A DNA stretch of 64,000 nt from Dyella jiangningensis. GTDB taxonomy: Bacteria > Pseudomonadota > Gammaproteobacteria > Xanthomonadales > Rhodanobacteraceae. The notes beneath the pieces were generated by a model, which was given only the letters and a program-made list of their open reading frames with translations, had not been told where the DNA came from and ran no database searches. The stretch is from the NCBI RefSeq assembly GCF_003264855.1, contig NZ_NFZS01000001.1:434001-498000 (forward strand). Direction: 5' to 3'. The position numbers and the translations under genes are program-made. Positions 1-64,000 of the stretch are shown here, in pieces (within the stretch, counting starts at the first letter, position 1; every line of letters begins with the position of its first letter).

Positions 1-1474
1 TGGCGTGGTCGATCTGTTCGGCCAGCGCGAGTGCGTTGCCCGTCTCCGTGCCGGCGAATGCGCGCGCCATGTCCTCGATCATCGACAGGAAGGCCTTCAC
101 CGCATTCTTCGCGCGGCCGGCCAGTTCCTTGCCGCCGCTCAACTCGCTGAGCGCGGACTCCCACATGGAACTGCCTTCGACACGCGCACGACGGCGCAGC
201 ACGTCCAGCGTGCGGTCGCCGATGCCGCGTGGCGGCGTGTTCACCGCGCGCTCGAACGCGGCGTCGTCGTGACGGTTGGACGCCAGGCGAAGATAGGCGA
301 GCGCATCCTTGATTTCGGCGCGGTCGAAGAAGCGCTGGCCGCCGTACACGCGGAAGCGGATGTCCCGCTGCATCAGCTGTTCTTCGAAGTTGCGCGACTG
401 CGCGTTGGAGCGATAGAGGATGGCGATGTCGCGCGCCTCGCCGTGTTCGGCGACGTACTCGCGGATGCGCTCCACCACGAAACGCGCTTCGTCCTGTTCG
501 TTGTACGAGGCGTACAGCGCGATGCGTTCACCATCGCCGCCATCGGTCCACAGCTGCTTGCCGAGGCGGCCGCCGTTGCGCGCGATCACGCTGTTGGCGG
601 CCTTGAGGATGGTAGCCGTGGAGCGGTAGTTCTGCTCCAGCTTGATGGTCTTGGCGCCGGGGAAATCGCGCAGGAACTGCTGCACGTTCTCCACCTTCGC
701 GCCGCGCCAGCCGTAGATGGCCTGGTCGTCGTCGCCCACCACGAACACCTGGCCGGTGCTGCCGGCGAGCACGCGGATCCACGCGTATTGCAGCGTGTTG
801 GTGTCCTGGAACTCATCGATCAGCAGGTAGCGCCAGCGATCACGGTAATGATCGAGGATCTGCGGATTGTTCAACCACAGCTCGTGCGCGCGCAGGAGCA
901 GCTCGGCGAAATCCACCAGGCCCGCGCGACGGCAGGCTTCTTCATAGGCCTGGTAGATCTGCACCAGCGTGCGCGTCATCGGGTGATCGCGATGCTCGAT
1001 GGTGTCTGCGCGCTTGCCTTCGTCCTTCCACTGGTTGATCTGCCAGGTAGCCTGGCGCGGCGGAAAGCGCGCTTCGTCCAGGCCCAGCCCGGTGACTACG
1101 CGCTTGACGATGCGCTGCTGGTCGTCCGCATCGAGGATCTGGAAACCTTCCGGCAGCCCGGCCTCGCGCCAATGGCGGCGCAGCAGGCGATGGGCGATGC
1201 CGTGGAAAGTGCCCACGGTAAGGCCTTGCGTTCCGCCCGGAATCAACTGGTCCAGACGCGCGCGCATCTCGCCGGCGGCCTTGTTGGTGAAGGTCACCGC
1301 AAGAATCGCCCACGGCGAGATGTGTTCCACCTGCGTGAGCCAGCCGATGCGATGCGTGAGCACGCGCGTCTTGCCGGAGCCGGCGCCGGCGAGCACGAGG
1401 TAGTTGCCAGGTGGAGCGCAGACCGCTTCGCGCTGCGCATCGTTGAGCTTGTCGATCAGGTGGGAGACATCCAT
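1..1474 (-). CDS. uvrD: DNA helicase II UvrD (3' end cut by window)
   Basis: Superfamily 1A 3'-5' DNA helicase of nucleotide excision and mismatch repair. About 491 residues are present; the C-terminal part lies beyond position 1. The start is fixed by the typical UvrD opening MDVSHLIDKLNDAQREAV at 1474. Visible motifs: Walker A AGAGSGKT near residue 30, TFTNKAA (motif Ia), the Walker B region LLIDEFQDTN, GDDDQAIYGWRGA (motif III) and LEQNYRST (motif IV). The order and spacing match UvrD rather than Rep, by similarity to the E. coli protein. It is monocistronic as far as seen; a GTAG palindrome pair lies just upstream (1518-1597). A long open frame on the opposite strand over this gene is only its GC-rich shadow. 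Confidence 0.95.
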   Translation of the reverse strand, partial: MDVSHLIDKLNDAQREAVCAPPGNYLVLAGAGSGKTRVLTHRIGWLTQVEHISPWAILAVTFTNKAAGEMRARLDQLIPGGTQGLTVGTFHGIAHRLLRRHWREAGLPEGFQILDADDQQRIVKRVVTGLGLDEARFPPRQATWQINQWKDEGKRADTIEHRDHPMTRTLVQIYQAYEEACRRAGLVDFAELLLRAHELWLNNPQILDHYRDRWRYLLIDEFQDTNTLQYAWIRVLAGSTGQVFVVGDDDQAIYGWRGAKVENVQQFLRDFPGAKTIKLEQNYRSTATILKAANSVIARNGGRLGKQLWTDGGDGERIALYASYNEQDEARFVVERIREYVAEHGEARDIAILYRSNAQSRNFEEQLMQRDIRFRVYGGQRFFDRAEIKDALAYLRLASNRHDDAAFERAVNTPPRGIGDRTLDVLRRRARVEGSSMWESALSELSGGKELAGRAKNAVKAFLSMIEDMARAFAGTETGNALALAEQIDHA

Positions 1475-1517
1475 CCGCCCATTGTACCGGGCCCGGCGCC
1501 AGGGAGCCTTTTCTCCT

Positions 1518-1597
1518 GTAGGAGCGCACCTTGCGCGAAAAGCCAACGGAGCGGTGACGCCGGTGCTCTGCGGTCGCGCACTGGGTGCGCTCCTGCA
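1518..1597. repeat. GTAG REP-like inverted pair
   Basis: Left arm GTAGGAGCGCACC, right arm GGGTGCGCTCCTGC on the opposite strand, about 40 bp of unique sequence between. It belongs to a palindrome family seen about ten times in this window. It sits between the uvrD start and the end of the downstream-facing serine hydrolase gene. Confidence 0.85.
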
Positions 1598-1612
1598 GGG
1601 GAGATGCGGTCG

Positions 1613-3556
1613 CTAGTAGTTGTAGCCCGGACCCAGCAGATGGAAATTCACGATGAACGCGATCGCCCCCAGGCAGGCCATCAGCAACACGACGTCACTG
1701 AGCCGCCGCCACCACGCGCCCGGTGTGCGCCAGGCACGCCAGGTCTCGATAGCGACCGGAATCGTGCCCAGCACGGCGAGCACGCCGACGATCTGCAACA
1801 GCAGCAGGCGCATGTCCAGATGCGGCGCGCCCAGCCGCGGCAGCATCAGCGCCCAGCCACCGGCAAACGCCAGATGGAAGATGGGTACGATGCGGCTGAG
1901 GCGATACCAGCGTTCGTCGCCTTCCGGCAGCGCGATCCCGATGTTCCGCCGACGCAGCAGCGCCACCACCGGCCACGACAAGGCGACAAGCGCGAAGATC
2001 GCAAGCAAGGTCATCAGCACGCCAGCCACGCGGCCTGGAGCCCACCCGCTCGCAGGCAGGAACACCTGCGCCGGCGACAGCGTATCGATCGACCACATGC
2101 GCACCTTGCCGTCGCGCACGAGTGCGGCCAGCTGGTGCCCGCTGGCATCGTCCACCCAGACATACGGCTTCACTTCACGCCAGGATTCCGCGCCGAGCTG
2201 CGGAACGCGCAGCGTGCCGTCGGCTGCCACGCCGACCCATAGCGGCTGGAACAGGTCGCGCAGGGCGAGCACATTGCTTTGCGACGTGATGCTTGAGGCA
2301 TATCGACCTGCGATCTGGCCGGCATGCTGTTTCGCGGTCGGCAAGGTCGGCGATTTCAGCTGCGGCAGCGGCGGGAAATAGCGCGCATCGAAAGCATCGG
2401 CCAATGCTCGTGGCCACCCGCCATCCGGGTGGCCGTCCATGGCGATGAAGATGCCCGCGTGCTGTTCTGGAAACAGCGCGACGAGACTATGGAAGTCCGC
2501 GATGCCGCCGGCATGACCAAGGATGACCTGGCCGTCGCGATCCATGCGCGCGAACCCCAGCGCCATGCCTGGCAAACCCGGGATGGCGGCCCGCAGGTAG
2601 TCGTGCATCGCCTTCACGCTGGCCTGTTCCAGGAGCTGCGCCTCCCCGGCGCGGCCGAACTGCAGGTGCGCGATCATGAAGCGCGCCATGTCATCGCCGC
2701 TGATGGACAGCCCCTCCGCTGGGGCCGCGGTTCGCCGAGCGAACGACTGCGGTGACGCTTCGGCGCTTCGATAGCCAGGCGGGGCATCGGCTTGCACATC
2801 GGCGGGCAGCGGTTGCCGGAAGCTGGCGTGCTGCATGCCGAGCGGCATGAAGATGTGCCGCTCGACATACGTGTCGAACGGCATGCCGGAGACGCGCTGC
2901 ACGATGTAGCCCGCCAGTGCGGCGCCGTAAGCGGAGTGCGCGGGCACGTCGCCTGCGGGATAGATTCGCGCCGGTATCCATCGCTTCAGCCACGCCTCGT
3001 TGCTCATCAGCGTGGCCGCATCGGCGGCGTAGCGATCGCGGAGCACGTCCTCGAACCCCGCCGTGTGCGTCATCAGATCGCGCAGGGTCACGGCCTTGCC
3101 GTCGCGCGGAGGGATCTGGAAGTCGAGGTAGCGGTTGATGTCCGCATCGAGTTCGAGCTTGTGCTGCTCCGCAAGCTGCATCACCGCCGTCCAGGTGAAC
3201 AGCTCCGACACCGATGCTGCCCGGAACATCGTGCTCGCCGGATCCACCGGTTTCCTGGCCGCCACGTTCGCGTAACCGTAGCCCTTCGATGCGACGACGT
3301 TGCCGTCCTTCACCACCACGGCGACGGCGCCCGCGATGCCGCCGTTCGACATGGCCCGGGCCATCTGTTCGTCGAGCCATGGCCCGACGTCGCCGCCGGT
3401 GAGCTCGTGCGCACCGATCTGCGTGATGGTGGCGGCCTTGGGTTCAGGCAGCGGGGTGATCTGTATCTGCGCGTAGGAGTGCGATGCGGACATTGCCAGT
3501 GCGGCCGCCAGCACAAGTCGAGCGCTGCGGGCGATGGCAGGCGCGATGGCTTTCAC
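1613..3556 (-). CDS. Serine hydrolase-fold (class C beta-lactamase/CubicO) membrane protein, catalytic motifs degraded
   Basis: 647 residues from a GTG start at 3556, chosen because AGGGAG lies 8 bases upstream and the signal peptide (residues 1-29, ending SHSYA) then begins cleanly; an in-frame ATG at 3574 is the alternative. Residues about 50-400 are a beta-lactamase/CubicO domain and about 515-640 hold four membrane segments, so the domain should be tethered in the periplasm. In the family the catalytic Ser-x-x-Lys is needed; here it reads S115-V-S-E118, with Glu for Lys. The second motif, normally Tyr-x-Asn, reads H207-S-A209. The third motif is kept (H348-A-G350). Inference: a pseudoenzyme or a protein with a changed activity. 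The fold assignment is firm; the function is unknown. Confidence 0.85.
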   Translation of the reverse strand: MKAIAPAIARSARLVLAAALAMSASHSYAQIQITPLPEPKAATITQIGAHELTGGDVGPWLDEQMARAMSNGGIAGAVAVVVKDGNVVASKGYGYANVAARKPVDPASTMFRAASVSELFTWTAVMQLAEQHKLELDADINRYLDFQIPPRDGKAVTLRDLMTHTAGFEDVLRDRYAADAATLMSNEAWLKRWIPARIYPAGDVPAHSAYGAALAGYIVQRVSGMPFDTYVERHIFMPLGMQHASFRQPLPADVQADAPPGYRSAEASPQSFARRTAAPAEGLSISGDDMARFMIAHLQFGRAGEAQLLEQASVKAMHDYLRAAIPGLPGMALGFARMDRDGQVILGHAGGIADFHSLVALFPEQHAGIFIAMDGHPDGGWPRALADAFDARYFPPLPQLKSPTLPTAKQHAGQIAGRYASSITSQSNVLALRDLFQPLWVGVAADGTLRVPQLGAESWREVKPYVWVDDASGHQLAALVRDGKVRMWSIDTLSPAQVFLPASGWAPGRVAGVLMTLLAIFALVALSWPVVALLRRRNIGIALPEGDERWYRLSRIVPIFHLAFAGGWALMLPRLGAPHLDMRLLLLQIVGVLAVLGTIPVAIETWRAWRTPGAWWRRLSDVVLLMACLGAIAFIVNFHLLGPGYNY

Positions 3557-3656
3557 GTGGGACTCCCTCGGCATTCCGTTCGATCGGGCGAGCGCCGAGT
3601 ATGCCGCGTGGGATGTCGCTTTCGCGTTGGCGCGCCGCCAACCCGTCAGCGGTTTT

Positions 3657-4832
3657 TCAGCTGCGGCGCATCCTGGTCATCAAATCCGCCAACTCGCGCA
3701 CGGCGGCTTCGGAGTCCGCGCGGCGCGGCGTGACGTCTGCATTGTTGAAATTGCCGGCATCGCCGATCACCTGCACCATGATGCCGTCGCTGCGCGGCAC
3801 CACGCTGATGTCCTTCATGCGCAGGCCATAGGTCACTTCCGGCTGCGGCACCAGTCGCGCCGTCTGTCCGCGCACGGGAATCACCGATTCGTCGCTGAAC
3901 AATGCACGCGCGCCATAACCGGTGGCATTGACGATCGTGCGCTCGGGCAGCTTCTGCAATTCGTCGGGATGGGTGAACTCGCGGATCTCGATCTTGCCGC
4001 CGGCGGCGAGGTATTCGGACATCAGCAGGTTGGCATAGCTGCTGATGTTGAACATCAACGTGGTGTAGCGGCGCACGTACGGTTCGGGAAAGGGATGCGT
4101 GCCGGGTGGCAGTTCGACGGAACGTGGCGTGAGATCGCGTACGCGGTCGGCAAACTCGCCGTACTCGGGTTCATCGTCCACTTCGCCGTGGAACGAACCG
4201 AAGGGCGCGTCGGCGAGCGAATAGCCGTCGATCCATTCTATCGGCCTGCCGGGCAGCCCCAGCAGGCTCTGGTAACGCGCGTAGGAGATGCGCGCCATCA
4301 TTTCCCAGCGATCCGCCAGACCGGGCGCGTGCGCGGCGTCGCAGATGCGCGAGTCGGGCGTCCACAGGCCCGAGGCACGCATGGAAAACACATCCGGCGG
4401 CAGCGCCTTGGCATAGATGCGCACGGCCAGGCCGGACTGTTGAGCCAGCAGCGCCGTGGTCAGGCCGATCGCGCCGCAGCCGATCACGCCGAGTTCGCGC
4501 GCGCCGGTGCTTTGCACCATCTGCAGCGCCAGCGTGCCCGAGCCCCACGATAGCGACCAGCCGCTGCCGCCGTGGCCGTAGTTGTGCACGATGGTCTTGC
4601 TGCCGAGCTTCTGCATCTCGATGCGCGGGCCCGCCGCGCGAAAGGGGCGCGTGCACACGTATACGCCGGTGATGCGGTCGACGCTGGCGCGGATGGGAGC
4701 GAGTCCGGCGGCATCGGGCGGCAGGTGCGCGCCTGCCGCCTTCATCGGTTGCTGTGCACAGCCCGCGAGCCCGGCGGTCGAGGCCACGGCGAGCGTCGCG
4801 CCGGCCTGGCGCAGGAATTGGCGGCGTTCCAT
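3657..4832 (-). CDS. Exported FAD-dependent D-amino-acid oxidase-like protein, circularly permuted
   Basis: 391 residues. The start at 4832 is preceded by GGGAGAGA and opens with MERRQFLRQAG, a twin-arginine signal, followed by LAGC at residues 22-25 (lipobox-like). FAD-dependent D-amino-acid oxidases normally run Rossmann GxGxxG first, then RGQ, then an FRPxR stretch and GHGG near the C-terminus. Here the order is TRPFR (61-65), NYGHGGSGWSLSWGS (84-98), then the dinucleotide fold GVIGCGAIG (115-123), then VRGQ, and the protein ends soon after. All segments are present once in one uninterrupted frame, so the arrangement looks like a circular permutation, not a truncation. The substrate is unknown; the active-site tyrosine of DAAO is not obvious by eye. 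A small membrane protein gene lies 82 bp upstream. Confidence 0.85.
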   Translation of the reverse strand: MERRQFLRQAGATLAVASTAGLAGCAQQPMKAAGAHLPPDAAGLAPIRASVDRITGVYVCTRPFRAAGPRIEMQKLGSKTIVHNYGHGGSGWSLSWGSGTLALQMVQSTGARELGVIGCGAIGLTTALLAQQSGLAVRIYAKALPPDVFSMRASGLWTPDSRICDAAHAPGLADRWEMMARISYARYQSLLGLPGRPIEWIDGYSLADAPFGSFHGEVDDEPEYGEFADRVRDLTPRSVELPPGTHPFPEPYVRRYTTLMFNISSYANLLMSEYLAAGGKIEIREFTHPDELQKLPERTIVNATGYGARALFSDESVIPVRGQTARLVPQPEVTYGLRMKDISVVPRSDGIMVQVIGDAGNFNNADVTPRRADSEAAVRELADLMTRMRRS

Positions 4833-4914
4833 CGTTCTCTCTCCCGTGGGCGGTCGGCCCTTGCCATCCGGTCGCCAGCATGCGTGCTGTCGGCGGGCAA
4901 GGGCAGGGCGGACG

Positions 4915-5133
4915 TCAGCCTTTCTTGAGGAAACCGCCGATCGCGATGACCGCACCGATGATGATGCCCGCCACGCCTATCCATTCCGGCACGGCCTTGT
5001 CGTGCGTGGCGGTGACCTTGGCCGAGCCGATCTGCACCAGCGTATCGGTGGTCTGGTAGCTGCCGTGGCCGAACACGACCCAGGCGCCGGCGCCCAGCAG
5101 GATGATGCCGATGATGATCAACACTGCACGCAT
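4915..5133 (-). CDS. Small two-helix membrane protein (DUF3185-like)
   Basis: 72 residues with a hydrophobic helix at 3-21 (IIIGIILLGAGAWVVFG), a short polar loop of about 25 residues, and a second helix at 50-68 (IGVAGIIIGAVIAIGGF), ending KKG. Length and layout resemble the DUF3185 group of small inner-membrane proteins, but that link is by eye only. It lies 82 bp upstream of the flavoprotein gene in the same direction and could share its transcript. No function can be given. Confidence 0.7.
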   Translation of the reverse strand: MRAVLIIIGIILLGAGAWVVFGHGSYQTTDTLVQIGSAKVTATHDKAVPEWIGVAGIIIGAVIAIGGFLKKG

Positions 5134-5186
5134 GAAACGCTCCTAAGGATCGGACGGAGGCCCGATCATAGGTGGCGCGGACGTGT

Positions 5187-5228
5187 GAAAAAAGTCGACG
5201 GCGGTGTGGCGAGGCACGTCCGCCGTCG
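5187..5228 (-). terminator. Rho-independent terminator of the alpha-glucosidase gene
   Basis: Nine-base-pair stem CGACGGCGG/CCGCCGTCG with a 15-base loop; read on the minus strand it is followed by ACTTTTTT. It lies 18 bases past the stop codon of the minus-strand GH13 gene. Confidence 0.85.
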
Positions 5229-5245
5229 GGGAGAAAGGATTTCGT

Positions 5246-6868
5246 TCAGCCGACGCGTGCGAACAGCGCGCCGTGGCCGGGCAAGCTAAGTACATCATTG
5301 GCCAGCGTGCCCTGGGCCAGGCCGTGGCCTTCGATCGCGGTGGTGGCGCCTATCCCAGGCAGCGGCAGGCTGACGTCCTGCGTGGACAGGTTGAATGCGA
5401 CCAGCACGGTGTCGCCGCCATGCTGGCGCGTGAAGGCCAGCACCGGCTCGGGCGTGTCGATGAAGCGGATGTTGCCCCAGCGCAACGCCGGCTGCGCCTT
5501 GCGCCAGGCCATGAAGGTGCGGAAGCCGTTGAGCGCGGAGTCGTCGGCGGTTTCCTGCAGGCTCACGGCGAGCGCGCGGTGTTCCGCCGGTACCGGCAGC
5601 CACGGTTCGCCCACGCTGAAACCGGCGTTGATGCCGCCATTCCACGGCATCGGCGTGCGGCATCCGTCGCGGCCCTTGAAGGTCGGCCAGAAGGTAATGC
5701 CGTAGGGATCCTGCAGCGCTTCGAACGGTACGTCCGCTTCGGTGAGGCCGAGTTCTTCTCCCTGATACACGCACACCGAGCCGCGCAGCGAGCAGACCAT
5801 GGCGCTCAGCAGGTTGGCCAGGCGCGGCGAGGCGTCACCGTTGCCCCAGCGCGTGAGCACGCGCGAGACGTCGTGGTTGGAAATGGCCCAGCAGGGCCAG
5901 CCTTCCAGCATCTGCGCTTCGAGGTTCTGCACCGTGCCGCGGATATAGGCTGCGCTGAAATCGTCGGTGAGCAGCTCGAAGCTGTAACCCATGTGCAGGC
6001 GACGGCCGCTGGTGTATTCGGCGGTGGTGGCGAGCGAATCCTCCGAGGAGATTTCGCCGATCGCCGCCACGTCGCGGTACTGGTCCATCAACGCGCGCAG
6101 GTCCTCCAGAAACGCGATGTTCTCGGGCCGCGTGTTGTTGTAGTAGTGGTACTGGAACGCGTACGGGTTGTCCGGGCTGAAACCGCGGCCCACGCGTTTG
6201 TCTTCCGGCTTGGGCGGGTTGTCGCGCAGCTGCTGGTCGTGGAAGCAGAAGTTGATCGCGTCCAGGCGCAGGCCGTCCACGCCCTTGTCCAGCCAGAACT
6301 TCACCGCGTCGAGCACCGCGCGGCGCACGTCGGGGTTATGGAAGTTGAGGTCCGGCTGCGAGGTCAGGAAGTTGTGCAGGTAGTACTGCCCGCGGCGCGG
6401 CTCCCACTGCCACGCGCAGCCGCCGAACAGCGACAGCCAGTTGTTGGGTGGCGTGCCGTCTTCGCGCGCATCGGCCCACACGTACCAGTCCGCCTTGGCG
6501 TTCGTGCGGCTCTGGCGGCTTTCCTTGAACCAGGCATGCTCGGTCGAGGTATGGCTGAGCACCTGGTCGATCATCACCTTGATGCCGAGCGCATGCGCCT
6601 TGGCGAGCAGGCGATCGAAGTCATCGTTGTTGCCGAACAGCGGATCGACTTCGCGGTAGTCGGCGATGTCGTAGCCGAAATCGGCCATCGGCGAGCGGAA
6701 GAACGGGGCGATCCAGATCGCGTCCACACCCAGGCTCGCGATGTAGTCGAGCTTGGCAATGATGCCCGGCAGGTCGCCGACGCCGTCGCCATTGGTATCC
6801 ATGAAGCTGCGTGGATAGATCTGGTAGGTGACGGCTCCGCGCCACCACGGTGCTTCACTCATTCGCAT
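5246..6868 (-). CDS. GH13 alpha-glucosidase (XgtA-like), cytoplasmic
   Basis: 540 residues, no signal peptide. Hydrolyses, and in Xanthomonas XgtA-type relatives also transfers, alpha-glucosyl residues of malto-oligosaccharides. Catalytic set of GH13: nucleophile D203 in GLRLDAINF, acid/base E272 in AIGEISS, transition-state pair H332-D333 in SNHDVSR; QIYPRSF and NGDGVGDL lie at the N-terminus. Start at 6868 (MRMSEAPWW); the second ATG at 6862 is nearly as good. It is transcribed away from the TonB receptor gene across a shared 494-bp regulatory region that holds two LacI-type operators and a Clp/CRP-like site, so it should be induced together with uptake of maltodextrin. It would act last, on sugars brought in by the porter at 16532-18022. 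Confidence 0.92.
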   Translation of the reverse strand: MRMSEAPWWRGAVTYQIYPRSFMDTNGDGVGDLPGIIAKLDYIASLGVDAIWIAPFFRSPMADFGYDIADYREVDPLFGNNDDFDRLLAKAHALGIKVMIDQVLSHTSTEHAWFKESRQSRTNAKADWYVWADAREDGTPPNNWLSLFGGCAWQWEPRRGQYYLHNFLTSQPDLNFHNPDVRRAVLDAVKFWLDKGVDGLRLDAINFCFHDQQLRDNPPKPEDKRVGRGFSPDNPYAFQYHYYNNTRPENIAFLEDLRALMDQYRDVAAIGEISSEDSLATTAEYTSGRRLHMGYSFELLTDDFSAAYIRGTVQNLEAQMLEGWPCWAISNHDVSRVLTRWGNGDASPRLANLLSAMVCSLRGSVCVYQGEELGLTEADVPFEALQDPYGITFWPTFKGRDGCRTPMPWNGGINAGFSVGEPWLPVPAEHRALAVSLQETADDSALNGFRTFMAWRKAQPALRWGNIRFIDTPEPVLAFTRQHGGDTVLVAFNLSTQDVSLPLPGIGATTAIEGHGLAQGTLANDVLSLPGHGALFARVG

Positions 6869-6971
6869 GTCCCGTTCCCGCCCAATGCATTGCGCATGTC
6901 GCGAAAGACACGTGGCCTGAGCGAAGCGCGGGGGGCAGCTTAAAGGCAGAGTCGCGATGCAACGCCGTGAC

Positions 6972-6985
6972 TGCATACGTATTCA
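6972..6985. promoter_or_regulatory. LacI-type operator, copy 1
   Basis: TGCATACGTATTCA, a near-palindrome centred on ATACGTAT, about 104 bp upstream of the alpha-glucosidase start. It is the exact reverse complement of the site at 7189-7202. Size and symmetry fit LacI-family operators. The obvious candidate regulator is the LacI protein encoded at 18190-19224. Confidence 0.75.
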
Positions 6986-7011
6986 AAAAAACGCGATATT
7001 GCGACGCAACA

Positions 7012-7027
7012 AGTGATGTGGATCACC
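7012..7027. promoter_or_regulatory. Clp/CRP-like binding site
   Basis: AGTGATGTGGATCACC: GTGA-N6-TCAC, the core and spacing of CRP/Clp sites (consensus TGTGA-N6-TCACA). It lies between the two LacI-type operators, consistent with catabolite or c-di-GMP-linked Clp control of the sugar locus; this is inference. Confidence 0.55.
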
Positions 7028-7188
7028 CAAAAGAGTCGCGCGGCGCGAGGCGTCCCGATCTGCCGGAAGCCGCTACATGCAAGGCGAAAATGCCGATGGA
7101 GGCAAGCCGCGCGAGCGTTCCGGTCGCACATGCCGCGCGACAGCCGACCATTAGAATTTTGTCAAAGGTGCACAAAAAAACCGGGCCA

Positions 7189-7202
7189 TGAATACGTATG
7201 CA
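7189..7202. promoter_or_regulatory. LacI-type operator, copy 2
   Basis: TGAATACGTATGCA, the exact reverse complement of copy 1, 217 bp centre to centre from it and about 161 bp upstream of the receptor start. Two identical sites around a divergent promoter region would allow repression of both sides, perhaps with DNA looping. Confidence 0.75.
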
Positions 7203-7362
7203 TAGGCCTGTTTCCCTTTTTTCGCAGCCCTACCATGGCCGCCACGCGACGGGGCCCTCCGAGTAGTCGGCATGCACTGGCGCGTAGCCCGCGGCGGTCT
7301 GTGGGGACTGTCGCGGCAACTACAAAACCAAATGACGTGCATACCCGTGGGAGGGGAAGACG

Positions 7363-10233
7363 GTGATTCTGAAACGTAATGTGCTGGCCTTGGCGCTGGC
7401 TTCCGGCCTCTGTTTCACTGCCGGCATTCATGCGGCACCGATCGATACGGACGCAAAGACCGATGGCACCGCCAACGGCAATGCCGCGCCGGCTGACCAG
7501 TCGACGCAGACTGCCACCGCGCAGCCCGGCGACAAGACCAAGCAGGAAGAGCAGCTGGCCAAGAGCCTGTCGACCATCACCGTGACTGGCTACAACCAGG
7601 GCATGGAGAAGGCGATCGACTACCAGCGCTACTCCGACACCATCACCAACGTCATCACCGCGGCCGACATCGGTGGTCTTCCCGACCAGTCGATCGCCGA
7701 CGCATTGACCCGCCTGCCGGGCGTGTCCGCCGAGCGCATCGCCGGCCAGGCATCGCAGATCAACATCCGCGGCCTCTCGGGCAACTTCATCCAGACCACG
7801 CTCAACGGTCGCGAGCAGCCCTCCACCAGCGGCAGCAACTACATCCAGTTCGACCAGTACCCGTCCGAGCTGATCAACATGGCGACGGTGTACAAGTCCT
7901 CGCAGTCGTCGCTGATCACCGGCGGCGTCGGCGGCACCATCGCGATGGAGACGGCCAACCCGCTCAATGCGCCGAAGGAGCAGAACCTCAACATCGACGC
8001 GCGCGGCAGCTACAACAGCCAGGCGAACGATGTGGCGGGCGCCAACTCCACCGGCTATCGCCTGAGCGCCGCGTGGCAGGGCAAGTTCCTCGACAACACC
8101 CTGGGCGTGGGCCTGGGCGTGGCGCAGATGTACCAGCCGCACGTCGCCGAGCAGTTCGTGGGCGAAGCCTCCGACGGCAATCTCGTCACGCTGCCGAGCG
8201 GCCAGCAGGCTTACCTGACCCAGGGCCTGCAGGTGCAGCAGAACGGCGGCAACGAGCGTCGCACCGGCGAGATGGCCACCGTGGTGTGGAAGGCCACCGA
8301 CGAACTGCAGTTCGGCGCCGACGCGTTCTACTCGAAGTTCAAGGACACCTCGTTCGGCTACGGTTTCCGTTCGCAGAACATGTACGGCAACCAGAACCTG
8401 GTTTCCAACGCCGTGCTCGGTCCGTACGGCACCATGACGGGCGGCACGATCACCAGCCCGGGCGCCAACAACTTCTCCAACGAGACCACCGCCGACAACT
8501 ACACGACGAACACCAGCGTGTTCTCCGGTGGCCTCAACATGAAGTGGAACCACGGCCCGTGGCATGTCGACACCGACCTGTCGCTGTCGCGCGCCACCAG
8601 CAACGAGATCAACGTGGACACCACGGCTGATCCGTACAACAACCTGGGCACGCCCAATGCGACGCTGATGGCGCAGTCGACCACCTACCAGCTCAAGGGG
8701 CGCGAGGTGGGTACGGTGTCGTTCGCCAATCCGGGCATCTACACCAACCTCAACGACATGGGCCTGTCCCGTTACGGCGTGTACCCCTACATCTACCACG
8801 ACAAGATGAAGGCGTTCCGCACCGACGTGAAGTACGACTTGCCGAACAACGCGTGGTTCTCGGCGGTCGAAGCCGGCGTGTACCTGAACAACCACACGTA
8901 CAATGCCGATCGCGAAGTGTTTGTCTACGGCAACGAGTGGCAGGGTCCGGCGCTGACCATTCCGAGTAGCGCCGCCAGCGTGCGTTGCTGGAAGGGCAAG
9001 TTCTCCGGCATGCCGTGCTTCCTGCAGCTGGATGGCCCTGCCATTCTCGCCGCGCACGGTATCGTCGCCAACCCGGTGAAGAACATCACCGACCAGAGCT
9101 GGTCGATGATCCAGAGCGGATCGGTGGATGAGCAGACCCGTGACCTGTACTTCCAGGGCGACATCGATGCGCAGGACGTGTTCGGCCACGAACTGACGGG
9201 CAACATCGGCATCCGCTACTCGCACCAGAAGCAGTACAGCAATGGCCTGCAGCAGGTGGGTAATGGCGCCGGTGTCCCGATCACCGACGGCAACGGCAAC
9301 ACCAGCACCGACTACGCGCCGCTCAACGTCGGCAAGACCTATGGCGACTGGCTGCCGTCGGTGAACCTGGTCTACCACCTCACCGAAGACGACCAGATGC
9401 GCTTCTCGGCCGCCAAGGTGCTGTCGCGTCCGCCGATCAACAAGATGCTGGCGGGCTCGGGTTCGTGGGTGTCCGGAACCGGAGCGCTCGCTCAGTACAA
9501 CGTGTGGGGCGGCACCAGCCCGCTGCTTGATCCGCTGCGTGCGTTCCAGTGGGATCTCGGCTACGAGCACTACTTCGACGATTCGTCGGGCGTGATCAGC
9601 GGCGGTGTGTTCTACAAGCACATCGACTCGTTCGTGCAGGACGTCACCTACAATAACTATGACTTCGCGGCCGCCGGTATTCCCGTGCCGACCAACCCGA
9701 GCACGGGCCAGCCCTACCTCAACGGCCAGTACCAGACCTCGTACAACGCCACCGGCGGCAGCGTGAAGGGCCTGGAGATGTCGCTGTCGAAGAACCACAT
9801 CTTCCCGGGCATCTGGGAAGGTCTGGGCGTGCAGGCGAACTTCGCGCTGACCACCAGCAACGTGCGCAACCCGAACAACCTGGGCGGCGCGGAAGCGAAC
9901 CTCAGCCTGCCGGGCCTGTCCAAGCGCGTCGCGAGTGCCGCGGTGTTCTACGACTATGGTCCGTTCTCGGCCCGCGTGTCCGGCAACTACCGTTCGAAGT
10001 TCGCCTCCGATACGCAGATGTCGGTGAACAACCAGATGGTCACCTTCGCTGCGGAAACGGTGTACGACTTCCAGGCGTCGTACGAGATCTCCAAGCAGTG
10101 GCGCGCGGTGATGCAGGTGCTGAACCTCACCAACCAGCCGACCCGTACCTACTTCGGCTCCGACCCGTCGCAGACCGGTACCATCCAGTACTTCGGCCGC
10201 ACGACCTACCTCGGCGTCGAGTTCAAGCTGTAA
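7363..10233 (+). CDS. TonB-dependent outer-membrane receptor for alpha-glucans/maltodextrins
   Basis: 956 residues from a GTG at 7363 with GAGGGGAAGA directly upstream. A signal peptide (1-25, ending GIHAA) is followed by a TonB-box-like STITVTGYNQ and the plug segment DIGGLPDQSIADALTRLPGVSAERI, typical of the TonB-Xanth-Caul family of carbohydrate receptors; the C-terminus YLGVEFKL ends in an aromatic-poor beta-strand. There is no N-terminal signalling (STN) domain, so control is expected through the operators upstream and not through an ECF factor. Context gives the substrate: three exported alpha-glucan hydrolases and a sugar porter follow, and a GH13 alpha-glucosidase diverges. A strong hairpin ends the transcript before the hydrolase operon. 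Confidence 0.93.
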   Translation: MILKRNVLALALASGLCFTAGIHAAPIDTDAKTDGTANGNAAPADQSTQTATAQPGDKTKQEEQLAKSLSTITVTGYNQGMEKAIDYQRYSDTITNVITAADIGGLPDQSIADALTRLPGVSAERIAGQASQINIRGLSGNFIQTTLNGREQPSTSGSNYIQFDQYPSELINMATVYKSSQSSLITGGVGGTIAMETANPLNAPKEQNLNIDARGSYNSQANDVAGANSTGYRLSAAWQGKFLDNTLGVGLGVAQMYQPHVAEQFVGEASDGNLVTLPSGQQAYLTQGLQVQQNGGNERRTGEMATVVWKATDELQFGADAFYSKFKDTSFGYGFRSQNMYGNQNLVSNAVLGPYGTMTGGTITSPGANNFSNETTADNYTTNTSVFSGGLNMKWNHGPWHVDTDLSLSRATSNEINVDTTADPYNNLGTPNATLMAQSTTYQLKGREVGTVSFANPGIYTNLNDMGLSRYGVYPYIYHDKMKAFRTDVKYDLPNNAWFSAVEAGVYLNNHTYNADREVFVYGNEWQGPALTIPSSAASVRCWKGKFSGMPCFLQLDGPAILAAHGIVANPVKNITDQSWSMIQSGSVDEQTRDLYFQGDIDAQDVFGHELTGNIGIRYSHQKQYSNGLQQVGNGAGVPITDGNGNTSTDYAPLNVGKTYGDWLPSVNLVYHLTEDDQMRFSAAKVLSRPPINKMLAGSGSWVSGTGALAQYNVWGGTSPLLDPLRAFQWDLGYEHYFDDSSGVISGGVFYKHIDSFVQDVTYNNYDFAAAGIPVPTNPSTGQPYLNGQYQTSYNATGGSVKGLEMSLSKNHIFPGIWEGLGVQANFALTTSNVRNPNNLGGAEANLSLPGLSKRVASAAVFYDYGPFSARVSGNYRSKFASDTQMSVNNQMVTFAAETVYDFQASYEISKQWRAVMQVLNLTNQPTRTYFGSDPSQTGTIQYFGRTTYLGVEFKL

Positions 10234-10239
10234 GTCACG

Positions 10240-10279
10240 ATCGCGCCGGCACTCCGCAAGGAGTGCCGGCGCGATGCTT
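10240..10279 (+). terminator. Strong terminator after the TonB receptor
   Basis: Perfect 16-bp stem with a GCAA tetraloop at 10256-10259, followed by GCTTT. It separates the receptor transcript from the hydrolase operon, or lets only part of the transcription through. Confidence 0.85.
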
Positions 10280-10282
10280 TCC

Positions 10283-10306
10283 GGAGCCACGCGTCCGCGT
10301 GGCTCC
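10283..10306. repeat. Second perfect hairpin (10-bp stem)
   Basis: GGAGCCACGC-GTCC-GCGTGGCTCC, seven bases after the terminator stem. No T-run follows. The GGAGCCACGC arm ending in CCCACA resembles another REP-type palindrome; it could protect the 3' end of the receptor mRNA or be a repeat copy. Confidence 0.6.
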
Positions 10307-10411
10307 CACACACCGCGAGGCCCGGCGTAGCGGTCACCGGTCCGAAGCGAAGTCTGCGTTCCGGTGTACTGTTGCCCGTCGAAGGCCAGCGGCCTTTGCA
10401 TGGAGAACGGC

Positions 10412-11983
10412 ATGTCGCGGAACCGCCTGTTGAAGTCCCTCGCTCTGTCCACCGCCCTAGCGCTCGGCGCGGGCTTCCTTCCGGGTGTGCACGCGGCGAC
10501 GACCGTCCCGCCGGCCACCGACACGCTATCGTCCGGCGTGTATTACGAAATCTTCGTGCGTGCCTGGTACGACACCAACGGCGACGGCATCGGCGATCTC
10601 AACGGCGTCACCGCCAAGCTCGATTACCTGAAATCGCTGGGCATCAGCGGCATCTGGCTGATGCCGATCAACAACTCGCCCAGCTACCACGGCTACGACA
10701 TCACCGATTACTACGGCATCAATCCGCAGTACGGCTCGGTGGCCGATCTCCAGCACCTGGTGGACGAAGCGCACAAGCGCGGCATCGCGGTGACCATGGA
10801 CATGGTGATCAATCACAGCAGCAACGAGCACCCCTGGTTCGTGGCTGCGCAGAAGGCCAACGATTTGCATCGCAACTGGTACACCTGGGCCACCAAGCGG
10901 CCCAATCTCGATGCGCTGAGCGCGACCGATACGCCAATCTGGCATGCGGGCGACGACGGTTGGTACATCGGCGTGTTCGGCGGCCACATGCCCGACTTCA
11001 ACTACGACAACCCGGCCGTGCGCGCCGAGATGATCAAGGTCGGCCAGTACTGGCTGGGCAAGGGTGTCGATGGCTTCCGCCTCGACGCGGCCAAGCACAT
11101 CTACGTTGATTTCAAGTCGGACGAGCACAGCCTTGAGGCCGTACAGAAGAACGCCGCGTGGTGGACGGAGTACCACGACGCGCTCGCCAAGGTGAACCCC
11201 AAGGTGACCCTGGTTGGCGAAGTCAGCGCGAAGTCGCCCAAGGAGCTGGCGCCGTATCTCAAGCCGCTGGGTTCGATCTTCGACTTCCCACTGGCCGAAC
11301 AGCTGATTCTCAGCGCCAAGAGCGAGAACGCTACGAAGCTTGAATCGCTGCTCAAGGCCACCTACGACGCGTACAAGCTCGCTGGGGACGCGCCGTTCAT
11401 CGATTCCACGTTCCTGTCCAACCACGACCAGGAACGCGTGATGAGCCGCCTCGACGGCAACGTCGAGCACATGCGCGTGGCGGCGGCGATGCTGCTGACG
11501 CTGCCCGGCCGTCCGTACATCTACTACGGCGAAGAGCTGGGCATGGAGGGCAAGAAGCCCGATCCGAACCTGCGCGAGCCGATGCGCTGGACGCGCGAAG
11601 CGGGCCCCGGTGAGTCGCGCTGGAAACCGTCCAGCGTGAACCAGGGCCAAGTCGTCTCCGTGCAGGCCGAAGAGGACGATCCGAATTCGCTGCTGCATAC
11701 CTACCGCACCCTGATCGGCTGGCGCGCACACAACAGCGCCCTGCGCGACGGCAAGCTGGAAGCGGTGGTCACCGGCAACCCGCACCTGTTCGCCTACTGG
11801 CGCAACGATGGCAAGCAGCGCCTGCTGGTGGTGCACAACCTTTCCGGCAAGAGCGTGATGTGGAAGCCTAAGGGCGATCTGCTGCCCAAGGAGGCCACCG
11901 TGCTGCTCACCACCCAGACGCAAGCGTCCCTCAAGGACGGCCATCTGAACATGCCTGCCTACAGCACCGTGGTGCTCCGCTGA
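10412..11983 (+). CDS. Exported GH13 alpha-amylase-type enzyme
   Basis: 523 residues. The start at 10412 (MSRNRLLKSL) has GGAG 7 bases upstream and opens a signal peptide ending GVHAA near residue 29. GH13 catalytic residues are all present: nucleophile D225 in GFRLDAAKH, acid/base E270 in LVGEVS, H338-D339 in SNHDQER; the Ca-binding/region I stretch MDMVINHSS is at 130-137. It should act in the periplasm on maltodextrins that entered through the TonB receptor. It is the first gene of an operon whose next three genes each overlap the one before by 1-4 bases, so translation is coupled. Confidence 0.92.
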   Translation: MSRNRLLKSLALSTALALGAGFLPGVHAATTVPPATDTLSSGVYYEIFVRAWYDTNGDGIGDLNGVTAKLDYLKSLGISGIWLMPINNSPSYHGYDITDYYGINPQYGSVADLQHLVDEAHKRGIAVTMDMVINHSSNEHPWFVAAQKANDLHRNWYTWATKRPNLDALSATDTPIWHAGDDGWYIGVFGGHMPDFNYDNPAVRAEMIKVGQYWLGKGVDGFRLDAAKHIYVDFKSDEHSLEAVQKNAAWWTEYHDALAKVNPKVTLVGEVSAKSPKELAPYLKPLGSIFDFPLAEQLILSAKSENATKLESLLKATYDAYKLAGDAPFIDSTFLSNHDQERVMSRLDGNVEHMRVAAAMLLTLPGRPYIYYGEELGMEGKKPDPNLREPMRWTREAGPGESRWKPSSVNQGQVVSVQAEEDDPNSLLHTYRTLIGWRAHNSALRDGKLEAVVTGNPHLFAYWRNDGKQRLLVVHNLSGKSVMWKPKGDLLPKEATVLLTTQTQASLKDGHLNMPAYSTVVLR

Positions 11984-14316
11984 TGCGGGCGCGCCTGCTG
12001 GCACTGGCGCTGCTGTGCGCGACCAGTGCCATTCCTGCGGCGTTGGCCGCACACGTCGATGCCAGCGCCGACCGCATGGAGCTGGCGGTGCCCAAGGGCA
12101 AGCTGGAACTGCGCCTGCTGGCCCCCGGCATCGTGCAGCTGCGCATCGATGGCACGCGTGAACCGGCTACGCCGGTGATCGATCCGGAAGCCAGCTTCGA
12201 TCCGGTCGACGTGAAGCGCGAGCAACAAGGCAGCGAGCAGGTGATGCGCTCGCAGCAGATGACCCTGCGCTGGAACCCGCAGCGCGCCGAGTTGCGCGTG
12301 GAGTCACCGGATGGCCGCCTGTTGATAAGCGCCAATGTCGCGCACGCGTTCGATGGTGGCTGGTCCATACGCCACGCCAAGGGCGATCCGCAGTACGGCA
12401 TCGGTGGGCTCAATGCGTTCGACCCGAAGGCCGGAGATCTGCTGCGCCAGGGCAAGCAGCTGGCCACGGCCGGCAGCCAGGGCCACACCGGCGCGCCCTT
12501 CGTCTGGAGCACGGCCGGTTATGGCGTGCTGGCCGACGCCGAGCTCGCCCAATTCGACCTGACGGCGACCGACATCACCGTACACGCCAAACAGCAACCG
12601 GTGCGCACGATCTACCTGTTCGCCGGGCAGCCAAGCGCGTTGTTCGCGCAGCTGCGCCTGGTCAGCGGCGCCGCACCGATGTTCCCGAAGTGGGCCATGG
12701 GCTTCACCAACAGCCAGTGGGGCATCGACCAGAAGGAAGCGCAGGCGCTGGTGGAGACCTACCGCGCCAAGCACATCCCCATCGACAACTTCACCTTCGA
12801 CTTCGACTGGAAGGCGTGGGGCGAGGACATGGGCGAGTTCCGCTGGAACACCGACACGTTCCCGGAGGGTCCTGACGGCAAGCTCAAGCAGTGGATGGAC
12901 GCGCGCGGCATGCACATGACCGGCATCATGAAGCCTCGCCTGCATGTGGACACGGTCGAAGGCCGCGAGGCCACGCAGCATGGTTACTGGCTGGCGCAGT
13001 CGAAGGTCGCGCCCGATTACTTTTCGCACAAGCCGGTGCGCGACGTGGACTTCGACAAGCCCGAAGTGCGCGCCTGGTTCTTCAACGGCGCGCTCAAGCA
13101 GTCCTTCGACACCGGCATCGTGGGCTGGTGGAACGACGAAGCGGACGACAGCGGCGTCGACACGCAGTTTCTCAACATGCAGCGCGCCATGTACGACGGC
13201 CAGCGCGCGCACAGCGATCAGCGCGTGTGGTCGATCAACCGCAACTTCTACCTGGGTTCGCAGCGCTACGCCTATGGCGTGTGGTCGGGCGACATCCAGA
13301 GCGGCTTCGCCAGCATGGCCAACCAGCGCCAGCGCATGCTCACCGCGTTCAATGTCGGTGCGATGCACTGGGGCATGGACGGTGGCGGCTTCAAGGCGCC
13401 GCGTCCCAGCGACGAGAACTATGCGCGCTGGATAGAGTTCAGCGCGTTCACGCCGGTGTTCCGCGTGCATGGGGACTTCGGGCAGAAACGCCAGCCCTGG
13501 GTCTACGGCCCCATCGCGGAGAAGGCCGCGACGGATGCCATCCGGCTGCGCTATTCGCTCATTCCCTATATCTACGGCTACGAGTACCAGAACCACGTAA
13601 CCGGCGTGGGCCTGGTGCGGCCGCTGCCGTTCGCCTATCCCGACGATCCGGCGCAGTGCGACCGCATCGATGCGTGGATGTTCGGCGAATACCTGCTGGT
13701 GTCGCCGGTGGTGGAGCAGGGACAGACGTCCAAACGGCTGAAGCTGCCGAAGGGTCGCTGGATCGACTGGTTCGACGGCAAGGCCTACGAAGGCGGACGC
13801 GAGGTCACGCTCGCCCTGGATGCCAAGGGCTGGGGTGACATCCCGCTGTTCATCCGCGAAGGCGCCATCATTCCTCAGCAGCCGGTGATGGACTATGTGG
13901 GGCAGCATCCGGTGACTTCCCTGGACGTGCAGGTGTTTCCGGCCGACAGCCAAACCCGTTTCGACATTTACGACGATGATGGCGAAAGCTACGCCTACGA
14001 GAAGGGTGCGTACTTCGTGCAGCCGCTGCTCGTGCAACGCGAGGGCGCTCGCGTGAGCGTCCGCACGGAAGCGCCCAAAGGCAGCTTCAAGCCGGCATTG
14101 CATGACTACGTGCTCGCCGTGCATGGTCCCGTGGCAAACTCGGTGCACCATGGCGACCAGCCGTTGCCGGTGTTCGATAGCGTTGATGCGTTGCGCAACG
14201 CCACGACGGAAGGCTGGGCGCGCGGCAAGGATCGTTTTGGCGAGGTGACCTACGTGAAGCTCGAAGCAGGCAAGGTGCACGATATCCAGCTTGATACTGT
14301 GGCGGTGCAGCAATGA
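11983..14316 (+). CDS. Exported GH31 alpha-glucosidase family enzyme
   Basis: 777 residues, start overlapping the previous stop (TGATG). Signal peptide 1-22 (ending AALA). GH31 layout: N-terminal beta domain, barrel from about 235 (FPKWAMGFTNSQWG), likely nucleophile D385 in GWWNDEADDSG, likely acid/base D437 in VWSGD, RVHGDFGQ further on, and C-terminal beta domains with YDDDGESY. The family includes alpha-glucosidases, alpha-xylosidases and transglucosylases; the locus favours alpha-glucosidase or a transglycosylase acting on branched or 1,6-linked oligosaccharides. Expected in the periplasm. Confidence 0.92.
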   Translation: MRARLLALALLCATSAIPAALAAHVDASADRMELAVPKGKLELRLLAPGIVQLRIDGTREPATPVIDPEASFDPVDVKREQQGSEQVMRSQQMTLRWNPQRAELRVESPDGRLLISANVAHAFDGGWSIRHAKGDPQYGIGGLNAFDPKAGDLLRQGKQLATAGSQGHTGAPFVWSTAGYGVLADAELAQFDLTATDITVHAKQQPVRTIYLFAGQPSALFAQLRLVSGAAPMFPKWAMGFTNSQWGIDQKEAQALVETYRAKHIPIDNFTFDFDWKAWGEDMGEFRWNTDTFPEGPDGKLKQWMDARGMHMTGIMKPRLHVDTVEGREATQHGYWLAQSKVAPDYFSHKPVRDVDFDKPEVRAWFFNGALKQSFDTGIVGWWNDEADDSGVDTQFLNMQRAMYDGQRAHSDQRVWSINRNFYLGSQRYAYGVWSGDIQSGFASMANQRQRMLTAFNVGAMHWGMDGGGFKAPRPSDENYARWIEFSAFTPVFRVHGDFGQKRQPWVYGPIAEKAATDAIRLRYSLIPYIYGYEYQNHVTGVGLVRPLPFAYPDDPAQCDRIDAWMFGEYLLVSPVVEQGQTSKRLKLPKGRWIDWFDGKAYEGGREVTLALDAKGWGDIPLFIREGAIIPQQPVMDYVGQHPVTSLDVQVFPADSQTRFDIYDDDGESYAYEKGAYFVQPLLVQREGARVSVRTEAPKGSFKPALHDYVLAVHGPVANSVHHGDQPLPVFDSVDALRNATTEGWARGKDRFGEVTYVKLEAGKVHDIQLDTVAVQQ

Positions 14317-16535
14317 GATTGCGCGCCGGTCGTCGCGTGCTGCCGCTGGCCCTGGCTTGTTCGGCGTTGTTCTCCGCCGGTGTCGCACAGGCGGACGCGA
14401 TCGGTGCCGACCAGCTGAGCTGGCACGGCAAGACGGCGAGCATGCATACCAATGGCGACGGCAGCTTCGTGCTGCATGCGCCGGCAGGCGAAAGGCGCAT
14501 CGCGGCGCAGCGGTTTGCAACACACACCGCGAGCCCGCTGTTCGATGGGCTGTTCGCGATGGCGCAGGACGACCTAAAGCACGACTCGGTGAGCGCGATC
14601 CAGGATCCGGCGTTCGATCACGGCAAGCCGATTCCCTGCGAGTGCTTCAAGACCGGTGACCGCTGGCCCTACGTGTGGACGCGCGACCTGTCGTATTCGG
14701 TCGACCTCGCGCTGTGGCGCTTCGATCCGGCGCGTGCGCGCCAGTCGCTACGCTTCAAGCTGTCCGAGGTGCGCGAGCCGTCCGCGCCGCAGGGCCTGTA
14801 CGTGATGCAGGACACCGGCTCGGGCGGCAGCTGGCCGATCAGCACCGACCGCATCGTATGGTTCCTCGGCGCGCGCCACCTGCTGGACGACAAGGCCTTC
14901 GCCGACGACGTGTTCCGCGCGCTGAAGGACACCCTCTCGCAGGATCGCCTGTATGTATTCGATGGCACGCTCGGACTCTATCGCGGCGAGACCTCGTTCC
15001 TCGACTGGCGCGAGCAGACCTATCCGGACTGGACGGCCAAGGACGTGCGCTACATCGGCGAGTCCTTCGCGCTGTCCACCAACGTGCTGCATTACCAGGC
15101 GCTGCAGCAGGCTGCATCGATGGCGGAACAGCGATACGACGCTTCCGCCACCGACTTCCGCACACAGGCCGAGGCACTGAAGCGCGCGATCAACACGCAC
15201 TTCTGGCGCGACGACCGTGGCATGTACATGAGCTACATCGGCCCCGGTGCGATGCCGATGGACACCTACGACCTGCTCGGCATCGCGCTGGCGGTGACCA
15301 GCGGCGTGGCCGACGAGGCGCGCGCGAAGCAGACGCTTGCCAACTATCCCGCGTGGCCCGCCGGCAGCCCGGTGATCTGGCCGGAGCGCAAGAACCAGCC
15401 GATCTACCACAACCGCGCGATCTGGCCGTTCGTGAGCGCGTACTCGCTGCGCGCCGCGCGCGAGGTGAACGACGCGCCGCGCATTGCGCATGAGCTCGAT
15501 TCCATGCTGCGTGGCGCCGCGCTGTCGGCATCGAACATGGAGAACTTCGAGCTCGCCTCACAGGCCGTGCATGTCGACGAAGGCCCGCTCAGCGGCCCCG
15601 TGGTCGATTCGCCGGCGCAGCTGTGGTCGGTGGGCGGCTATCTCGACATGGTGATCGGCGGCGTGTTCGGCCTTGGCGACGAAGGTCGCATCGAACCCAA
15701 GTTGCCCGTGTCGTGGATGAAGACGTTGTTCGGCGACAAGCCGCGCATCACGCTGGACATGGGAGGCCGACGCATCACGCTCGTGCGTCCCGCCAAGGCG
15801 GACGGCGATCTGCTGGTCGCCGCCAAGCAGCAGCGCCAGGGCAATGAAACCGTGGTCGAGCTCAAGGCCATCCAGTCCGGCGCGAAACCCGTGCGCACCG
15901 ATGCCACGCTCTACGCGCCGGCGATTCCCGATGCACCCGAGGTGAAGGACACCGCCAAGGGCTGGCAGGTGAGCTTTGCCGGCAAGGGCGTGCTGTACGT
16001 GGAGGGGCGACGCGTCGGCAACATCGATGGCAGCCTCGTCGTGCCCAAGGCCGATGCGCGCCAGTGTTTCCAGCTCACGCGGCTGGGCGAGGGCGGGCTG
16101 GAGTCGCTGCCCAGTGCGGCGACGTGCAAGGGTGACGAAGCCAGGCTTTCGGGCACGGGTCCGTGGGAATGGCGTGCGCCACGCGATGGGCGTTTCAATG
16201 TCACGCTCGCGTACGCCAACGACCATGGGCCGATCAATACGGGTGTCACGGCAGCGGTGAAGTTCCTCGACGTGCAGTGCGATGGCATGGCGGCCCAGCG
16301 GCTGCCGGTGGTCATGCCGCACAGCGAGGGTACGCAGCGCGCCACCTCGGCCACCTTCGAAGCCCGTGCCGGCAGCACGTGCCACGTCAGTCTCGAACAG
16401 GGCTTCAACATGAGCTATCTACGCCACAACGCGCACTACACCGGCGGGCAGGGCGGTGCCGGCGGTCCGTTGAACGAGGCGAGCGTCGAGGCCTTGCTGG
16501 TGGCGCCGCTGTCCGATGGGAAGTCCGCGCCATGA
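14313..16535 (+). CDS. Exported six-hairpin glycosidase of unknown family
   Basis: 740 residues, overlapping the GH31 gene by four bases (ATGA). Signal peptide 1-27 (ending GVAQA). Residues about 60-460 look like an (alpha/alpha)6 catalytic barrel: RWPYVWTRDLSYSVDLAL near 115, TSFLDWREQTYPDW near 225, and a C-terminal DSPAQLWSVGGYLDMV near 430 that resembles debranching-enzyme and GH15/GH63-like barrels. About 280 residues follow, probably beta domains, with four Cys that may form disulfides. Candidate roles are an exo-acting glucoamylase-like or debranching step on imported maltodextrin. I cannot assign a GH family from the sequence alone. It lies in the middle of the coupled operon, before the MFS porter. 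Confidence 0.8.
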   Translation: MRLRAGRRVLPLALACSALFSAGVAQADAIGADQLSWHGKTASMHTNGDGSFVLHAPAGERRIAAQRFATHTASPLFDGLFAMAQDDLKHDSVSAIQDPAFDHGKPIPCECFKTGDRWPYVWTRDLSYSVDLALWRFDPARARQSLRFKLSEVREPSAPQGLYVMQDTGSGGSWPISTDRIVWFLGARHLLDDKAFADDVFRALKDTLSQDRLYVFDGTLGLYRGETSFLDWREQTYPDWTAKDVRYIGESFALSTNVLHYQALQQAASMAEQRYDASATDFRTQAEALKRAINTHFWRDDRGMYMSYIGPGAMPMDTYDLLGIALAVTSGVADEARAKQTLANYPAWPAGSPVIWPERKNQPIYHNRAIWPFVSAYSLRAAREVNDAPRIAHELDSMLRGAALSASNMENFELASQAVHVDEGPLSGPVVDSPAQLWSVGGYLDMVIGGVFGLGDEGRIEPKLPVSWMKTLFGDKPRITLDMGGRRITLVRPAKADGDLLVAAKQQRQGNETVVELKAIQSGAKPVRTDATLYAPAIPDAPEVKDTAKGWQVSFAGKGVLYVEGRRVGNIDGSLVVPKADARQCFQLTRLGEGGLESLPSAATCKGDEARLSGTGPWEWRAPRDGRFNVTLAYANDHGPINTGVTAAVKFLDVQCDGMAAQRLPVVMPHSEGTQRATSATFEARAGSTCHVSLEQGFNMSYLRHNAHYTGGQGGAGGPLNEASVEALLVAPLSDGKSAP

Positions 16536-18022
16536 GTCGCAAGCCCGAACTGTCGTTCTGGCAGATCTGGAACATGTGCTTCGGGTTCCTCGGCATCCAG
16601 TTCGGCTTTGCGCTGCAGAATGCCAATGTCAGCCGCATCTTCCAGACCTTGGGCGCGGACGTGGGCGACATCCCGATCCTGTGGGTGGCCGCGCCGTTCT
16701 CCGGGCTGATCGTGCAGCCGATCATCGGCTATCTCTCCGATCGCACCTGGACGCGGCTGGGGCGTCGTCGCCCGTATTTCCTGATCGGCGCCGTGCTGTC
16801 GACGCTGGCGCTGCTGTGGATGCCCAATTCGCCAACGTTGTGGATCGCGGCAGGATTGCTGTGGATCATGGATGCCTCCATCAACATTTCGATGGAACCG
16901 TTCCGCGCGTTCGTGGGCGACCAGCTGCCGCCGCGCCAGCGTCCGAACGGCTACGCCATGCAGAGCTTCTTCATCGGCGTGGGCTCGGTGGTCGCGTCGC
17001 TGCTGCCGTGGCTGCTGGCCAAGCTGGGCGTGAGCAACACGGCGGCCGAGGGCGGCATTCCCGACACGGTGAAATATGCGTTCTACCTCGGCGGCGCCGT
17101 GCTGCTGGGTTCGGTGTTGTGGACGGTGTTGTCCACGCGCGAATACCCGCCCGAGGAATTGAGTGCTTTCGCCGACAGTCCCGCTGATGCGCATGCCACC
17201 AGCGATGTATCGCGTGGCTGGCGCGTGGGCCTGGTGCTGGGCGTGATGGGTGCGTTGCTGTTGGCGGCTATCCGCTATTACACGCTGGAGAAGGAGCTCT
17301 ACCTGCTCGCGGGCGGCCTGATCCTGTTCGGCGGCTTGTTTGCGTGGCTGTCGATCACGCGCAGCGGCGGCATGTTGCGCCAGGTGATGGGCGACCTCTA
17401 CGGCATGCCCACCTCCATGCGTCAGCTCGCATGGGTGCAGCTGTTCTCGTGGTTCGCGCTGTTCGCGCTGTGGATCTACACCACGGCCGCCGTGACAGCC
17501 GTGCACTACGGCACCAGCGACACGCATTCGGCGCTCTACAACGAAGGCGCCAACTGGGTGGGCGTGTTGTTCGCCGCCTACAACGGTTTCGCCGCCGTGG
17601 CGGCCGTGGCAATCCCGTGGATGGTGCGCAAGCTGGGCCTGCGCATGAGCCACCTGGTCAACCTGTGGCTGGGCGGCGCGGGGCTGCTGTCGTTCCTGCT
17701 GATCCGCGACCCGCACTGGCTGCTGCTGTCGATGGTGGGCGTGGGCTTTGCGTGGGCGTCGATCCTGTCGCTGCCCTATGCGCTGCTGTCGGACAACCTG
17801 CCGGCGGCGAAGATGGGCGTGTACATGGGCATCTTCAATTTCTTCATCGTGATCCCGCAGCTGCTGGCCGCGAGCGTGCTGGGGCTGCTGCTGCGGCTGT
17901 TCTTCCACGGCCAGGCGATCTGGGCGCTGGCGATGGGTGGCGCGAGCCTGGTCATCGCGGGGCTGTGCACGTTGCGCGTGGCGGAGCCGGCGGGACAGCT
18001 GTCATCCGCACCGGCGCGCTGA
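16532..18022 (+). CDS. MFS sugar porter (SLC45/sucrose-maltose type)
   Basis: 496 residues with about twelve membrane helices; start at 16532 overlaps the previous gene by four bases (ATGA). The loop after helix 2 has DRTWTRLGRRRPYFL, the signature of the SLC45/GPH-type proton-coupled disaccharide porters, and FQTLGAD and NISMEPFRAFVGD fit the same group. It should carry maltose and short maltodextrins from periplasm to cytoplasm, where the GH13 alpha-glucosidase at 5246-6868 can split them. It is the last gene of the operon; a REP pair follows, then the convergent lacI-type gene. Confidence 0.9.
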   Translation: MSRKPELSFWQIWNMCFGFLGIQFGFALQNANVSRIFQTLGADVGDIPILWVAAPFSGLIVQPIIGYLSDRTWTRLGRRRPYFLIGAVLSTLALLWMPNSPTLWIAAGLLWIMDASINISMEPFRAFVGDQLPPRQRPNGYAMQSFFIGVGSVVASLLPWLLAKLGVSNTAAEGGIPDTVKYAFYLGGAVLLGSVLWTVLSTREYPPEELSAFADSPADAHATSDVSRGWRVGLVLGVMGALLLAAIRYYTLEKELYLLAGGLILFGGLFAWLSITRSGGMLRQVMGDLYGMPTSMRQLAWVQLFSWFALFALWIYTTAAVTAVHYGTSDTHSALYNEGANWVGVLFAAYNGFAAVAAVAIPWMVRKLGLRMSHLVNLWLGGAGLLSFLLIRDPHWLLLSMVGVGFAWASILSLPYALLSDNLPAAKMGVYMGIFNFFIVIPQLLAASVLGLLLRLFFHGQAIWALAMGGASLVIAGLCTLRVAEPAGQLSSAPAR

Positions 18023-18047
18023 TTCCCACGTGCACTCCCTGTTTTTT

Positions 18048-18171
18048 GTAGGAGCGCACCCAGTGCGCGACCGCCGCGCATAAGGTTCGCCGATGCATCG
18101 GGTTTCCATCGTGAGGCGAAGGTTCAGCGTCGGCGCTTCGTAGGCTTATCGCGCACTGGGTGCGCTCCTAC
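18048..18171. repeat. GTAG REP-like inverted pair
   Basis: GTAGGAGCGCACCCAGTGCG on the left and its inverse ending in CTAC on the right, 80 bp apart, placed between the convergent MFS porter and lacI-family genes. It may also act as a two-way 3' end structure. Confidence 0.9.
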
Positions 18172-18189
18172 AGTGGGTTGGCTCGCCGC

Positions 18190-19224
18190 TCAGCGCGGCC
18201 TCACACTCGACTTACGCACCACCAGTTTCGCCGGCATCATCGCGCTTTCCGCCGGTTCGCCGCGGATCAGCCGCAGCAGGTTGTCGACCAGGATCTCGCC
18301 GGCCTGCTTGGTGTCCTGCAGCACCGTGGTCAGCGGCGGATTGACGAAGCTCGCCATCGGGATATCGTCGAAGCCAGCCAATGCCACGTCGTCGGGCACC
18401 TTCAATCCGTGGTCCGCAAGCGCGCGCATGGCGCCGATGGCGATCAGGTCGCTCGCGGCGAACACGGCATCGAAAGCGACGCCACGCGCGAGCAGTGTTT
18501 CCAGCGCGTCATAGCCGGAGCGTTCGGTGCTCTCGGCATTCACCTGCAGCACGGATTCCACGTCCAGGCCGGCATCGGCCAGTGCCTGCGTGTAGCCGCG
18601 ATAGCGGTCGAAGAACTCGGGGTAATGGCTGGAAGCGTCACCGAGGAAGGCGATGCGACGGCAACCCTGTTCAACCAGGTGCGTCGTGACGGCGAGGCCG
18701 CCGCTGATGTTGTCGCAGCCCACGGAGATGTCCGGCTGGTCCGGCAGCACCGCGCCCCAGCGCACGCAATGCGTGCCCTGGTCGACCAGCTTCTTCAGCT
18801 TGTCGCAGATGGCGAGGTAGTCGCCGTAGCCGAGCAGGATGATGCCGTCCGCCTTCTTGCTGTCCGCGTAATCGGCATGCCAGTCGTGCGAGAACTGCTG
18901 GAACGAGATCAGCAGGTCATGGCCGCGTTGCGCGCTGGCGCGGGTGATCGAACCCAGCATGGACAGGAAGAACGGGTTGATGTGCGAGTCATCGGCCGTC
19001 GGGTCTTCGAACAGCAGCAGCGCCAGCGTGCCGGTATGGCGCGCACGCAGGCTGGAAGCATTCTTGTCGACCTTGTAGTTCAGCTCGTCCACCGCCGCCT
19101 GGATGCGCCGGCGCGTCTCCTCGTTCACCAGCGGGCTGCCGCGCAGCGCGCGTGAGACCGTCGACTGGGAGACGCCGGCCAGGTGGGCGATATCGAATGA
19201 GGTGACTTTTCCCTTGATCTGCAC
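18190..19224 (-). CDS. LacI-family transcriptional regulator of the maltodextrin locus
   Basis: 344 residues from a GTG at 19224; no ATG lies close to the helix-turn-helix and the open frame further upstream has no LacI similarity. The N-terminal DNA-binding helix pair reads FDIAHLAGVSQSTVSRAL, with the hinge ELNYKVDKNASSLRA, followed by a periplasmic-binding-protein-like ligand domain (TGTLALLLFED to AGFDDIPMASFVNPPLTTV). Neighbourhood and the paired palindromes at 6972 and 7189 suggest it controls the GH13/TonB receptor divergon, with a maltooligosaccharide as inducer; not shown by sequence. Sometimes such genes are called malR or malI. Confidence 0.9.
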   Translation of the reverse strand: MQIKGKVTSFDIAHLAGVSQSTVSRALRGSPLVNEETRRRIQAAVDELNYKVDKNASSLRARHTGTLALLLFEDPTADDSHINPFFLSMLGSITRASAQRGHDLLISFQQFSHDWHADYADSKKADGIILLGYGDYLAICDKLKKLVDQGTHCVRWGAVLPDQPDISVGCDNISGGLAVTTHLVEQGCRRIAFLGDASSHYPEFFDRYRGYTQALADAGLDVESVLQVNAESTERSGYDALETLLARGVAFDAVFAASDLIAIGAMRALADHGLKVPDDVALAGFDDIPMASFVNPPLTTVLQDTKQAGEILVDNLLRLIRGEPAESAMMPAKLVVRKSSVRPR

Positions 19225-19343
19225 GCGGCCATGACCCCTGGAGGCAATACCGGCCGAATCCCTGTGGCCAGACGGTTGGATGGCAAATCCTAGCGGCTTG
19301 AGTGCTCGCTGTCCTTTCGCCGGACCAGCGCGGGAACCGGGCA

Positions 19344-19462
19344 AAAAAATGCCCCGAGGATTAGGGGGGAATCCTCGGGGCCGGGTGGAAGCGAAACCCA
19401 GGGGAGAGGTTCGCTTGCCGGGTGGCTCATCCAGGGAGGTGGGTGAGCCGGTTGGATGCCGT
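19344..19462 (-). ncRNA. Candidate small RNA with three C-rich hairpin loops (sX13-like)
   Basis: Read on the minus strand there are three stem-loops in a row. Hairpin 1 (19449-19424): GGCTCA/TGAGCC with loop containing CCTCCC. Hairpin 2 (19416-19389): AAGCGAACC pairing with GGTTTCGCTT-like bases, loop TCTCCCCT. Hairpin 3 (19380-19352): an 11-bp stem CCCCGAGGATT/AATCCTCGGGG, loop CCCCCCT, then CATTTTTTT, a good terminator. Each loop presents a run of C. The Xanthomonas small RNA sX13 is known for three stem-loops with C-rich loops and for lying downstream of polA; here the next gene upstream on this strand is polA. The 5' end is a guess from sX13's length (~115 nt); no clear promoter was found. 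Confidence 0.72.
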
Positions 19463-19641
19463 TGCGCGCATCCGTGGATTAAGAACGCGCCACGCGGCAA
19501 AAGTTGCACTCGGCAGCGCGATTTTGTTTGGGTGGGATTCATTTGACGAAATTCAAACGAATGGGTGTGCTTCGAGGATTCGGTTACTTGATGAGGCCGG
19601 ATCGAGGCGTCGCGGGCCCTTAATCTCGTCCACCTCCAACT

Positions 19642-20612
19642 GTAGGAGCGCACCCAGTGCGCGACAGCCTTTCGCGCCGGTCTTCATTCCTCGTTGTCGC
19701 GACGCGGGCCTGGGTCCAGTTTCATCCGTCTTCGATTGATGCGATGTCGCGATCTGGCTCGCCTGCCGCGGGCTTCCGGACCGCTGCCGCGGCCCGGGTC
19801 ACTTCTCTTTGCGTGGCCAAAGAGAAGTAACCAAGAGAAAGGCCACCCCGATGCCGCGCCCCTGCGGGGTCGCAGGCGGGAGGCGGGGTGGATCGACAGG
19901 GCATCCTGCACTGACGATCCACTGGCCGGCATCCATGCCGGCCACCCTGCGGGCTATTCCGCCTCCCGCCTGCTCGCGTCATAGGGGAGTGGAGGTCAAA
20001 GCCGGAGCCAAGAGCGGGGCTCTCTTCCCTGCAGGAGCGCACCCAGTGCGCGACCGCGGCGTGTCTATCGCCTCTGCGGTCGCGCACAGGGTGCGCTCCT
20101 ACAACGGAATTACGGCAACGATCTCTCACTGCGATGTGCCGCGCAGCGGCACGAGCCTTTCACCATTCCCCTGTGTGGCGGTGAGGGGTGGACGATGAGG
20201 CCCCGCAGGGGTGCCCGACAGGACGTCGGGCACTTTTCGTCCGGGCAGGAGCCCGGTCGAAAAGCCCGGCCGCCCCTCACGGACTGGCTGGGCAAAGCCC
20301 AGACAGCGCCATGCGGGGTGCCGTTCTCTTTGGTTACTTTCTGACGCGAAGCTAATCCCTGTGGGACTTGGGCAAGCAAGAGAAAGTAACCCGGGCCGCG
20401 GCAGCGGCTCGGAAGCCCGCCGTCCCACGGGGACTCTCTTCGGTCGCAGGCGAGCCCGGTCGCGATATCGCTACAACTGGAAACCGAGGCTTTTGGCTGT
20501 CTCGCTTCGCTCGCCCCTTCGGACGTTCTAGCGCTCCGCCTGGCTCCGCGCCGCACTAACTAGAAATGAAGACTGGCGCGAAAGGCTGTCGCGCACAGGG
20601 TGCGCTTCTACA
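19642..20612. repeat. Large imperfect inverted repeat with nested REP pair
   Basis: About 970 bp without a gene. The outer ~48 bp at 19641-19688 and 20564-20612 are near-perfect inverse copies and include a GTAG palindrome. Further in, 19746-19776 mirrors 20411-20475 (with a ~24-bp gap), 19770-19807 mirrors 20380-20417, and 19817-19850 mirrors 20313-20340 (the AAGTAACCAA segment). The centre, about 20127, lies near a REP pair. Open frames here, with translations such as KVTKE and REVTRAAAA, are spurious; such peptides turn up as hypothetical proteins wherever this repeat occurs. No transposase is present. Confidence 0.8.
20031..20102. repeat. GTAG-type REP pair inside the large inverted repeat
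   Basis: GCAGGAGCGCACCCAGTGCG and the inverse ending GGGTGCGCTCCTAC, 20-30 bp apart, near the centre of the larger symmetry. Confidence 0.85.
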
Positions 20613-20685
20613 GAGGTTGGGGAGAGGGAGGGTGATGCCGCGTGGAAACCGCGCCTCCATCAATCAGACCCTCCGGGAATGGCGC

Positions 20686-23439
20686 TCAGTGCGCCTCATC
20701 CCAATTAGTCCCCACTCCAGCCTCCACCAGCAGCGGCACCGACAACTGTGCCGCTCCCGACATGCGCTCGATCACGCCGGCGCGAACTTCATCGACGGCA
20801 TCCTTGCGCACCTCGAACACCAGTTCGTCGTGCACCTGCATCAGCATGTGGGCGTCGTCGTTACGCTGGCCCAACCAGCCATGCACCGCGATCATCGCGC
20901 GCTTGATGATGTCGGCGGCGGTGCCCTGCATCGGGGCGTTCACCGCCGCGCGTTCGGCGCCCGCGCGCAGGGCCTGGTTGCGGGAGGTGAGGTTTTCCAG
21001 GTACAGGCGGCGGCCGAACAGGGTTTCCACGTAGCCGTCGCGGTGGGCCTGCTGGCGGGTGGCGTCCATGAAGGCGTGCACGCCGGGGTAGCGGGCGAAG
21101 TAGCGGGCCATGTAGTCGCTGGCTTCGCCGCGGTCCACGCCGAGCTGGCGGGCCAGGCCGAAGGCGCTCATGCCGTACATCAGGCCGAAGTTGATCGCCT
21201 TGGCGGCGCGGCGCTGGTTCGCACTTACTTGCTCGGGCGCGAGGCCGAACACTTCGGCGGCCGTGGCGCGATGCACGTCGCCACCTTCGTGGAACGCCTT
21301 GAGCAGGCCTTCGTCGCCGGACAGGTGCGCCATGATGCGCAGCTCGATCTGCGAATAGTCCGCGGCCAGCACTACCCAGCCGTCCGGCGCCACGAAGGCC
21401 TGGCGGATACGCCGGCCTTCCTCGGTGCGCACGGGAATGTTCTGCAGGTTGGGATCGGACGAGGACACGCGTCCCGTCGCCACCGCGCCCTGGTGATAGC
21501 TGGTGTGCACGCGTCCAGTGCGCGGATTGACGATCTCCGCCAGCTTGTCGGTGTAGGTGGAGCGCAGCTTGGCGAGGCCGCGGTAGTCGAGGATCAGGCG
21601 CGGCAGCGGATGATCGTCGGCAATCGCTTCCAGCGCTTCCTCGTTGGTGGATGGCTGGCCGGTGGGCGTCTTCAGTTTGGCGGGCAGGCCCAGTTCGTCG
21701 AACAGGATGGCCTGCAGCTGCTTGGGCGAGTCGAGGCTGAACTCGCGGCCGAGTCCCTTCCATGCCTCCTGCTGCAGCTCGAGCATGCGCTTGCCGAGTT
21801 GCTGGCTCTGCGTGCGCAGGTTGTTCACGTCGATCAGCACGCCGCGTTGCTCCATCGAGGCGAGCACGGGCACCAGGGGAATCTCGATATTTTCGTACAC
21901 CGAACGCAGCGAAGGCGCGCTTTCCAGCTTGGGCCACAGCGCGTGATGCAGGCGCAGCGTGATGTCGGCATCTTCGGCGGCATAACGGCAGGCCGTATCG
22001 CAGTCCACCTGCGAGAACGCAATCTGCTTGGCGCCCTTGCCGGCGACTTCCTCGTACTTGATGGTTTCGTAGCCGAGGTATTTCCTGGCCAGCGAATCCA
22101 TGTCGTGGCGCGTGGCGGTCGCGTTCCACACGTAGGACTCCAGCATGGAGTCGTGCTTGAGCCCCTGCACGACGATGCCGTAGTGCGACAGGATGTTGAT
22201 GTCGTACTTGGCGTGCTGGCCGAGCTTGGGGCGGTTGGGATCTTCGAAGATCGGCTTCAGTGCGGCGAGCACCTGGTCGCGCGGCAATTGGGCGGGCGCG
22301 CCAGGGTAATCGTGGGTCAGCGGCACGTAGCAGGCATGGCCCGGTTCCACCGAGAGGCTGAGGCCGACGATGTCGGCCTGCATCGAATCGATCGAGGTGG
22401 TCTCGGTGTCGAACGCGATCAGCGGCGCGTTCGCAATCTTCGCCAGCCAGTGATCGAGCTGCGCCTGCGTGGTGACGAGCTCGTACTGTCCCTGCATGTT
22501 CAGCGCGGGAATATCGGCTTCCAACTCCACGATGGCCGGGGCCGGCGGGCTGGCCGGCGCCTCGGCGGCGGCACCTTCGCCGGAGGATGCCGCGGCCTCG
22601 GCTTCCAGGTCCTTGAGCGCCGCCTTGAACTCGTAGCGCCGGAACAGCTCGCGCAGTTCGTCCACGTGCTTGTCGCGCGGCGTGAGCCCGGTGACGGGCA
22701 GATCGAGCGAGACGTCGGTCTTGATCGTCACCAGCTGGCGCGACAGCGGCAGCTGCGGCAGCGCCGCGCGCAGGCTCTCGCCGATCTTGCCGCCGACCTT
22801 GTCGGCGTTGGCCATCAGGTTGTCGAGGTTGCCGTACTCGGCCAGCCACTTCGCCGCCGTCTTCGGGCCGCACTTGGGCACGCCGGGCACGTTGTCGACG
22901 GTATCGCCGGTGAGGGTGAGGAAATCGATGATCTGCGACGGCTGCACGCCGAACTTCTCCACCACGCCGGCGGTGTCGGTCGTGGTGTTGGTCATCGTGT
23001 TGACCAGCTGCACGCCGGGACGCACGAGTTGCGCGAGATCCTTGTCCGACGTGGAGATCTCCACCTCGATGCCTTGCACGCAGGCCTCTTCGGTCAGCGT
23101 GCCGATCACGTCGTCCGCTTCCACGCCATCCACGCGCAGGATCGGAAAGCCCAGCGCGCTCACGATGGCCAGCATCGGCTCGACCTGCGCACGCAGGTCA
23201 TCCGGCATCGGCGGGCGGTTGGCCTTGTACAGCTCATACAGCGCGTTGCGGAAAGTGGGCCCGGGCGCGTCGCTTACGAAGGCCACGTAGTCCGGCTTCG
23301 CCTTGAGCGTGGCGCGCAGCATGTTGACGATGCCGAACAGGGCGCCGGTCGGCTCGCCCTGCGAATTGCTGAGCGGCGGCAACGCGTGGAAGGCGCGGTA
23401 GAGATAGGACGAACCGTCGATGAGTATGAGCTTGGGCAT
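20686..23439 (-). CDS. polA: DNA polymerase I
   Basis: 917 residues from ATG 23439 (MPKLILIDGSSYLYRAF), the usual PolA opening; a longer frame upstream is not conserved in type. Three parts: 5'-3' exonuclease (about 1-300; VEADDVIGTL, SDKDLAQLV), a proofreading 3'-5' exonuclease with the DEDD residues kept (FDTETTS, and YAAEDADIT with its Tyr/Asp), and the polymerase domain (DYSQIELRIMAHLS motif A, RRAAKAINFGLMYG motif B, QVHDELVFEV motif C). So both exonucleases should be active. Fills gaps in repair and removes Okazaki primers. The repeat block and candidate small RNA lie downstream. No strong ribosome-binding site is visible. Confidence 0.97.
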   Translation of the reverse strand: MPKLILIDGSSYLYRAFHALPPLSNSQGEPTGALFGIVNMLRATLKAKPDYVAFVSDAPGPTFRNALYELYKANRPPMPDDLRAQVEPMLAIVSALGFPILRVDGVEADDVIGTLTEEACVQGIEVEISTSDKDLAQLVRPGVQLVNTMTNTTTDTAGVVEKFGVQPSQIIDFLTLTGDTVDNVPGVPKCGPKTAAKWLAEYGNLDNLMANADKVGGKIGESLRAALPQLPLSRQLVTIKTDVSLDLPVTGLTPRDKHVDELRELFRRYEFKAALKDLEAEAAASSGEGAAAEAPASPPAPAIVELEADIPALNMQGQYELVTTQAQLDHWLAKIANAPLIAFDTETTSIDSMQADIVGLSLSVEPGHACYVPLTHDYPGAPAQLPRDQVLAALKPIFEDPNRPKLGQHAKYDINILSHYGIVVQGLKHDSMLESYVWNATATRHDMDSLARKYLGYETIKYEEVAGKGAKQIAFSQVDCDTACRYAAEDADITLRLHHALWPKLESAPSLRSVYENIEIPLVPVLASMEQRGVLIDVNNLRTQSQQLGKRMLELQQEAWKGLGREFSLDSPKQLQAILFDELGLPAKLKTPTGQPSTNEEALEAIADDHPLPRLILDYRGLAKLRSTYTDKLAEIVNPRTGRVHTSYHQGAVATGRVSSSDPNLQNIPVRTEEGRRIRQAFVAPDGWVVLAADYSQIELRIMAHLSGDEGLLKAFHEGGDVHRATAAEVFGLAPEQVSANQRRAAKAINFGLMYGMSAFGLARQLGVDRGEASDYMARYFARYPGVHAFMDATRQQAHRDGYVETLFGRRLYLENLTSRNQALRAGAERAAVNAPMQGTAADIIKRAMIAVHGWLGQRNDDAHMLMQVHDELVFEVRKDAVDEVRAGVIERMSGAAQLSVPLLVEAGVGTNWDEAH

Positions 23440-23624
23440 AAGGGGGATTGTCGCATGGGGTGGCGGACGGCGTTTCGTTGGCCTGCAAGCGGTGCAACCT
23501 TGGACCCGCAACGCGGTCTGTTGCTGTCGGTTGGCCGCTAGACGCGGTGCTGTCGCAGGATGTCGGTTCACGAGCCACACCGGTGCCCGCTGCTATGCTC
23601 CACACCCTACAAGGAGGCCGTCAT

Positions 23625-24119
23625 ATGAAATCTGTCACGTGGCTTGTTGTGCTTGGCATGGCGGTCGCATCGAGTGTGCTGGCCCAGTCGGCCAGCCAGT
23701 TCCCGCCCGCGCCGCCGCCGCCGGGCATCAATGATCCGGGCGTCAAGGCCGTCGCGCCGCCCCCGCCGGCACCGGCAACCAAGCAGTCCTCGCCCGCGAC
23801 CTCGGCTGACACCTCGGCGACGCTGAGCCAGCCGGCGTCGTCCTCGCCGTCATCGCAGCCGCGTGACGCACGTGGCGAGGCGCCGCCGCAGGTCAGCGTG
23901 CACACCGAAGGCGACCAGACCATCCAGGAATACCGCCGCAGCGGCCAGCTCTACATGGTCGTGGTGACGTCGCGCGCCGGCATCACGCAGACCTACATGG
24001 TCGACCAGAAGGGTGCATGGACCAACCAGGCCGGCGAACCGGTGAAGCCGGTGATGTACAAGGTCATGGAGTGGGGCAAGAGCAAGTCCGCCGAAGACCA
24101 GGACAACGGCGGCAAGTAA
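23625..24119 (+). CDS. DUF2782 family exported protein
   Basis: 164 residues, ATG 23625 with AAGGAGG 8 bases upstream. Signal peptide 1-20 (ending SVLAQ). Residues 24-80 are Pro/Ala/Ser-rich and likely disordered. The C-terminal half (about 88-155) has the DUF2782 pattern: IQEYRRSGQLYMVVVTSRAG followed by a VDQKGAW stretch. Such genes often lie next to polA in gammaproteobacteria, as here where it diverges from polA across 185 bp. The molecular role is not known. Confidence 0.85.
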   Translation: MKSVTWLVVLGMAVASSVLAQSASQFPPAPPPPGINDPGVKAVAPPPPAPATKQSSPATSADTSATLSQPASSSPSSQPRDARGEAPPQVSVHTEGDQTIQEYRRSGQLYMVVVTSRAGITQTYMVDQKGAWTNQAGEPVKPVMYKVMEWGKSKSAEDQDNGGK

Positions 24120-24156
24120 GGCCCACGCCATTGAGCCCGCTTGCCGGAATGCCTGC

Positions 24157-24588
24157 ATGAACCCACGCGAGAGCTGGCTGCTGTTCGCACTGGGTTCGGC
24201 TTTTTTCGCGGCGCTCACCGCGCTGTTCGGCAAGCTGGGCGTGGCGGGCATCAATTCCAACCTCGCTACCTTCATCCGCACCATCGTCATCCTGCTGGTG
24301 ACGGCCGGCATCCTCAGCCTGCGCAACGAATGGGTGAAGCCCACCGGGCTCCCCACGAGCAGCTGGGTCTTCCTCGTGCTTTCGGGCATCGCCACCGGCT
24401 TGTCGTGGCTGTGCTACTACCGCGCGCTGCAGCTGGGGCCGGTGAGCAAGGTCGCGCCGATCGACAAGCTGAGCGTGGCCATCGCCATCGTGCTCGGCGT
24501 GCTGCTGCTGGGCGAGTCGCTGAGCTGGCCGCTGGTGATCGGTGGCGGCCTCATCGTGGCCGGCGCAATCGTGATCGCGGTGTTCTGA
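24157..24588 (+). CDS. EamA-family transporter, half-size
   Basis: 143 residues, five predicted membrane helices, one EamA unit (LGSAFFAALTALFGKLGV at the start, RALQLGPVSKVAPIDKLSV in the last third). Most EamA transporters carry two units; single-unit members work as dimers in the small-multidrug-resistance style. Full length for that subfamily, not a fragment. It follows the DUF2782 gene by 37 bp. Substrate unknown. Confidence 0.85.
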   Translation: MNPRESWLLFALGSAFFAALTALFGKLGVAGINSNLATFIRTIVILLVTAGILSLRNEWVKPTGLPTSSWVFLVLSGIATGLSWLCYYRALQLGPVSKVAPIDKLSVAIAIVLGVLLLGESLSWPLVIGGGLIVAGAIVIAVF

Positions 24589-24599
24589 ATCGACAGGCA

Positions 24600-25310
24600 T
24601 CATGCCTCGTCCAATTCCGGGTAGTGGCGGAAAATGCCGTCTTCGTTGAACGCCAGCCGCCGCGGCGAGGCGAGGTAAGCGGCAATGCGCGGTCGCTCGG
24701 CGACACGCTCGCGGAGCGCACGCAGGCGCGTCGTGCGGCGTTGCAGCCTCTTCATGGTGCGCGGGAAGGCGTACTCCAGGCCGGCCATCAGCTGGAACAG
24801 CGAAAGATCCACATAGGAGTTGCGCCGGCCCAGCGCGTGTCGTCCGTCGTTGTTCTCGAGGATCTGCTCGAAATAGCCGAGGAACTTGGGGATGCGTTCC
24901 TCGCGGAAGGATGCCGAGCGCTTGCGCGCTTCCGGCCGCTGGTCCTCGTAGTACTTCTCGACCGCCACCGGGTGATGCGTGTCGTGCGCCTCGGCGACGA
25001 TGTCGGTGATGGTGAGCTGCAACTGCAGCGCGTAGGTCTGGCTGGCGGCCGAGGCGGGAACCAAGCCATGGCGAGGCGCGAGGAAGCCGAGGATATTGGC
25101 CGTCTGTGCGATCACCTGCCGGCCCGCGCGCAGGAACGGTGGCGCAAAAGGCTGCGCGCCCGGCTGCTGGCCCCGCAGGAAGGGCATGATCGCCTCGTCG
25201 CCTTTTTCGCGCGCGACGTCGATGTATTCCGCACCCGCGTCTTCCAGTGCGAGTCGTACGAATTCCCCGCGGCCCTGGATGCCCGTCCAGTAATAGAGCT
25301 CATAGCGCAT
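24600..25310 (-). CDS. Glutathione S-transferase family protein
   Basis: 236 residues. N-terminal thioredoxin-like domain (YELYYWTGIQGRGEFVRLALEDAG; TANILGFLAPRHGL holds the position of the glutathione gamma-Glu site) and an alpha-helical C-terminal domain (YVDLSLFQLMAGLEYAFP). The opening resembles sigma/mu-type GSTs with a Tyr near residue 7. It converges with the EamA gene, 11 bp apart. Likely a detoxification enzyme; substrate unknown. Confidence 0.88.
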   Translation of the reverse strand: MRYELYYWTGIQGRGEFVRLALEDAGAEYIDVAREKGDEAIMPFLRGQQPGAQPFAPPFLRAGRQVIAQTANILGFLAPRHGLVPASAASQTYALQLQLTITDIVAEAHDTHHPVAVEKYYEDQRPEARKRSASFREERIPKFLGYFEQILENNDGRHALGRRNSYVDLSLFQLMAGLEYAFPRTMKRLQRRTTRLRALRERVAERPRIAAYLASPRRLAFNEDGIFRHYPELDEA

Positions 25311-25458
25311 GGGTGATTCCTCGGCAAAAACCGCAGGCTAAATGGCGCGCGTTCAACGGCGCGTATAGAAGGCCGAACGTCGAAGCCGTAGCGAGGGTGA
25401 CCGTGGGGTGCGCCGTGCGCGCGACTGCAACCTTGCAGCGTAATGACATGGTCGGGAT

Positions 25459-25542
25459 GTCGCGGACAGGGTGCGCTCCCACAGAAGATCTTCGCCGTCA
25501 CCGCATCACCACTGTAGGAGCGCACCCAGTGCGCGACCGCAG
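25459..25542. repeat. GTAG REP-like elements, reversed order
   Basis: An inverse copy (GGACAGGGTGCGCTCCCAC, 25462-25482) comes first and a forward copy starting GTAGGAGCGCACC at 25514 second, so the pair points outward, unlike the other pairs in the window. It lies between the GST start and the LysR stop. Confidence 0.85.
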
Positions 25543-25567
25543 CATCACACGTCTCCGCAGCCGACGC

Positions 25568-26449
25568 TTATCGCCTCGCCGCAAGCCCCTTCAGCGCCTC
25601 CCACACCACCGTCGCCAGCGGCGACAACGAACGCTGCCTGCGCTTGAGCAGCACCACGTCGCGATGCTCCTGTGGCGTCAGCGGACGCGTCACCAATGTG
25701 GCGGGCGGTGGCGACAGGGCCGGACTCACGCTGATGCCCAAACCCGCTTCAACCATGCGGAACGCCGTATGCGTGTGACCCGTCTGCTGCACCACGGTCG
25801 GTTCGATCCCGCGGCGCGCGAACACCTGGTCGATCAACCGCCGGCTTCCCGAGGAGTAGTCGAGCAGTATCAGCGGCTGGCCCTGCAATTTGCGCCAGGG
25901 CACGCGATCCAGCGTGGCCAGCGGATGGTCGGGACGGCACACCAGCACGAACGGGTCGCGCAGGATGAGCTCGCTGTCGAACTCGCCGGTGTCGGGTGGT
26001 TCGATGGCCAGGCCAAAATCCACCTCGCCACCGCGCACGCTGTCGAGCACCATGGTCTGTGCCTGATCGTGCAGCTGGATGACGAGCTCGGGAAACCGAC
26101 GCGCGCACTCCGCAATGCATGGCGGCATCAGGCCTGCCGATAGCGTGGGCACCGAAGCGACGTGCACCTTGCCGCGGCGACGCTCGCTTTCCGAGTGCAC
26201 ATGGGCAAGCACGCCTTCGAGCTCATCCAGCACGCGGCCGATCGCGCTCTCCAGGTAGCGGCCGGCTTCGGTCGGTACGACCTCGCGCGTATTGCGGTCG
26301 AACAGCTTGAGGCCCAGCTCGCTTTCCAGTTCGGCGACATGCCGGCTGACCGCGGGCTGGCTCAGGTGCAGGCTTTCGGCCGCGCGCCGGAAATGCTGCA
26401 GCCGGGCCACGGCGAGAAAGGCGCGAAGCTGGCGCAGGCTGATATTCAT
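25568..26449 (-). CDS. LysR-family transcriptional regulator
   Basis: 293 residues. N-terminal winged helix MNISLRQLRAFLAVARLQHFRRAAESL with recognition helix SQPAVSRHVAELE, followed by the effector-binding domain (from about 90: KVHVASVPTLSAGLMPP). It diverges from the BASS-type transporter gene across 95 bp of AT-rich DNA with repeated GATC cores (26456-26473), so by the usual LysR rule it should control that gene and itself. Confidence 0.93.
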   Translation of the reverse strand: MNISLRQLRAFLAVARLQHFRRAAESLHLSQPAVSRHVAELESELGLKLFDRNTREVVPTEAGRYLESAIGRVLDELEGVLAHVHSESERRRGKVHVASVPTLSAGLMPPCIAECARRFPELVIQLHDQAQTMVLDSVRGGEVDFGLAIEPPDTGEFDSELILRDPFVLVCRPDHPLATLDRVPWRKLQGQPLILLDYSSGSRRLIDQVFARRGIEPTVVQQTGHTHTAFRMVEAGLGISVSPALSPPPATLVTRPLTPQEHRDVVLLKRRQRSLSPLATVVWEALKGLAARR

Positions 26450-26544
26450 AACAAGATCATATCAATAGATCAGATAATACGATTTGAATAATCAATGCGG
26501 CGAAGGTCCAATAGCCGCCTGTCTCGTCCGTTCGCCAACCCGTC

Positions 26545-27543
26545 ATGTTCCTGCGCCGCTTTTTTCCTGATCGCTTCACCTGCGCCCTGATCCTCACGGT
26601 GGCGCTTGCCAGCGTGCTGCCGTGCCGCGGCGCGACGGCAAGCGCGTTCAGCGTGCTGACCGACCTGGCCATCGCGCTGTTGTTCTTCCTGCACGGCGCG
26701 AAGCTGTCGCGTGAAGCGGTGGTCGCGGGCATGACGCACTGGCGCCTGCACCTCACCGTGCTGGCCAGCACCTTCGTGATGTTTCCTGTGCTGGGCGTGC
26801 TGCTGCGCCCACTGCTGTCGCCGCTGGTTACGCCCGATCTGTACCTGGGTGTGCTGTTCCTGTGCACGCTGCCGTCGACGGTGCAGTCGTCGATTGCCTT
26901 CACATCGATGGCCCGAGGGAATATTCCCGCCGCCATCTGTGCCGCTTCGGCGTCCAGCCTGCTTGGCATCTTCGTCACGCCATTGCTGGTCGGCGTGTTG
27001 CTGGAGTCGCATGGGCAGGCCGGCATGAGCTGGGATGCGGTCGGCGCCATCGTGTTGCAGCTGCTGGTGCCGTTCGTGGCCGGCCAGGTCGCGCAGCGCT
27101 GGATCGGTCGCTGGGTGGGGCGGCGTCGCGCCATGCTGTCGTACGTGGACCAGGGCTCGATCCTGCTGGTGGTCTACACCGCTTTCAGCGCGGCAGTGTT
27201 GCAGGGCCTGTGGAAGCAGATGCCGTTGCCGGTGCTGGGCGGCCTGCTGGTGGTCAACGCCGTGCTGCTGGCGATCGCCTTGTTGATGACGCGCTACGGT
27301 GCGCGCCTGCTTGGTTTCAAGCGTGCGGACGAAATCACCATCGTGTTCTGCGGATCGAAGAAGAGTCTCGCCAGCGGCGTGCCGATGGCGAAGGTGCTGT
27401 TCGCAGGCCATCCGCTCGGTGCGATCGTGTTGCCGATCATGCTGTTCCATCAGATCCAGCTGATGACGTGCGCCGTGCTGGCGCGGAAGTATGCGGCGCG
27501 GCCGGTGGAGGTGAGCCGCAAGCTTGCCGAGACGTCCAACTGA
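26545..27543 (+). CDS. BASS/SBF-like transporter (YfeH/SLC10A7 type)
   Basis: 332 residues with about nine to ten membrane helices; MFLRRFFPDRFTCALIL start. Motifs of the SBF-like group (PF13593): FFLHGAKLSREAVVAG, LCTLPSTVQSSIAFTSMARGN and FCGSKKSLASGVPMA, the last with the two conserved pairs facing the substrate site. Bacterial members are related to bile acid:sodium symporters, but real substrates are mostly unknown. It is divergent from its likely LysR regulator. A REP pair follows the stop. Confidence 0.9.
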   Translation: MFLRRFFPDRFTCALILTVALASVLPCRGATASAFSVLTDLAIALLFFLHGAKLSREAVVAGMTHWRLHLTVLASTFVMFPVLGVLLRPLLSPLVTPDLYLGVLFLCTLPSTVQSSIAFTSMARGNIPAAICAASASSLLGIFVTPLLVGVLLESHGQAGMSWDAVGAIVLQLLVPFVAGQVAQRWIGRWVGRRRAMLSYVDQGSILLVVYTAFSAAVLQGLWKQMPLPVLGGLLVVNAVLLAIALLMTRYGARLLGFKRADEITIVFCGSKKSLASGVPMAKVLFAGHPLGAIVLPIMLFHQIQLMTCAVLARKYAARPVEVSRKLAETSN

Positions 27544-27558
27544 GCTCGACGCTCGTCT

Positions 27559-27681
27559 GTAGGAGCGCACCCAGTGCGAGATAAGCCGACGAAGCGGCGA
27601 CAAGGCAGGTCCTGTGCTTCGCGAAAGCCGAATGCATCGGCAGGTTGGCACGGTGCGGTCGCGCACTGGGTGCGCTCCTAC
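27559..27681. repeat. GTAG REP-like inverted pair
   Basis: GTAGGAGCGCACCCAGTGCG on the left and its inverse ending in CTAC at 27681, between the convergent BASS transporter and purH genes. Confidence 0.9.
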
Positions 27682-27693
27682 AGGGAACAGCGA

Positions 27694-27720
27694 GAAAAAA
27701 ACGGGGCCCTGAGGCCCCGT
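27694..27720 (-). terminator. purH terminator
   Basis: ACGGGGCC/GGCCCCGT stem (27701-27720) with a CTGA loop; on the minus strand it is followed by seven T. It lies 15 bases past the purH stop. Confidence 0.9.
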
Positions 27721-27734
27721 CTTGTCTCATCGCC

Positions 27735-29346
27735 TCAATGGCGGAAATGGCGGATGCCGGTGAAGACCATCGCCATGCCGTGCTCGTCGGCTGCGGCGAT
27801 CACTTCCGCGTCGCGCATCGAGCCGCCCGGCTGGATCACTGCGCTGATGCCGGCCGCTGCCGCCGCATCGATGCCGTCGCGGAACGGGAAGAACGCGTCG
27901 GAGGCCATCACCGAGCCACGCACTTCCAGCTTTTCGTCGGCGGCCTTGATGCCGGCGATCTTGGCGCTGTAGACGCGGCTCATCTGGCCGGCGCCCACGC
28001 CGATAGTCTGGCGATTCTTGGCGTAGACGATGGCGTTGCTCTTGACGTACTTGGCCACCTTCCAGGCGAAGATGAGGTCGTCGATCTCGGCAGGCGTCGG
28101 CGCGCGCTGGGTGACGATCTTCAGGTCTTCGGCCTTCACCATCGCGCGGTCGGCCGTCTGGATCAGCAGGCCCGAGCCCACGCGGCGCACGTCGTTGCCC
28201 GGATGCGCCTTGCTCAGGTCGCCATCGGCCGGCGCGGGAATTTCCAGCACGCGCACGTTGGTCTTCTTGGCGAACGCCTTGAGTGCGTCGCCCTCGTAAC
28301 CGGGCGCAAGCACCACTTCCACGAACTGGCGATCCACGATGGCCTTGGCCGTGGCCGCATCGACCACGCGATTGAAGGCGATGATGCCGCCGAAGGCCGA
28401 AGTCGGATCGGTCTGGTACGCAAGGTCGTACGCGCGACCGATGCCGTCGAGGCTCACCGCCACGCCGCACGGGTTGGCATGCTTGACGATGACGCACGCC
28501 GGCTTGGTAAAACTACGTACGCATTCCCACGCGGCATCGGAGTCGGCGATGTTGTTGAACGAAAGCTCCTTGCCCTGCAGCTGGCGGAATGTGGCCAGCG
28601 TGCCCGGTGCCGGATACAGGTCACGGTAGAACGCTGCGCTGCTGGTGCGGGTTCTCGCCGTAGCGCAGATCCATCAGTTTCACGAAGCGGCCGTTGGCCT
28701 GCTCGGGGAAGGCCTCGTGGCCAGCGATGCCGTCGAGACTGTCGTTGAGCTTGAGCGCCGAGAGGTAATCGCTGATTGCGCCGTCGTAGTTGGACACACG
28801 ATTGAACGCGGCGACGGCGAGCTTGAAGCGCGTGGCGCGGCAGAGTCCGCCCTGCTGTTCGATCTCGGCAAGCGCTTCCTCGTACTGGTCGGGCGAGGTG
28901 AGCACGCCCACGTCGTTCCAGTTCTTGGCCGCCGAGCGCAGCATGGCCGGGCCGCCGATGTCGATGTTCTCGATGGCCTGTTCGAGCGTGCAGTCGGGCT
29001 TGGCCACGGTCTGCTCGAACGGATAGAGATTGAGCACGAGAAGATCGATCGGCTGGATGCCGAGGTCCGCCATGACCGCGTCGTCGGTGCCGCGGCGGCC
29101 GAGCAGGCCGCCATGCACCTTCGGGTGCAGCGTCTTCACGCGGCCATCCATGATCTCGGGAAAGCCGGTGAGCTCGCTCACGTCCTTCACGGCGATGCCG
29201 GCGTCACGCAGCGCCTTGGCGCTGCCACCGGTGGAAAGCAGTTCGACGCCGACCTTGCTGAGTCGCTGGCCCAGTTCGAGCAGTCCGGTCTTGTCCGACA
29301 CGCTGATCAGCGCGCGGCGAATGGGAGTCACAGCAGGGGCAGACAT
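27735..29346 (-). pseudogene. purH: Bifunctional AICAR transformylase/IMP cyclohydrolase, frameshifted
   Basis: PurH makes the last two steps of IMP synthesis. The start at 29346 ([21 protein letters not shown]) has GGAAG upstream. The N-terminal IMP cyclohydrolase part is intact ([24 protein letters not shown]-like [12 protein letters not shown]). After RYGENPHQ (about 28641) one extra base shifts the frame; the first frame stops at 28621. The other frame carries the rest: [47 protein letters not shown]-like [13 protein letters not shown], ending RHFRH at 27735. Without the extra base the protein would be about 536 residues, normal for PurH. In an otherwise intact, normally purine-prototrophic background a sequencing error is as likely as a true lesion. 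Same strand and order as fis. Confidence 0.9.
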
Positions 29347-29374
29347 GGCAGCTTCCATAACGGGGAAGCCGCAC

Positions 29375-29380
29375 ATTATA
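29375..29380 (-). promoter_or_regulatory. Possible purH -10 box
   Basis: Perfect TATAAT on the minus strand, about 29 bases upstream of the purH start. A -35 box is poor (TTGCCG lies 20 bases further up), so it may be an extended or activated promoter. purH may also be read from fis. Confidence 0.45.
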
Positions 29381-29496
29381 GCCGTCTGGAGCGCAGGCGT
29401 CGGCAAGCCCGGCCATCAGCGGATGGACGGCCAAACGCCGCGGACGCGCGAGAACCTGGAATGAAGACGCGCTGGCTTGGGTGAGGTGTGGCGTGC

Positions 29497-29784
29497 TTAC
29501 AGCAGGCCGTGCGCGGCCAGCTTCTTGCGCAGCGTGGCGCGGTTGATGCCGAGCACCGCGGCGGCGCGGCTCTGGTTGCCGTCATGCCAGGCCAGTACTT
29601 CGCGCAGCAGTGGGCCTTCGACTTCGCGAATGACGAGTGCGTGCAGGCCCTCGTCGCACTCGGTATCGCCGATGTCGGCGAGATAGCGACGTACGGTGCG
29701 GGTGACACATTCGCTCAACGCGCTCTGCGACGAATGCTCTTTGGGAGATTCGTTGGCAGGCAGTCTTACGGCATTCACTGACAT
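29497..29784 (-). CDS. fis: Nucleoid-associated/DNA-binding protein Fis
   Basis: 95 residues, ATG 29784 preceded by GAGGGGAA. The C-terminal helix-turn-helix is the Fis signature: GNQSRAAAVLGINRATLRKKL. The N-terminal half holds the dimerisation helices (RTVRRYLADIGDTECDEGLHALVIREVEGP). Fis bends DNA and tunes growth-rate-dependent genes. It lies upstream of purH on the same strand, an order usual in Xanthomonadales; the customary dusB partner is absent and a zinc-ribbon protein gene precedes it. Confidence 0.95.
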   Translation of the reverse strand: MSVNAVRLPANESPKEHSSQSALSECVTRTVRRYLADIGDTECDEGLHALVIREVEGPLLREVLAWHDGNQSRAAAVLGINRATLRKKLAAHGLL

Positions 29785-29810
29785 TTCCCCTCACGCTCTA
29801 ACGCGCCGGC

Positions 29811-29840
29811 TACATAGGCCGTTGCAATTGGTTATGGCAA
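29811..29840 (-). promoter_or_regulatory. Possible fis promoter
   Basis: On the minus strand TTGCCA (29840-29835), 18 bases, TATGTA (29816-29811), about 27 bases upstream of the fis start codon. Reasonable sigma-70 match, unproven. Confidence 0.4.
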
Positions 29841-29913
29841 TACCGCGGGCGGCGGCTCGCATGGAACGCCGGGTGCAGCAGTAAGGACGAAGGACCGAGT
29901 TTACCCTCGCGGG

Positions 29914-29986
29914 CCGACAATTTTAAGTCCCTATTTGTCGGATAGATGTTTCCCTATGACCATCAGGGAAATGTCCTATGGACAAA
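29914..29986. promoter_or_regulatory. Symmetric multi-box dyad upstream of fis
   Basis: TTTGTC-N9-TTTCCCT-N9-AGGGAAA-N9-GACAAA spans 29934-29986 and is exactly symmetric about 29960, all three spacers being nine bases. A second palindrome TGTCC-TAT-GGACA lies at 29972-29984, CCGACAA/TTGTCGG pairs at 29914-29920 and 29935-29941, and TCCCTAT is repeated at 29928 and 29951. It lies between the zinc-ribbon gene and fis, about 75-150 bp upstream of the proposed fis promoter. Probably a binding array for an unknown regulator; it could instead fold as RNA. Confidence 0.6.
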
Positions 29987-30060
29987 ATTCACGGTCGATG
30001 GCACGGGCTGTGCCTGGGCGGTCCACCGCCGATCGGCGGGCCGCGCAGCCAAATAGACGG

Positions 30061-30849
30061 CTATTCGAAACCGAACTCGAACGCCACGGCCTTGCCGTCG
30101 GGATCTTCCACTTCGAGCATCAGCGCGGCCGTGGCGCCGGGTGCGAGACCGCGTTGCATCACGTTGGCATCGCCCAGGTATTCGCCGGGACGCAACCGTC
30201 GCATGGCGAGGCGCTTGCCGTTCGCGTCGGACAAGGTGACCGACACCACCGGATAGGGCTGCGCGAAATCGGCATCGTTGCGCAGGCTGGCCGTGATCAT
30301 GAGGGCGCCCTGCACCGATGGATGTGCCTGTACGTCTCGCGCAAGCAGGCTCAGCTTGGATGTGTCCTGCACGAGCGGCAGGCGACAGCCGAGGGTGGAG
30401 CAGGCATCCCGCAGCACGGGGCCCATGGTCGCGTCGCTGATCAGGAAATCGCGCTTGGCCCAGGCCACCTGGGCGCCGAGGGCCAGCAGCAACAGGGCGC
30501 AGGCCGTTATCCAGGGCCAACGGCGGCCGCGCTTTTCCTTCTGCCGCGCGAAGCGCGGCGCCACCACCAACTGGCTGAAATCCTCCGCGGACCCTTGTGG
30601 CGGCGTGTGCTCCGCCACGGCGGGCATCTCGACGGGGGGCCGATAGACGGCGAGGTCCAGGCGCGGCGGTGCGGATTCGTTGCGCGCCGGCAGATGATGG
30701 AACGGTTCGGGCGGAAGCTGATCGCTCAGGCTGGCCAGCGCGTCGAACGGCGCATCGCAATGACCACACACGACCTCGCCGCGCGCTTGCGCAAGCGTTT
30801 CCGTGTTCAGCGAGAACACGGTCAGGCAATCGGGGCATTGGGCGTACAT
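30061..30849 (-). CDS. Zinc-ribbon membrane protein, DUF3426 family
   Basis: 262 residues. An MJ0042-type zinc ribbon is at the N-terminus (CPDC at 5-8, CGHC at 28-31), then a charged linker, one membrane helix (about 113-130, WITACALLLLALGAQVAWA), and a C-terminal DUF3426 domain (about 135-262) outside the cytoplasm. Common between prmA and dusB/fis in betaproteobacteria and xanthomonads; role unknown. Downstream of prmA by about 110 bp. Confidence 0.88.
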   Translation of the reverse strand: MYAQCPDCLTVFSLNTETLAQARGEVVCGHCDAPFDALASLSDQLPPEPFHHLPARNESAPPRLDLAVYRPPVEMPAVAEHTPPQGSAEDFSQLVVAPRFARQKEKRGRRWPWITACALLLLALGAQVAWAKRDFLISDATMGPVLRDACSTLGCRLPLVQDTSKLSLLARDVQAHPSVQGALMITASLRNDADFAQPYPVVSVTLSDANGKRLAMRRLRPGEYLGDANVMQRGLAPGATAALMLEVEDPDGKAVAFEFGFE

Positions 30850-30961
30850 GCGATCCGCGGAAATCGAACTGAGGCAAGCCTAGTGCAGGCGTGCCGACAA
30901 ATCACGCGCATGCATGCGTGGATCGTGAACGGGCGCTCAGCTGCAGTGCGTCGTCGCGCGG

Positions 30962-31894
30962 TCAGCGGCCCGATGCGCGCCGACCGCTGATGCGCACCCA
31001 GTCTTCCAGCGTGTCCACGCGCAGGTCGTCGAACCATTCCGCGTAGCGTTGCAGCAGTTCGTCTTCCTGGCCTTGCAGGATGCCGGAGATCGCAAACGGC
31101 GCGCCGGGCTTCGCGGCGGCGGCAAAGGTCGGCGCCAACTCGCCCAGCGGGCCGGCGAGGATGTTGGCGATGAAGACGTCCGCGGGCGACGCGCTTGGAT
31201 GCGCAGGAGCGGCTTCCAGCATGGAATCTTCGGGCAGGAACAGGGCGAGGCGATCGGCCACCTCGTTGCGCTCGGCGTTATCGGCCGAAGCGGTGAGCGC
31301 CTGCGGGTCGTTGTCCACGCCCACCGCGCTGGCGGCGCCGAGTTTCAGTGCGGCGATGGCAAGAATGCCCGAGCCGCAGCCGAAATCGGTAACGGTCTTG
31401 CCCTTGAGATCCAGGCTGTCGAGCCAGGCCAGGCACAGCGCCGTGGTTGGATGCGTGCCGCTGCCGAAGGCGAGGCCGGGGTCGAGCCGAACCACCACGA
31501 TGTCCTCATCGGCAGGTGGCTCGATGTTCCACGGATAGATCCACAGCCGCCGGCCGAAGGCCATCGGCTTGAACTGGTCCATCCAGGCGCGTTCCCAGTC
31601 CTCGTCGGCCACGTCGCGGAACTGCATGTGGTCCGGTTCCAGCCAGGGCAGCAGGTCGCCCAGCGCTTCGCTCAGGCCGCGGCGATCGGTATCGGCCTCG
31701 AACAGCGCGTTGAGCGTGATGGTCGGCCACAACGGCAGCTCGCCCACGCCCGGCTCGAAGATGGCCTGCTCGTCCGGCGTTTCCGCATCGGCGTCCTGCA
31801 TGGTGATGGACAGCGCGCCGAGCTCATCGAGTGCCTCCTCCACGCGGGGCTGCTGTTCGGAGCGGACGGTGAGCGAGAGTTCTAGCCAGGGCAT
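30962..31894 (-). CDS. prmA: Ribosomal protein L11 methyltransferase
   Basis: 310 residues, normal for PrmA (about 293-310). Trimethylates ribosomal protein L11 using SAM. N-terminal L11-recognition domain (MPWLELSLTVRSEQQPRVEEAL), then the class I methyltransferase: DPGLAFGSGTHPTT, the SAM-binding VTDFGCGSGILAIAALKLGA, and the catalytic-loop region VFIANILAGPL. It lies downstream of accC with a repeat-rich gap and a small unknown gene between. Confidence 0.95.
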   Translation of the reverse strand: MPWLELSLTVRSEQQPRVEEALDELGALSITMQDADAETPDEQAIFEPGVGELPLWPTITLNALFEADTDRRGLSEALGDLLPWLEPDHMQFRDVADEDWERAWMDQFKPMAFGRRLWIYPWNIEPPADEDIVVVRLDPGLAFGSGTHPTTALCLAWLDSLDLKGKTVTDFGCGSGILAIAALKLGAASAVGVDNDPQALTASADNAERNEVADRLALFLPEDSMLEAAPAHPSASPADVFIANILAGPLGELAPTFAAAAKPGAPFAISGILQGQEDELLQRYAEWFDDLRVDTLEDWVRISGRRASGR

Positions 31895-31958
31895 GGCGGG
31901 TTCCTGCGGGTGAAGCGGGTATTGTCGCCGATGTGGGAGGCCTCCGCTCGCCTGCGCT

Positions 31959-32098
31959 GTAGGAGCTCACCCTGTGCGCGACCGCGGAGCAGCGGTGTAA
32001 CTCAGTGGTTGTTAGGTAGGTGAGCGCGGGGGACGAGGAAAAGCCCGCCGTCGAGGTCAGCATGCGGTGTCGCTGTCGCGCACAGGGTGCGCTCCCAC
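31959..32098. repeat. GTAG REP-like inverted pair
   Basis: Left copy GTAGGAGCTCACCCTGTGCG (one base variant in the arm), right inverse copy ending GGGTGCGCTCCCAC. First of two adjacent pairs that fill the 357-bp gap between prmA and the next gene. Confidence 0.88.
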
Positions 32099-32119
32099 AC
32101 TGACTGGCAGGTCTTCCCT

Positions 32120-32255
32120 GTAGGAGCGCACCCTGTGCGCGACCGCAGGGCGACGGTGTGCGCCTGTCTCAGGTTTTCGCACGGATCCGAGTGTGGCGAC
32201 AGCTGTCTGGCGAGGCGATCCTGCGGCGCCGATCGCGCACTGGGTGCGCTCCTAC
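32120..32255. repeat. GTAG REP-like inverted pair overlapping a gene end
   Basis: Left copy GTAGGAGCGCACCCTGTGCG at 32120, right inverse copy ending in CTAC at 32255. The last four bases on the minus strand, GTAG, contain the TAG stop codon of the minus-strand gene ending at 32252. Confidence 0.9.
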
Positions 32256-32605
32256 ACGGAGGAGAGGAACGCATCGTGGCGGTGGTAGTGGTCGAGGGCG
32301 CGGACGAAGTCGGCGATGCTGGATTCCGCTTTGTGCCGGCGCTGCACGAACAGCACTTCGACGAAATCAGCCGCTTCCAGGAAATGGCGCAGATGGTGTT
32401 GCGCGGCGAACGCCGGCAGCGCTTCGCCGTTGTCGTCGATCAGCGCGTCGTCCTCATCGGCGACGTGCGAGAGATACAGGCGGCAGTCGGGCGAGGTGAT
32501 CTCGCCGCGGATGTAGACCCACGCATAGCGATCCCAGCCATCGCCTTCATCGAAGGCGGCCGTGATCGCGTCGATCGCGTCGGGAAGAGTCAGTAGTTCG
32601 GACAT
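32252..32605 (-). CDS. Conserved-looking small protein of unknown function
   Basis: 117 residues, ATG 32605. Soluble, acidic (DEGDGWDRYAWVYIRGE, LSHVADEDDALIDDNGE), with a helix-rich C-terminus, AAQHHLRHFLEAADFVEVLFVQRRH. No family recognised; the regular codon use and position 46 bp downstream of accC, same strand, support a real gene. Its stop codon TAG falls inside the GTAG of a REP element, so the original C-terminus may have been different. Confidence 0.7.
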   Translation of the reverse strand: MSELLTLPDAIDAITAAFDEGDGWDRYAWVYIRGEITSPDCRLYLSHVADEDDALIDDNGEALPAFAAQHHLRHFLEAADFVEVLFVQRRHKAESSIADFVRALDHYHRHDAFLSSV

Positions 32606-32651
32606 GTGGGAACGACACCGGCGAGCCGCGCGTGCGACTCGCCGGCAAAGC

Positions 32652-34019
<1,368 letters not shown>

Positions 34020-34041
34020 GGGCATAGAGGTCAGCCCGCGC

Positions 34042-34497
34042 TTAGGCGATCACGAACATCGGCTGGTCGAATTCCACCGGCTGGCCGTTCTCGAGCAGGA
34101 TGGCCTGCACGGTGCCGGCCACGTCGGCCTCGATCTGGTTGAACATCTTCATCGCTTCGATGATGCCCAGCGTCTCGCCGGCCTTGACCTGCTGGCCGAT
34201 CTTCACGAAGGCCGGGGCGCCGGGGCTGGCCGAGGCGTAGAAGGTGCCCACCATCGGCGCCTTCACCACGTGGCCTGCCGGCAGGGCCGGCGTGGCGGGG
34301 GCGGCTTCCGCGGCCGGCGCGGCAACCGGCGCCGCAGCGACCGGGGCCGCCTGGATGACCGGGGCGGCGGCCACGGTCACGCCGCCCTTGGGCACGCGGG
34401 ACAGGCGGACGACTTCTTCGCCTTCCTTGATCTCAAGTTCCGCGAGGTTGGATTCCTCGAGCAGGTCAATGAGCTTCTTGATCTTGCGCAGGTCCAT
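34042..34497 (-). CDS. accB: Acetyl-CoA carboxylase biotin carboxyl carrier protein
   Basis: 151 residues. N-terminal [20 protein letters not shown], an Ala/Pro-rich flexible linker (about 45-75), and the C-terminal biotinyl domain with the biotinylated Lys in EAMKM near residue 117. It carries the carboxyl group between AccC and the transferase. Located 22 bp upstream of accC and 69 bp downstream of aroQ. Confidence 0.97.
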
Positions 34498-34566
34498 GGT
34501 TCAAACCTTTTCGTTCGTTGAGGCCGCCGGGGCGGCCGGATGGGAATGGATGATCGGCCGGAGCCG

Positions 34567-35022
34567 TCAGGAGGCCGCGCCGCTGCGGTCCAGGCGCAGC
34601 AGGGCGGCATCCAGCGCCAGCCGGTAGCTGTCCGGGCCGAAGCCGCAGATCACGCCGGCGGCGATGTCCGAGAGATACGAGTGGCGGCGGAATGCCTCGC
34701 GGGCGTGCACGTTCGACAGGTGCAGCTCGATGAAGGGAATCGCCACGCCGGCTAGCGCGTCTCGCAGGGCGATGCTGGTATGGGTAAAGGCGCCGGGGTT
34801 GATCAGGATGATCGCCGTGCCATCCAGGCGTGTCTGATGGATGCGGTCGATCAGCGCGTGCTCGGCGTTGGACTGGAAGGTTTCCAGCTCCTGGCCCGCC
34901 GCTTGTGCGCGCTGCACCAGAAAGGCGTCGATATCGCCCAGCGTGTCCCGGCCGTAAACCTCCGGCTCGCGCACGCCCAGCAGATTGAGATTGGGTCCAT
35001 GCAGGACCAGGATCTTCGCCAC
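34567..35022 (-). CDS. aroQ: Type II 3-dehydroquinate dehydratase
   Basis: 151 residues. Catalyses the third step of the shikimate pathway. Signature [18 protein letters not shown] with the active-site Tyr, the lid Arg region, [18 protein letters not shown], and [17 protein letters not shown] with the catalytic His. Full length for the type II family. First gene of the aroQ-accB-accC series common in gammaproteobacteria. Confidence 0.96.
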
Positions 35023-35172
35023 GCCGTTACCTTGGATTCGAGCCGGATGAGCGGCGTCCGGCGCGGAGTGTGCGCGCGCCGGCCGTTCTTGTCCAGTTCG
35101 GCGCAGTTCGGCGATGTTTGAAGGAGAAGTTAACGTTTCACCGTGCGGAGACGTATGGCGACCGAAACCGCG

Positions 35173-35714
<542 letters not shown>

Positions 35715-35718
<4 letters not shown>

Positions 35719-37916
35719 GGGTTGCTGGCGACCGGTGTGCCGGCGGCCTTGGTCAGCGCCTCCTCGACCAGCGACGTGGTGAGCACCGTCGGCAGCTTGC
35801 GGCCGTCGCGGCCGTCTTTCGGGAACACCACGTACAGCGGCACGCCCGGCGAGTGGTACTGCGCCAGGAAGGCGGCGATGGTCGGGTTCACGTCGGTCCA
35901 GTCGCCCTTCATGTAGACGGCGCCGGTCTTCTTCAGCAGCTCGCGGAAGGCCTCGGTGTCGAGCACGGCGTGTTCATTGGCCTTGCAGGTGACGCACCAG
36001 TCGGCGGTCATGTCCACGAACACCGGCGTGCCGGCCTTGCGCAGTTCGGCGAGCTTCTCCGGCGTATACGCCACCACGCCCTCGGCGACGGTCGCGGCCT
36101 GCGCCGGCGGCGGCACGTGGGCCAGGTAATACAGCGGCACCAGCGTAAGCGCGGCCAGCAGCGCCACGAAGACCTTGCTCAAGCCGCCGCGCGAACGGCT
36201 GCGCTCGAACCACCACAACGTGGCCGCCAGCAGCACCGCGGCCACCAGCACCAGGCCCACTGCATCGGCGCCGCGCTGGTGCGCCAGCACCCACACCAGC
36301 CACGCGGCCGTGAGGTACATCGGGAAGGCCAGCACCTGCTTGAGCGTTTCCATCCAGGCGCCCGGACGCGGCAGCAGGCGCGCGAGCGCCGGCACGAAAC
36401 CTACGGCGAGGAAGGGCAGCGCCAGGCCTACGCCCAGCGTCAGGAACACCAGCAGCGCATGCAGCATCGGCGCGGCGAACGCATAGGCCAGCGCGCTGCC
36501 CATGAACGGCGCGGTGCAGGGACTGGCCACGGCCACGGCGAGCACGCCGGTGAAGAAATCGCCCGCATGGCCCGAGCGCGAGGCCAGCGACGACCCCACG
36601 TTGCCCAGCGAGGTGCCGAACTGCACCACGCCCGACATCGACAAGCCCACGGCCATCATCACGCAGGCCAACCCGCCCACCACCAGCGGCTGCTGCAGCT
36701 GCGCGCCCCAGCCCAGCGCATGGCCGGCCGAGCGCAGCGCCACGATGGCGATGCCGATCAGCGCGAAGGTCGACAGCACGCCGGCGGTATAGAAGAGCGC
36801 GTGCGAGCGCGCCTTCGCATGGCTCTCGCCGCTCTCGAGCAGGCCGACGGCCTTGATCGACAGCACCGGCAGCACGCAGGGCATCAGGTTCAGCACCAGG
36901 CCGCCGACCAGGGCGAGCAGCAGCGCGGAGATCAGGCTGCCTTGCAGCGCGCCGCCGGCGAGTTCGGCGGGCGGCATTTCCGGCGCGGGTTCGCTGGCGG
37001 TGCCCGAGGTGGGCGCCGCGCCGCCGAGGTCGATGGCAAGCGTGCGGGTCATCAGCGGATAGCAGAGCCCGCCGTCCTGGCAGCCCTGGAAGCTGGCTTC
37101 CAAGTTCACCGTCGAGCGGCCCGAGGCGTCGCCCTGGATGGTCACCGGCAATTCGACCTGGTCGAAGTACACCGTGGTCTTGCCGAAATGCGCGTCCTCG
37201 TGCTCGACGCCGGCCGGCCACTCGGGCTTGCCCAGGCTCAGGCCGTCGGCATCCTTGAGTTTCAGCGCGGTCTGGTCGCGGTAGAGGTAGTAGCCCTTGG
37301 GCAGGGTCCAGCGCAGCAGCAGGTGCTGGTGGTCCTTGGCCAGCGCTTCCAGGTGGAACGCCTGTTCCGCGGGCAGCGCGCCGCCGTCGCTGGCACGGTT
37401 GGAGCCGAGCTTGCCGAGCGCGGCGCCGAGCGAGCCGTCGCCACCTGCCTGCGTGGCGCCCGCCGGCAACGGCAGGTCCAGCTGCTCGGTATGCGGCGGA
37501 TAGCAGATCTTCGGATCGACCTCGTGGCAGCCCTGGTACTGCACGCTCAGCTTGAGCCGCGAGGCGCCCGCCACGGTGTATGGCAGCGTGGCGTCGATCG
37601 AGTGGTGATAGATCTCGACGTCGCCCAGGTATTCGTCGTGGTGCTTCTCGCCGTCGGGAAACTGCGCCTCGCCCAGCGTCACCCCGTCGCCGGCCTTGAA
37701 CTTCATGCGGCCGCGATAAAGGTAGTAGTCGGGCGCGATAGTCCAGTGCAGCTTGAGCACGCCGGGCATGGAGGTGTCGGTGCTGAGCTTGTACGCCTCG
37801 GTCACCGGCAACAGGCCGTCGAGGTCGTCCTGGGCCAGGGCCGGCAGCGCGAGGGACAGCAGGCAGAGCAGGGCAGTGAGGCAGGCGGCCAGGCGGCCGG
37901 GACGGATCAGGCGCAT
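35715..37916 (-). CDS. dsbD: Thiol:disulfide interchange protein DsbD with two N-terminal alpha domains
   Basis: 733 residues from ATG 37916 (MRLIRPGRLAACL), which opens a signal peptide ending ALPALAQ. Transfers electrons from cytoplasmic thioredoxin to periplasmic partners. Two successive DsbD-alpha-like domains: the first has YQGCHEVDPKICYPP, the second FQGCQDGGLCYPL, each with a Cys pair. Then eight membrane helices with the redox cysteines in NLMPCVLP and SPCTAPFMG, and a C-terminal thioredoxin-like domain with DWCVTCKANE. E. coli DsbD has only one alpha domain (about 565 residues), which explains the greater length here. Coupled to the TlpA-like gene downstream. Confidence 0.93.
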
Positions 37917-38016
37917 TGCAGCTCCAGCGTGGAGAGACCCGTGCCGTGGCGCGGGCGAAGGGGAATTATGGACCAGCTCGGGGAAGGGGGCTGGACCAGG
38001 GATGGACCATCCGGAT

Positions 38017-38934
38017 TCAGGCACGTTCAGTCATGACTTCGCTCAAGCCTGTCCCGCGGTTACGGAGGCGCAGCATTCCCGTGGTCAGGGCTACGCCCAG
38101 CAGGATCACCACGCAGCCACCGGCCATGGCGAGGGTGATCGGCTCGTGCAGGAACAGCAGGCCCCACACCACGCCGAACACCGGGATCAGGAACAGCACC
38201 ACCATGCTGCGCGAGGCGCCCACGCGGGCCATCAGCCGGTAGAACAGCACGTAGGCCAGCGAGGTGCAGATCGCGGCCAGGCCGAACATCGCCAGCCACG
38301 CCGATACGCCCGGCATGCGGGCCGGCCACATCCAGAGGGTGAAGGGCAGCAGCACGGCCGCGGCCACCAACTGGCTGCCCGTGGCCACGCTGAGCGGCGT
38401 CACGCCACGCAAGGTGCGGTGACTGACATGGGCGCCGACGGTGTAGCAGACATTCGCGCCCACGCAGGCGGCCATCGCCCAGCCGGACCCGCCGACGCCA
38501 TGGCCGTTGAAGCCCACCGTGCCCGCCACCAGCCACACCACCCCGGTGAAGCCGATCACCAGGCCACTGGCCTGCGTGGCGTTGAGCTTTTCGGAGAACA
38601 GCATCCAGCCCGACAGCGCCACCAGCAGCGGTGCGATGGCGTCGGAAATGGCGGATACGCCGGCCGGCAGGCTCTTCGCCGCAAAGGAGAACAGCACGAA
38701 CGGCAGCGCCGAGTTGGCCAGGCCCACGATCAGGATCGGGCGCCAGTTCGTCGCCATCTCCCTGAGCCGCTGGCGCGACAGCAGCAGCGGCGCCGAACAG
38801 ATCGCCGCGCCGATGGCACGCATGCCCGCCAGCGCCATGCCGCCGAATTCGTCCGCACCCATGCGCATGAACAGGAACGAGGCGCCCCAGATGGCTCCCA
38901 GCAACAGCAAGGCGATGGTGTCGGAGGTTTTCAT
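38017..38934 (-). CDS. EamA-family drug/metabolite exporter (two units)
   Basis: 305 residues from ATG 38934 (MKTSDTIALLLLGAIWGASFLFMRMGA). Ten membrane helices, two EamA units; SAISDAIAPLLVALSGWM and VVLFLIPVFGVVWGLLFLHEPIT are the typical ends of each. Members export amino acids or metabolites; substrate unknown. It is upstream of dsbD by 100 bp on the same strand; no functional link is evident. Confidence 0.9.
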   Translation of the reverse strand: MKTSDTIALLLLGAIWGASFLFMRMGADEFGGMALAGMRAIGAAICSAPLLLSRQRLREMATNWRPILIVGLANSALPFVLFSFAAKSLPAGVSAISDAIAPLLVALSGWMLFSEKLNATQASGLVIGFTGVVWLVAGTVGFNGHGVGGSGWAMAACVGANVCYTVGAHVSHRTLRGVTPLSVATGSQLVAAAVLLPFTLWMWPARMPGVSAWLAMFGLAAICTSLAYVLFYRLMARVGASRSMVVLFLIPVFGVVWGLLFLHEPITLAMAGGCVVILLGVALTTGMLRLRNRGTGLSEVMTERA

Positions 38935-39084
38935 GGCGGGGTCCAGTGCTTTCTTGCCGTCATTCCGGCGCAGGCCGGAATGAGGGGCTTGGGAGGTGTC
39001 GGCTTCTTTACGTCGTCGGTCTTGCAAGATCGGTTTTCATAAAGAAGGCTAGCCGTCCATAGTGTCAGAACCTGTCAGCAGACT

Positions 39085-39774
39085 TCAGCGCTTGCCCTGG
39101 CCGAACAGCACGCGGCGCTCTTCCTCCGACAAGGGCTGCTTCGGCGCATAGCTGCTCTCCACGCCCTCATAGGTCCGCTGCGTCGCCGGACGCGCCGAGA
39201 TCGCCATGAACCAGCGCTCCAGGTTCGGGAAATCCGACAGCGTCTGGCCGTGCGCCTCGTGCGGCACGATCCACGGATAGCAGGCGATATCGGCGATGGA
39301 GAACGCGCCGGCGATGAACTCGCGGTTCGCCAGGCGACGGTCGAGCACGCCGTACAGGCGGCTGACTTCGCGCGTATAGCGGTCGACCGCGTAGGGAACG
39401 GGTTCCGGCGCATAGACGCGGAAATGACCCGCCTGCCCGCCCATCGGCCCCAGTCCGCCGACCTGCCAATACAACCACTCCAGCACCTCGAGCCGGTCGC
39501 GGCCGTCGGTCGGCATCAGCCGGCCGGACTTTTCCGCCAGGTACTGCAGGATCGCGCCCGATTCGAACACGGTGATCGGCGCGCCGCCGCCCGCAGGGGC
39601 GTGGTCGACGATGGCGGGGATCTTGTTGTTCGGCGAAATGGCCAGGAAGGCTGGCTGGAACTGCTCGCCCTTGCTCAGGCTCACCGGGGTGATGAAGTAG
39701 GGCAGTCCGGTTTCCTCGAGGAACAGCTTGATCTTGAGGCCGTTGGGCGTGGCGGCGAAGTAGAGCTCGATCAT
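39085..39774 (-). CDS. YfcG/YghU-type glutathione S-transferase
   Basis: 229 residues from ATG 39774 (MIELYFAATPNGLKIKLFLEETG). The ATPNGLK motif is the Nu-class/YfcG hallmark in which a Thr/Asn pair replaces the usual catalytic residue and two glutathiones are bound; SPNNKIPAIVD and FESGAILQYLAEK follow. YfcG enzymes act as disulfide-bond reductases. It diverges from a MocR regulator across 109 bp and may be its target. Confidence 0.92.
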   Translation of the reverse strand: MIELYFAATPNGLKIKLFLEETGLPYFITPVSLSKGEQFQPAFLAISPNNKIPAIVDHAPAGGGAPITVFESGAILQYLAEKSGRLMPTDGRDRLEVLEWLYWQVGGLGPMGGQAGHFRVYAPEPVPYAVDRYTREVSRLYGVLDRRLANREFIAGAFSIADIACYPWIVPHEAHGQTLSDFPNLERWFMAISARPATQRTYEGVESSYAPKQPLSEEERRVLFGQGKR

Positions 39775-39883
39775 GGTGGGGCGCTCCGGGGACGGTAGGC
39801 CTAGTGTCGGTGTTCCACTGGTCTTGAAAAAGGTCCAGATCAGGTGAAATCTTTCGGACCAGTCATTCCCCGGACGTGAGCCC

Positions 39884-41326
39884 ATGGATCAGCCGCTCGC
39901 CTTTCCCCTCGACATCCCTGCCCGCGGCCGGCTGGAGGCGCTGCACGGCCAGTTGCGTGCGGCCATTCTCGACGGACGCCTCGCGGGAGGGCAGGGCCTG
40001 CCCTCCACCCGCGCGCTGGCGGGCTCGCTCGGCATCTCGCGCAACACGGTGGTCGCCGCGTATGACCGCCTGCTCAGCGAGGGCTACGTATCCGCACGCC
40101 ATGGCTCGGGCTATGCGGTTGCCCAGGGTCTGGCGAAGAAGAAGGCGGCGTCACCGGGCGACGAGGAGGGCGATCGTCGGCTGGCGGCACGCTGGCGCCA
40201 CCTGACCAGGCCGGTGCGCAGCGGCGGCAAGGCGCCCGTGCGCCACGACTTCTGCGTGGGCTTGCCGGACGCCTCGCGCTTTCCGTTCGACGCGTGGCGC
40301 CGCCTGTCGGCGCGCGCCTTGCGCAGCCTGTCGCGCACGCCGGCGGTCTACGACGCACCGGCCGGGCGGTTGGCCTTGCGCGAGGCCATCGCCGGCCACG
40401 TGTCCTTCGCCCGCGCCGTGACCTGCGGCGCCGACGACATCGTGGTCACCAGCGGGGCGCAACAGGCGTTTGACCTGCTGGCGCGCTGCCTGGTCACGCC
40501 GGGGCGCTCCGTCGTTGCAGTGGAAGACCCGGGCTACCCGCCGTTGCGCGCGGCGTTCGAGGCGGCAGGCGCGAGCGTGGCGCCGGTGCCGGTCGACGCC
40601 GAAGGCCTGGTGGTCGAGCAGATTCCGCCCTCGGCGCGGGTGATCTACGTGACGCCTTCGCACCAGTTCCCGCTCGGCATGGTGATGTCGCCCGCGCGGC
40701 GCATGGCCCTGCTCGATTTCGCGCGCCGCCATGGCGCGGTGGTCATCGAGGACGATTACGACGGCGAATTCCGCTACGGCGGTCGCCCGCTGGATGCGTT
40801 GCAGACGCTCGACCGCGAGGGCCTGGTGTTCTACGTCGGCACCTTCTCCAAGAGCCTGTTCCCTGCGCTTCGGTTGGGCTACGTGGTCGCGCCGCCGTGG
40901 GCGATGGCCGCGCTGGCGCAGGTGCGCCAGATCAGCGACTGGCATTGCGACGTGCTGGCGCAGGACACGCTGGCGTTGTTCATCGCCGAAGGCCACCTGG
41001 CCCGCCACGTGCGCAAGATGCGGCGCATCTATGCCGAACGCAGGGAAGCACTCATCGACGGTCTGGCGCGTCACGCCGGCAACCTGCTGGCGCTGCAGGC
41101 ATCCGACGCGGGGCTGCATGTGGCGGCGCTGCTGCCGACCGACCTGCCGGCCGACGCGCTGGTGCGCCGTGCGGCGGAGCAGGACATGCGCATCGAAGCG
41201 CTCGGCGGTTACGCCATCGGCGCCACATCGCCCAACGGGCTGGTGTTTGGCCTGGGCATGCTGCCGGTGGCGCGGATGGAGGAAGCCACGCAGGCGCTGG
41301 GTCGGTTGCTGGCAGCCGCACGCTGA
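39884..41326 (+). CDS. MocR/PdxR-type GntR regulator with aminotransferase domain
   Basis: 480 residues. N-terminal GntR winged helix (AAILDGRLAGGQGLPSTRALAGSLGISRNTVVAAYDRL), a linker, then a PLP fold type I aminotransferase-like domain; the PLP-binding Lys is in GTFSKSLFPALRLGY. These regulators sense PLP or amino compounds and commonly control PLP synthesis (pdxST), GABA use or taurine; here the only divergent neighbour is the YfcG-type GST. Confidence 0.92.
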   Translation: MDQPLAFPLDIPARGRLEALHGQLRAAILDGRLAGGQGLPSTRALAGSLGISRNTVVAAYDRLLSEGYVSARHGSGYAVAQGLAKKKAASPGDEEGDRRLAARWRHLTRPVRSGGKAPVRHDFCVGLPDASRFPFDAWRRLSARALRSLSRTPAVYDAPAGRLALREAIAGHVSFARAVTCGADDIVVTSGAQQAFDLLARCLVTPGRSVVAVEDPGYPPLRAAFEAAGASVAPVPVDAEGLVVEQIPPSARVIYVTPSHQFPLGMVMSPARRMALLDFARRHGAVVIEDDYDGEFRYGGRPLDALQTLDREGLVFYVGTFSKSLFPALRLGYVVAPPWAMAALAQVRQISDWHCDVLAQDTLALFIAEGHLARHVRKMRRIYAERREALIDGLARHAGNLLALQASDAGLHVAALLPTDLPADALVRRAAEQDMRIEALGGYAIGATSPNGLVFGLGMLPVARMEEATQALGRLLAAAR

Positions 41327-41417
41327 GCGGCTGGTCCGCTCGATTCTCCGGCAACTGGTCCTGTCCGGCAGCCGATGCTCGGCGGAGCATGGAGCCTCCC
41401 CCTCAAGGAAGCCCGCC

Positions 41418-42407
41418 GTGCGTTACATCGTCTTGCTATGCCTGCTGCTGTCCTGCGCCCTCGTGCATGCTTCCGACACGGGTCAGTCGCGCGCCGAAAC
41501 CGCCGGCCGCAGCCTGATCGGCCAGCCCGCGCCGCGCATGGTGGTGAAGACCATCGACGGGCAGACCATCGACCTGGGCGCGCTGTACGGCAAGAAGGCG
41601 GTCTACCTGAAGTTCTGGGCCACCTGGTGCGTGCCCTGCCGCGAACAGATGCCGCATTTCGAGCGCACCTTCGAGCAGGCCGGCCCCGACATGGCGGTGA
41701 TCGCCATCGACGTGGGCTTCGACGACAGCGTGGACGAAGTGCGCAAGTACCGGCAGGCCGTGGGCCTTGGCATGCCGATCGTGTTCGACGACGGCACGCT
41801 GGGCGAGGCCTTCCATCTGCGCGTGACGCCGCAGCACGTGGTGATCGGACGCGACGGGCGCATCCTCTACGTCGGCCACGAAGCCAACGACAAGCTGGAA
41901 GCCGCGCTGGCGCAGGCGCGCACGAGCTCATCCGCCAACGTGGCCATCGCGGCTGCGCCCAAGGACGAGCCGCATTACGACGTTGGCGATCGCGTGCCCG
42001 CGTTCCAGGTGCATACGCTCGACGGCAAATCGGTGCCCGCCTTCGGCGCCACGCCGGGGCAGCCGACGGCGTTGCTGTTCCTCTCGCCGTGGTGCGAGTC
42101 CTACCTTGTCAAGAGCCGGCCCGCGCTGGCAGAAAGCTGTCGCGCCGCGCGCGAACGGGCCGAAGTGCTGGCGCGTCAGTCCGGCGTCCGTTGGCTCGGC
42201 GTCGCCTCGGGTCTGTGGGCCAACCGCGACGAACTGGCGGCCTACCAGCGCGAACACCACATCGCCATGCCGCTGGCCCTGGACGACAGCGGCGCGCTGT
42301 TCCGCCGCTTTCGCGTGATGCACGTGCCCACCGTCATCGTGCTGGACGGGAAGGGGAAGGTGGTGCGGCGGACGGAAGAGGTGAATGAAGCAGCGCTCCC
42401 CTTGTAG
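41418..42407 (+). CDS. Tandem TlpA-like thioredoxin protein, second domain lacking CxxC
   Basis: 329 residues from GTG 41418 (VRYIVLLCLLLSCALVHA, a signal peptide) with AAGGA upstream. First thioredoxin domain with active site FWATWCVPC (C71, C74). A second thioredoxin-like domain starts about 185; its equivalent site is SPWCESYLVK, where C226 remains but the second Cys is Tyr229. The second half may be structural or work with one Cys. The stop TAG (42405-42407) lies in the GTAG of the following REP. It follows the MocR gene by 91 bp; its partner is unknown. Confidence 0.85.
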   Translation: MRYIVLLCLLLSCALVHASDTGQSRAETAGRSLIGQPAPRMVVKTIDGQTIDLGALYGKKAVYLKFWATWCVPCREQMPHFERTFEQAGPDMAVIAIDVGFDDSVDEVRKYRQAVGLGMPIVFDDGTLGEAFHLRVTPQHVVIGRDGRILYVGHEANDKLEAALAQARTSSSANVAIAAAPKDEPHYDVGDRVPAFQVHTLDGKSVPAFGATPGQPTALLFLSPWCESYLVKSRPALAESCRAARERAEVLARQSGVRWLGVASGLWANRDELAAYQREHHIAMPLALDDSGALFRRFRVMHVPTVIVLDGKGKVVRRTEEVNEAALPL

Positions 42408-42505
42408 GAGCGCACCCAGTGCGCGATCGGGGCAATGGACTGCCTCGATGGGTAGCGGCCGCGTCATCGCTTCGTAGGCTCTTCGCGCACTGGGTGCGCT
42501 CCTAT
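42404..42505. repeat. GTAG REP-like inverted pair overlapping a gene end
   Basis: Left copy GTAGGAGCGCACCCAGTGCG at 42404, right inverse copy ending GGGTGCGCTCCTAT. Its first bases supply the stop codon of the tandem TlpA gene. Between convergent TlpA-like and cutA genes. Confidence 0.9.
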
Positions 42506-42519
42506 AGAAGAGCGGGCGG

Positions 42520-42837
42520 TCAACCCGGATCGCGCACCCAGTCCAGATACGCCTCATGGCCCTGCGCTACCGGCACGGCGACCAGTTCCGGCAGTTCGTA
42601 GGGGTGCAGCGCCAGCAGGCGCTCCTTCAGTGCCGCAAAGCGCTGCCCGGTGGTCTTGATCATCAGCAGTTCCTCGCTGTCGGTGACGACCTCGCCCTTC
42701 CAGCGGTAGGTGGAGCGGATGCCGGGGATGCGATTGACGCAGGCCGCCAGGCCTTCGCCCACCAGGGCATCGGCCAGGGCCTGGGCGCTGGCCGGGTCGG
42801 GGCAGGTGCAGTAGCAGAGCAGGACGGGGTCGGACAT
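42520..42837 (-). CDS. cutA: Divalent cation tolerance protein CutA
   Basis: 105 residues, matching the trimeric CutA1 family: CTCPDPASAQALADALVGEGLAACVN at the start, SIYRW-like STYRWKGEVVTDSEELLMIKT in the middle, and ELVAVPVAQGHEAYLDWV at the end. Linked to copper and other metal tolerance in E. coli; the molecular role is not settled. Confidence 0.95.
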   Translation of the reverse strand: MSDPVLLCYCTCPDPASAQALADALVGEGLAACVNRIPGIRSTYRWKGEVVTDSEELLMIKTTGQRFAALKERLLALHPYELPELVAVPVAQGHEAYLDWVRDPG

Positions 42838-42889
42838 GGCGCCAGCCTAGCGCGGCCCGTTGGCCGCGGCACCCTCCCGATCCTCCTTT

Positions 42890-42992
42890 GTAGGAGCACC
42901 CAGTGCGCGATCGGCGCCAGGCCGTGCCGCCCGGGCGTCAGATGGTTGCGTCGCTGCCTCGCAGGCTGTTCGCGCACCGGGTGCGCTCCTAC
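42890..42992. repeat. GTAG REP-like inverted pair
   Basis: Left copy GTAGGAGCACCCAGTGCG (two bases shorter in the arm), right inverse copy GCACCGGGTGCGCTCCTAC. It lies in the divergent gap between cutA and groS, about 85 bp before the groS promoter. Confidence 0.88.
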
Positions 42993-43076
42993 AAAAAGGC
43001 AAAAAACCGCCGCGGCGCCCTTGAAAGGCCTGAACGATTCCCCCATTGCAGTCCCCAGCCACCGGACCGGCACCTC

Positions 43077-43104
43077 TTGCAGGGGGGCTTTGCGTCGTTA
43101 TTAT
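43077..43104 (+). promoter_or_regulatory. groESL sigma-70 promoter
   Basis: TTGCAG (43077-43082), 16-base spacer, TATTAT (43099-43104). The expected start of transcription lies within the CIRCE element, the usual arrangement for HrcA-repressed groESL. Confidence 0.75.
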
Positions 43105-43130
43105 TGGCACTCACCTGCCGGGAGTGCTAA
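43104..43130. promoter_or_regulatory. CIRCE operator (HrcA site)
   Basis: TTGGCACTC-N9-GAGTGCTAA; one base away from the consensus TTAGCACTC-N9-GAGTGCTAA. HrcA represses groESL through this element at normal temperature. hrcA itself is not in the window. Confidence 0.95.
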
Positions 43131-43207
43131 CAGCGCCAGTCAACAGGCGCCGCTCCGGGGTAACCCCTTTGTTTGTTCCAACCATCAATCAAGCTGGAGC
43201 CCATCCC

Positions 43208-43501
43208 ATGAGCAAACTGCGTCCGCTGCACGATCGCGTCATCGTCAAGCGTCTCGAAGAAGAGCGCGTCTCCGCTGGCGGCATCGTCATCCCCGACAGC
43301 GCCACCGAGAAGCCGACCCGCGGCAAGGTCATCGCTGCCGGCGCGGGCCGCATCCTGGAAGACGGCAAGGTCCGTCCGATGTCGGTCAAGGAAGGCGACA
43401 CCGTGCTGTTCGGCAAGTACGCCGGCCAGGAAATCAAGATCGACGGCGAAGAGCTGGTCTTCCTCAAGGAAGACGACATCGTCGCGGTGATCGAAGGCTA
43501 A
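43208..43501 (+). CDS. groS: Co-chaperonin GroES
   Basis: 97 residues, ATG 43208. [15 protein letters not shown] start, the mobile loop around [19 protein letters not shown], and [13 protein letters not shown] end; standard length. It caps the GroEL ring. First gene of the CIRCE-controlled operon, 55 bp upstream of groL. Confidence 0.98.
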
Positions 43502-43544
43502 GCGCCTCTCCCGCACCTCTTCCCACCTCATTCAACGCATTTGA

Positions 43545-45200
<1,656 letters not shown>

Positions 45201-45226
45201 GTCCCCGCCTCCAGGCAGCTACACGG

Positions 45227-45256
45227 AAAACCCCGCCTTGCGCGGGGTTTTCTTTT
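45227..45256 (+). terminator. groESL terminator
   Basis: AAAACCCCGC/GCGGGGTTTT stem (45227-45251) with a CTTGC loop, then TCTTTT. 27 bases past the groL stop. Confidence 0.93.
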
Positions 45257-45297
45257 GGACGTCCAAACGATCAGGGCTTCATTGGCGCATGAGAACC

Positions 45298-46341
45298 TCA
45301 GCGCCGCGCTTCGCTTCCCCGCCGTTCCCGCTTCACGGCGTACATCGCCGCGTCGGCCTGGGCCAGCATGCCTTCGGCATCGAGGGCATCCGACAGCGCG
45401 ACCGCCACGCCGATGCTCGGTCCGGCGTACTCGATCACCGTGCCGGCAAGATGAAAATTTCCCGTGGTCGCCGCCTGCAGGCGCTCTTCGATGATTCTGC
45501 TCACGACCTCCGCGTCGGCGCGCGGCGGGCTCGACAGGGCGACGAATTCATCGCCACCGATGCGCGCCACGAAGTCGTCGATGCGCATGGCGCCCTGCAG
45601 TCGCCCGCCGATGGCGCGAAGGAACTGGTCGCCCGCATCGTGGCCGTAGCGGTCGTTGATGTCCTTGAACTTGTCGAGGTCGACGAAGGCCACCACCAGG
45701 GCGCGGCCGTCCTGGGCGAGCGCGGATCGCCGACGTCCGAGTTCGGCCATCAACGCGCGCCGGTTGGGCAAGTGCGTGGTGGCGTCCATGAGGGCGCTGA
45801 CCGCCAGTGAATCGTTGGCCTGCCGTAAGGAACTCACCAGTTGCTCTCGCTCGATCTGCTGGCCGATCAACCGCGCGAACATCTGCAGCACCTGCTCGGC
45901 GCCTTCCGCCAGCGGCTTGCGCTCGTCGCTGGCGGCGCACAGCGTGCCGTAGAGCGATCCGTCCTCCATGCGTACCGGTGTGCTGGCGTAGGTGGCGATA
46001 CCCAGGGCGCGCGCCGGCGCCGAGTCGGCCCAGCATTGGGCGACGTCATCGGTATAGCTGCGGCCTTCCTCCAGTGCGCGCTTGCACAGCGTGCCTTCCC
46101 ACGGCACCAGCAGGCCCTCGGGTATCTGCAGGCGCTGCGTGTTGCGCGAATACAGGATGTATTGCGCGCCGGCGACCAGGTCGATGGTGGTCAGGTAGGT
46201 CGATTCCAGGCCCGTGACCGCCTGCAGTAGTTCGAGCAGCGGCCGCACCAGTTCTTCCAGCGAGCGTGCCTGGGTGACCGACTCGGCAAGCCGGCCGACG
46301 AAATTGACGGGGAGCGACGGGGTGGGCGGCATCACGGCCAT
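45298..46341 (-). CDS. GAF-GGDEF diguanylate cyclase
   Basis: 347 residues from ATG 46341 (MAVMPPTPSLPVNF). An N-terminal GAF sensor (about 15-165; YLTTIDLVAGAQYILYSRNTQ) and a C-terminal GGDEF domain (about 185-345). The active site reads ARIGGDEFVAL, intact, and an RxxD inhibitory site (RIDD) stands five residues before it, so the enzyme should make c-di-GMP from two GTP with product feedback. No membrane segment; a cytosolic small-molecule or redox sensor is likely. Converges with groL; diverges from the VirK/YbjX gene. Confidence 0.92.
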   Translation of the reverse strand: MAVMPPTPSLPVNFVGRLAESVTQARSLEELVRPLLELLQAVTGLESTYLTTIDLVAGAQYILYSRNTQRLQIPEGLLVPWEGTLCKRALEEGRSYTDDVAQCWADSAPARALGIATYASTPVRMEDGSLYGTLCAASDERKPLAEGAEQVLQMFARLIGQQIEREQLVSSLRQANDSLAVSALMDATTHLPNRRALMAELGRRRSALAQDGRALVVAFVDLDKFKDINDRYGHDAGDQFLRAIGGRLQGAMRIDDFVARIGGDEFVALSSPPRADAEVVSRIIEERLQAATTGNFHLAGTVIEYAGPSIGVAVALSDALDAEGMLAQADAAMYAVKRERRGSEARR

Positions 46342-46423
46342 GACGTTGCGCCTTGGATGGCAGGTGGACAGCGGGGCGCCGCGATGGCGCGGGCCATTAG
46401 TACCATGCCCGGCGAGCGTCGCC

Positions 46424-47665
46424 ATGCCATGGACGTACCAAAGCGGAAATTATTTTTCCGCGGGCATTTCCGTTTTCGCGATCTCGCACGTCTTGGCTCT
46501 TGTCACAGCCACCACGCGGGACGCGCGCGCCTTGAACGAACGGAATCTTCTGCCGGGGGAGGACCCCCTGGACGCCGACCTGGTGTTCGCGGCTAGCGGT
46601 TGCGCCTACGCGGCGCAACGTTCCCTGGAGCGCGAACTGTACCTGGCGAGGCCCGAGCGCCCGCAGGTGGCTGGACAACGGGAGACCGCCGCCAGGGATG
46701 GCGCCCATGCCTCGCTGTGGTGGCGCTCCTTGCGCGGCCGCAGCGATTGGGTGGGGCACGCGGGCCAGCGCGCCGTGATGGCCGCGAAATACCTGGTGCG
46801 CGCCGCCAGCCTGCCGGTGCGGCATCAACGCTACCTCGCGTTCCTCGCTTCGCATCCGCTGCTGCGCGCCTGCGTGGCCGGCGATCCGCGGCTGCTGGAG
46901 CGTCACCTGCATCGCTTCATCCACCGGGGCTGGCACCGCGCGATGCGCCTGCGCGGCGTGCAGAACCATTACCGCCTACTGCTGCAGCGCTGGCCCGAGT
47001 CGTTGTTCGAGTCGGTCTACGTCCATGGTCGCGCCACGTTGGGCGAGCTGAAGCTCAAGGACGACAGCGTGCTGAAGCTCCACCTGCGCCCGCCGATCCA
47101 CATGGGGTGCGAGGGCGAGCTGTCGATCGAGCTGGGCGATACGGACGGCCGTGCGCTGTATCGCCTGGTGCTGACCGTGATCGACGAGAACACCATGGCC
47201 ATCGGCTGCATCCAGGGACCGGATGGCGAACAGGCGCGCGAGCACGTGCGTGTACTCACGCGGCAGATGCACGGGATGCGACCCAAGCAGCTGCTGCTTG
47301 AGCTGGCCTATGCGCTGGCTGGACAGTGCGGCATCCGCCATATCCTGGGCATCAGCAACGACGCGCATCCGCTGCACGGTCGCGCGCGCTTCATGGCCGA
47401 TTACGACGCGTTCTGGTGCGAGCAGGGTGGCTGTTCCAGCGGCGACGGCTGGTTCGTGCTGCCGCCGGCGTTGCATCACCGCAGCGAAGCCGAGGTCGAA
47501 AGCAAGCACCGCGCCGCGTTCCGGCGTCGTGCGGAACTGCGTTGGCAGGCGGTGCGTCTTTTGACCGGCGCGCTGCGGCCGGTGCCGTGGTGGCGCGACA
47601 CGCCCGTGGCGGATGCGGCGGTAGAATCGACGTCTCCGCTTCCGGACGTGCCCGAGGAAGCCTAG
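46424..47665 (+). CDS. VirK/YbjX family protein (DUF535)
   Basis: 413 residues if started at ATG 46424 (MPWTYQ); the N-terminus is uncertain because no clear ribosome-binding site is seen and the first ~45 residues are poorly family-like. The body carries the DUF535 pattern: HRFIHRGWHRAMRLRGVQNHY, ESVYVHGRATLGELKL, EGELSIELGD, and GISNDAHPLHGRARF. Relatives include Shigella VirK and Salmonella/E. coli YbjX, tied to surface and stress phenotypes but with no known activity. The stop TAG shares its G with the GTG start of the ECF sigma gene, so the four genes to 51716 look like one unit. Confidence 0.8.
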   Translation: MPWTYQSGNYFSAGISVFAISHVLALVTATTRDARALNERNLLPGEDPLDADLVFAASGCAYAAQRSLERELYLARPERPQVAGQRETAARDGAHASLWWRSLRGRSDWVGHAGQRAVMAAKYLVRAASLPVRHQRYLAFLASHPLLRACVAGDPRLLERHLHRFIHRGWHRAMRLRGVQNHYRLLLQRWPESLFESVYVHGRATLGELKLKDDSVLKLHLRPPIHMGCEGELSIELGDTDGRALYRLVLTVIDENTMAIGCIQGPDGEQAREHVRVLTRQMHGMRPKQLLLELAYALAGQCGIRHILGISNDAHPLHGRARFMADYDAFWCEQGGCSSGDGWFVLPPALHHRSEAEVESKHRAAFRRRAELRWQAVRLLTGALRPVPWWRDTPVADAAVESTSPLPDVPEEA

Positions 47666-48213
47666 TGGACAAACCAGCCAACCCATCCGGCATGGCAGGC
47701 CCCGATCCAGCCCACGCCTTGCGCATCGCGACGCTGTTCCGCGAGCACAATCGCGCGCTGGTGGCCTTCCTGCAGTGCCGCCTTCATTCACTCTCCGACG
47801 CGCAGGAAGTCGCGCAGGAGGCTTATATGCGCCTGGTTGCCCTGGAGCGTCCCGAGCAGGTCGATTCGCTGCGCGCGTACCTCTATCGCGTCGCGTCCAA
47901 TCTCGCAGTCGACCGCCTGCGCATGCGCAAGGTGCGCGACGACAACCCGATCCGGCCGCCCGACGAGGACCTGCACCTTGCGCCGATCCCCGAGCGTCAC
48001 GCGGCGGCGACCGGCCAACTGCACGCCCTGCAGAGCGCGCTGCGCGAACTGCCGGCAAAGACGGGCCGAGCCTTCGTCATGCATGTCATCGATGGCTGCG
48101 AGATCGGCGTTATCGCGCGGGCGATGAAGATCAGCGAGCGCATGGTGCGCTATCACGTGGCCAACGCTCTGGCGCATTGCCGGGCGCGGGTGGATGAACC
48201 GGAGACGCCATGA
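47665..48213 (+). CDS. ECF sigma factor, FecI type
   Basis: 182 residues from GTG 47665 (GAGGAAG upstream); an internal ATG at 47692 is possible. Region 2: ALRIATLFREHNRALVAFLQCRLHS and SLRAYLYRVASNLAVDRLR; region 4: RELPAKTGRAFVMHVIDGCEIGVIARAMKISERMVRYHVANAL. FecI-like factors are released by a FecR/TonB-receptor signal when a siderophore binds. fecR overlaps it by four bases. Confidence 0.92.
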   Translation: MDKPANPSGMAGPDPAHALRIATLFREHNRALVAFLQCRLHSLSDAQEVAQEAYMRLVALERPEQVDSLRAYLYRVASNLAVDRLRMRKVRDDNPIRPPDEDLHLAPIPERHAAATGQLHALQSALRELPAKTGRAFVMHVIDGCEIGVIARAMKISERMVRYHVANALAHCRARVDEPETP

Positions 48214-49199
48214 TGGCCAACACTTCGAATCAACAGAATCTCCGCGTCGCCGCCGATTGGTGGGTGCGGTTGCGCGACGCCAAGGCGGGCGAGCAGACGA
48301 CGCAACAGTGGCTGGCATGGATCGACGAGGACGCCGCGCACCTGGACGCGTTCGAGCGTGTCACCGATCTGGCGGCTCGGCTGGGTGCGCTGGATGACGT
48401 TTCGCACGCGACCCTGATGGCCGAATTCGCACCGGCCGTCGTGTCGCGGCGGTGGTGGCCTCTGGGTGCCGCCGCCGCGGCCGTGCTGCTGGTCGCGGGC
48501 GGCATGCTCGGCTGGTCAATGCTGGGGCAGTCTTCCGAGCCGCAGCTGTATACCAGCGAGATCGGCGCGCAAACCGATGTCACGCTGGAAGACGGCTCGC
48601 GCGTGGCGCTGGGCGGCGCCACCCGGCTCACTACGCGCTTCAGCCGCAGCCATCGCGAAGTGGACCTCGCCGAGGGCGAGGCGTATTTCGAGGTCGTGCA
48701 CAACGCCAGCCGTCCCTTCGTGGTTCACGCCGGCAAGCTGCGCATCGAAGACATCGGTACGGCATTCGACGTCCGCCGCACCGGCGACCACGTCACCATC
48801 AGCATGGCCGAAGGGCGCGTGCGCATCGAGGACAGTGCTTCGGGCCAGGGACGCAGCCTCGAAGCCGTGGCGGGCCAGGCCGTTTCGTACGATCCATCGC
48901 GTTCCGCGCTCAGCATGGCCACCACCGATCCCGCGCAGGCGGCCGCATGGCGTCATGCGCGACTGGAGTTCGACAACGAGCCGTTGTCGGTGGTGGTGGC
49001 CAACATCAACCGCTATCGCACGCACCCGGTGCGCATCGCCGATGCGGGCCTGCAGTCGATGACCTTCACCGGTACGGTGAAGACCAACGCCATCGACGAC
49101 TGGCTGCAGGCGTTGCCACAGGTGCTTCCGCTGACCGTCAGTGAAATAGGTGGCCAAACGGTGCTCTCGGATACGCGGGGCAGGCACGGCGCCGGCTGA
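48210..49199 (+). CDS. FecR-type anti-sigma/sigma regulator
   Basis: 329 residues, ATG 48210 overlapping the sigma gene stop (ATGATGG; a second ATG at 48213 is also possible). N-terminal cytoplasmic DUF4880-type part (AADWWVRLRDAKAGEQTTQQWLAWI), one membrane helix (about 90-107), and a periplasmic FecR domain (TDVTLEDGSRVALGGATRLTTRFS, PFVVHAGKLRIEDIGTAFDVRR) with a C-terminal STN-like end. It would pass the receptor signal to the ECF sigma factor. Confidence 0.92.
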   Translation: MMANTSNQQNLRVAADWWVRLRDAKAGEQTTQQWLAWIDEDAAHLDAFERVTDLAARLGALDDVSHATLMAEFAPAVVSRRWWPLGAAAAAVLLVAGGMLGWSMLGQSSEPQLYTSEIGAQTDVTLEDGSRVALGGATRLTTRFSRSHREVDLAEGEAYFEVVHNASRPFVVHAGKLRIEDIGTAFDVRRTGDHVTISMAEGRVRIEDSASGQGRSLEAVAGQAVSYDPSRSALSMATTDPAQAAAWRHARLEFDNEPLSVVVANINRYRTHPVRIADAGLQSMTFTGTVKTNAIDDWLQALPQVLPLTVSEIGGQTVLSDTRGRHGAG

Positions 49200-49316
49200 C
49201 GTGCGCAAGCGTTCGGGCAAGGCTCGCGTCAGATTGCGTTCAGTCCGCGGTCCTGGCGACAAAAACGCTTGAGGCCATGTCACACTCGTGGTTTTCGCTC
49301 GCAGGAAGCGAATGCC

Positions 49317-51716
49317 ATGAAGGCGTGCGTAAAGCTGCTGCTGTCGGGCAGCCTGGTGATGTCGGCGAACCTGGCCATGCCAGGCGCTGCCTTCGCCGCC
49401 GCACGCATGGTGGATGACGATGCGCACGCTGTCTTCGCCATACCGGCACAGCCTCTCGCCACCGCGCTGATCGCTTTCGGCAAGCAGGCCAACGTGCAGG
49501 TGCTGACCTCGGGCTGCGCGATCGCACGCTTTCGCTCGCCGGGCGTCAGCGGTGCGATGACGCCACAGGCCGCGCTCGAGCGCCTGCTGCAGGGCACCGG
49601 CCTCGAGTACAGCTTCACGCAGGCGGGCACGGTGGTGGTGAAGCCGCGCGAGAAGCCCGACGCACGCACCACCGCCGATACGTCCAAGGCCCTGTCGACC
49701 GCCACCGACCTGATGCCGGTGGAGGCCTTTGCGCTGGTGGGGCGCGACGTGGGTTTCATGGGCTCGTCCAACAGCATGGCGGCGCGCAACGACGCCGACC
49801 TGATCGACGTGCCGCAGTCGGTCAGCGTGGTGACGCGCGGACTGATGGACTCGCAGCAGCTGCTCACCGTGGCCGATGCGGTGCGCAACGTGGCGGGCGT
49901 GCAATACGTCGAAGGCTCCGACGGCCTGCCGTTGTTCCAGATCCGCGGCTTCTATACCGGCAACGGACTCACCGACGGCATGCCCAACAGCATCGCGGGT
50001 TCGGGCGACTTTCCGCCGCTGATCGGCGTGCAGCGCGTCGAAGTGCTCAAGGGTCCGCAGTCCGTGCTGGGCGACACCACCGGCAGCAATTTCGGCGGCC
50101 TGGTGAACGTCACCATCAAGCAGCCGCAGAGCGAACCGGTGCAGCAGTTGAGCGCCATGGTCGGCGAACAAGGCCAGTTGCAGGCGGGCCTGGACATGGC
50201 CGGTCCACTGGGCCACACGCCGGGGCTGACCTATCGCCTCGTGCTGTCGGGCGACTATGGCTATCGCTCGCCGCAGGGTTATCTCAACCGGCGCAGTGCC
50301 TATATCGCGCCCGCCTTCGGGTGGCGCGGCGACACCACGGATCTCGTGGTCGGCATGCAGCGCATCCTCAATCGCCTGCCGATTCCCGATCACGTCGTGC
50401 TGCTGGGCGATACCCTGTCCACGGCGTCGCCCGACGGCATCTTGCCGGGCAATCCGCGCGACTTCGCCAACTATCAGACCGACCGCCTCTACTACCTGCT
50501 CGACCAGCAGCTCGGCAGCAACTGGACATGGCGCAGTCGCGGCCAGTACGTGCGCCAGCGAAACAACCAGCACAGTTGGACGCTATACAACCCGATGACC
50601 AATGGCGACGCCACGGCGGTCGCCGAGGCGTATCGCTACGACGATACCTACTACTCGCTGCAGAACGACCTGATCCGCACCTTCGACACGGGGTCGCTGC
50701 AGCACACGGTGACGCTGGGCGCCGACTATGCGCGCTCGCGCATCGGCCATTCCGACGACTACGTCCACCCCTACGACGACGGCACGTACAACCTGTTCAG
50801 CAGCCGCCAGCTGCCGATCGTCGCGTCGGTGATCCAGCCGCAGGACAACGCGCCGCTCGGCGGCACGCCATGGTCGGTGGACAGCGGCCTGTTCCTGCAG
50901 GACCAGCTCAGCTGGGGCGAACACTGGGAGATGCTGCTGGCGCTGCGCCGTGCCGCGTACGAGGTGTCGACCGAGGACGTCGAAGGCAACCCGTGGACGC
51001 CGCGCCGCACCAAGTGGGTGCCGAACATCGGCCTGGTCTACAAGCTCACGCCGGACATCGCCTTGTACAGCGGCACCTCGAACGGTTTCCAGCCGGTGTC
51101 CTACCTCGGCGAAAACGGCCGCCCCCTGGTGCCGGCGCTTTCGAGGCAGCTGGAAGCGGGTGCCAAGTTCAACCTGTTCCATGAGCGCGCGCGACTCACC
51201 GTGTCGCTGTATCGCATCACGCTCGACCACAGCTACCTGCTGGTCGACGAGCAGCCACCCAATTTCGCCACCTTCGGGCCCGGCCAGACCAACAAGGGCG
51301 TGGAAGTGGAGTTCGCGGGCGAAGTGGCGCCTGGCCTGGACCTCAGCAGCAGCTACACGAACGCGCTGATCAGCAATCACGATGGCTCGTTGCCCACCGG
51401 TGCGCCGCGCCAGCGCTTCAACCTGTGGGCGAGCTACGGGTTCCAGGGCGGCGCGTTGCGCGGCTGGGGCGTGGCCGGCGGTGTGATGGCGCGCGGGCGT
51501 TCGCTCGGGCAGAGCCTGGACTACGCCACCTACTACACCACGCCGGGCCAGGCCGAAGTGGACGCCAATGTTTCCTATCGCGCGGCCCGATGGAGCGTGA
51601 CGTTCGGTGTGAAGAATCTTTTCGCACGCCGCCTGATTGCCGACGACTTCAACGAAACGTTCGTGCCGCTGCGTACGCGGCGCAGCTACCTGTTGTCGGG
51701 CAGCTACGACTTCTGA
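49317..51716 (+). CDS. TonB-dependent siderophore receptor with signalling domain
   Basis: 799 residues from ATG 49317 (GGAAG upstream). Signal peptide (1-26), then an STN secretin-like signalling domain (about 38-105; FAIPAQPLATALIAFGKQANVQVL), the usual mark of FecA/FpvA receptors that control a FecIR pair, then the plug (DLIDVPQSVSVVTRGLMDSQQ, NVAGVQYVEGSDG) and the 22-stranded barrel ending SYLLSGSYDF with a terminal Phe. The plug resembles ferric hydroxamate/ferrichrome receptors. The ligand is not certain. Preceded by 117 bp that should hold the ECF-dependent promoter. Confidence 0.93.
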   Translation: MKACVKLLLSGSLVMSANLAMPGAAFAAARMVDDDAHAVFAIPAQPLATALIAFGKQANVQVLTSGCAIARFRSPGVSGAMTPQAALERLLQGTGLEYSFTQAGTVVVKPREKPDARTTADTSKALSTATDLMPVEAFALVGRDVGFMGSSNSMAARNDADLIDVPQSVSVVTRGLMDSQQLLTVADAVRNVAGVQYVEGSDGLPLFQIRGFYTGNGLTDGMPNSIAGSGDFPPLIGVQRVEVLKGPQSVLGDTTGSNFGGLVNVTIKQPQSEPVQQLSAMVGEQGQLQAGLDMAGPLGHTPGLTYRLVLSGDYGYRSPQGYLNRRSAYIAPAFGWRGDTTDLVVGMQRILNRLPIPDHVVLLGDTLSTASPDGILPGNPRDFANYQTDRLYYLLDQQLGSNWTWRSRGQYVRQRNNQHSWTLYNPMTNGDATAVAEAYRYDDTYYSLQNDLIRTFDTGSLQHTVTLGADYARSRIGHSDDYVHPYDDGTYNLFSSRQLPIVASVIQPQDNAPLGGTPWSVDSGLFLQDQLSWGEHWEMLLALRRAAYEVSTEDVEGNPWTPRRTKWVPNIGLVYKLTPDIALYSGTSNGFQPVSYLGENGRPLVPALSRQLEAGAKFNLFHERARLTVSLYRITLDHSYLLVDEQPPNFATFGPGQTNKGVEVEFAGEVAPGLDLSSSYTNALISNHDGSLPTGAPRQRFNLWASYGFQGGALRGWGVAGGVMARGRSLGQSLDYATYYTTPGQAEVDANVSYRAARWSVTFGVKNLFARRLIADDFNETFVPLRTRRSYLLSGSYDF

Positions 51717-51749
51717 GCCCGCGTCCGCGCGTCGACGGTGCCGATGGAT

Positions 51750-51778
51750 AAAAAAATCCCGGGAGCGAGCTCCCGGGG
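51750..51778 (-). terminator. Terminator of the small exported protein gene
   Basis: CCCGGGAG/CTCCCGGG stem (51758-51777), CGAG loop; on the minus strand it is followed by GATTTTTTTATC. Lies 27 bases past the stop at 51805. Confidence 0.88.
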
Positions 51779-51804
51779 TCGTCAGTGCGTGTCGCCGGTG
51801 GAGA

Positions 51805-52155
51805 TCAGCCGCCCGTCTGCGCGCCCGCTTCGACCTTGGCATCGGTAGCCGCCTTCGCCTTGTGCGAGGCGTGCTTGCCGGCCTTGTGCGCTGCATGCTC
51901 GGTGCTGCTGGCCGCCTTGTCCGCCGTGGCGGCAGCCTTGTCGGCCGTCTTCTCGGTGGTGGCGGTGGTCTTGTCCGCGACCTTGCTGGTCATGGCGGCC
52001 GTCTGGTCGACGGTCTTGCCGGCGGCGTCCTGCGCTGCCGCGGTGTTCGCGCCGGCTTCGACCTTCGCCGAGGCGGCGGCGCTCTGGGCGAACGCGGGCA
52101 CGGTCAGGACGGAAGCAGCGGTGACGATGAGAGCGGCAAGCATGGTCTTACGCAT
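51805..52155 (-). CDS. Small exported Ala/Lys/Thr-rich protein
   Basis: 116 residues, ATG 52155 with GGAGG 8 bases upstream. Signal peptide 1-23 (ending PAFAQ). The mature part is low-complexity and probably helical, with near-repeats TADKAAATADKAA and HAAHKAGKHASHKAK, resembling histone-H1-like or LEA-type tails. The segment AKVEAGANT near the start of the mature part recurs as AKVEAGAQT at the very end. No family recognised; perhaps a periplasmic stress or envelope protein. It has its own terminator and the TonB receptor gene converges on it. Confidence 0.8.
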   Translation of the reverse strand: MRKTMLAALIVTAASVLTVPAFAQSAAASAKVEAGANTAAAQDAAGKTVDQTAAMTSKVADKTTATTEKTADKAAATADKAASSTEHAAHKAGKHASHKAKAATDAKVEAGAQTGG

Positions 52156-52378
52156 GAGGAAAACCTCCAGTGTGGGAATGCCGACGAAGACGTTGCTTCG
52201 CGGCTGGAATCCACGCTAGACGGCTTCCGCTCTACCGAACCTGAACGAAACCGGCTCCCTTTAGCCGCCAGACAGATCGCTGAATCCGCGCTACGCGACG
52301 CGGATTTCCGGCGTGCCGGCCTACTTGTTTTCCGTGGAAAACGGCCGCCCGTCTCGATCCGTTTGGACGTCCATATGC

Positions 52379-54277
52379 CTATTGCCGCACGCCGGCGGGT
52401 TCGGCTTGCTCGAAGCTGTCGGGTTGCACGCCCGTCATCTGGGCAGTCTGTACTTCCGCATGCGGCAGCAATGCATCGAGCTTGCCCTTCATGCGCAGCA
52501 GGGCGACGTTGGCCATGTCCTGGTCGGCGGTCTGCTCGTCGTGATCCTCGCTGGCCGGCGGTGCGCCCGGCGCGCGGGTGAGTACCGCCAGCTGCGGCGC
52601 GATCACCTGGGTCAGCGCGAAATACGCATCGTCGCGTACGCCGGCCTGCTCCAGCAGCCGGCCAGGCAGCATCCACGACGCGAGCGATTCCCGCTTCGGT
52701 TCCGTCGGATTGCGCGGGTCCACCAGCAACCACACGCCGGCCTGGCTCAGCATGTCCTTGCCGTCCACGAAGCCGGTGATGTTGTAGGTATCGGTGAGCG
52801 CAGGCAGGTGGTCGCCGTAGAACAGCAGCAGGGTGGGACGCTCGCGATGGGCCAGCAGCTCGGCGAGGCGGCCCAGTTCCTGGTCGGCGTGCTGCATGTG
52901 ATAGAGATAGTTCTGCAGCTCCAGCTTGTTCTTGCCGGTGATGCCTTCGGGCACCGGTATCGCATCGCGTTTCGCGGCATCGGCGGGCGGCACGTCATAC
53001 GGACCATGCGCCTCGATGCTGATCGCGAACAGCAGCTGCGGCGGCCCCGCGTTCTTCAGCTGCGCCATGATTTCGTCGGTCATGGCGCTGTCGGCCATGT
53101 ACTGGCCATCCATCGCCGCGTTCGTGGGGAAGGACGAGCGCGAGACGAATCGATCGAAGCCGATCGCGCGGAAGGCCGTGTTGCGATTCCAGAAGCCCGG
53201 GTCGTTGCCGTGCAAGGCGATCGTCTCGTAGCCGTGCGAACGCAGCGTGCGCACGAGGCTCGGCACCACCTTGTGGTTCATCTGCAGATACGGGAACTGC
53301 AAGTCGTCGAAGTAGCGCAGCGAAAGGCCGGTAAGCACTTCGAACTCGGTGCGGATGGTACCGCCGCCGTAGGTGGGCACGTGCAGGGCGCCGCTCTCGC
53401 CCTGCGTCGCAAGGCGGTGCAGGTTTGGCGTGAGGTCGGTGTTCTCGTAACCCTTCATGATCGACGGATCGAAGAACGACTCGCTCTGCACCACGACGAT
53501 GTCCGGACGCTCGCCCTGGTTCGTGGTGGCGGCCTGCAGGCGTTGGCGCAGGTCCGGATCCGCGCGCTCGATCAGCTGCTGCGCGGCCGCCGCATCGGGC
53601 TTCTTGCGGGCATGCCCCTGGTGCAGATGGAACATCACCAGCGAGCTGACCAGTCCGGAATGTTCGGCCGTGGCCTGGGCGGACCACGGTTCCAGCCACA
53701 GGTGACGGTTGCCGTAGATCTTGGTCCAGCCCGGCATGCCGGCCAGCAGCGTGCCCAGCAGCAGCACCAGCGCCGTGCCGCAGGCGAGGCGCCGGCCGCG
53801 CGTGCGACGCGCGAACAGCGGATCTTCCTTGCGCCAGGCGAGCACGATGATGCCCACCGCCACCAGCAGCGCCAGATACGGCCACGGACTGGCCGGCAGA
53901 TAGCTGCCCAGCAGCTTGAGGCCGCCGCGGCGCAGCTGCCCCAGCATGCGGAAGTCCGCGGGCATCAGGGGCGTGTTGAGATTGCTCACCTTGAGCGCGT
54001 TGACCGCATAGATCAGCGCTTCCATCACGAAGGCGATGCCGAAGGAGAGCAGGGGGCGCCGCGACAGCACCAGCAGCAGCGTGGCCAGCAGCAGGCCGGG
54101 CAGGGCGTTGGCGATCGGGAAGATCGGCTGGGCGAATGCCTGCGCGGAACCCACGCCGGCGCCGCTATCGACTAGCCCAGTCGCGAGGGTGAAGACGACC
54201 GCCAGGCACGCAATGTACGCCAGGCGAAAGGCGAGGGAGCGCGCCGACGGTGTAGAGGGAGTTGCAGACATCGTCAT
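52379..54277 (-). CDS. LTA-synthase-like sulfatase/phosphoglycerol transferase
   Basis: 632 residues from ATG 54277 (AGGA upstream). About five N-terminal membrane helices (to about residue 170) and an extracytoplasmic alkaline-phosphatase-superfamily domain: PDIVVVQSESFFDP with the metal-binding Glu/Ser, YGGGTIRTEFEVLTG (with the Thr used as nucleophile in LtaS-type enzymes), ALHGNDPGFWNRN, and YGDHLPALTDTYN with Asp/His ligands. In Gram-negatives such enzymes transfer phosphoglycerol to periplasmic glucans (OpgB) or phosphoethanolamine to lipids. Which applies here cannot be told. It diverges from glnE. Confidence 0.88.
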   Translation of the reverse strand: MTMSATPSTPSARSLAFRLAYIACLAVVFTLATGLVDSGAGVGSAQAFAQPIFPIANALPGLLLATLLLVLSRRPLLSFGIAFVMEALIYAVNALKVSNLNTPLMPADFRMLGQLRRGGLKLLGSYLPASPWPYLALLVAVGIIVLAWRKEDPLFARRTRGRRLACGTALVLLLGTLLAGMPGWTKIYGNRHLWLEPWSAQATAEHSGLVSSLVMFHLHQGHARKKPDAAAAQQLIERADPDLRQRLQAATTNQGERPDIVVVQSESFFDPSIMKGYENTDLTPNLHRLATQGESGALHVPTYGGGTIRTEFEVLTGLSLRYFDDLQFPYLQMNHKVVPSLVRTLRSHGYETIALHGNDPGFWNRNTAFRAIGFDRFVSRSSFPTNAAMDGQYMADSAMTDEIMAQLKNAGPPQLLFAISIEAHGPYDVPPADAAKRDAIPVPEGITGKNKLELQNYLYHMQHADQELGRLAELLAHRERPTLLLFYGDHLPALTDTYNITGFVDGKDMLSQAGVWLLVDPRNPTEPKRESLASWMLPGRLLEQAGVRDDAYFALTQVIAPQLAVLTRAPGAPPASEDHDEQTADQDMANVALLRMKGKLDALLPHAEVQTAQMTGVQPDSFEQAEPAGVRQ

Positions 54278-54500
54278 GGCATCCTGCTGATGGCTGTCAT
54301 GGCTCGGACATGGGACTGTAATGGTCCGGGCATGAACCAATTGTTGTGCGGCGGCAGGCGGTTGCCCGCGCGAGCGTGCCCAAGCCAACGTGCCGCGCCC
54401 TGCGGCGGTGCACGGCCGGCGACGCCCGCGGTCATCGTGGCGTCATGTTGGGCGGGCCGGGCAGTCGGCAGCCCGCCCGCCAGTACGGCACAATCGCTGG

Positions 54501-57350
54501 ATGACCGTTCCCAGGCCCCAGGAATCCCCGGCGCTGCGTGCGCTGATCGACGACCGCTACAGCGAACTGGCCGCGCGTTGCCGTGCGCTCGGCGTGCCGC
54601 TGCATGACGATGCCGGCGTCGCCGAGCGCATCCGTTGCACCCTGCTCGCCAGCGACTTCGCGTTCGACGTATGGTTCCGGCAGCCGCACCTGCTGGCGCC
54701 GCAAGGGCTGGAACGGTTGCGTTCGGGCGGCGATGCGAGCGCGCGCATCGATTCGCTGAAGCTGTCCGAGGACGAAGCCGCGTGCTTCACCGAACTGCGA
54801 CAGTTCCGTCACGCCGAGGCGCTGCGCCTGGTGTTCCGCGACATCAACGGGCTGGACGAACTGCCCGAAACGCTGTCAGCCACCAGCGTGCTGTACGAAA
54901 TGCTGCTGGGCGCGGCGCTCGGCTGGTCCGAACGTGCGCTGGCGGTGCGCTACGGACACAGCCGCAGCCACGAAGGCGAACTGCAGCGCATGGTGGTGAT
55001 GGGCTTCGGCAAGCTCGGCGGCAGCGAGCTGAACTTCTCCTCCGACATCGACCTCGTGTTGGCGTATCCGCATGGCGGCCAGAGCGATGGAACGCGTTCG
55101 CTCGACAACAGCGAGTACTTCGTGCGCCTCGCGCGCCAGCTGGTACGCCTGCTCAACGAGCCTACCGTCGACGGCATCTGCGCACGCGTGGACCTGCGCC
55201 TGCGCCCGTTCGGCAATGCCGGCCGGCTCGCGCTGCCATTCTCGGCGATGGAGCAGTACTACCAGAGCGAAGGACGCGACTGGGAACGCTACGCGTGGAT
55301 CAAGGCGCGTCCGGTGGCGGGCGATCGCAACGCCGGCAAGGAACTGCAGGATCTGCTGCGGCCTTTCATCTACCGCAAATACCTCGACTACACGGCCTTC
55401 GCCGGCCTGCGCGAGATGAAATCGCTGATCGATGCCGAAGTCGCGCGCAAGGATCTGGCCGACAACCTCAAGCTGGGACCAGGCGGCATCCGCGAGATCG
55501 AATTCGTGGTGCAGCTGATGCAGATGATCCGCGGCGGCCGCGAGCCCTCGCTGCGCGTGCGCGGCCTGCTGCCGGCACTGACGGCCTGCGAGGCGCGCGG
55601 CCACATCAGCGCGGCGCGTGCACGCGCGCTGCGCGAGGCGTATGTATTCCTGCGCCGCGTGGAAAACCGCGTGCAGATGCTGCGCGATGCGCAGACCCAC
55701 GACATTCCCGAGGACGCGCTCAGTCGCGAACGCATTGCGCTCGGCTTGGGCCATGCCTCGTGGGAGGAACTGGAAGCGCAGCTCGCCATGCATCGCGCGC
55801 ACGTCAGCGAGGAGTTCGCCGAAGTGCTGATGCCCGAAGGTGGACGGACCGCGAGCGCGCCGGTGGAAGGCGTCGCGCTCTGGCAGCGTGCCTGCGTGGA
55901 AACGCTGGACGCCGCTGCGATGGAGGCCTCCGGCTTCGTGCCTGGCGGCGAAGTGGCCGAAGCGCTGCAGAAGCTCTCGCAGGCCGCATCGGTGCGTGCA
56001 ATGTCCCAGCGTTCGCGCGAGCAGCTTGATCGATTGATGCCGCAGCTGCTGACCGTGGCGCGCGGCAGCGTGGCGCCGGTGCCATGCCTGCTTCGCCTGT
56101 GCCGCTTGGTGCAGGCGGTGGCGCGGCGTTCCTCCTACCTCACCCTGCTGGAAGAGCAGCCGGCGGCGCGGTTGCGCCTGGCGCGTCTGTTCGGCGAGAG
56201 CGGCTTTCTCGCCGAGCGCGTGATCGCACAACCCTTGCTGCTGGATGACGTGCTTGATCCTCGCATCGATCAGCTGCCGCTCAAGCGCGCGGACATCAGC
56301 GCCGAGATCGCCCGTGTGCTGACCACGCTGGATGAGCGCGAAGCCGAGGCGGAGCTCGAGCGGATCAATGAATTCAAGGCCAGCGTGGCGTTTCGCCTGG
56401 GTCTTGCCTTCATCGACGGTCGTGCCGACGCAGTGGCCACGGCGCGCCGCCTCGCGGTGCTCGCCGAATCCATCGTGATCGCCGTGACTGCGCTGGCGGA
56501 GCGTGAACTTGCCGCGCAGCATGGACGCCTGCCTGGCGAAGGCTCGGGTTTTGCCGTACTCGGCTACGGCAGCGTCGGCGGCGAGGAGTTGGGCTTCGCT
56601 TCCGACCTCGACCTGGTATTCGTCTACGACACCAGGCGTTCGCATGCGATGAGCGATGGTGCCCGTTCGCTGGAAGGCTCGCGCTGGTACCAGCGCCTCG
56701 CGCAGCGCGTGATGAACTGGCTGACCGTGCTTACCCGCGCGGGACGTCTGTACGAAGTGGATACGCGGTTGCGTCCGGACGGTTCCAAGGGACTCCTGGT
56801 GAGCAGCCTCGAGTCGTTCACCGGCTACCAGAAGAGCCGCGCGTGGACGTGGGAACACCAGGCCTTGCTGCGCGCGCGCCCGATCGCTGGTGACGCTGCG
56901 CTGCATGCCGAACTCGCCGCGGTACGGCGCGAGGTATTGGCGGTGCCGCGCGATCGTGCATCGGTGCTGCGGGAAGTCAGCAGCATGCGCCAGCGCTGGC
57001 GCGCGGAGCGTGACCGTTCGGACGACATCCAGTTCGACATCAAGCAGGGCCTGGGCGGCCTGCTCGATATCGAGTTTGCGCTGCAGGGGCTGGTGCTCGC
57101 GCACGCCTCCGACCATCCTGCGTTGCTCAACGCCACCGCCAACGCGGCCTTGATCGAAGCGTGCCGCAACGTGGGCCTGCTCGATGGCCGCCAGGCCGGC
57201 CTGCTCGCCGAGGCGCACGCCGTGCTGTTGCACCGCGCGCTCGCCTGCACGCTGGATCTCCGCTCGCGGATCGCTCCGCGTGACGCCGAGCTGGAGCGGT
57301 TGTCGGTGCAGGTGCAGGATGTGTCGAGGGAACTGGGCTTCGACTTCTGA
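54501..57350 (+). CDS. glnE: Glutamine synthetase adenylyltransferase/deadenylylase
   Basis: 949 residues from ATG 54501 (MTVPRPQESPALRA). Two nucleotidyltransferase domains: the N-terminal adenylyl-removing domain (GFGKLGGSELNFSSDIDLVLAY) and the C-terminal adenylyl-transferring domain (GYGSVGGEELGFASDLDLVFVYD), each with GS and DxD-type metal residues, joined by a helical PII-sensing region. It switches glutamine synthetase activity to nitrogen status. An upstream in-frame stretch reaching 54390 is not typical. Confidence 0.96.
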   Translation: MTVPRPQESPALRALIDDRYSELAARCRALGVPLHDDAGVAERIRCTLLASDFAFDVWFRQPHLLAPQGLERLRSGGDASARIDSLKLSEDEAACFTELRQFRHAEALRLVFRDINGLDELPETLSATSVLYEMLLGAALGWSERALAVRYGHSRSHEGELQRMVVMGFGKLGGSELNFSSDIDLVLAYPHGGQSDGTRSLDNSEYFVRLARQLVRLLNEPTVDGICARVDLRLRPFGNAGRLALPFSAMEQYYQSEGRDWERYAWIKARPVAGDRNAGKELQDLLRPFIYRKYLDYTAFAGLREMKSLIDAEVARKDLADNLKLGPGGIREIEFVVQLMQMIRGGREPSLRVRGLLPALTACEARGHISAARARALREAYVFLRRVENRVQMLRDAQTHDIPEDALSRERIALGLGHASWEELEAQLAMHRAHVSEEFAEVLMPEGGRTASAPVEGVALWQRACVETLDAAAMEASGFVPGGEVAEALQKLSQAASVRAMSQRSREQLDRLMPQLLTVARGSVAPVPCLLRLCRLVQAVARRSSYLTLLEEQPAARLRLARLFGESGFLAERVIAQPLLLDDVLDPRIDQLPLKRADISAEIARVLTTLDEREAEAELERINEFKASVAFRLGLAFIDGRADAVATARRLAVLAESIVIAVTALAERELAAQHGRLPGEGSGFAVLGYGSVGGEELGFASDLDLVFVYDTRRSHAMSDGARSLEGSRWYQRLAQRVMNWLTVLTRAGRLYEVDTRLRPDGSKGLLVSSLESFTGYQKSRAWTWEHQALLRARPIAGDAALHAELAAVRREVLAVPRDRASVLREVSSMRQRWRAERDRSDDIQFDIKQGLGGLLDIEFALQGLVLAHASDHPALLNATANAALIEACRNVGLLDGRQAGLLAEAHAVLLHRALACTLDLRSRIAPRDAELERLSVQVQDVSRELGFDF

Positions 57351-57366
57351 CGAACACGATCGCCGG

Positions 57367-58344
57367 TCAGCCTTGCTGCTGACGCGCCGCGATGCGCTCG
57401 CGCAACAGCGCGGCGATGGCGACGGTTTCGCGCAAAGGTTCGACCTGCGGAAACACTGCCGTATCGAGATCGTGCAGCCGGCCTGCATCGCGCAGCGCAC
57501 GATGAAACCGCTCCAGCTTCGCGGGCAGGGCGCCGACCACGTCGGTCTGCACGGGACAGCCGACGGCGCAGGCTTCCGACAGCATGTTCACCGAATCGGG
57601 CGTGACCACCAGGCGATCGGCCCAGCCCAGCACACCTGGATACGGGTTGCTGCCATCGTCCTGGCCCGACCAGACCAGGCCCTGCATGCCCGCGAGGCGC
57701 TGCCGCATCAATGTCATCAATGATCGCGGCGTGCGTCGCGAGGCGAGCACCAGCAGGCTGCCACCTTCCTGTCGCTGGCGGGCGAGCAATCGGTCGGCGA
57801 GCCGCGTGATGGCGTTGTCGTCGAACACCACGCCCTGGCGGGGACCGCCGAGCAGCACGCCGACGCGTGGCCGCGGCAGCTCCGCAAAACCCGGGTCCGC
57901 GTCGCGGCCATCCTGCAGCCAATCGTCATCGACCGGATTCAACGAGCCCAGCGGCTGCAGCACGTTGGGACCGGAAAGCCGATCGTGGCGCGGAGCGATG
58001 ACGGTGTCCCAATGCGTCGGGTCGATGCGTGGGTCGAGTATCTGCACCGTGTAGCAACGCCCGCCGCCCAGCCTGCGCAGCAGACGCGTATACAGCGCCG
58101 ACATGCGGCCGCAACCGATGGCGACCGTCGGCCATGGCGCCGCAAATTGTTGCCGCTGCGCGGATGAAAGCGCGGACAGCGCACCGATGGTGAGCCGCGG
58201 CGACAGCCACGACCAGGGCGCGCCCGGCTCCAGTTGCAGGTGGCGTACCGGCATCTCCAGCCGCTGCGCCAGCGCGAGGGCCTGGCGCTGGTTGCCTGCC
58301 GCCGCATCGGTGATCACCCAGCAGTCGCCATGCAACTTCAGCAT
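57367..58344 (-). CDS. ELM1/DUF1022 family protein
   Basis: 325 residues from ATG 58344 (MLKLHGDCWVITDAAAGNQRQALALAQRL). The opening ITDGxxGNxxQ pattern and PDSVNMLSEACAVG near the C-terminus are typical of the family named after plant mitochondrial fission protein ELM1; the bacterial members have a glycosyltransferase-like (GT-B) fold and often sit in LPS regions. The function is unknown. It converges with glnE and diverges from the nitroreductase gene. Confidence 0.88.
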   Translation of the reverse strand: MLKLHGDCWVITDAAAGNQRQALALAQRLEMPVRHLQLEPGAPWSWLSPRLTIGALSALSSAQRQQFAAPWPTVAIGCGRMSALYTRLLRRLGGGRCYTVQILDPRIDPTHWDTVIAPRHDRLSGPNVLQPLGSLNPVDDDWLQDGRDADPGFAELPRPRVGVLLGGPRQGVVFDDNAITRLADRLLARQRQEGGSLLVLASRRTPRSLMTLMRQRLAGMQGLVWSGQDDGSNPYPGVLGWADRLVVTPDSVNMLSEACAVGCPVQTDVVGALPAKLERFHRALRDAGRLHDLDTAVFPQVEPLRETVAIAALLRERIAARQQQG

Positions 58345-58479
58345 GGTCGTGTGACCGGCGGCATTGTTTCCCTGGGCAGCACAGTTCGTTTCATTCGCCT
58401 GGGTCCTGTTTGGCCGCAACCGCGCTTACACTTGAGGATGTTGCGCCACCGGTGGCGCGTCCTTAACTGAAGGATACCC

Positions 58480-59073
58480 ATGAGCGAGATGCTTTCCGAG
58501 GCCGCCCTCGACCAGTTGTTCCGCAGCGCACGCACCTTCAACGCGTGGTTGCCGAAAGAGGTGAGCGACCAGCAGCTGCACGAGCTCTACGAGCTGGCCA
58601 AGTTCGGCCCGACCAGCGCCAACTCCTCGCCGATGCGCGTGGTATTCGTGAAGTCGAAGGAGGCCAAGGCAACGCTGTCGCCATTCCTCTCCGAGGGCAA
58701 TCGCGCCAAGACCATGGCCGCGCCGGTCACCGCCATCGTGGCGACCGACCACGAGTTCTACGAAAAGCTGCCGCAGCTGTTTCCGCATGCCGATGCGCGC
58801 AGCTGGTTCGCCGGCAACCAGCCGCTGATCGACACCACCGCGTTCCGCAACGGCTCGCTGCAGGGTGCGTACCTGATCATGGCGGCGCGTTCGATCGGCC
58901 TGGATTGCGGCCCGATGTCGGGTTTCGACAATGCCGGCGTGGATGCGGCCTTCTTTGCCGGCACCACCATCAAGTCCAACTTCCTGATCAACATCGGCTA
59001 CGGCGACGCCAGCCGTGACCTGTTCCCGCGCAGCCCGCGTCTCAGCTTCGACGAGGCCTGCCGCATCGCCTGA
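58480..59073 (+). CDS. Nitroreductase family protein, RutE-like (malonic semialdehyde reductase type)
   Basis: 197 residues. FMN-binding nitroreductase fold; [18 protein letters not shown] and NIGYGDAS are the FMN-contact segments, [19 protein letters not shown] is the family core. The nearest known relatives are RutE/HadB-type enzymes reducing malonic semialdehyde to 3-hydroxypropionate with NAD(P)H. No other rut genes are nearby, so the physiological substrate is open. Confidence 0.9.
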
Positions 59074-59129
59074 GCCTCATCGGCTCGACCGTTCCGCGCA
59101 GTCCCCACAAAACCCTAGGAGAGTTCTAC

Positions 59130-59723
59130 ATGCGTGCACTTCGTTACCTCGTTCTCGCCGGCCTGCTCGGCGCTGCCGTCACCGCCCAGGCGGCCCCGGT
59201 CACCTACAAGCTCGACCCGGGCCACACCTTCGTGCTCTTCAGCTGGAACCATTTCGGTTTCTCCAACCCGACCGCGAACCTCGGCCTGGGCGAAGGCACC
59301 CTGGTGTTCGACGAGAAGGATCCGGCCAAGTCGTCGGTGGACGTGACGCTGCCGCTGGCCGACCTGGACACGCACGTGTCCAAGCTGGACGAGCACCTGA
59401 AGAAGCCTGACTTCCTCGACGCCGACAAGTACCCGACCATCACCTTCAAGAGCACCAAGGTGCAGGCCGTGGGCGGCAACAAGTACAAGGTGACCGGCGA
59501 CCTCACCGTGCACGGCGTGACCAAGCCGGTGGTGCTCGATGCCACGCTCAACAAGAGCGGCGAGCATCCGATGCTGAAGGTGCCGACCGTGGGCTTCGAC
59601 GCCGTGACCACGCTGAAGCGTTCCGACTTCGGCGTGGGCGCGTACGTGCCCAACGTGAGCGATGAACTCAAGGTGCGCATCACCACCGAAGCCTCGGTGC
59701 CGAAGGCCGACGCCGCCAAGTAA
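59130..59723 (+). CDS. YceI-family periplasmic protein
   Basis: 197 residues, AGGAGAG upstream of ATG 59130. Signal peptide 1-22 (ending VTAQA). The lipocalin-like YceI fold is shown by YKLDPGHTFVLFSWNHFGFSN, LDEHLKKPDFLDADKYPTITFKS and the TVHGVTKPVVLDA stretch. Family members bind polyisoprenoids such as ubiquinone or isoprenoid lipids and rise with alkaline or acid stress. A terminator follows. Confidence 0.95.
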   Translation: MRALRYLVLAGLLGAAVTAQAAPVTYKLDPGHTFVLFSWNHFGFSNPTANLGLGEGTLVFDEKDPAKSSVDVTLPLADLDTHVSKLDEHLKKPDFLDADKYPTITFKSTKVQAVGGNKYKVTGDLTVHGVTKPVVLDATLNKSGEHPMLKVPTVGFDAVTTLKRSDFGVGAYVPNVSDELKVRITTEASVPKADAAK

Positions 59724-59745
59724 GTTTGCCCTGCATGCCGATGGA

Positions 59746-59775
59746 AAGCCCGCGCCGCGATGGCGCGGGCTTTTT
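59746..59775 (+). terminator. yceI terminator
   Basis: GCCCGCGCC/GGCGCGGGC stem (59748-59770) with a GCGAT loop, then TTTTTC. 22 bases past the stop. Confidence 0.93.
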
Positions 59776-60002
59776 CATGCGTGTCGCAGAGGGCTGCCTG
59801 ACGGCCTGTGCGGCAGGGCGGGTCGCCCGGCGTTCCGACCGCCTTTCCGGGCGTCGTTTGCGCCCGGATCCCCGTGCTGGCGGGGCCGATGGCCCGGCGG
59901 CACGGATCGCGCCTGCGACCATGGGCAGGCGCCTTGGCCACCGCGGCGCGCAGTCCGCCTGTTAACATGTTCGGCCCGGTGTCCTGATGGAGTTTGACCC
60001 CC

Positions 60003-60209
60003 ATGTCGCCTTCCCCTGCGGCTGCCCCGCTGATCCCCGCGAATGCCGAAAATCGTTACGAAGTGACGCGCGCGGACCTTCCGCTGTCCTGTCCGATGCC
60101 CGGCATGGCGCTGTGGAACTCCCATCCGAAGGTCTACCTGCCGGTCGTTGAAGACGGCGGCGAGTCGACTTGTCCTTATTGCGGCGCGCATTACGTGCTG
60201 CGGGACTGA
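60003..60209 (+). CDS. CHCC zinc-finger protein (NDUFS6-like)
   Basis: 68 residues from ATG 60003 (MSPSPAAAPLIPANAENRYEV). The pattern SCPMPGMALWNSHPKVYLP and CPYCGAHY gives a Cys-His-Cys-Cys zinc site, as in the C-terminal domain of mitochondrial complex I subunit NDUFS6 (PF10276). Widespread in proteobacteria; function unproven. An in-frame TTG at 59994 is possible but weaker. The 227 bp before it hold nothing I could recognise. Confidence 0.9.
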   Translation: MSPSPAAAPLIPANAENRYEVTRADLPLSCPMPGMALWNSHPKVYLPVVEDGGESTCPYCGAHYVLRD

Positions 60210-60306
60210 CTTTTCCCCGGATGGTTTCGTTTGAAACTGTCACTCGGGTACGTTTAGGCACGATTGCTGCTTGCCTCTAGGGATGAAGGCACCTTACGAA
60301 CCCATC

Positions 60307-61434
60307 ATGTCAGCAGTCGCCACGCCAGCGAGGTCCCTGACCGTCGTTCAGCTGATACCCGCCCTGCAATCGGGCGGCGCTGAGCGTTCCGCGCTGGAAA
60401 TCGCGCGTGCGCTGGTGGCGGCCGGTCATCAGTCCGTGGTGATTTCCGCCGGCGGCCGCCTGGTGTCGCAGCTGGAGGCCGAAGGCAGCCGCCACATCAC
60501 GCTGGACATCGGCCGCAAGTCGCTGGGCACGTTCATGAAAGTGGGCGCGCTGCGCCGGGTGCTGCGCGAGCTCAAGCCCGATATCGTGCACGCCCGCTCG
60601 CGCCTGCCGGCCTGGGTGGGCTGGTGGGCGATCAAGGGCCTGAAGCCTTCGCCGCATTTCGTGACCACGGTGCACGGGCTCAATACGCCCGGACGCTACA
60701 GCTCCATCCTGCTGCGCGGCGAACGAGTGATCGCGGTCTCGCAGACCCTGCGCGATTACATGCTGAGCCACTACACCTGGCTGGAGCCGTCGCGCGTACG
60801 CGTCATCCCGCGCGGCATCGACCCGGACGCCTTCCCGTACGGTCACCGTCCCGATGACGGCTGGCACAAGGCCTTCTTTGCCGAATTTCCCGCCCTGGTG
60901 GGCGCGCCGCTGCTGACCCTGCCCGGTCGCGGCACGCGGTTGAAGGGTCACCACGACGCCATCGAGCTGGTGGCGGAGCTCAAGCGCCGCGGCATCGACG
61001 TGCGCCTCCTGCTGCTCGGCGTGATCGAGCCGGGTCGCGAGGCTTACGTGGCGGAACTGCGTGAGATGATCCACAGCCGCGGGCTGGATTCGCAGGTCGT
61101 GCTCACGCCGCCGCGTGCGGACGTGCGCGACATCTACGCCATTTCCTCGCTGGTGCTGCAGCTGTCGAACAAGCCCGAGTCGTTCGGCCGTACGGTCATC
61201 GAGGCGCTGTCGCTGTGCCGGCCGGTGCTGGGCTACGCGCACGGCGGCGTGGGTGAGCTGCTGGCGGAGCTGTACCCCGCCGGCCGCGTGCCGCCATCGG
61301 ACCAGGAGCGACTGGTGGAGCGCGCCGCCGAGCTGCTGCGCGTGGCGCCGCCCATTCCCATGCTGCAGAGCTATCGCCTCAGCGACATGCAGCAGGCCAC
61401 CCTGGCCCTCTACGACGAACTCACCGCGGCCTGA
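60307..61434 (+). CDS. GT4 glycosyltransferase (LPS/polysaccharide)
   Basis: 375 residues from ATG 60307; ATG 60283 is the alternative. GT-B fold: N-terminal VVQLIPALQSGGAERSALEIARALV, middle RVRVIPRGIDPDAFP, and C-terminal NKPESFGRTVIEALSLCRPVLGYAHGGVGELL with the family's E-x7-E (ESFGRTVIE). Likely transfers a sugar to the LPS core. Followed 60 bp later by an O-antigen ligase gene. Confidence 0.92.
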   Translation: MSAVATPARSLTVVQLIPALQSGGAERSALEIARALVAAGHQSVVISAGGRLVSQLEAEGSRHITLDIGRKSLGTFMKVGALRRVLRELKPDIVHARSRLPAWVGWWAIKGLKPSPHFVTTVHGLNTPGRYSSILLRGERVIAVSQTLRDYMLSHYTWLEPSRVRVIPRGIDPDAFPYGHRPDDGWHKAFFAEFPALVGAPLLTLPGRGTRLKGHHDAIELVAELKRRGIDVRLLLLGVIEPGREAYVAELREMIHSRGLDSQVVLTPPRADVRDIYAISSLVLQLSNKPESFGRTVIEALSLCRPVLGYAHGGVGELLAELYPAGRVPPSDQERLVERAAELLRVAPPIPMLQSYRLSDMQQATLALYDELTAA

Positions 61435-61494
61435 CCGGCCGGATCGGCGTACGGCTCACCTACAATGCGTCTGCCGTAATCGACCGACGCCTGC

Positions 61495-62766
61495 ATGAGT
61501 TCATTCACCGCTTCCCTGAAGGCTGCCCTGCGTTCACCCCTGCTGCCGTTCTGGCTGGTGATCGCCCTGTTGCCGTTCGGGCGCAGCTCGGAACTGGGCA
61601 CCTTCCTCTGCCTGATCGGCACGGTGCTGTTGTTCGCCCGGCATCCTTCCGCATTGCACGAGCATGCGGGCGCACGACTGCTGCTGTGGCTGCTCGCCGC
61701 CTATGTCGGTGCGGCGCTGTTGTCGGCGGTGGATTCGCTGGCGCCCGGCAAGAGCTGGACGACTGTCGCGGCCTTGCTGCGCTACGTGCCACTGGGTCTC
61801 TACGCATGCTTCGCGATCCGTCGCGTGGAAAAGCTCGATGCGTTGTATGTCGCCGTCGCTGCCGTCGTGGCGTTCTGGGCGTTGGATGCCTGGATGCAGG
61901 CATTGACCGGCTGGAGTCTGGCGGGGCGTGCGGAGCCCGAGCGCATCTCCGGCATCTTCGGCGCCGCCAACCTCAAGCTCGGTCCGACCTTGTCGGTGTT
62001 ATCGCCGTTCGCGCTGTGGGCCGCGCGTCAGCGGTGGGGCATCAAGGGGCTGCTGATCGCGTTCCTGTTGCTGCTGGGGCCGGTGCTGATGTCGGGCTCG
62101 CGCGCCTCCTGGCTGTGCTATCTGCTGGTAGGCGTGGGCTATGCCTGGCATGTCGTCCGGTCGCCAGGACGCTTCCTTGTGGTGGCTTGCGCCGGCCTCG
62201 CCGTGTTGCTGGCCGCCGGCGGCGTGGCGTGGAAAACCTCCGGGCGTTTCCACGAGCGCATGGATCGCACGCTGCAGGCGGTGCATGGCACCGGCGAGTC
62301 GTTCGATTGGGCCACCAGTGGCCGCCTGGACATCTGGCGCACCAGCATCGCGATGTTCGAAGGCCATCCGATCAACGGCGTCGGCGTGCGCGCTTACCGC
62401 AACGCGTACCCGCGGTACGCGCCGCCCAATGATCACTTCGTCGTGAGCGAAGAAGCCTGCGGGGTGGGCGAGGGTGCCTGCCATGCGCACCAATGGGTGC
62501 TGGAAGTGCTGACCGAAACCGGCGTGCTGGGCCTGCTGTGCTGGCTCGCGGCGATCATGCTGGCGACAAGGGCCTGGCGGCATGTCGGCGCCGCCGCGCG
62601 GGAGCGTGCCTTCCCGGCGACGCTCGCGCTGGCCGTGATGCTGTTTCCGCTCAATACGCACCTGGCCTTCTATTCGGCCTGGTGGGGTTTGCTGTTCGCC
62701 TGGCTGCTGGGCCTGTGGTGCGCGGCCCTGTACGTCGTTCCGCGCTGCGACGAGGCGAAGGCATGA
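61495..62766 (+). CDS. O-antigen ligase (WaaL family)
   Basis: 423 residues, about ten to twelve membrane helices, with the large periplasmic loop of Wzy/WaaL proteins near residues 250-330 (GRLDIWRTSIAMFEGHPINGVGVRAYRNAYPRY, then a conserved H-x-x-W in HAHQW). Ligates O-antigen or another polymer onto the lipid A core. Overlaps the next gene by four bases (ATGA), so the two are coupled. Confidence 0.92.
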   Translation: MSSFTASLKAALRSPLLPFWLVIALLPFGRSSELGTFLCLIGTVLLFARHPSALHEHAGARLLLWLLAAYVGAALLSAVDSLAPGKSWTTVAALLRYVPLGLYACFAIRRVEKLDALYVAVAAVVAFWALDAWMQALTGWSLAGRAEPERISGIFGAANLKLGPTLSVLSPFALWAARQRWGIKGLLIAFLLLLGPVLMSGSRASWLCYLLVGVGYAWHVVRSPGRFLVVACAGLAVLLAAGGVAWKTSGRFHERMDRTLQAVHGTGESFDWATSGRLDIWRTSIAMFEGHPINGVGVRAYRNAYPRYAPPNDHFVVSEEACGVGEGACHAHQWVLEVLTETGVLGLLCWLAAIMLATRAWRHVGAAARERAFPATLALAVMLFPLNTHLAFYSAWWGLLFAWLLGLWCAALYVVPRCDEAKA

Positions 62767-63551
62767 AGCGCGAACCGCTGTCCGTAGTGGTGATCACCTA
62801 CAACAACGCCGATACGCTCGACGCCTGCCTCAGCCGGGTGGACTGGGCGGACGAGATCGTCGTGCTCGATTCGGGCTCCACCGACGACACGCTGGCCATC
62901 GCCCGCAGGCACGGCGCTCGTACGGCCGTCCATCCGTTCGATGATTACGGGCCGCAGAAGCAGCGCGCCTACGACATGGCGAGCCACGACTGGATCCTCA
63001 ACCTCGACGCCGACGAGATGCTCTCGCCGGGCACGCGCGAGCAGATCGAGCACGCATTGACCGCACCACGCCATGCCGGCTTCCGCCTGCCGCGGCGCGA
63101 ACGCATGTTCTGGACCGTGCAGCACCGCTGGAGCTGGCGCAATGGCCACCTGCGCCTGTTCGATCGGCGGCGCGGCGGCATGAACGACGTGGAAGTGCAC
63201 TCCGCCGTGGAAGTGCGCGGCCCGGTAAGGACCTTGTGGCGCGCGGACTTCGTCAACGACGGCGACGGCGACATCGCGACCCGGGTGGAGAAGATCAACC
63301 GCTATACCACCGGCATGGTGGCGTACAAGCTGCGCAAGCGGCAGCGCTTCACCGGCCTGCGCATGGTGTTCTATCCGCCGGTGTTCTTCCTGCGCCAGTA
63401 CATCGGCAAGCGCTACTTCCTCAATGGCTGGGCCGGCTTCATCGCCAGCGTCACCGGCGCGTTCTACGCCTTTCTCAAGTACGCGAAGCTGCACGAGGCG
63501 CGTGAGCACGCGGCGCGTCGTTCGAAAGAGGATACCGGCAACAAGTCGTGA
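62763..63551 (+). CDS. GT2 glycosyltransferase (WaaE/KdtX-like)
   Basis: 262 residues from ATG 62763. GT-A fold: SVVVITYNNADTLDACLSRVDWADEIVVLDSGSTDDTL at the start and NLDADEMLS carrying the metal-binding DxD. Resembles LPS inner-core beta-glucosyltransferases of the WaaE/KdtX group; C-terminal hydrophobic patch likely binds the membrane. Coupled to the O-antigen ligase gene upstream. Confidence 0.92.
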   Translation: MKREPLSVVVITYNNADTLDACLSRVDWADEIVVLDSGSTDDTLAIARRHGARTAVHPFDDYGPQKQRAYDMASHDWILNLDADEMLSPGTREQIEHALTAPRHAGFRLPRRERMFWTVQHRWSWRNGHLRLFDRRRGGMNDVEVHSAVEVRGPVRTLWRADFVNDGDGDIATRVEKINRYTTGMVAYKLRKRQRFTGLRMVFYPPVFFLRQYIGKRYFLNGWAGFIASVTGAFYAFLKYAKLHEAREHAARRSKEDTGNKS

Positions 63552-63626
63552 CGCGAGGCGGCGTCACCGTGCGCCGATGACTTCGACGCAAGGATCATGC
63601 AGTCGACTCCATCGCCTGCCGCCAGG

Positions 63627-64000
63627 TCAGTAGACCGAAACACTTCCTTCCGGCCGCGTCTTGAAGCGCTTGTGGACCCACAGATACTGCTCGGGCGCCG
63701 CGCGCACCATGTCCTCGATCGCGACGTTGACGCGTGCGGTGTCTTCGAGCGGATCGCGACTGGGGAAATTTTCCAGCGGCGCACCGAGCCGCAGCACATA
63801 GCCGGCGTTGCCCGGAAGACGACGATGGAAGAACGGCATCACCAGCGCGCCGGAAAGCCGGGCCAGGTGATGCGTGGCGGTGATGGTCGCCGCCGGTATG
63901 CCGAAGAACGGCACGAACACGTTGTCCTTGCTGCGCATGTCCTGGTCGGGCGCATACCAGAGCGTGCCGCCGCCGCGCAGGTACTTCACCGTACCGCGGA
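63627..64000 (-). CDS. LpxL/HtrB-family lipid A acyltransferase (5' part beyond window)
   Basis: C-terminal ~124 residues only; the frame is open to the window's right edge. Contains RGGGTLWYAPDQDMRSKDNVFVPFFGIPAATITATHHLARLSGA, a typical late segment of lauroyl/myristoyl-ACP-dependent acyltransferases that finish lipid A, ending KRFKTRPEGSVSVY. Fits the neighbouring LPS genes. The catalytic HX4D/E lies outside the window, so the acyl specificity cannot be told. Confidence 0.92.
   Translation of the reverse strand, partial: RGTVKYLRGGGTLWYAPDQDMRSKDNVFVPFFGIPAATITATHHLARLSGALVMPFFHRRLPGNAGYVLRLGAPLENFPSRDPLEDTARVNVAIEDMVRAAPEQYLWVHKRFKTRPEGSVSVY

Follow-up and report, generated by a model that had tools for sequence, protein, structure and literature searches.

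D-amino acid oxidase (DAAO) is a textbook flavoenzyme with uses in cephalosporin chemistry and in biosensing. During catalysis an arginine holds the carboxylate of the substrate and the alpha-hydrogen passes to FAD as a hydride. The mammalian-type D-amino acid and D-aspartate oxidases are peroxisomal in animals. Their chains (1an9, 6rkf) have the normal motif order, unlike the protein described here, which is encoded in a 64,000-nucleotide stretch of the Dyella jiangningensis genome (the whole of this stretch is called the window below). The group of glycine oxidase ThiO and sarcosine oxidase, which is less similar to the window protein, is also normally ordered. The DAAO of Rubrobacter xylanophilus (RxDAAO, P0290) shares with the window protein the DAO fold and the GxGxxG, RGQ, RPxR and GHGG motifs, and the two can be aligned end to end after rotation. 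RxDAAO differs in its normal order, with GxGxxG at residues 19-24, in having Tyr 225 where the window protein has Ser, and in that no signal peptide is seen. Two further DAO-fold proteins, of an exported or membrane-bound kind, are the L-amino acid deaminase of Proteus (5fjm), whose match to the model of the window protein starts at 5fjm residue 53, and a Bordetella protein (3dme) termed 'conserved exported protein' in its entry title. Among the structural matches listed, the alignments of both begin at the Rossmann end and cover almost the full length of a normally ordered control, so that neither is permuted; if they are exported, permutation is not needed for export.

The sections of a DAAO survey drawn on here (PMC9844085) state that the GxGxxG fingerprint must be at the N-terminus, that bacterial DAAOs add the motifs GxRPxR and YGHGGxG, and that the tyrosine contacting the carboxylate is not universal while the fingerprint and the Arg-Pro pair stay conserved. 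A literature search with abstract-level coverage, few subscription papers and no preprints turned up no account of a permuted DAAO.

The window protein is encoded by one intact frame, with GGGAGAGAG immediately 5' of its start codon. The gene and its parts are as follows.

3657..4832, minus strand: coding sequence of the permuted DAAO-like flavoprotein, 391 amino acids plus stop, ATG start; Pfam DAO (PF01266) matches residues 116-385 with E 1.7e-21
4758..4832, minus strand: predicted twin-arginine signal with a lipobox-like LAGC, residues 1-25, from the sequence; NCBIfam Tat model TIGR01409 at E 0.046, below cut-off
4686..4757, minus strand: variable tether of low model confidence, residues 26-49; mean pLDDT 48 (residues 21-30), 51 (31-40) and 88 (41-50)
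4509..4685, minus strand: moved module, residues 50-108, corresponding to the C-terminal part of a normal DAAO (about 270-329 in the human enzyme) by sequence and profile matches; strands 54-65, 70-76 and 79-85, helix 91-107
4638..4652, minus strand: TRPFR, residues 61-65; R62 corresponds to the arginine in the Arg-Pro pair of DAAOs and is present in every distinct row (67 of group i, 19 of group ii, 29 normal) of the alignment described below
4560..4586, minus strand: HNYGHGGSG, residues 83-91 (NYGHGGSG, 84-91); G86, G88, G89 and G91 present in every one of the 115 distinct rows after rotation, H87 missing from a single row
3672..4508, minus strand: residues 109-387, comprising the Rossmann part that binds FAD and the substrate domain; counterpart of 1-269 in a normal DAAO
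4464..4481, minus strand: GCGAIG, residues 118-123, the FAD fingerprint GxGxxG; G118, G120 and G123 invariant
3864..3875, minus strand: VRGQ, residues 320-323, read from the sequence

The protein belongs to the DAO superfamily, as PF01266 scores 77.6 bits against a cut-off of 27.9; the model for glycine oxidase ThiO (TIGR02352) reaches 22.7 bits, under its cut-off of 250.8. Each DAAO motif occurs once, RPxR and GHGG first, then GxGxxG and then RGQ. An earlier sequence-only reading, which took the protein for a circularly permuted and exported relative of DAAO, had placed TRPFR, NYGHGGSG, GCGAIG and VRGQ in this order in a single frame; the first three lie exactly at the residues it gave, and VRGQ follows as it said. 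The protein has the YGHGGxG motif, and its GCGAIG follows GHGG instead of standing at the N-terminus as the survey sections require (PMC9844085); if the members of the clade described below are DAAOs, the clade contradicts this rule as those sections word it.

The permutation is evident in sequence comparisons. A phmmer search against PDB sequences gave two out-of-order matches to the DAAO of Rasamsonia (7ct4), DAAO being the best-matching type of chain: residues 59-108 match 7ct4 residues 325-374, and residues 112-327 match 7ct4 residues 24-242. A profile built from 74 family members repeats the pattern, with profile positions 49-105 on human DAAO 270-329 and positions 106-389 on 7ct4 18-305; the listed matches of this profile in the PDB comprise only normally ordered DAAO and DASPO chains and more distant flavoproteins. 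Every rotation of the window protein from residue 41 on was then aligned with the R. xylanophilus DAAO, end gaps being free. The best rotation starts at residue 106 and scores 244, compared with 177 for the natural order, 168 for the median rotation and at most 29 for 100 shuffled sequences. With a second normal DAAO (P0241) the score is 178 for a start at residue 107 and 99 for the natural order. When all rotations were tried on 35 proteins sampled from the other 239 listed permuted proteins, a rotation outscored the natural order in all 35, and the best start always lay 2-12 residues before GxGxxG; in all 15 proteins sampled from the 120 of the normal-order list, the best start was no more than 16 residues away from the protein's own ends.

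The predicted structure is confident (pLDDT 91.9). A sequential structural aligner pairs model residues 112-387 with DAAO residues 1-269 and then stops, where permutation predicts that it should; in the same kind of comparison a normally ordered control is aligned over nearly its whole length. The secondary structure follows RxDAAO element by element once the final four elements of RxDAAO, three strands and a helix, are shifted to the front; the only extras are the signal helix and two short helices. The sequence-only reading had proposed structure prediction as a check, asking whether the N-terminal GHGG segment packs against the FAD site. The order of the elements agrees with a permuted chain, and the packing itself is probable from the confidence of the model (pLDDT, pTM), homology and the conserved residues. 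The rotation scores, the out-of-order matches and the model together uphold the claim of circular permutation, and we regard a circularly permuted clade of the DAAO fold as established.

Permuted proteins are widespread. GHGG precedes GxGxxG in 119 of the 120 proteins listed in a first search, the window protein included (one is unclear), and in all 120 of a second search directed at subgroup ii, thus in 239 of 240; both lists hold the best 120 of about 7000-8000 matches. A list seeded with one normally ordered alphaproteobacterial DAAO contains 113 Rossmann-first proteins out of 120, 7 unclear and none permuted. The permuted order persists down to about 26-31% identity. Among the best 80 loci of a genome scan, every match is co-linear with the query, beginning at residue 64 or before and reaching residue 369 or beyond; those with a name include Dyella, Rhodanobacter, Xanthomonas, Pseudomonas, Paraburkholderia and Sphingobium, as well as Caulobacter, Bradyrhizobium, Acetobacteraceae, Acidobacteria and Opitutaceae. 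Permuted genes were found in at least 15 of 299 sampled genomes of Pseudomonadota (own genome included), at least 14 of 289 of Alphaproteobacteria and at least 1 of 274 of the window's class (the own genome), counts that are lower bounds, often with only six first-look candidates scored per genome. In the window's family 18 of 97 genomes carry such a gene, and in its genus all seven, including its own. The alphaproteobacterial count includes a very divergent permuted protein (L145, minus strand, about 787-2061) in a genome of 1.9 Mb. Another member, 53% identical to the window protein, lies in a metagenome-assembled genome labelled Klebsiella pneumoniae (L037), a label that may be a binning error. 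A rotated version of the window sequence, searched against the same 299 Pseudomonadota genomes, gave no full-length co-linear (normal-order) match; it recovered the same 15 permuted loci in two pieces and two short weak matches. The search for homologues suggested with the sequence-only reading thus finds the same motif order in relatives, in a family that extends far beyond Xanthomonadales.

These results leave practically no room for the explanation that the order is a local rearrangement, a misassembly or a frame artefact. Since 239 of the 240 listed proteins have GHGG before GxGxxG, neither chance nor misassembly accounts for it; the frame is intact, the matches in all of the best 80 loci are co-linear and nothing speaks in favour of an artefact, which we therefore reject. 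The sources call the members 'FAD-dependent oxidoreductase', 'D-amino-acid oxidase' and the like, so that the permutation is hidden in the annotation.

A tree was computed from 55 permuted sequences, rotated by script, and 29 normal ones, 28 of which come from one search seeded with one protein and the other from a locus. A single branch divides the permuted from the normal order with support 100/100 and in 100% of 200 bootstrap trees; this branch is long, and two rows (L145 and L002) have very long ends. The permuted proteins thus form a separate subfamily, as had been proposed, and because both orders separate on one branch the tree is consistent with a single permutation event.

The permuted clade consists of two main subgroups, group i, which contains the window protein, and group ii. 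Conservation was counted over distinct rows of a rotated alignment (67 of group i, 19 of group ii and 29 normal, 115 in all). Common to the three sets are G118, G120, G123, G322, R62, P63, R65, H83, N84, Y85 and GHGG, which are invariant or vary in just one or two normal rows. R62, P63 and R65 are invariant in all group i and group ii rows, so that the RPxR part of GxRPxR is kept, and the leading G is replaced by C in 66 of the 67 group i rows. By analogy with DAAO, R62 may bind the substrate carboxylate. The position of RxDAAO Y225, which we take to be equivalent to the numbered active-site tyrosine of other DAAOs, holds Tyr in all 19 rows of group ii and in 26 of the 29 normal ones, and in only 3 of 67 rows of group i, where Ser (40 rows) and Asn (11 rows) are the usual residues; the window protein has Ser here, and thus lacks the active-site Tyr before the xxPR strand. 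Group i has in turn fixed R162 (66/67) and Q354 (65/67), both found in 0/19 group ii and 0/29 normal rows, and N262 (67/67), which three of the 29 normal sequences also have; all 67 group i rows carry W92 and S93, residues that are rare elsewhere. These five residues are candidates for a changed substrate. Because the active-site Tyr is mostly replaced and R162, N262 and Q354 are fixed, group i probably uses a substrate other than the usual neutral D-amino acids. One group ii-like member (L018:1438-2523) has no signal peptide at the start chosen for it, and is perhaps a cytoplasmic permuted form or has a wrong start.

The same replacements could be read in two further ways. One is that the substrate is not a free D-amino acid but, for example, an N-substituted amino acid, an opine-like compound or a peptidoglycan fragment; the loss of Tyr from most of group i, the restriction of R162 and Q354 to that group, the complete fixation of N262 there and the varied gene context all point this way, and we nevertheless consider it unlikely. 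The other, that an exported protein has kept the fold and given up catalysis, could appeal to the same missing Tyr and seems to us very improbable indeed: none of the 86 distinct permuted rows departs from GHGG, the Arg-Pro pair or the glycines that bind FAD, and the existence of two subgroups and the cytochrome neighbour in some loci suggest redox use.

Export was assessed with an ad hoc rule that looks in the first 45 residues for a twin arginine and a hydrophobic stretch after it. The combination was seen in 116 of 120 proteins of the first list and 120 of 120 of the second, together 236 of 240, compared with 5 of 120 in the normal-order list. Three of the four permuted exceptions are short and lack the N-terminus; the fourth has 481 residues, with RR further in. 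A lipobox-like Cys is found in 113 of 120 proteins of the first list and, under the strict rule, in 8 of 120 of the second, a low count due in part to LPGC falling outside the pattern used. Start codons in the 80 loci were chosen towards RR, and the export counts rest on the listed proteins instead; the divergent L145 has a signal-like (Sec-like) start without twin arginine. The window protein has RRQFLR at residues 3-8 and LAGC at residues 22-25. The claim of secretion made from its sequence fared less evenly than that of permutation: these motifs, the hydrophobicity and the 236 of 240 listed proteins speak for it, whereas TIGR01409 scores 14.1 bits, under its cut-off of 16.7. We therefore treat export as a prediction, of Tat export for the clade and of a Tat-exported lipoprotein for the window protein. 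The part of PMC12502724 drawn on here lists a D-amino acid oxidase among proteins released from Asaia, with no secretion predicted.

Gene order offers clues to the electron acceptor in some lineages. Of the loci, 79 extend 600 bp or more downstream, and in 7 of these tblastn detected a cytochrome c gene directly after the flavoprotein gene; all seven are alphaproteobacterial (L083, L085, L090, L091, L092, L094 and L096, from Acetobacter, Komagataeibacter, Sphingomonas and an alphaproteobacterium), and Pfam was run on the cytochrome c neighbours of L083, L090 and L091. The product is a small CxxCH cytochrome c with a signal-peptide-like start. Since its gene begins between -4 and +10 bp from the stop codon of the flavoprotein, translational coupling of the two is suggested. 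The three of these loci that are in the tree (L083, L090 and L096) form one clade with support 100/99. This spacing and this clade favour the possibility that the permuted members are primarily dehydrogenases that feed cytochrome c or the quinone pool, and not oxidases producing H2O2. As a general description we find this plausible but on balance doubtful, as 72 of the 79 loci are without such a neighbour, though a free cytochrome c could still serve. In L057 another CxxCH protein is encoded 160 bp downstream. After the cytochrome c of L090 comes a D-aminoacylase-like amidohydrolase gene (L090:5231-6886), which matches D-aminoacylase 1m7j with E 7.4e-58 and the N-acyl-D-glutamate deacylase 3gip with 6.1e-57; tblastn over the 80 loci found such a neighbour in none besides L090. 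It is followed there by a gene of the tannase/feruloyl-esterase family (PF07519). A hydantoinase/oxoprolinase gene adjoins the permuted flavoprotein gene downstream in L071 and L072 (Pfam on L071).

Taken with the motifs and the predicted signal, our preferred reading is that the window protein is quite probably a Tat-exported, circularly permuted relative of DAAO that oxidises a D-amino acid in the periplasm. The RPxR/GHGG module, C-terminal in DAAO, stands at the N-terminus, and a short linker leads from it to the part that carries GxGxxG and binds FAD. Given the Tat-type signal, the chain would fold and take up FAD in the cytoplasm, cross the membrane folded by the Tat route and, where a lineage has a lipobox, as the window's does, receive a predicted lipid anchor. 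R62 would then hold the substrate carboxylate while the alpha-hydrogen passes to FAD as a hydride, as in DAAO, and the electrons of the reduced FAD would go to O2 or, as gene order suggests for some lineages, to the cytochrome c encoded downstream. The DAAO active-site Tyr is retained in group ii and mostly replaced in group i, in which R162, N262 and Q354 are fixed. To our knowledge, no activity has been measured for any permuted member. A broader scenario, tentative and in our estimate rather improbable as a whole, is that a single ancient permutation turned a cytoplasmic DAAO into the Tat-exported, often lipid-anchored periplasmic flavoenzymes of Pseudomonadota, Acidobacteria and Opitutaceae, which would include D-amino-acid:cytochrome c dehydrogenases, with group i acting on a D-configured substrate that characterised DAAOs do not use. 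The natural permutation across a broad clade shows that the DAAO fold tolerates new termini, and the clade offers a ready scaffold for re-ordered DAAOs; with its predicted export and putative activity, it also suggests that D-amino acids are oxidised by an exported route that has been overlooked.

Next to the flavoprotein gene in the window are two genes on the same strand.

1613..3574, minus strand: serine hydrolase resembling class C beta-lactamases and DD-peptidases, 653 amino acids, 82 bp downstream; PF00144 E 5.6e-56, export presumed from the N-terminus
4915..5133, minus strand: small predicted membrane ORF, 72 amino acids, upstream; PF00335 E 8.1e-4, 19.6 bits against 32.1 (sub-threshold)

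The serine hydrolase has an apparent C-terminal membrane region by eye, and the models for AmpH, D-aminopeptidase and beta-lactamase were all below cut-off on it among the best 25 shown. Besides DD-peptidases and D-peptidases, its AmpC/AmpH-like kin comprise esterases and beta-lactamases. The gene adjoins the flavoprotein gene in 5 of 6 other loci of the genus, and close copies adjoin it in L022-L025; a distant PF00144-like match adjoins it in L082, and others are found at a distance of 1-2.7 kb in L026, L070 and L081. The hydrolase is a possible partner of the flavoprotein. The link is mostly confined to one genus, and since serine hydrolases of the PF00144 type are common the adjacency may also be due to chance. 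A small ORF similar to the upstream one precedes the flavoprotein gene in L022 and L024. A common gene partner was sought across the 80 loci and none was found beyond these small sets. The neighbours fit D-amino acids released outside the cytoplasm, though not as a general rule, and because the neighbourhood varies the argument that it provides for a D-amino acid substrate is thin in the window's own lineage. Further along the window, positions 5246-14316 hold a gene of the alpha-amylase family (PF00128), a TonB receptor and, by eye, further glycosidase-like ORFs, and are probably a locus for the use of starch or maltose.
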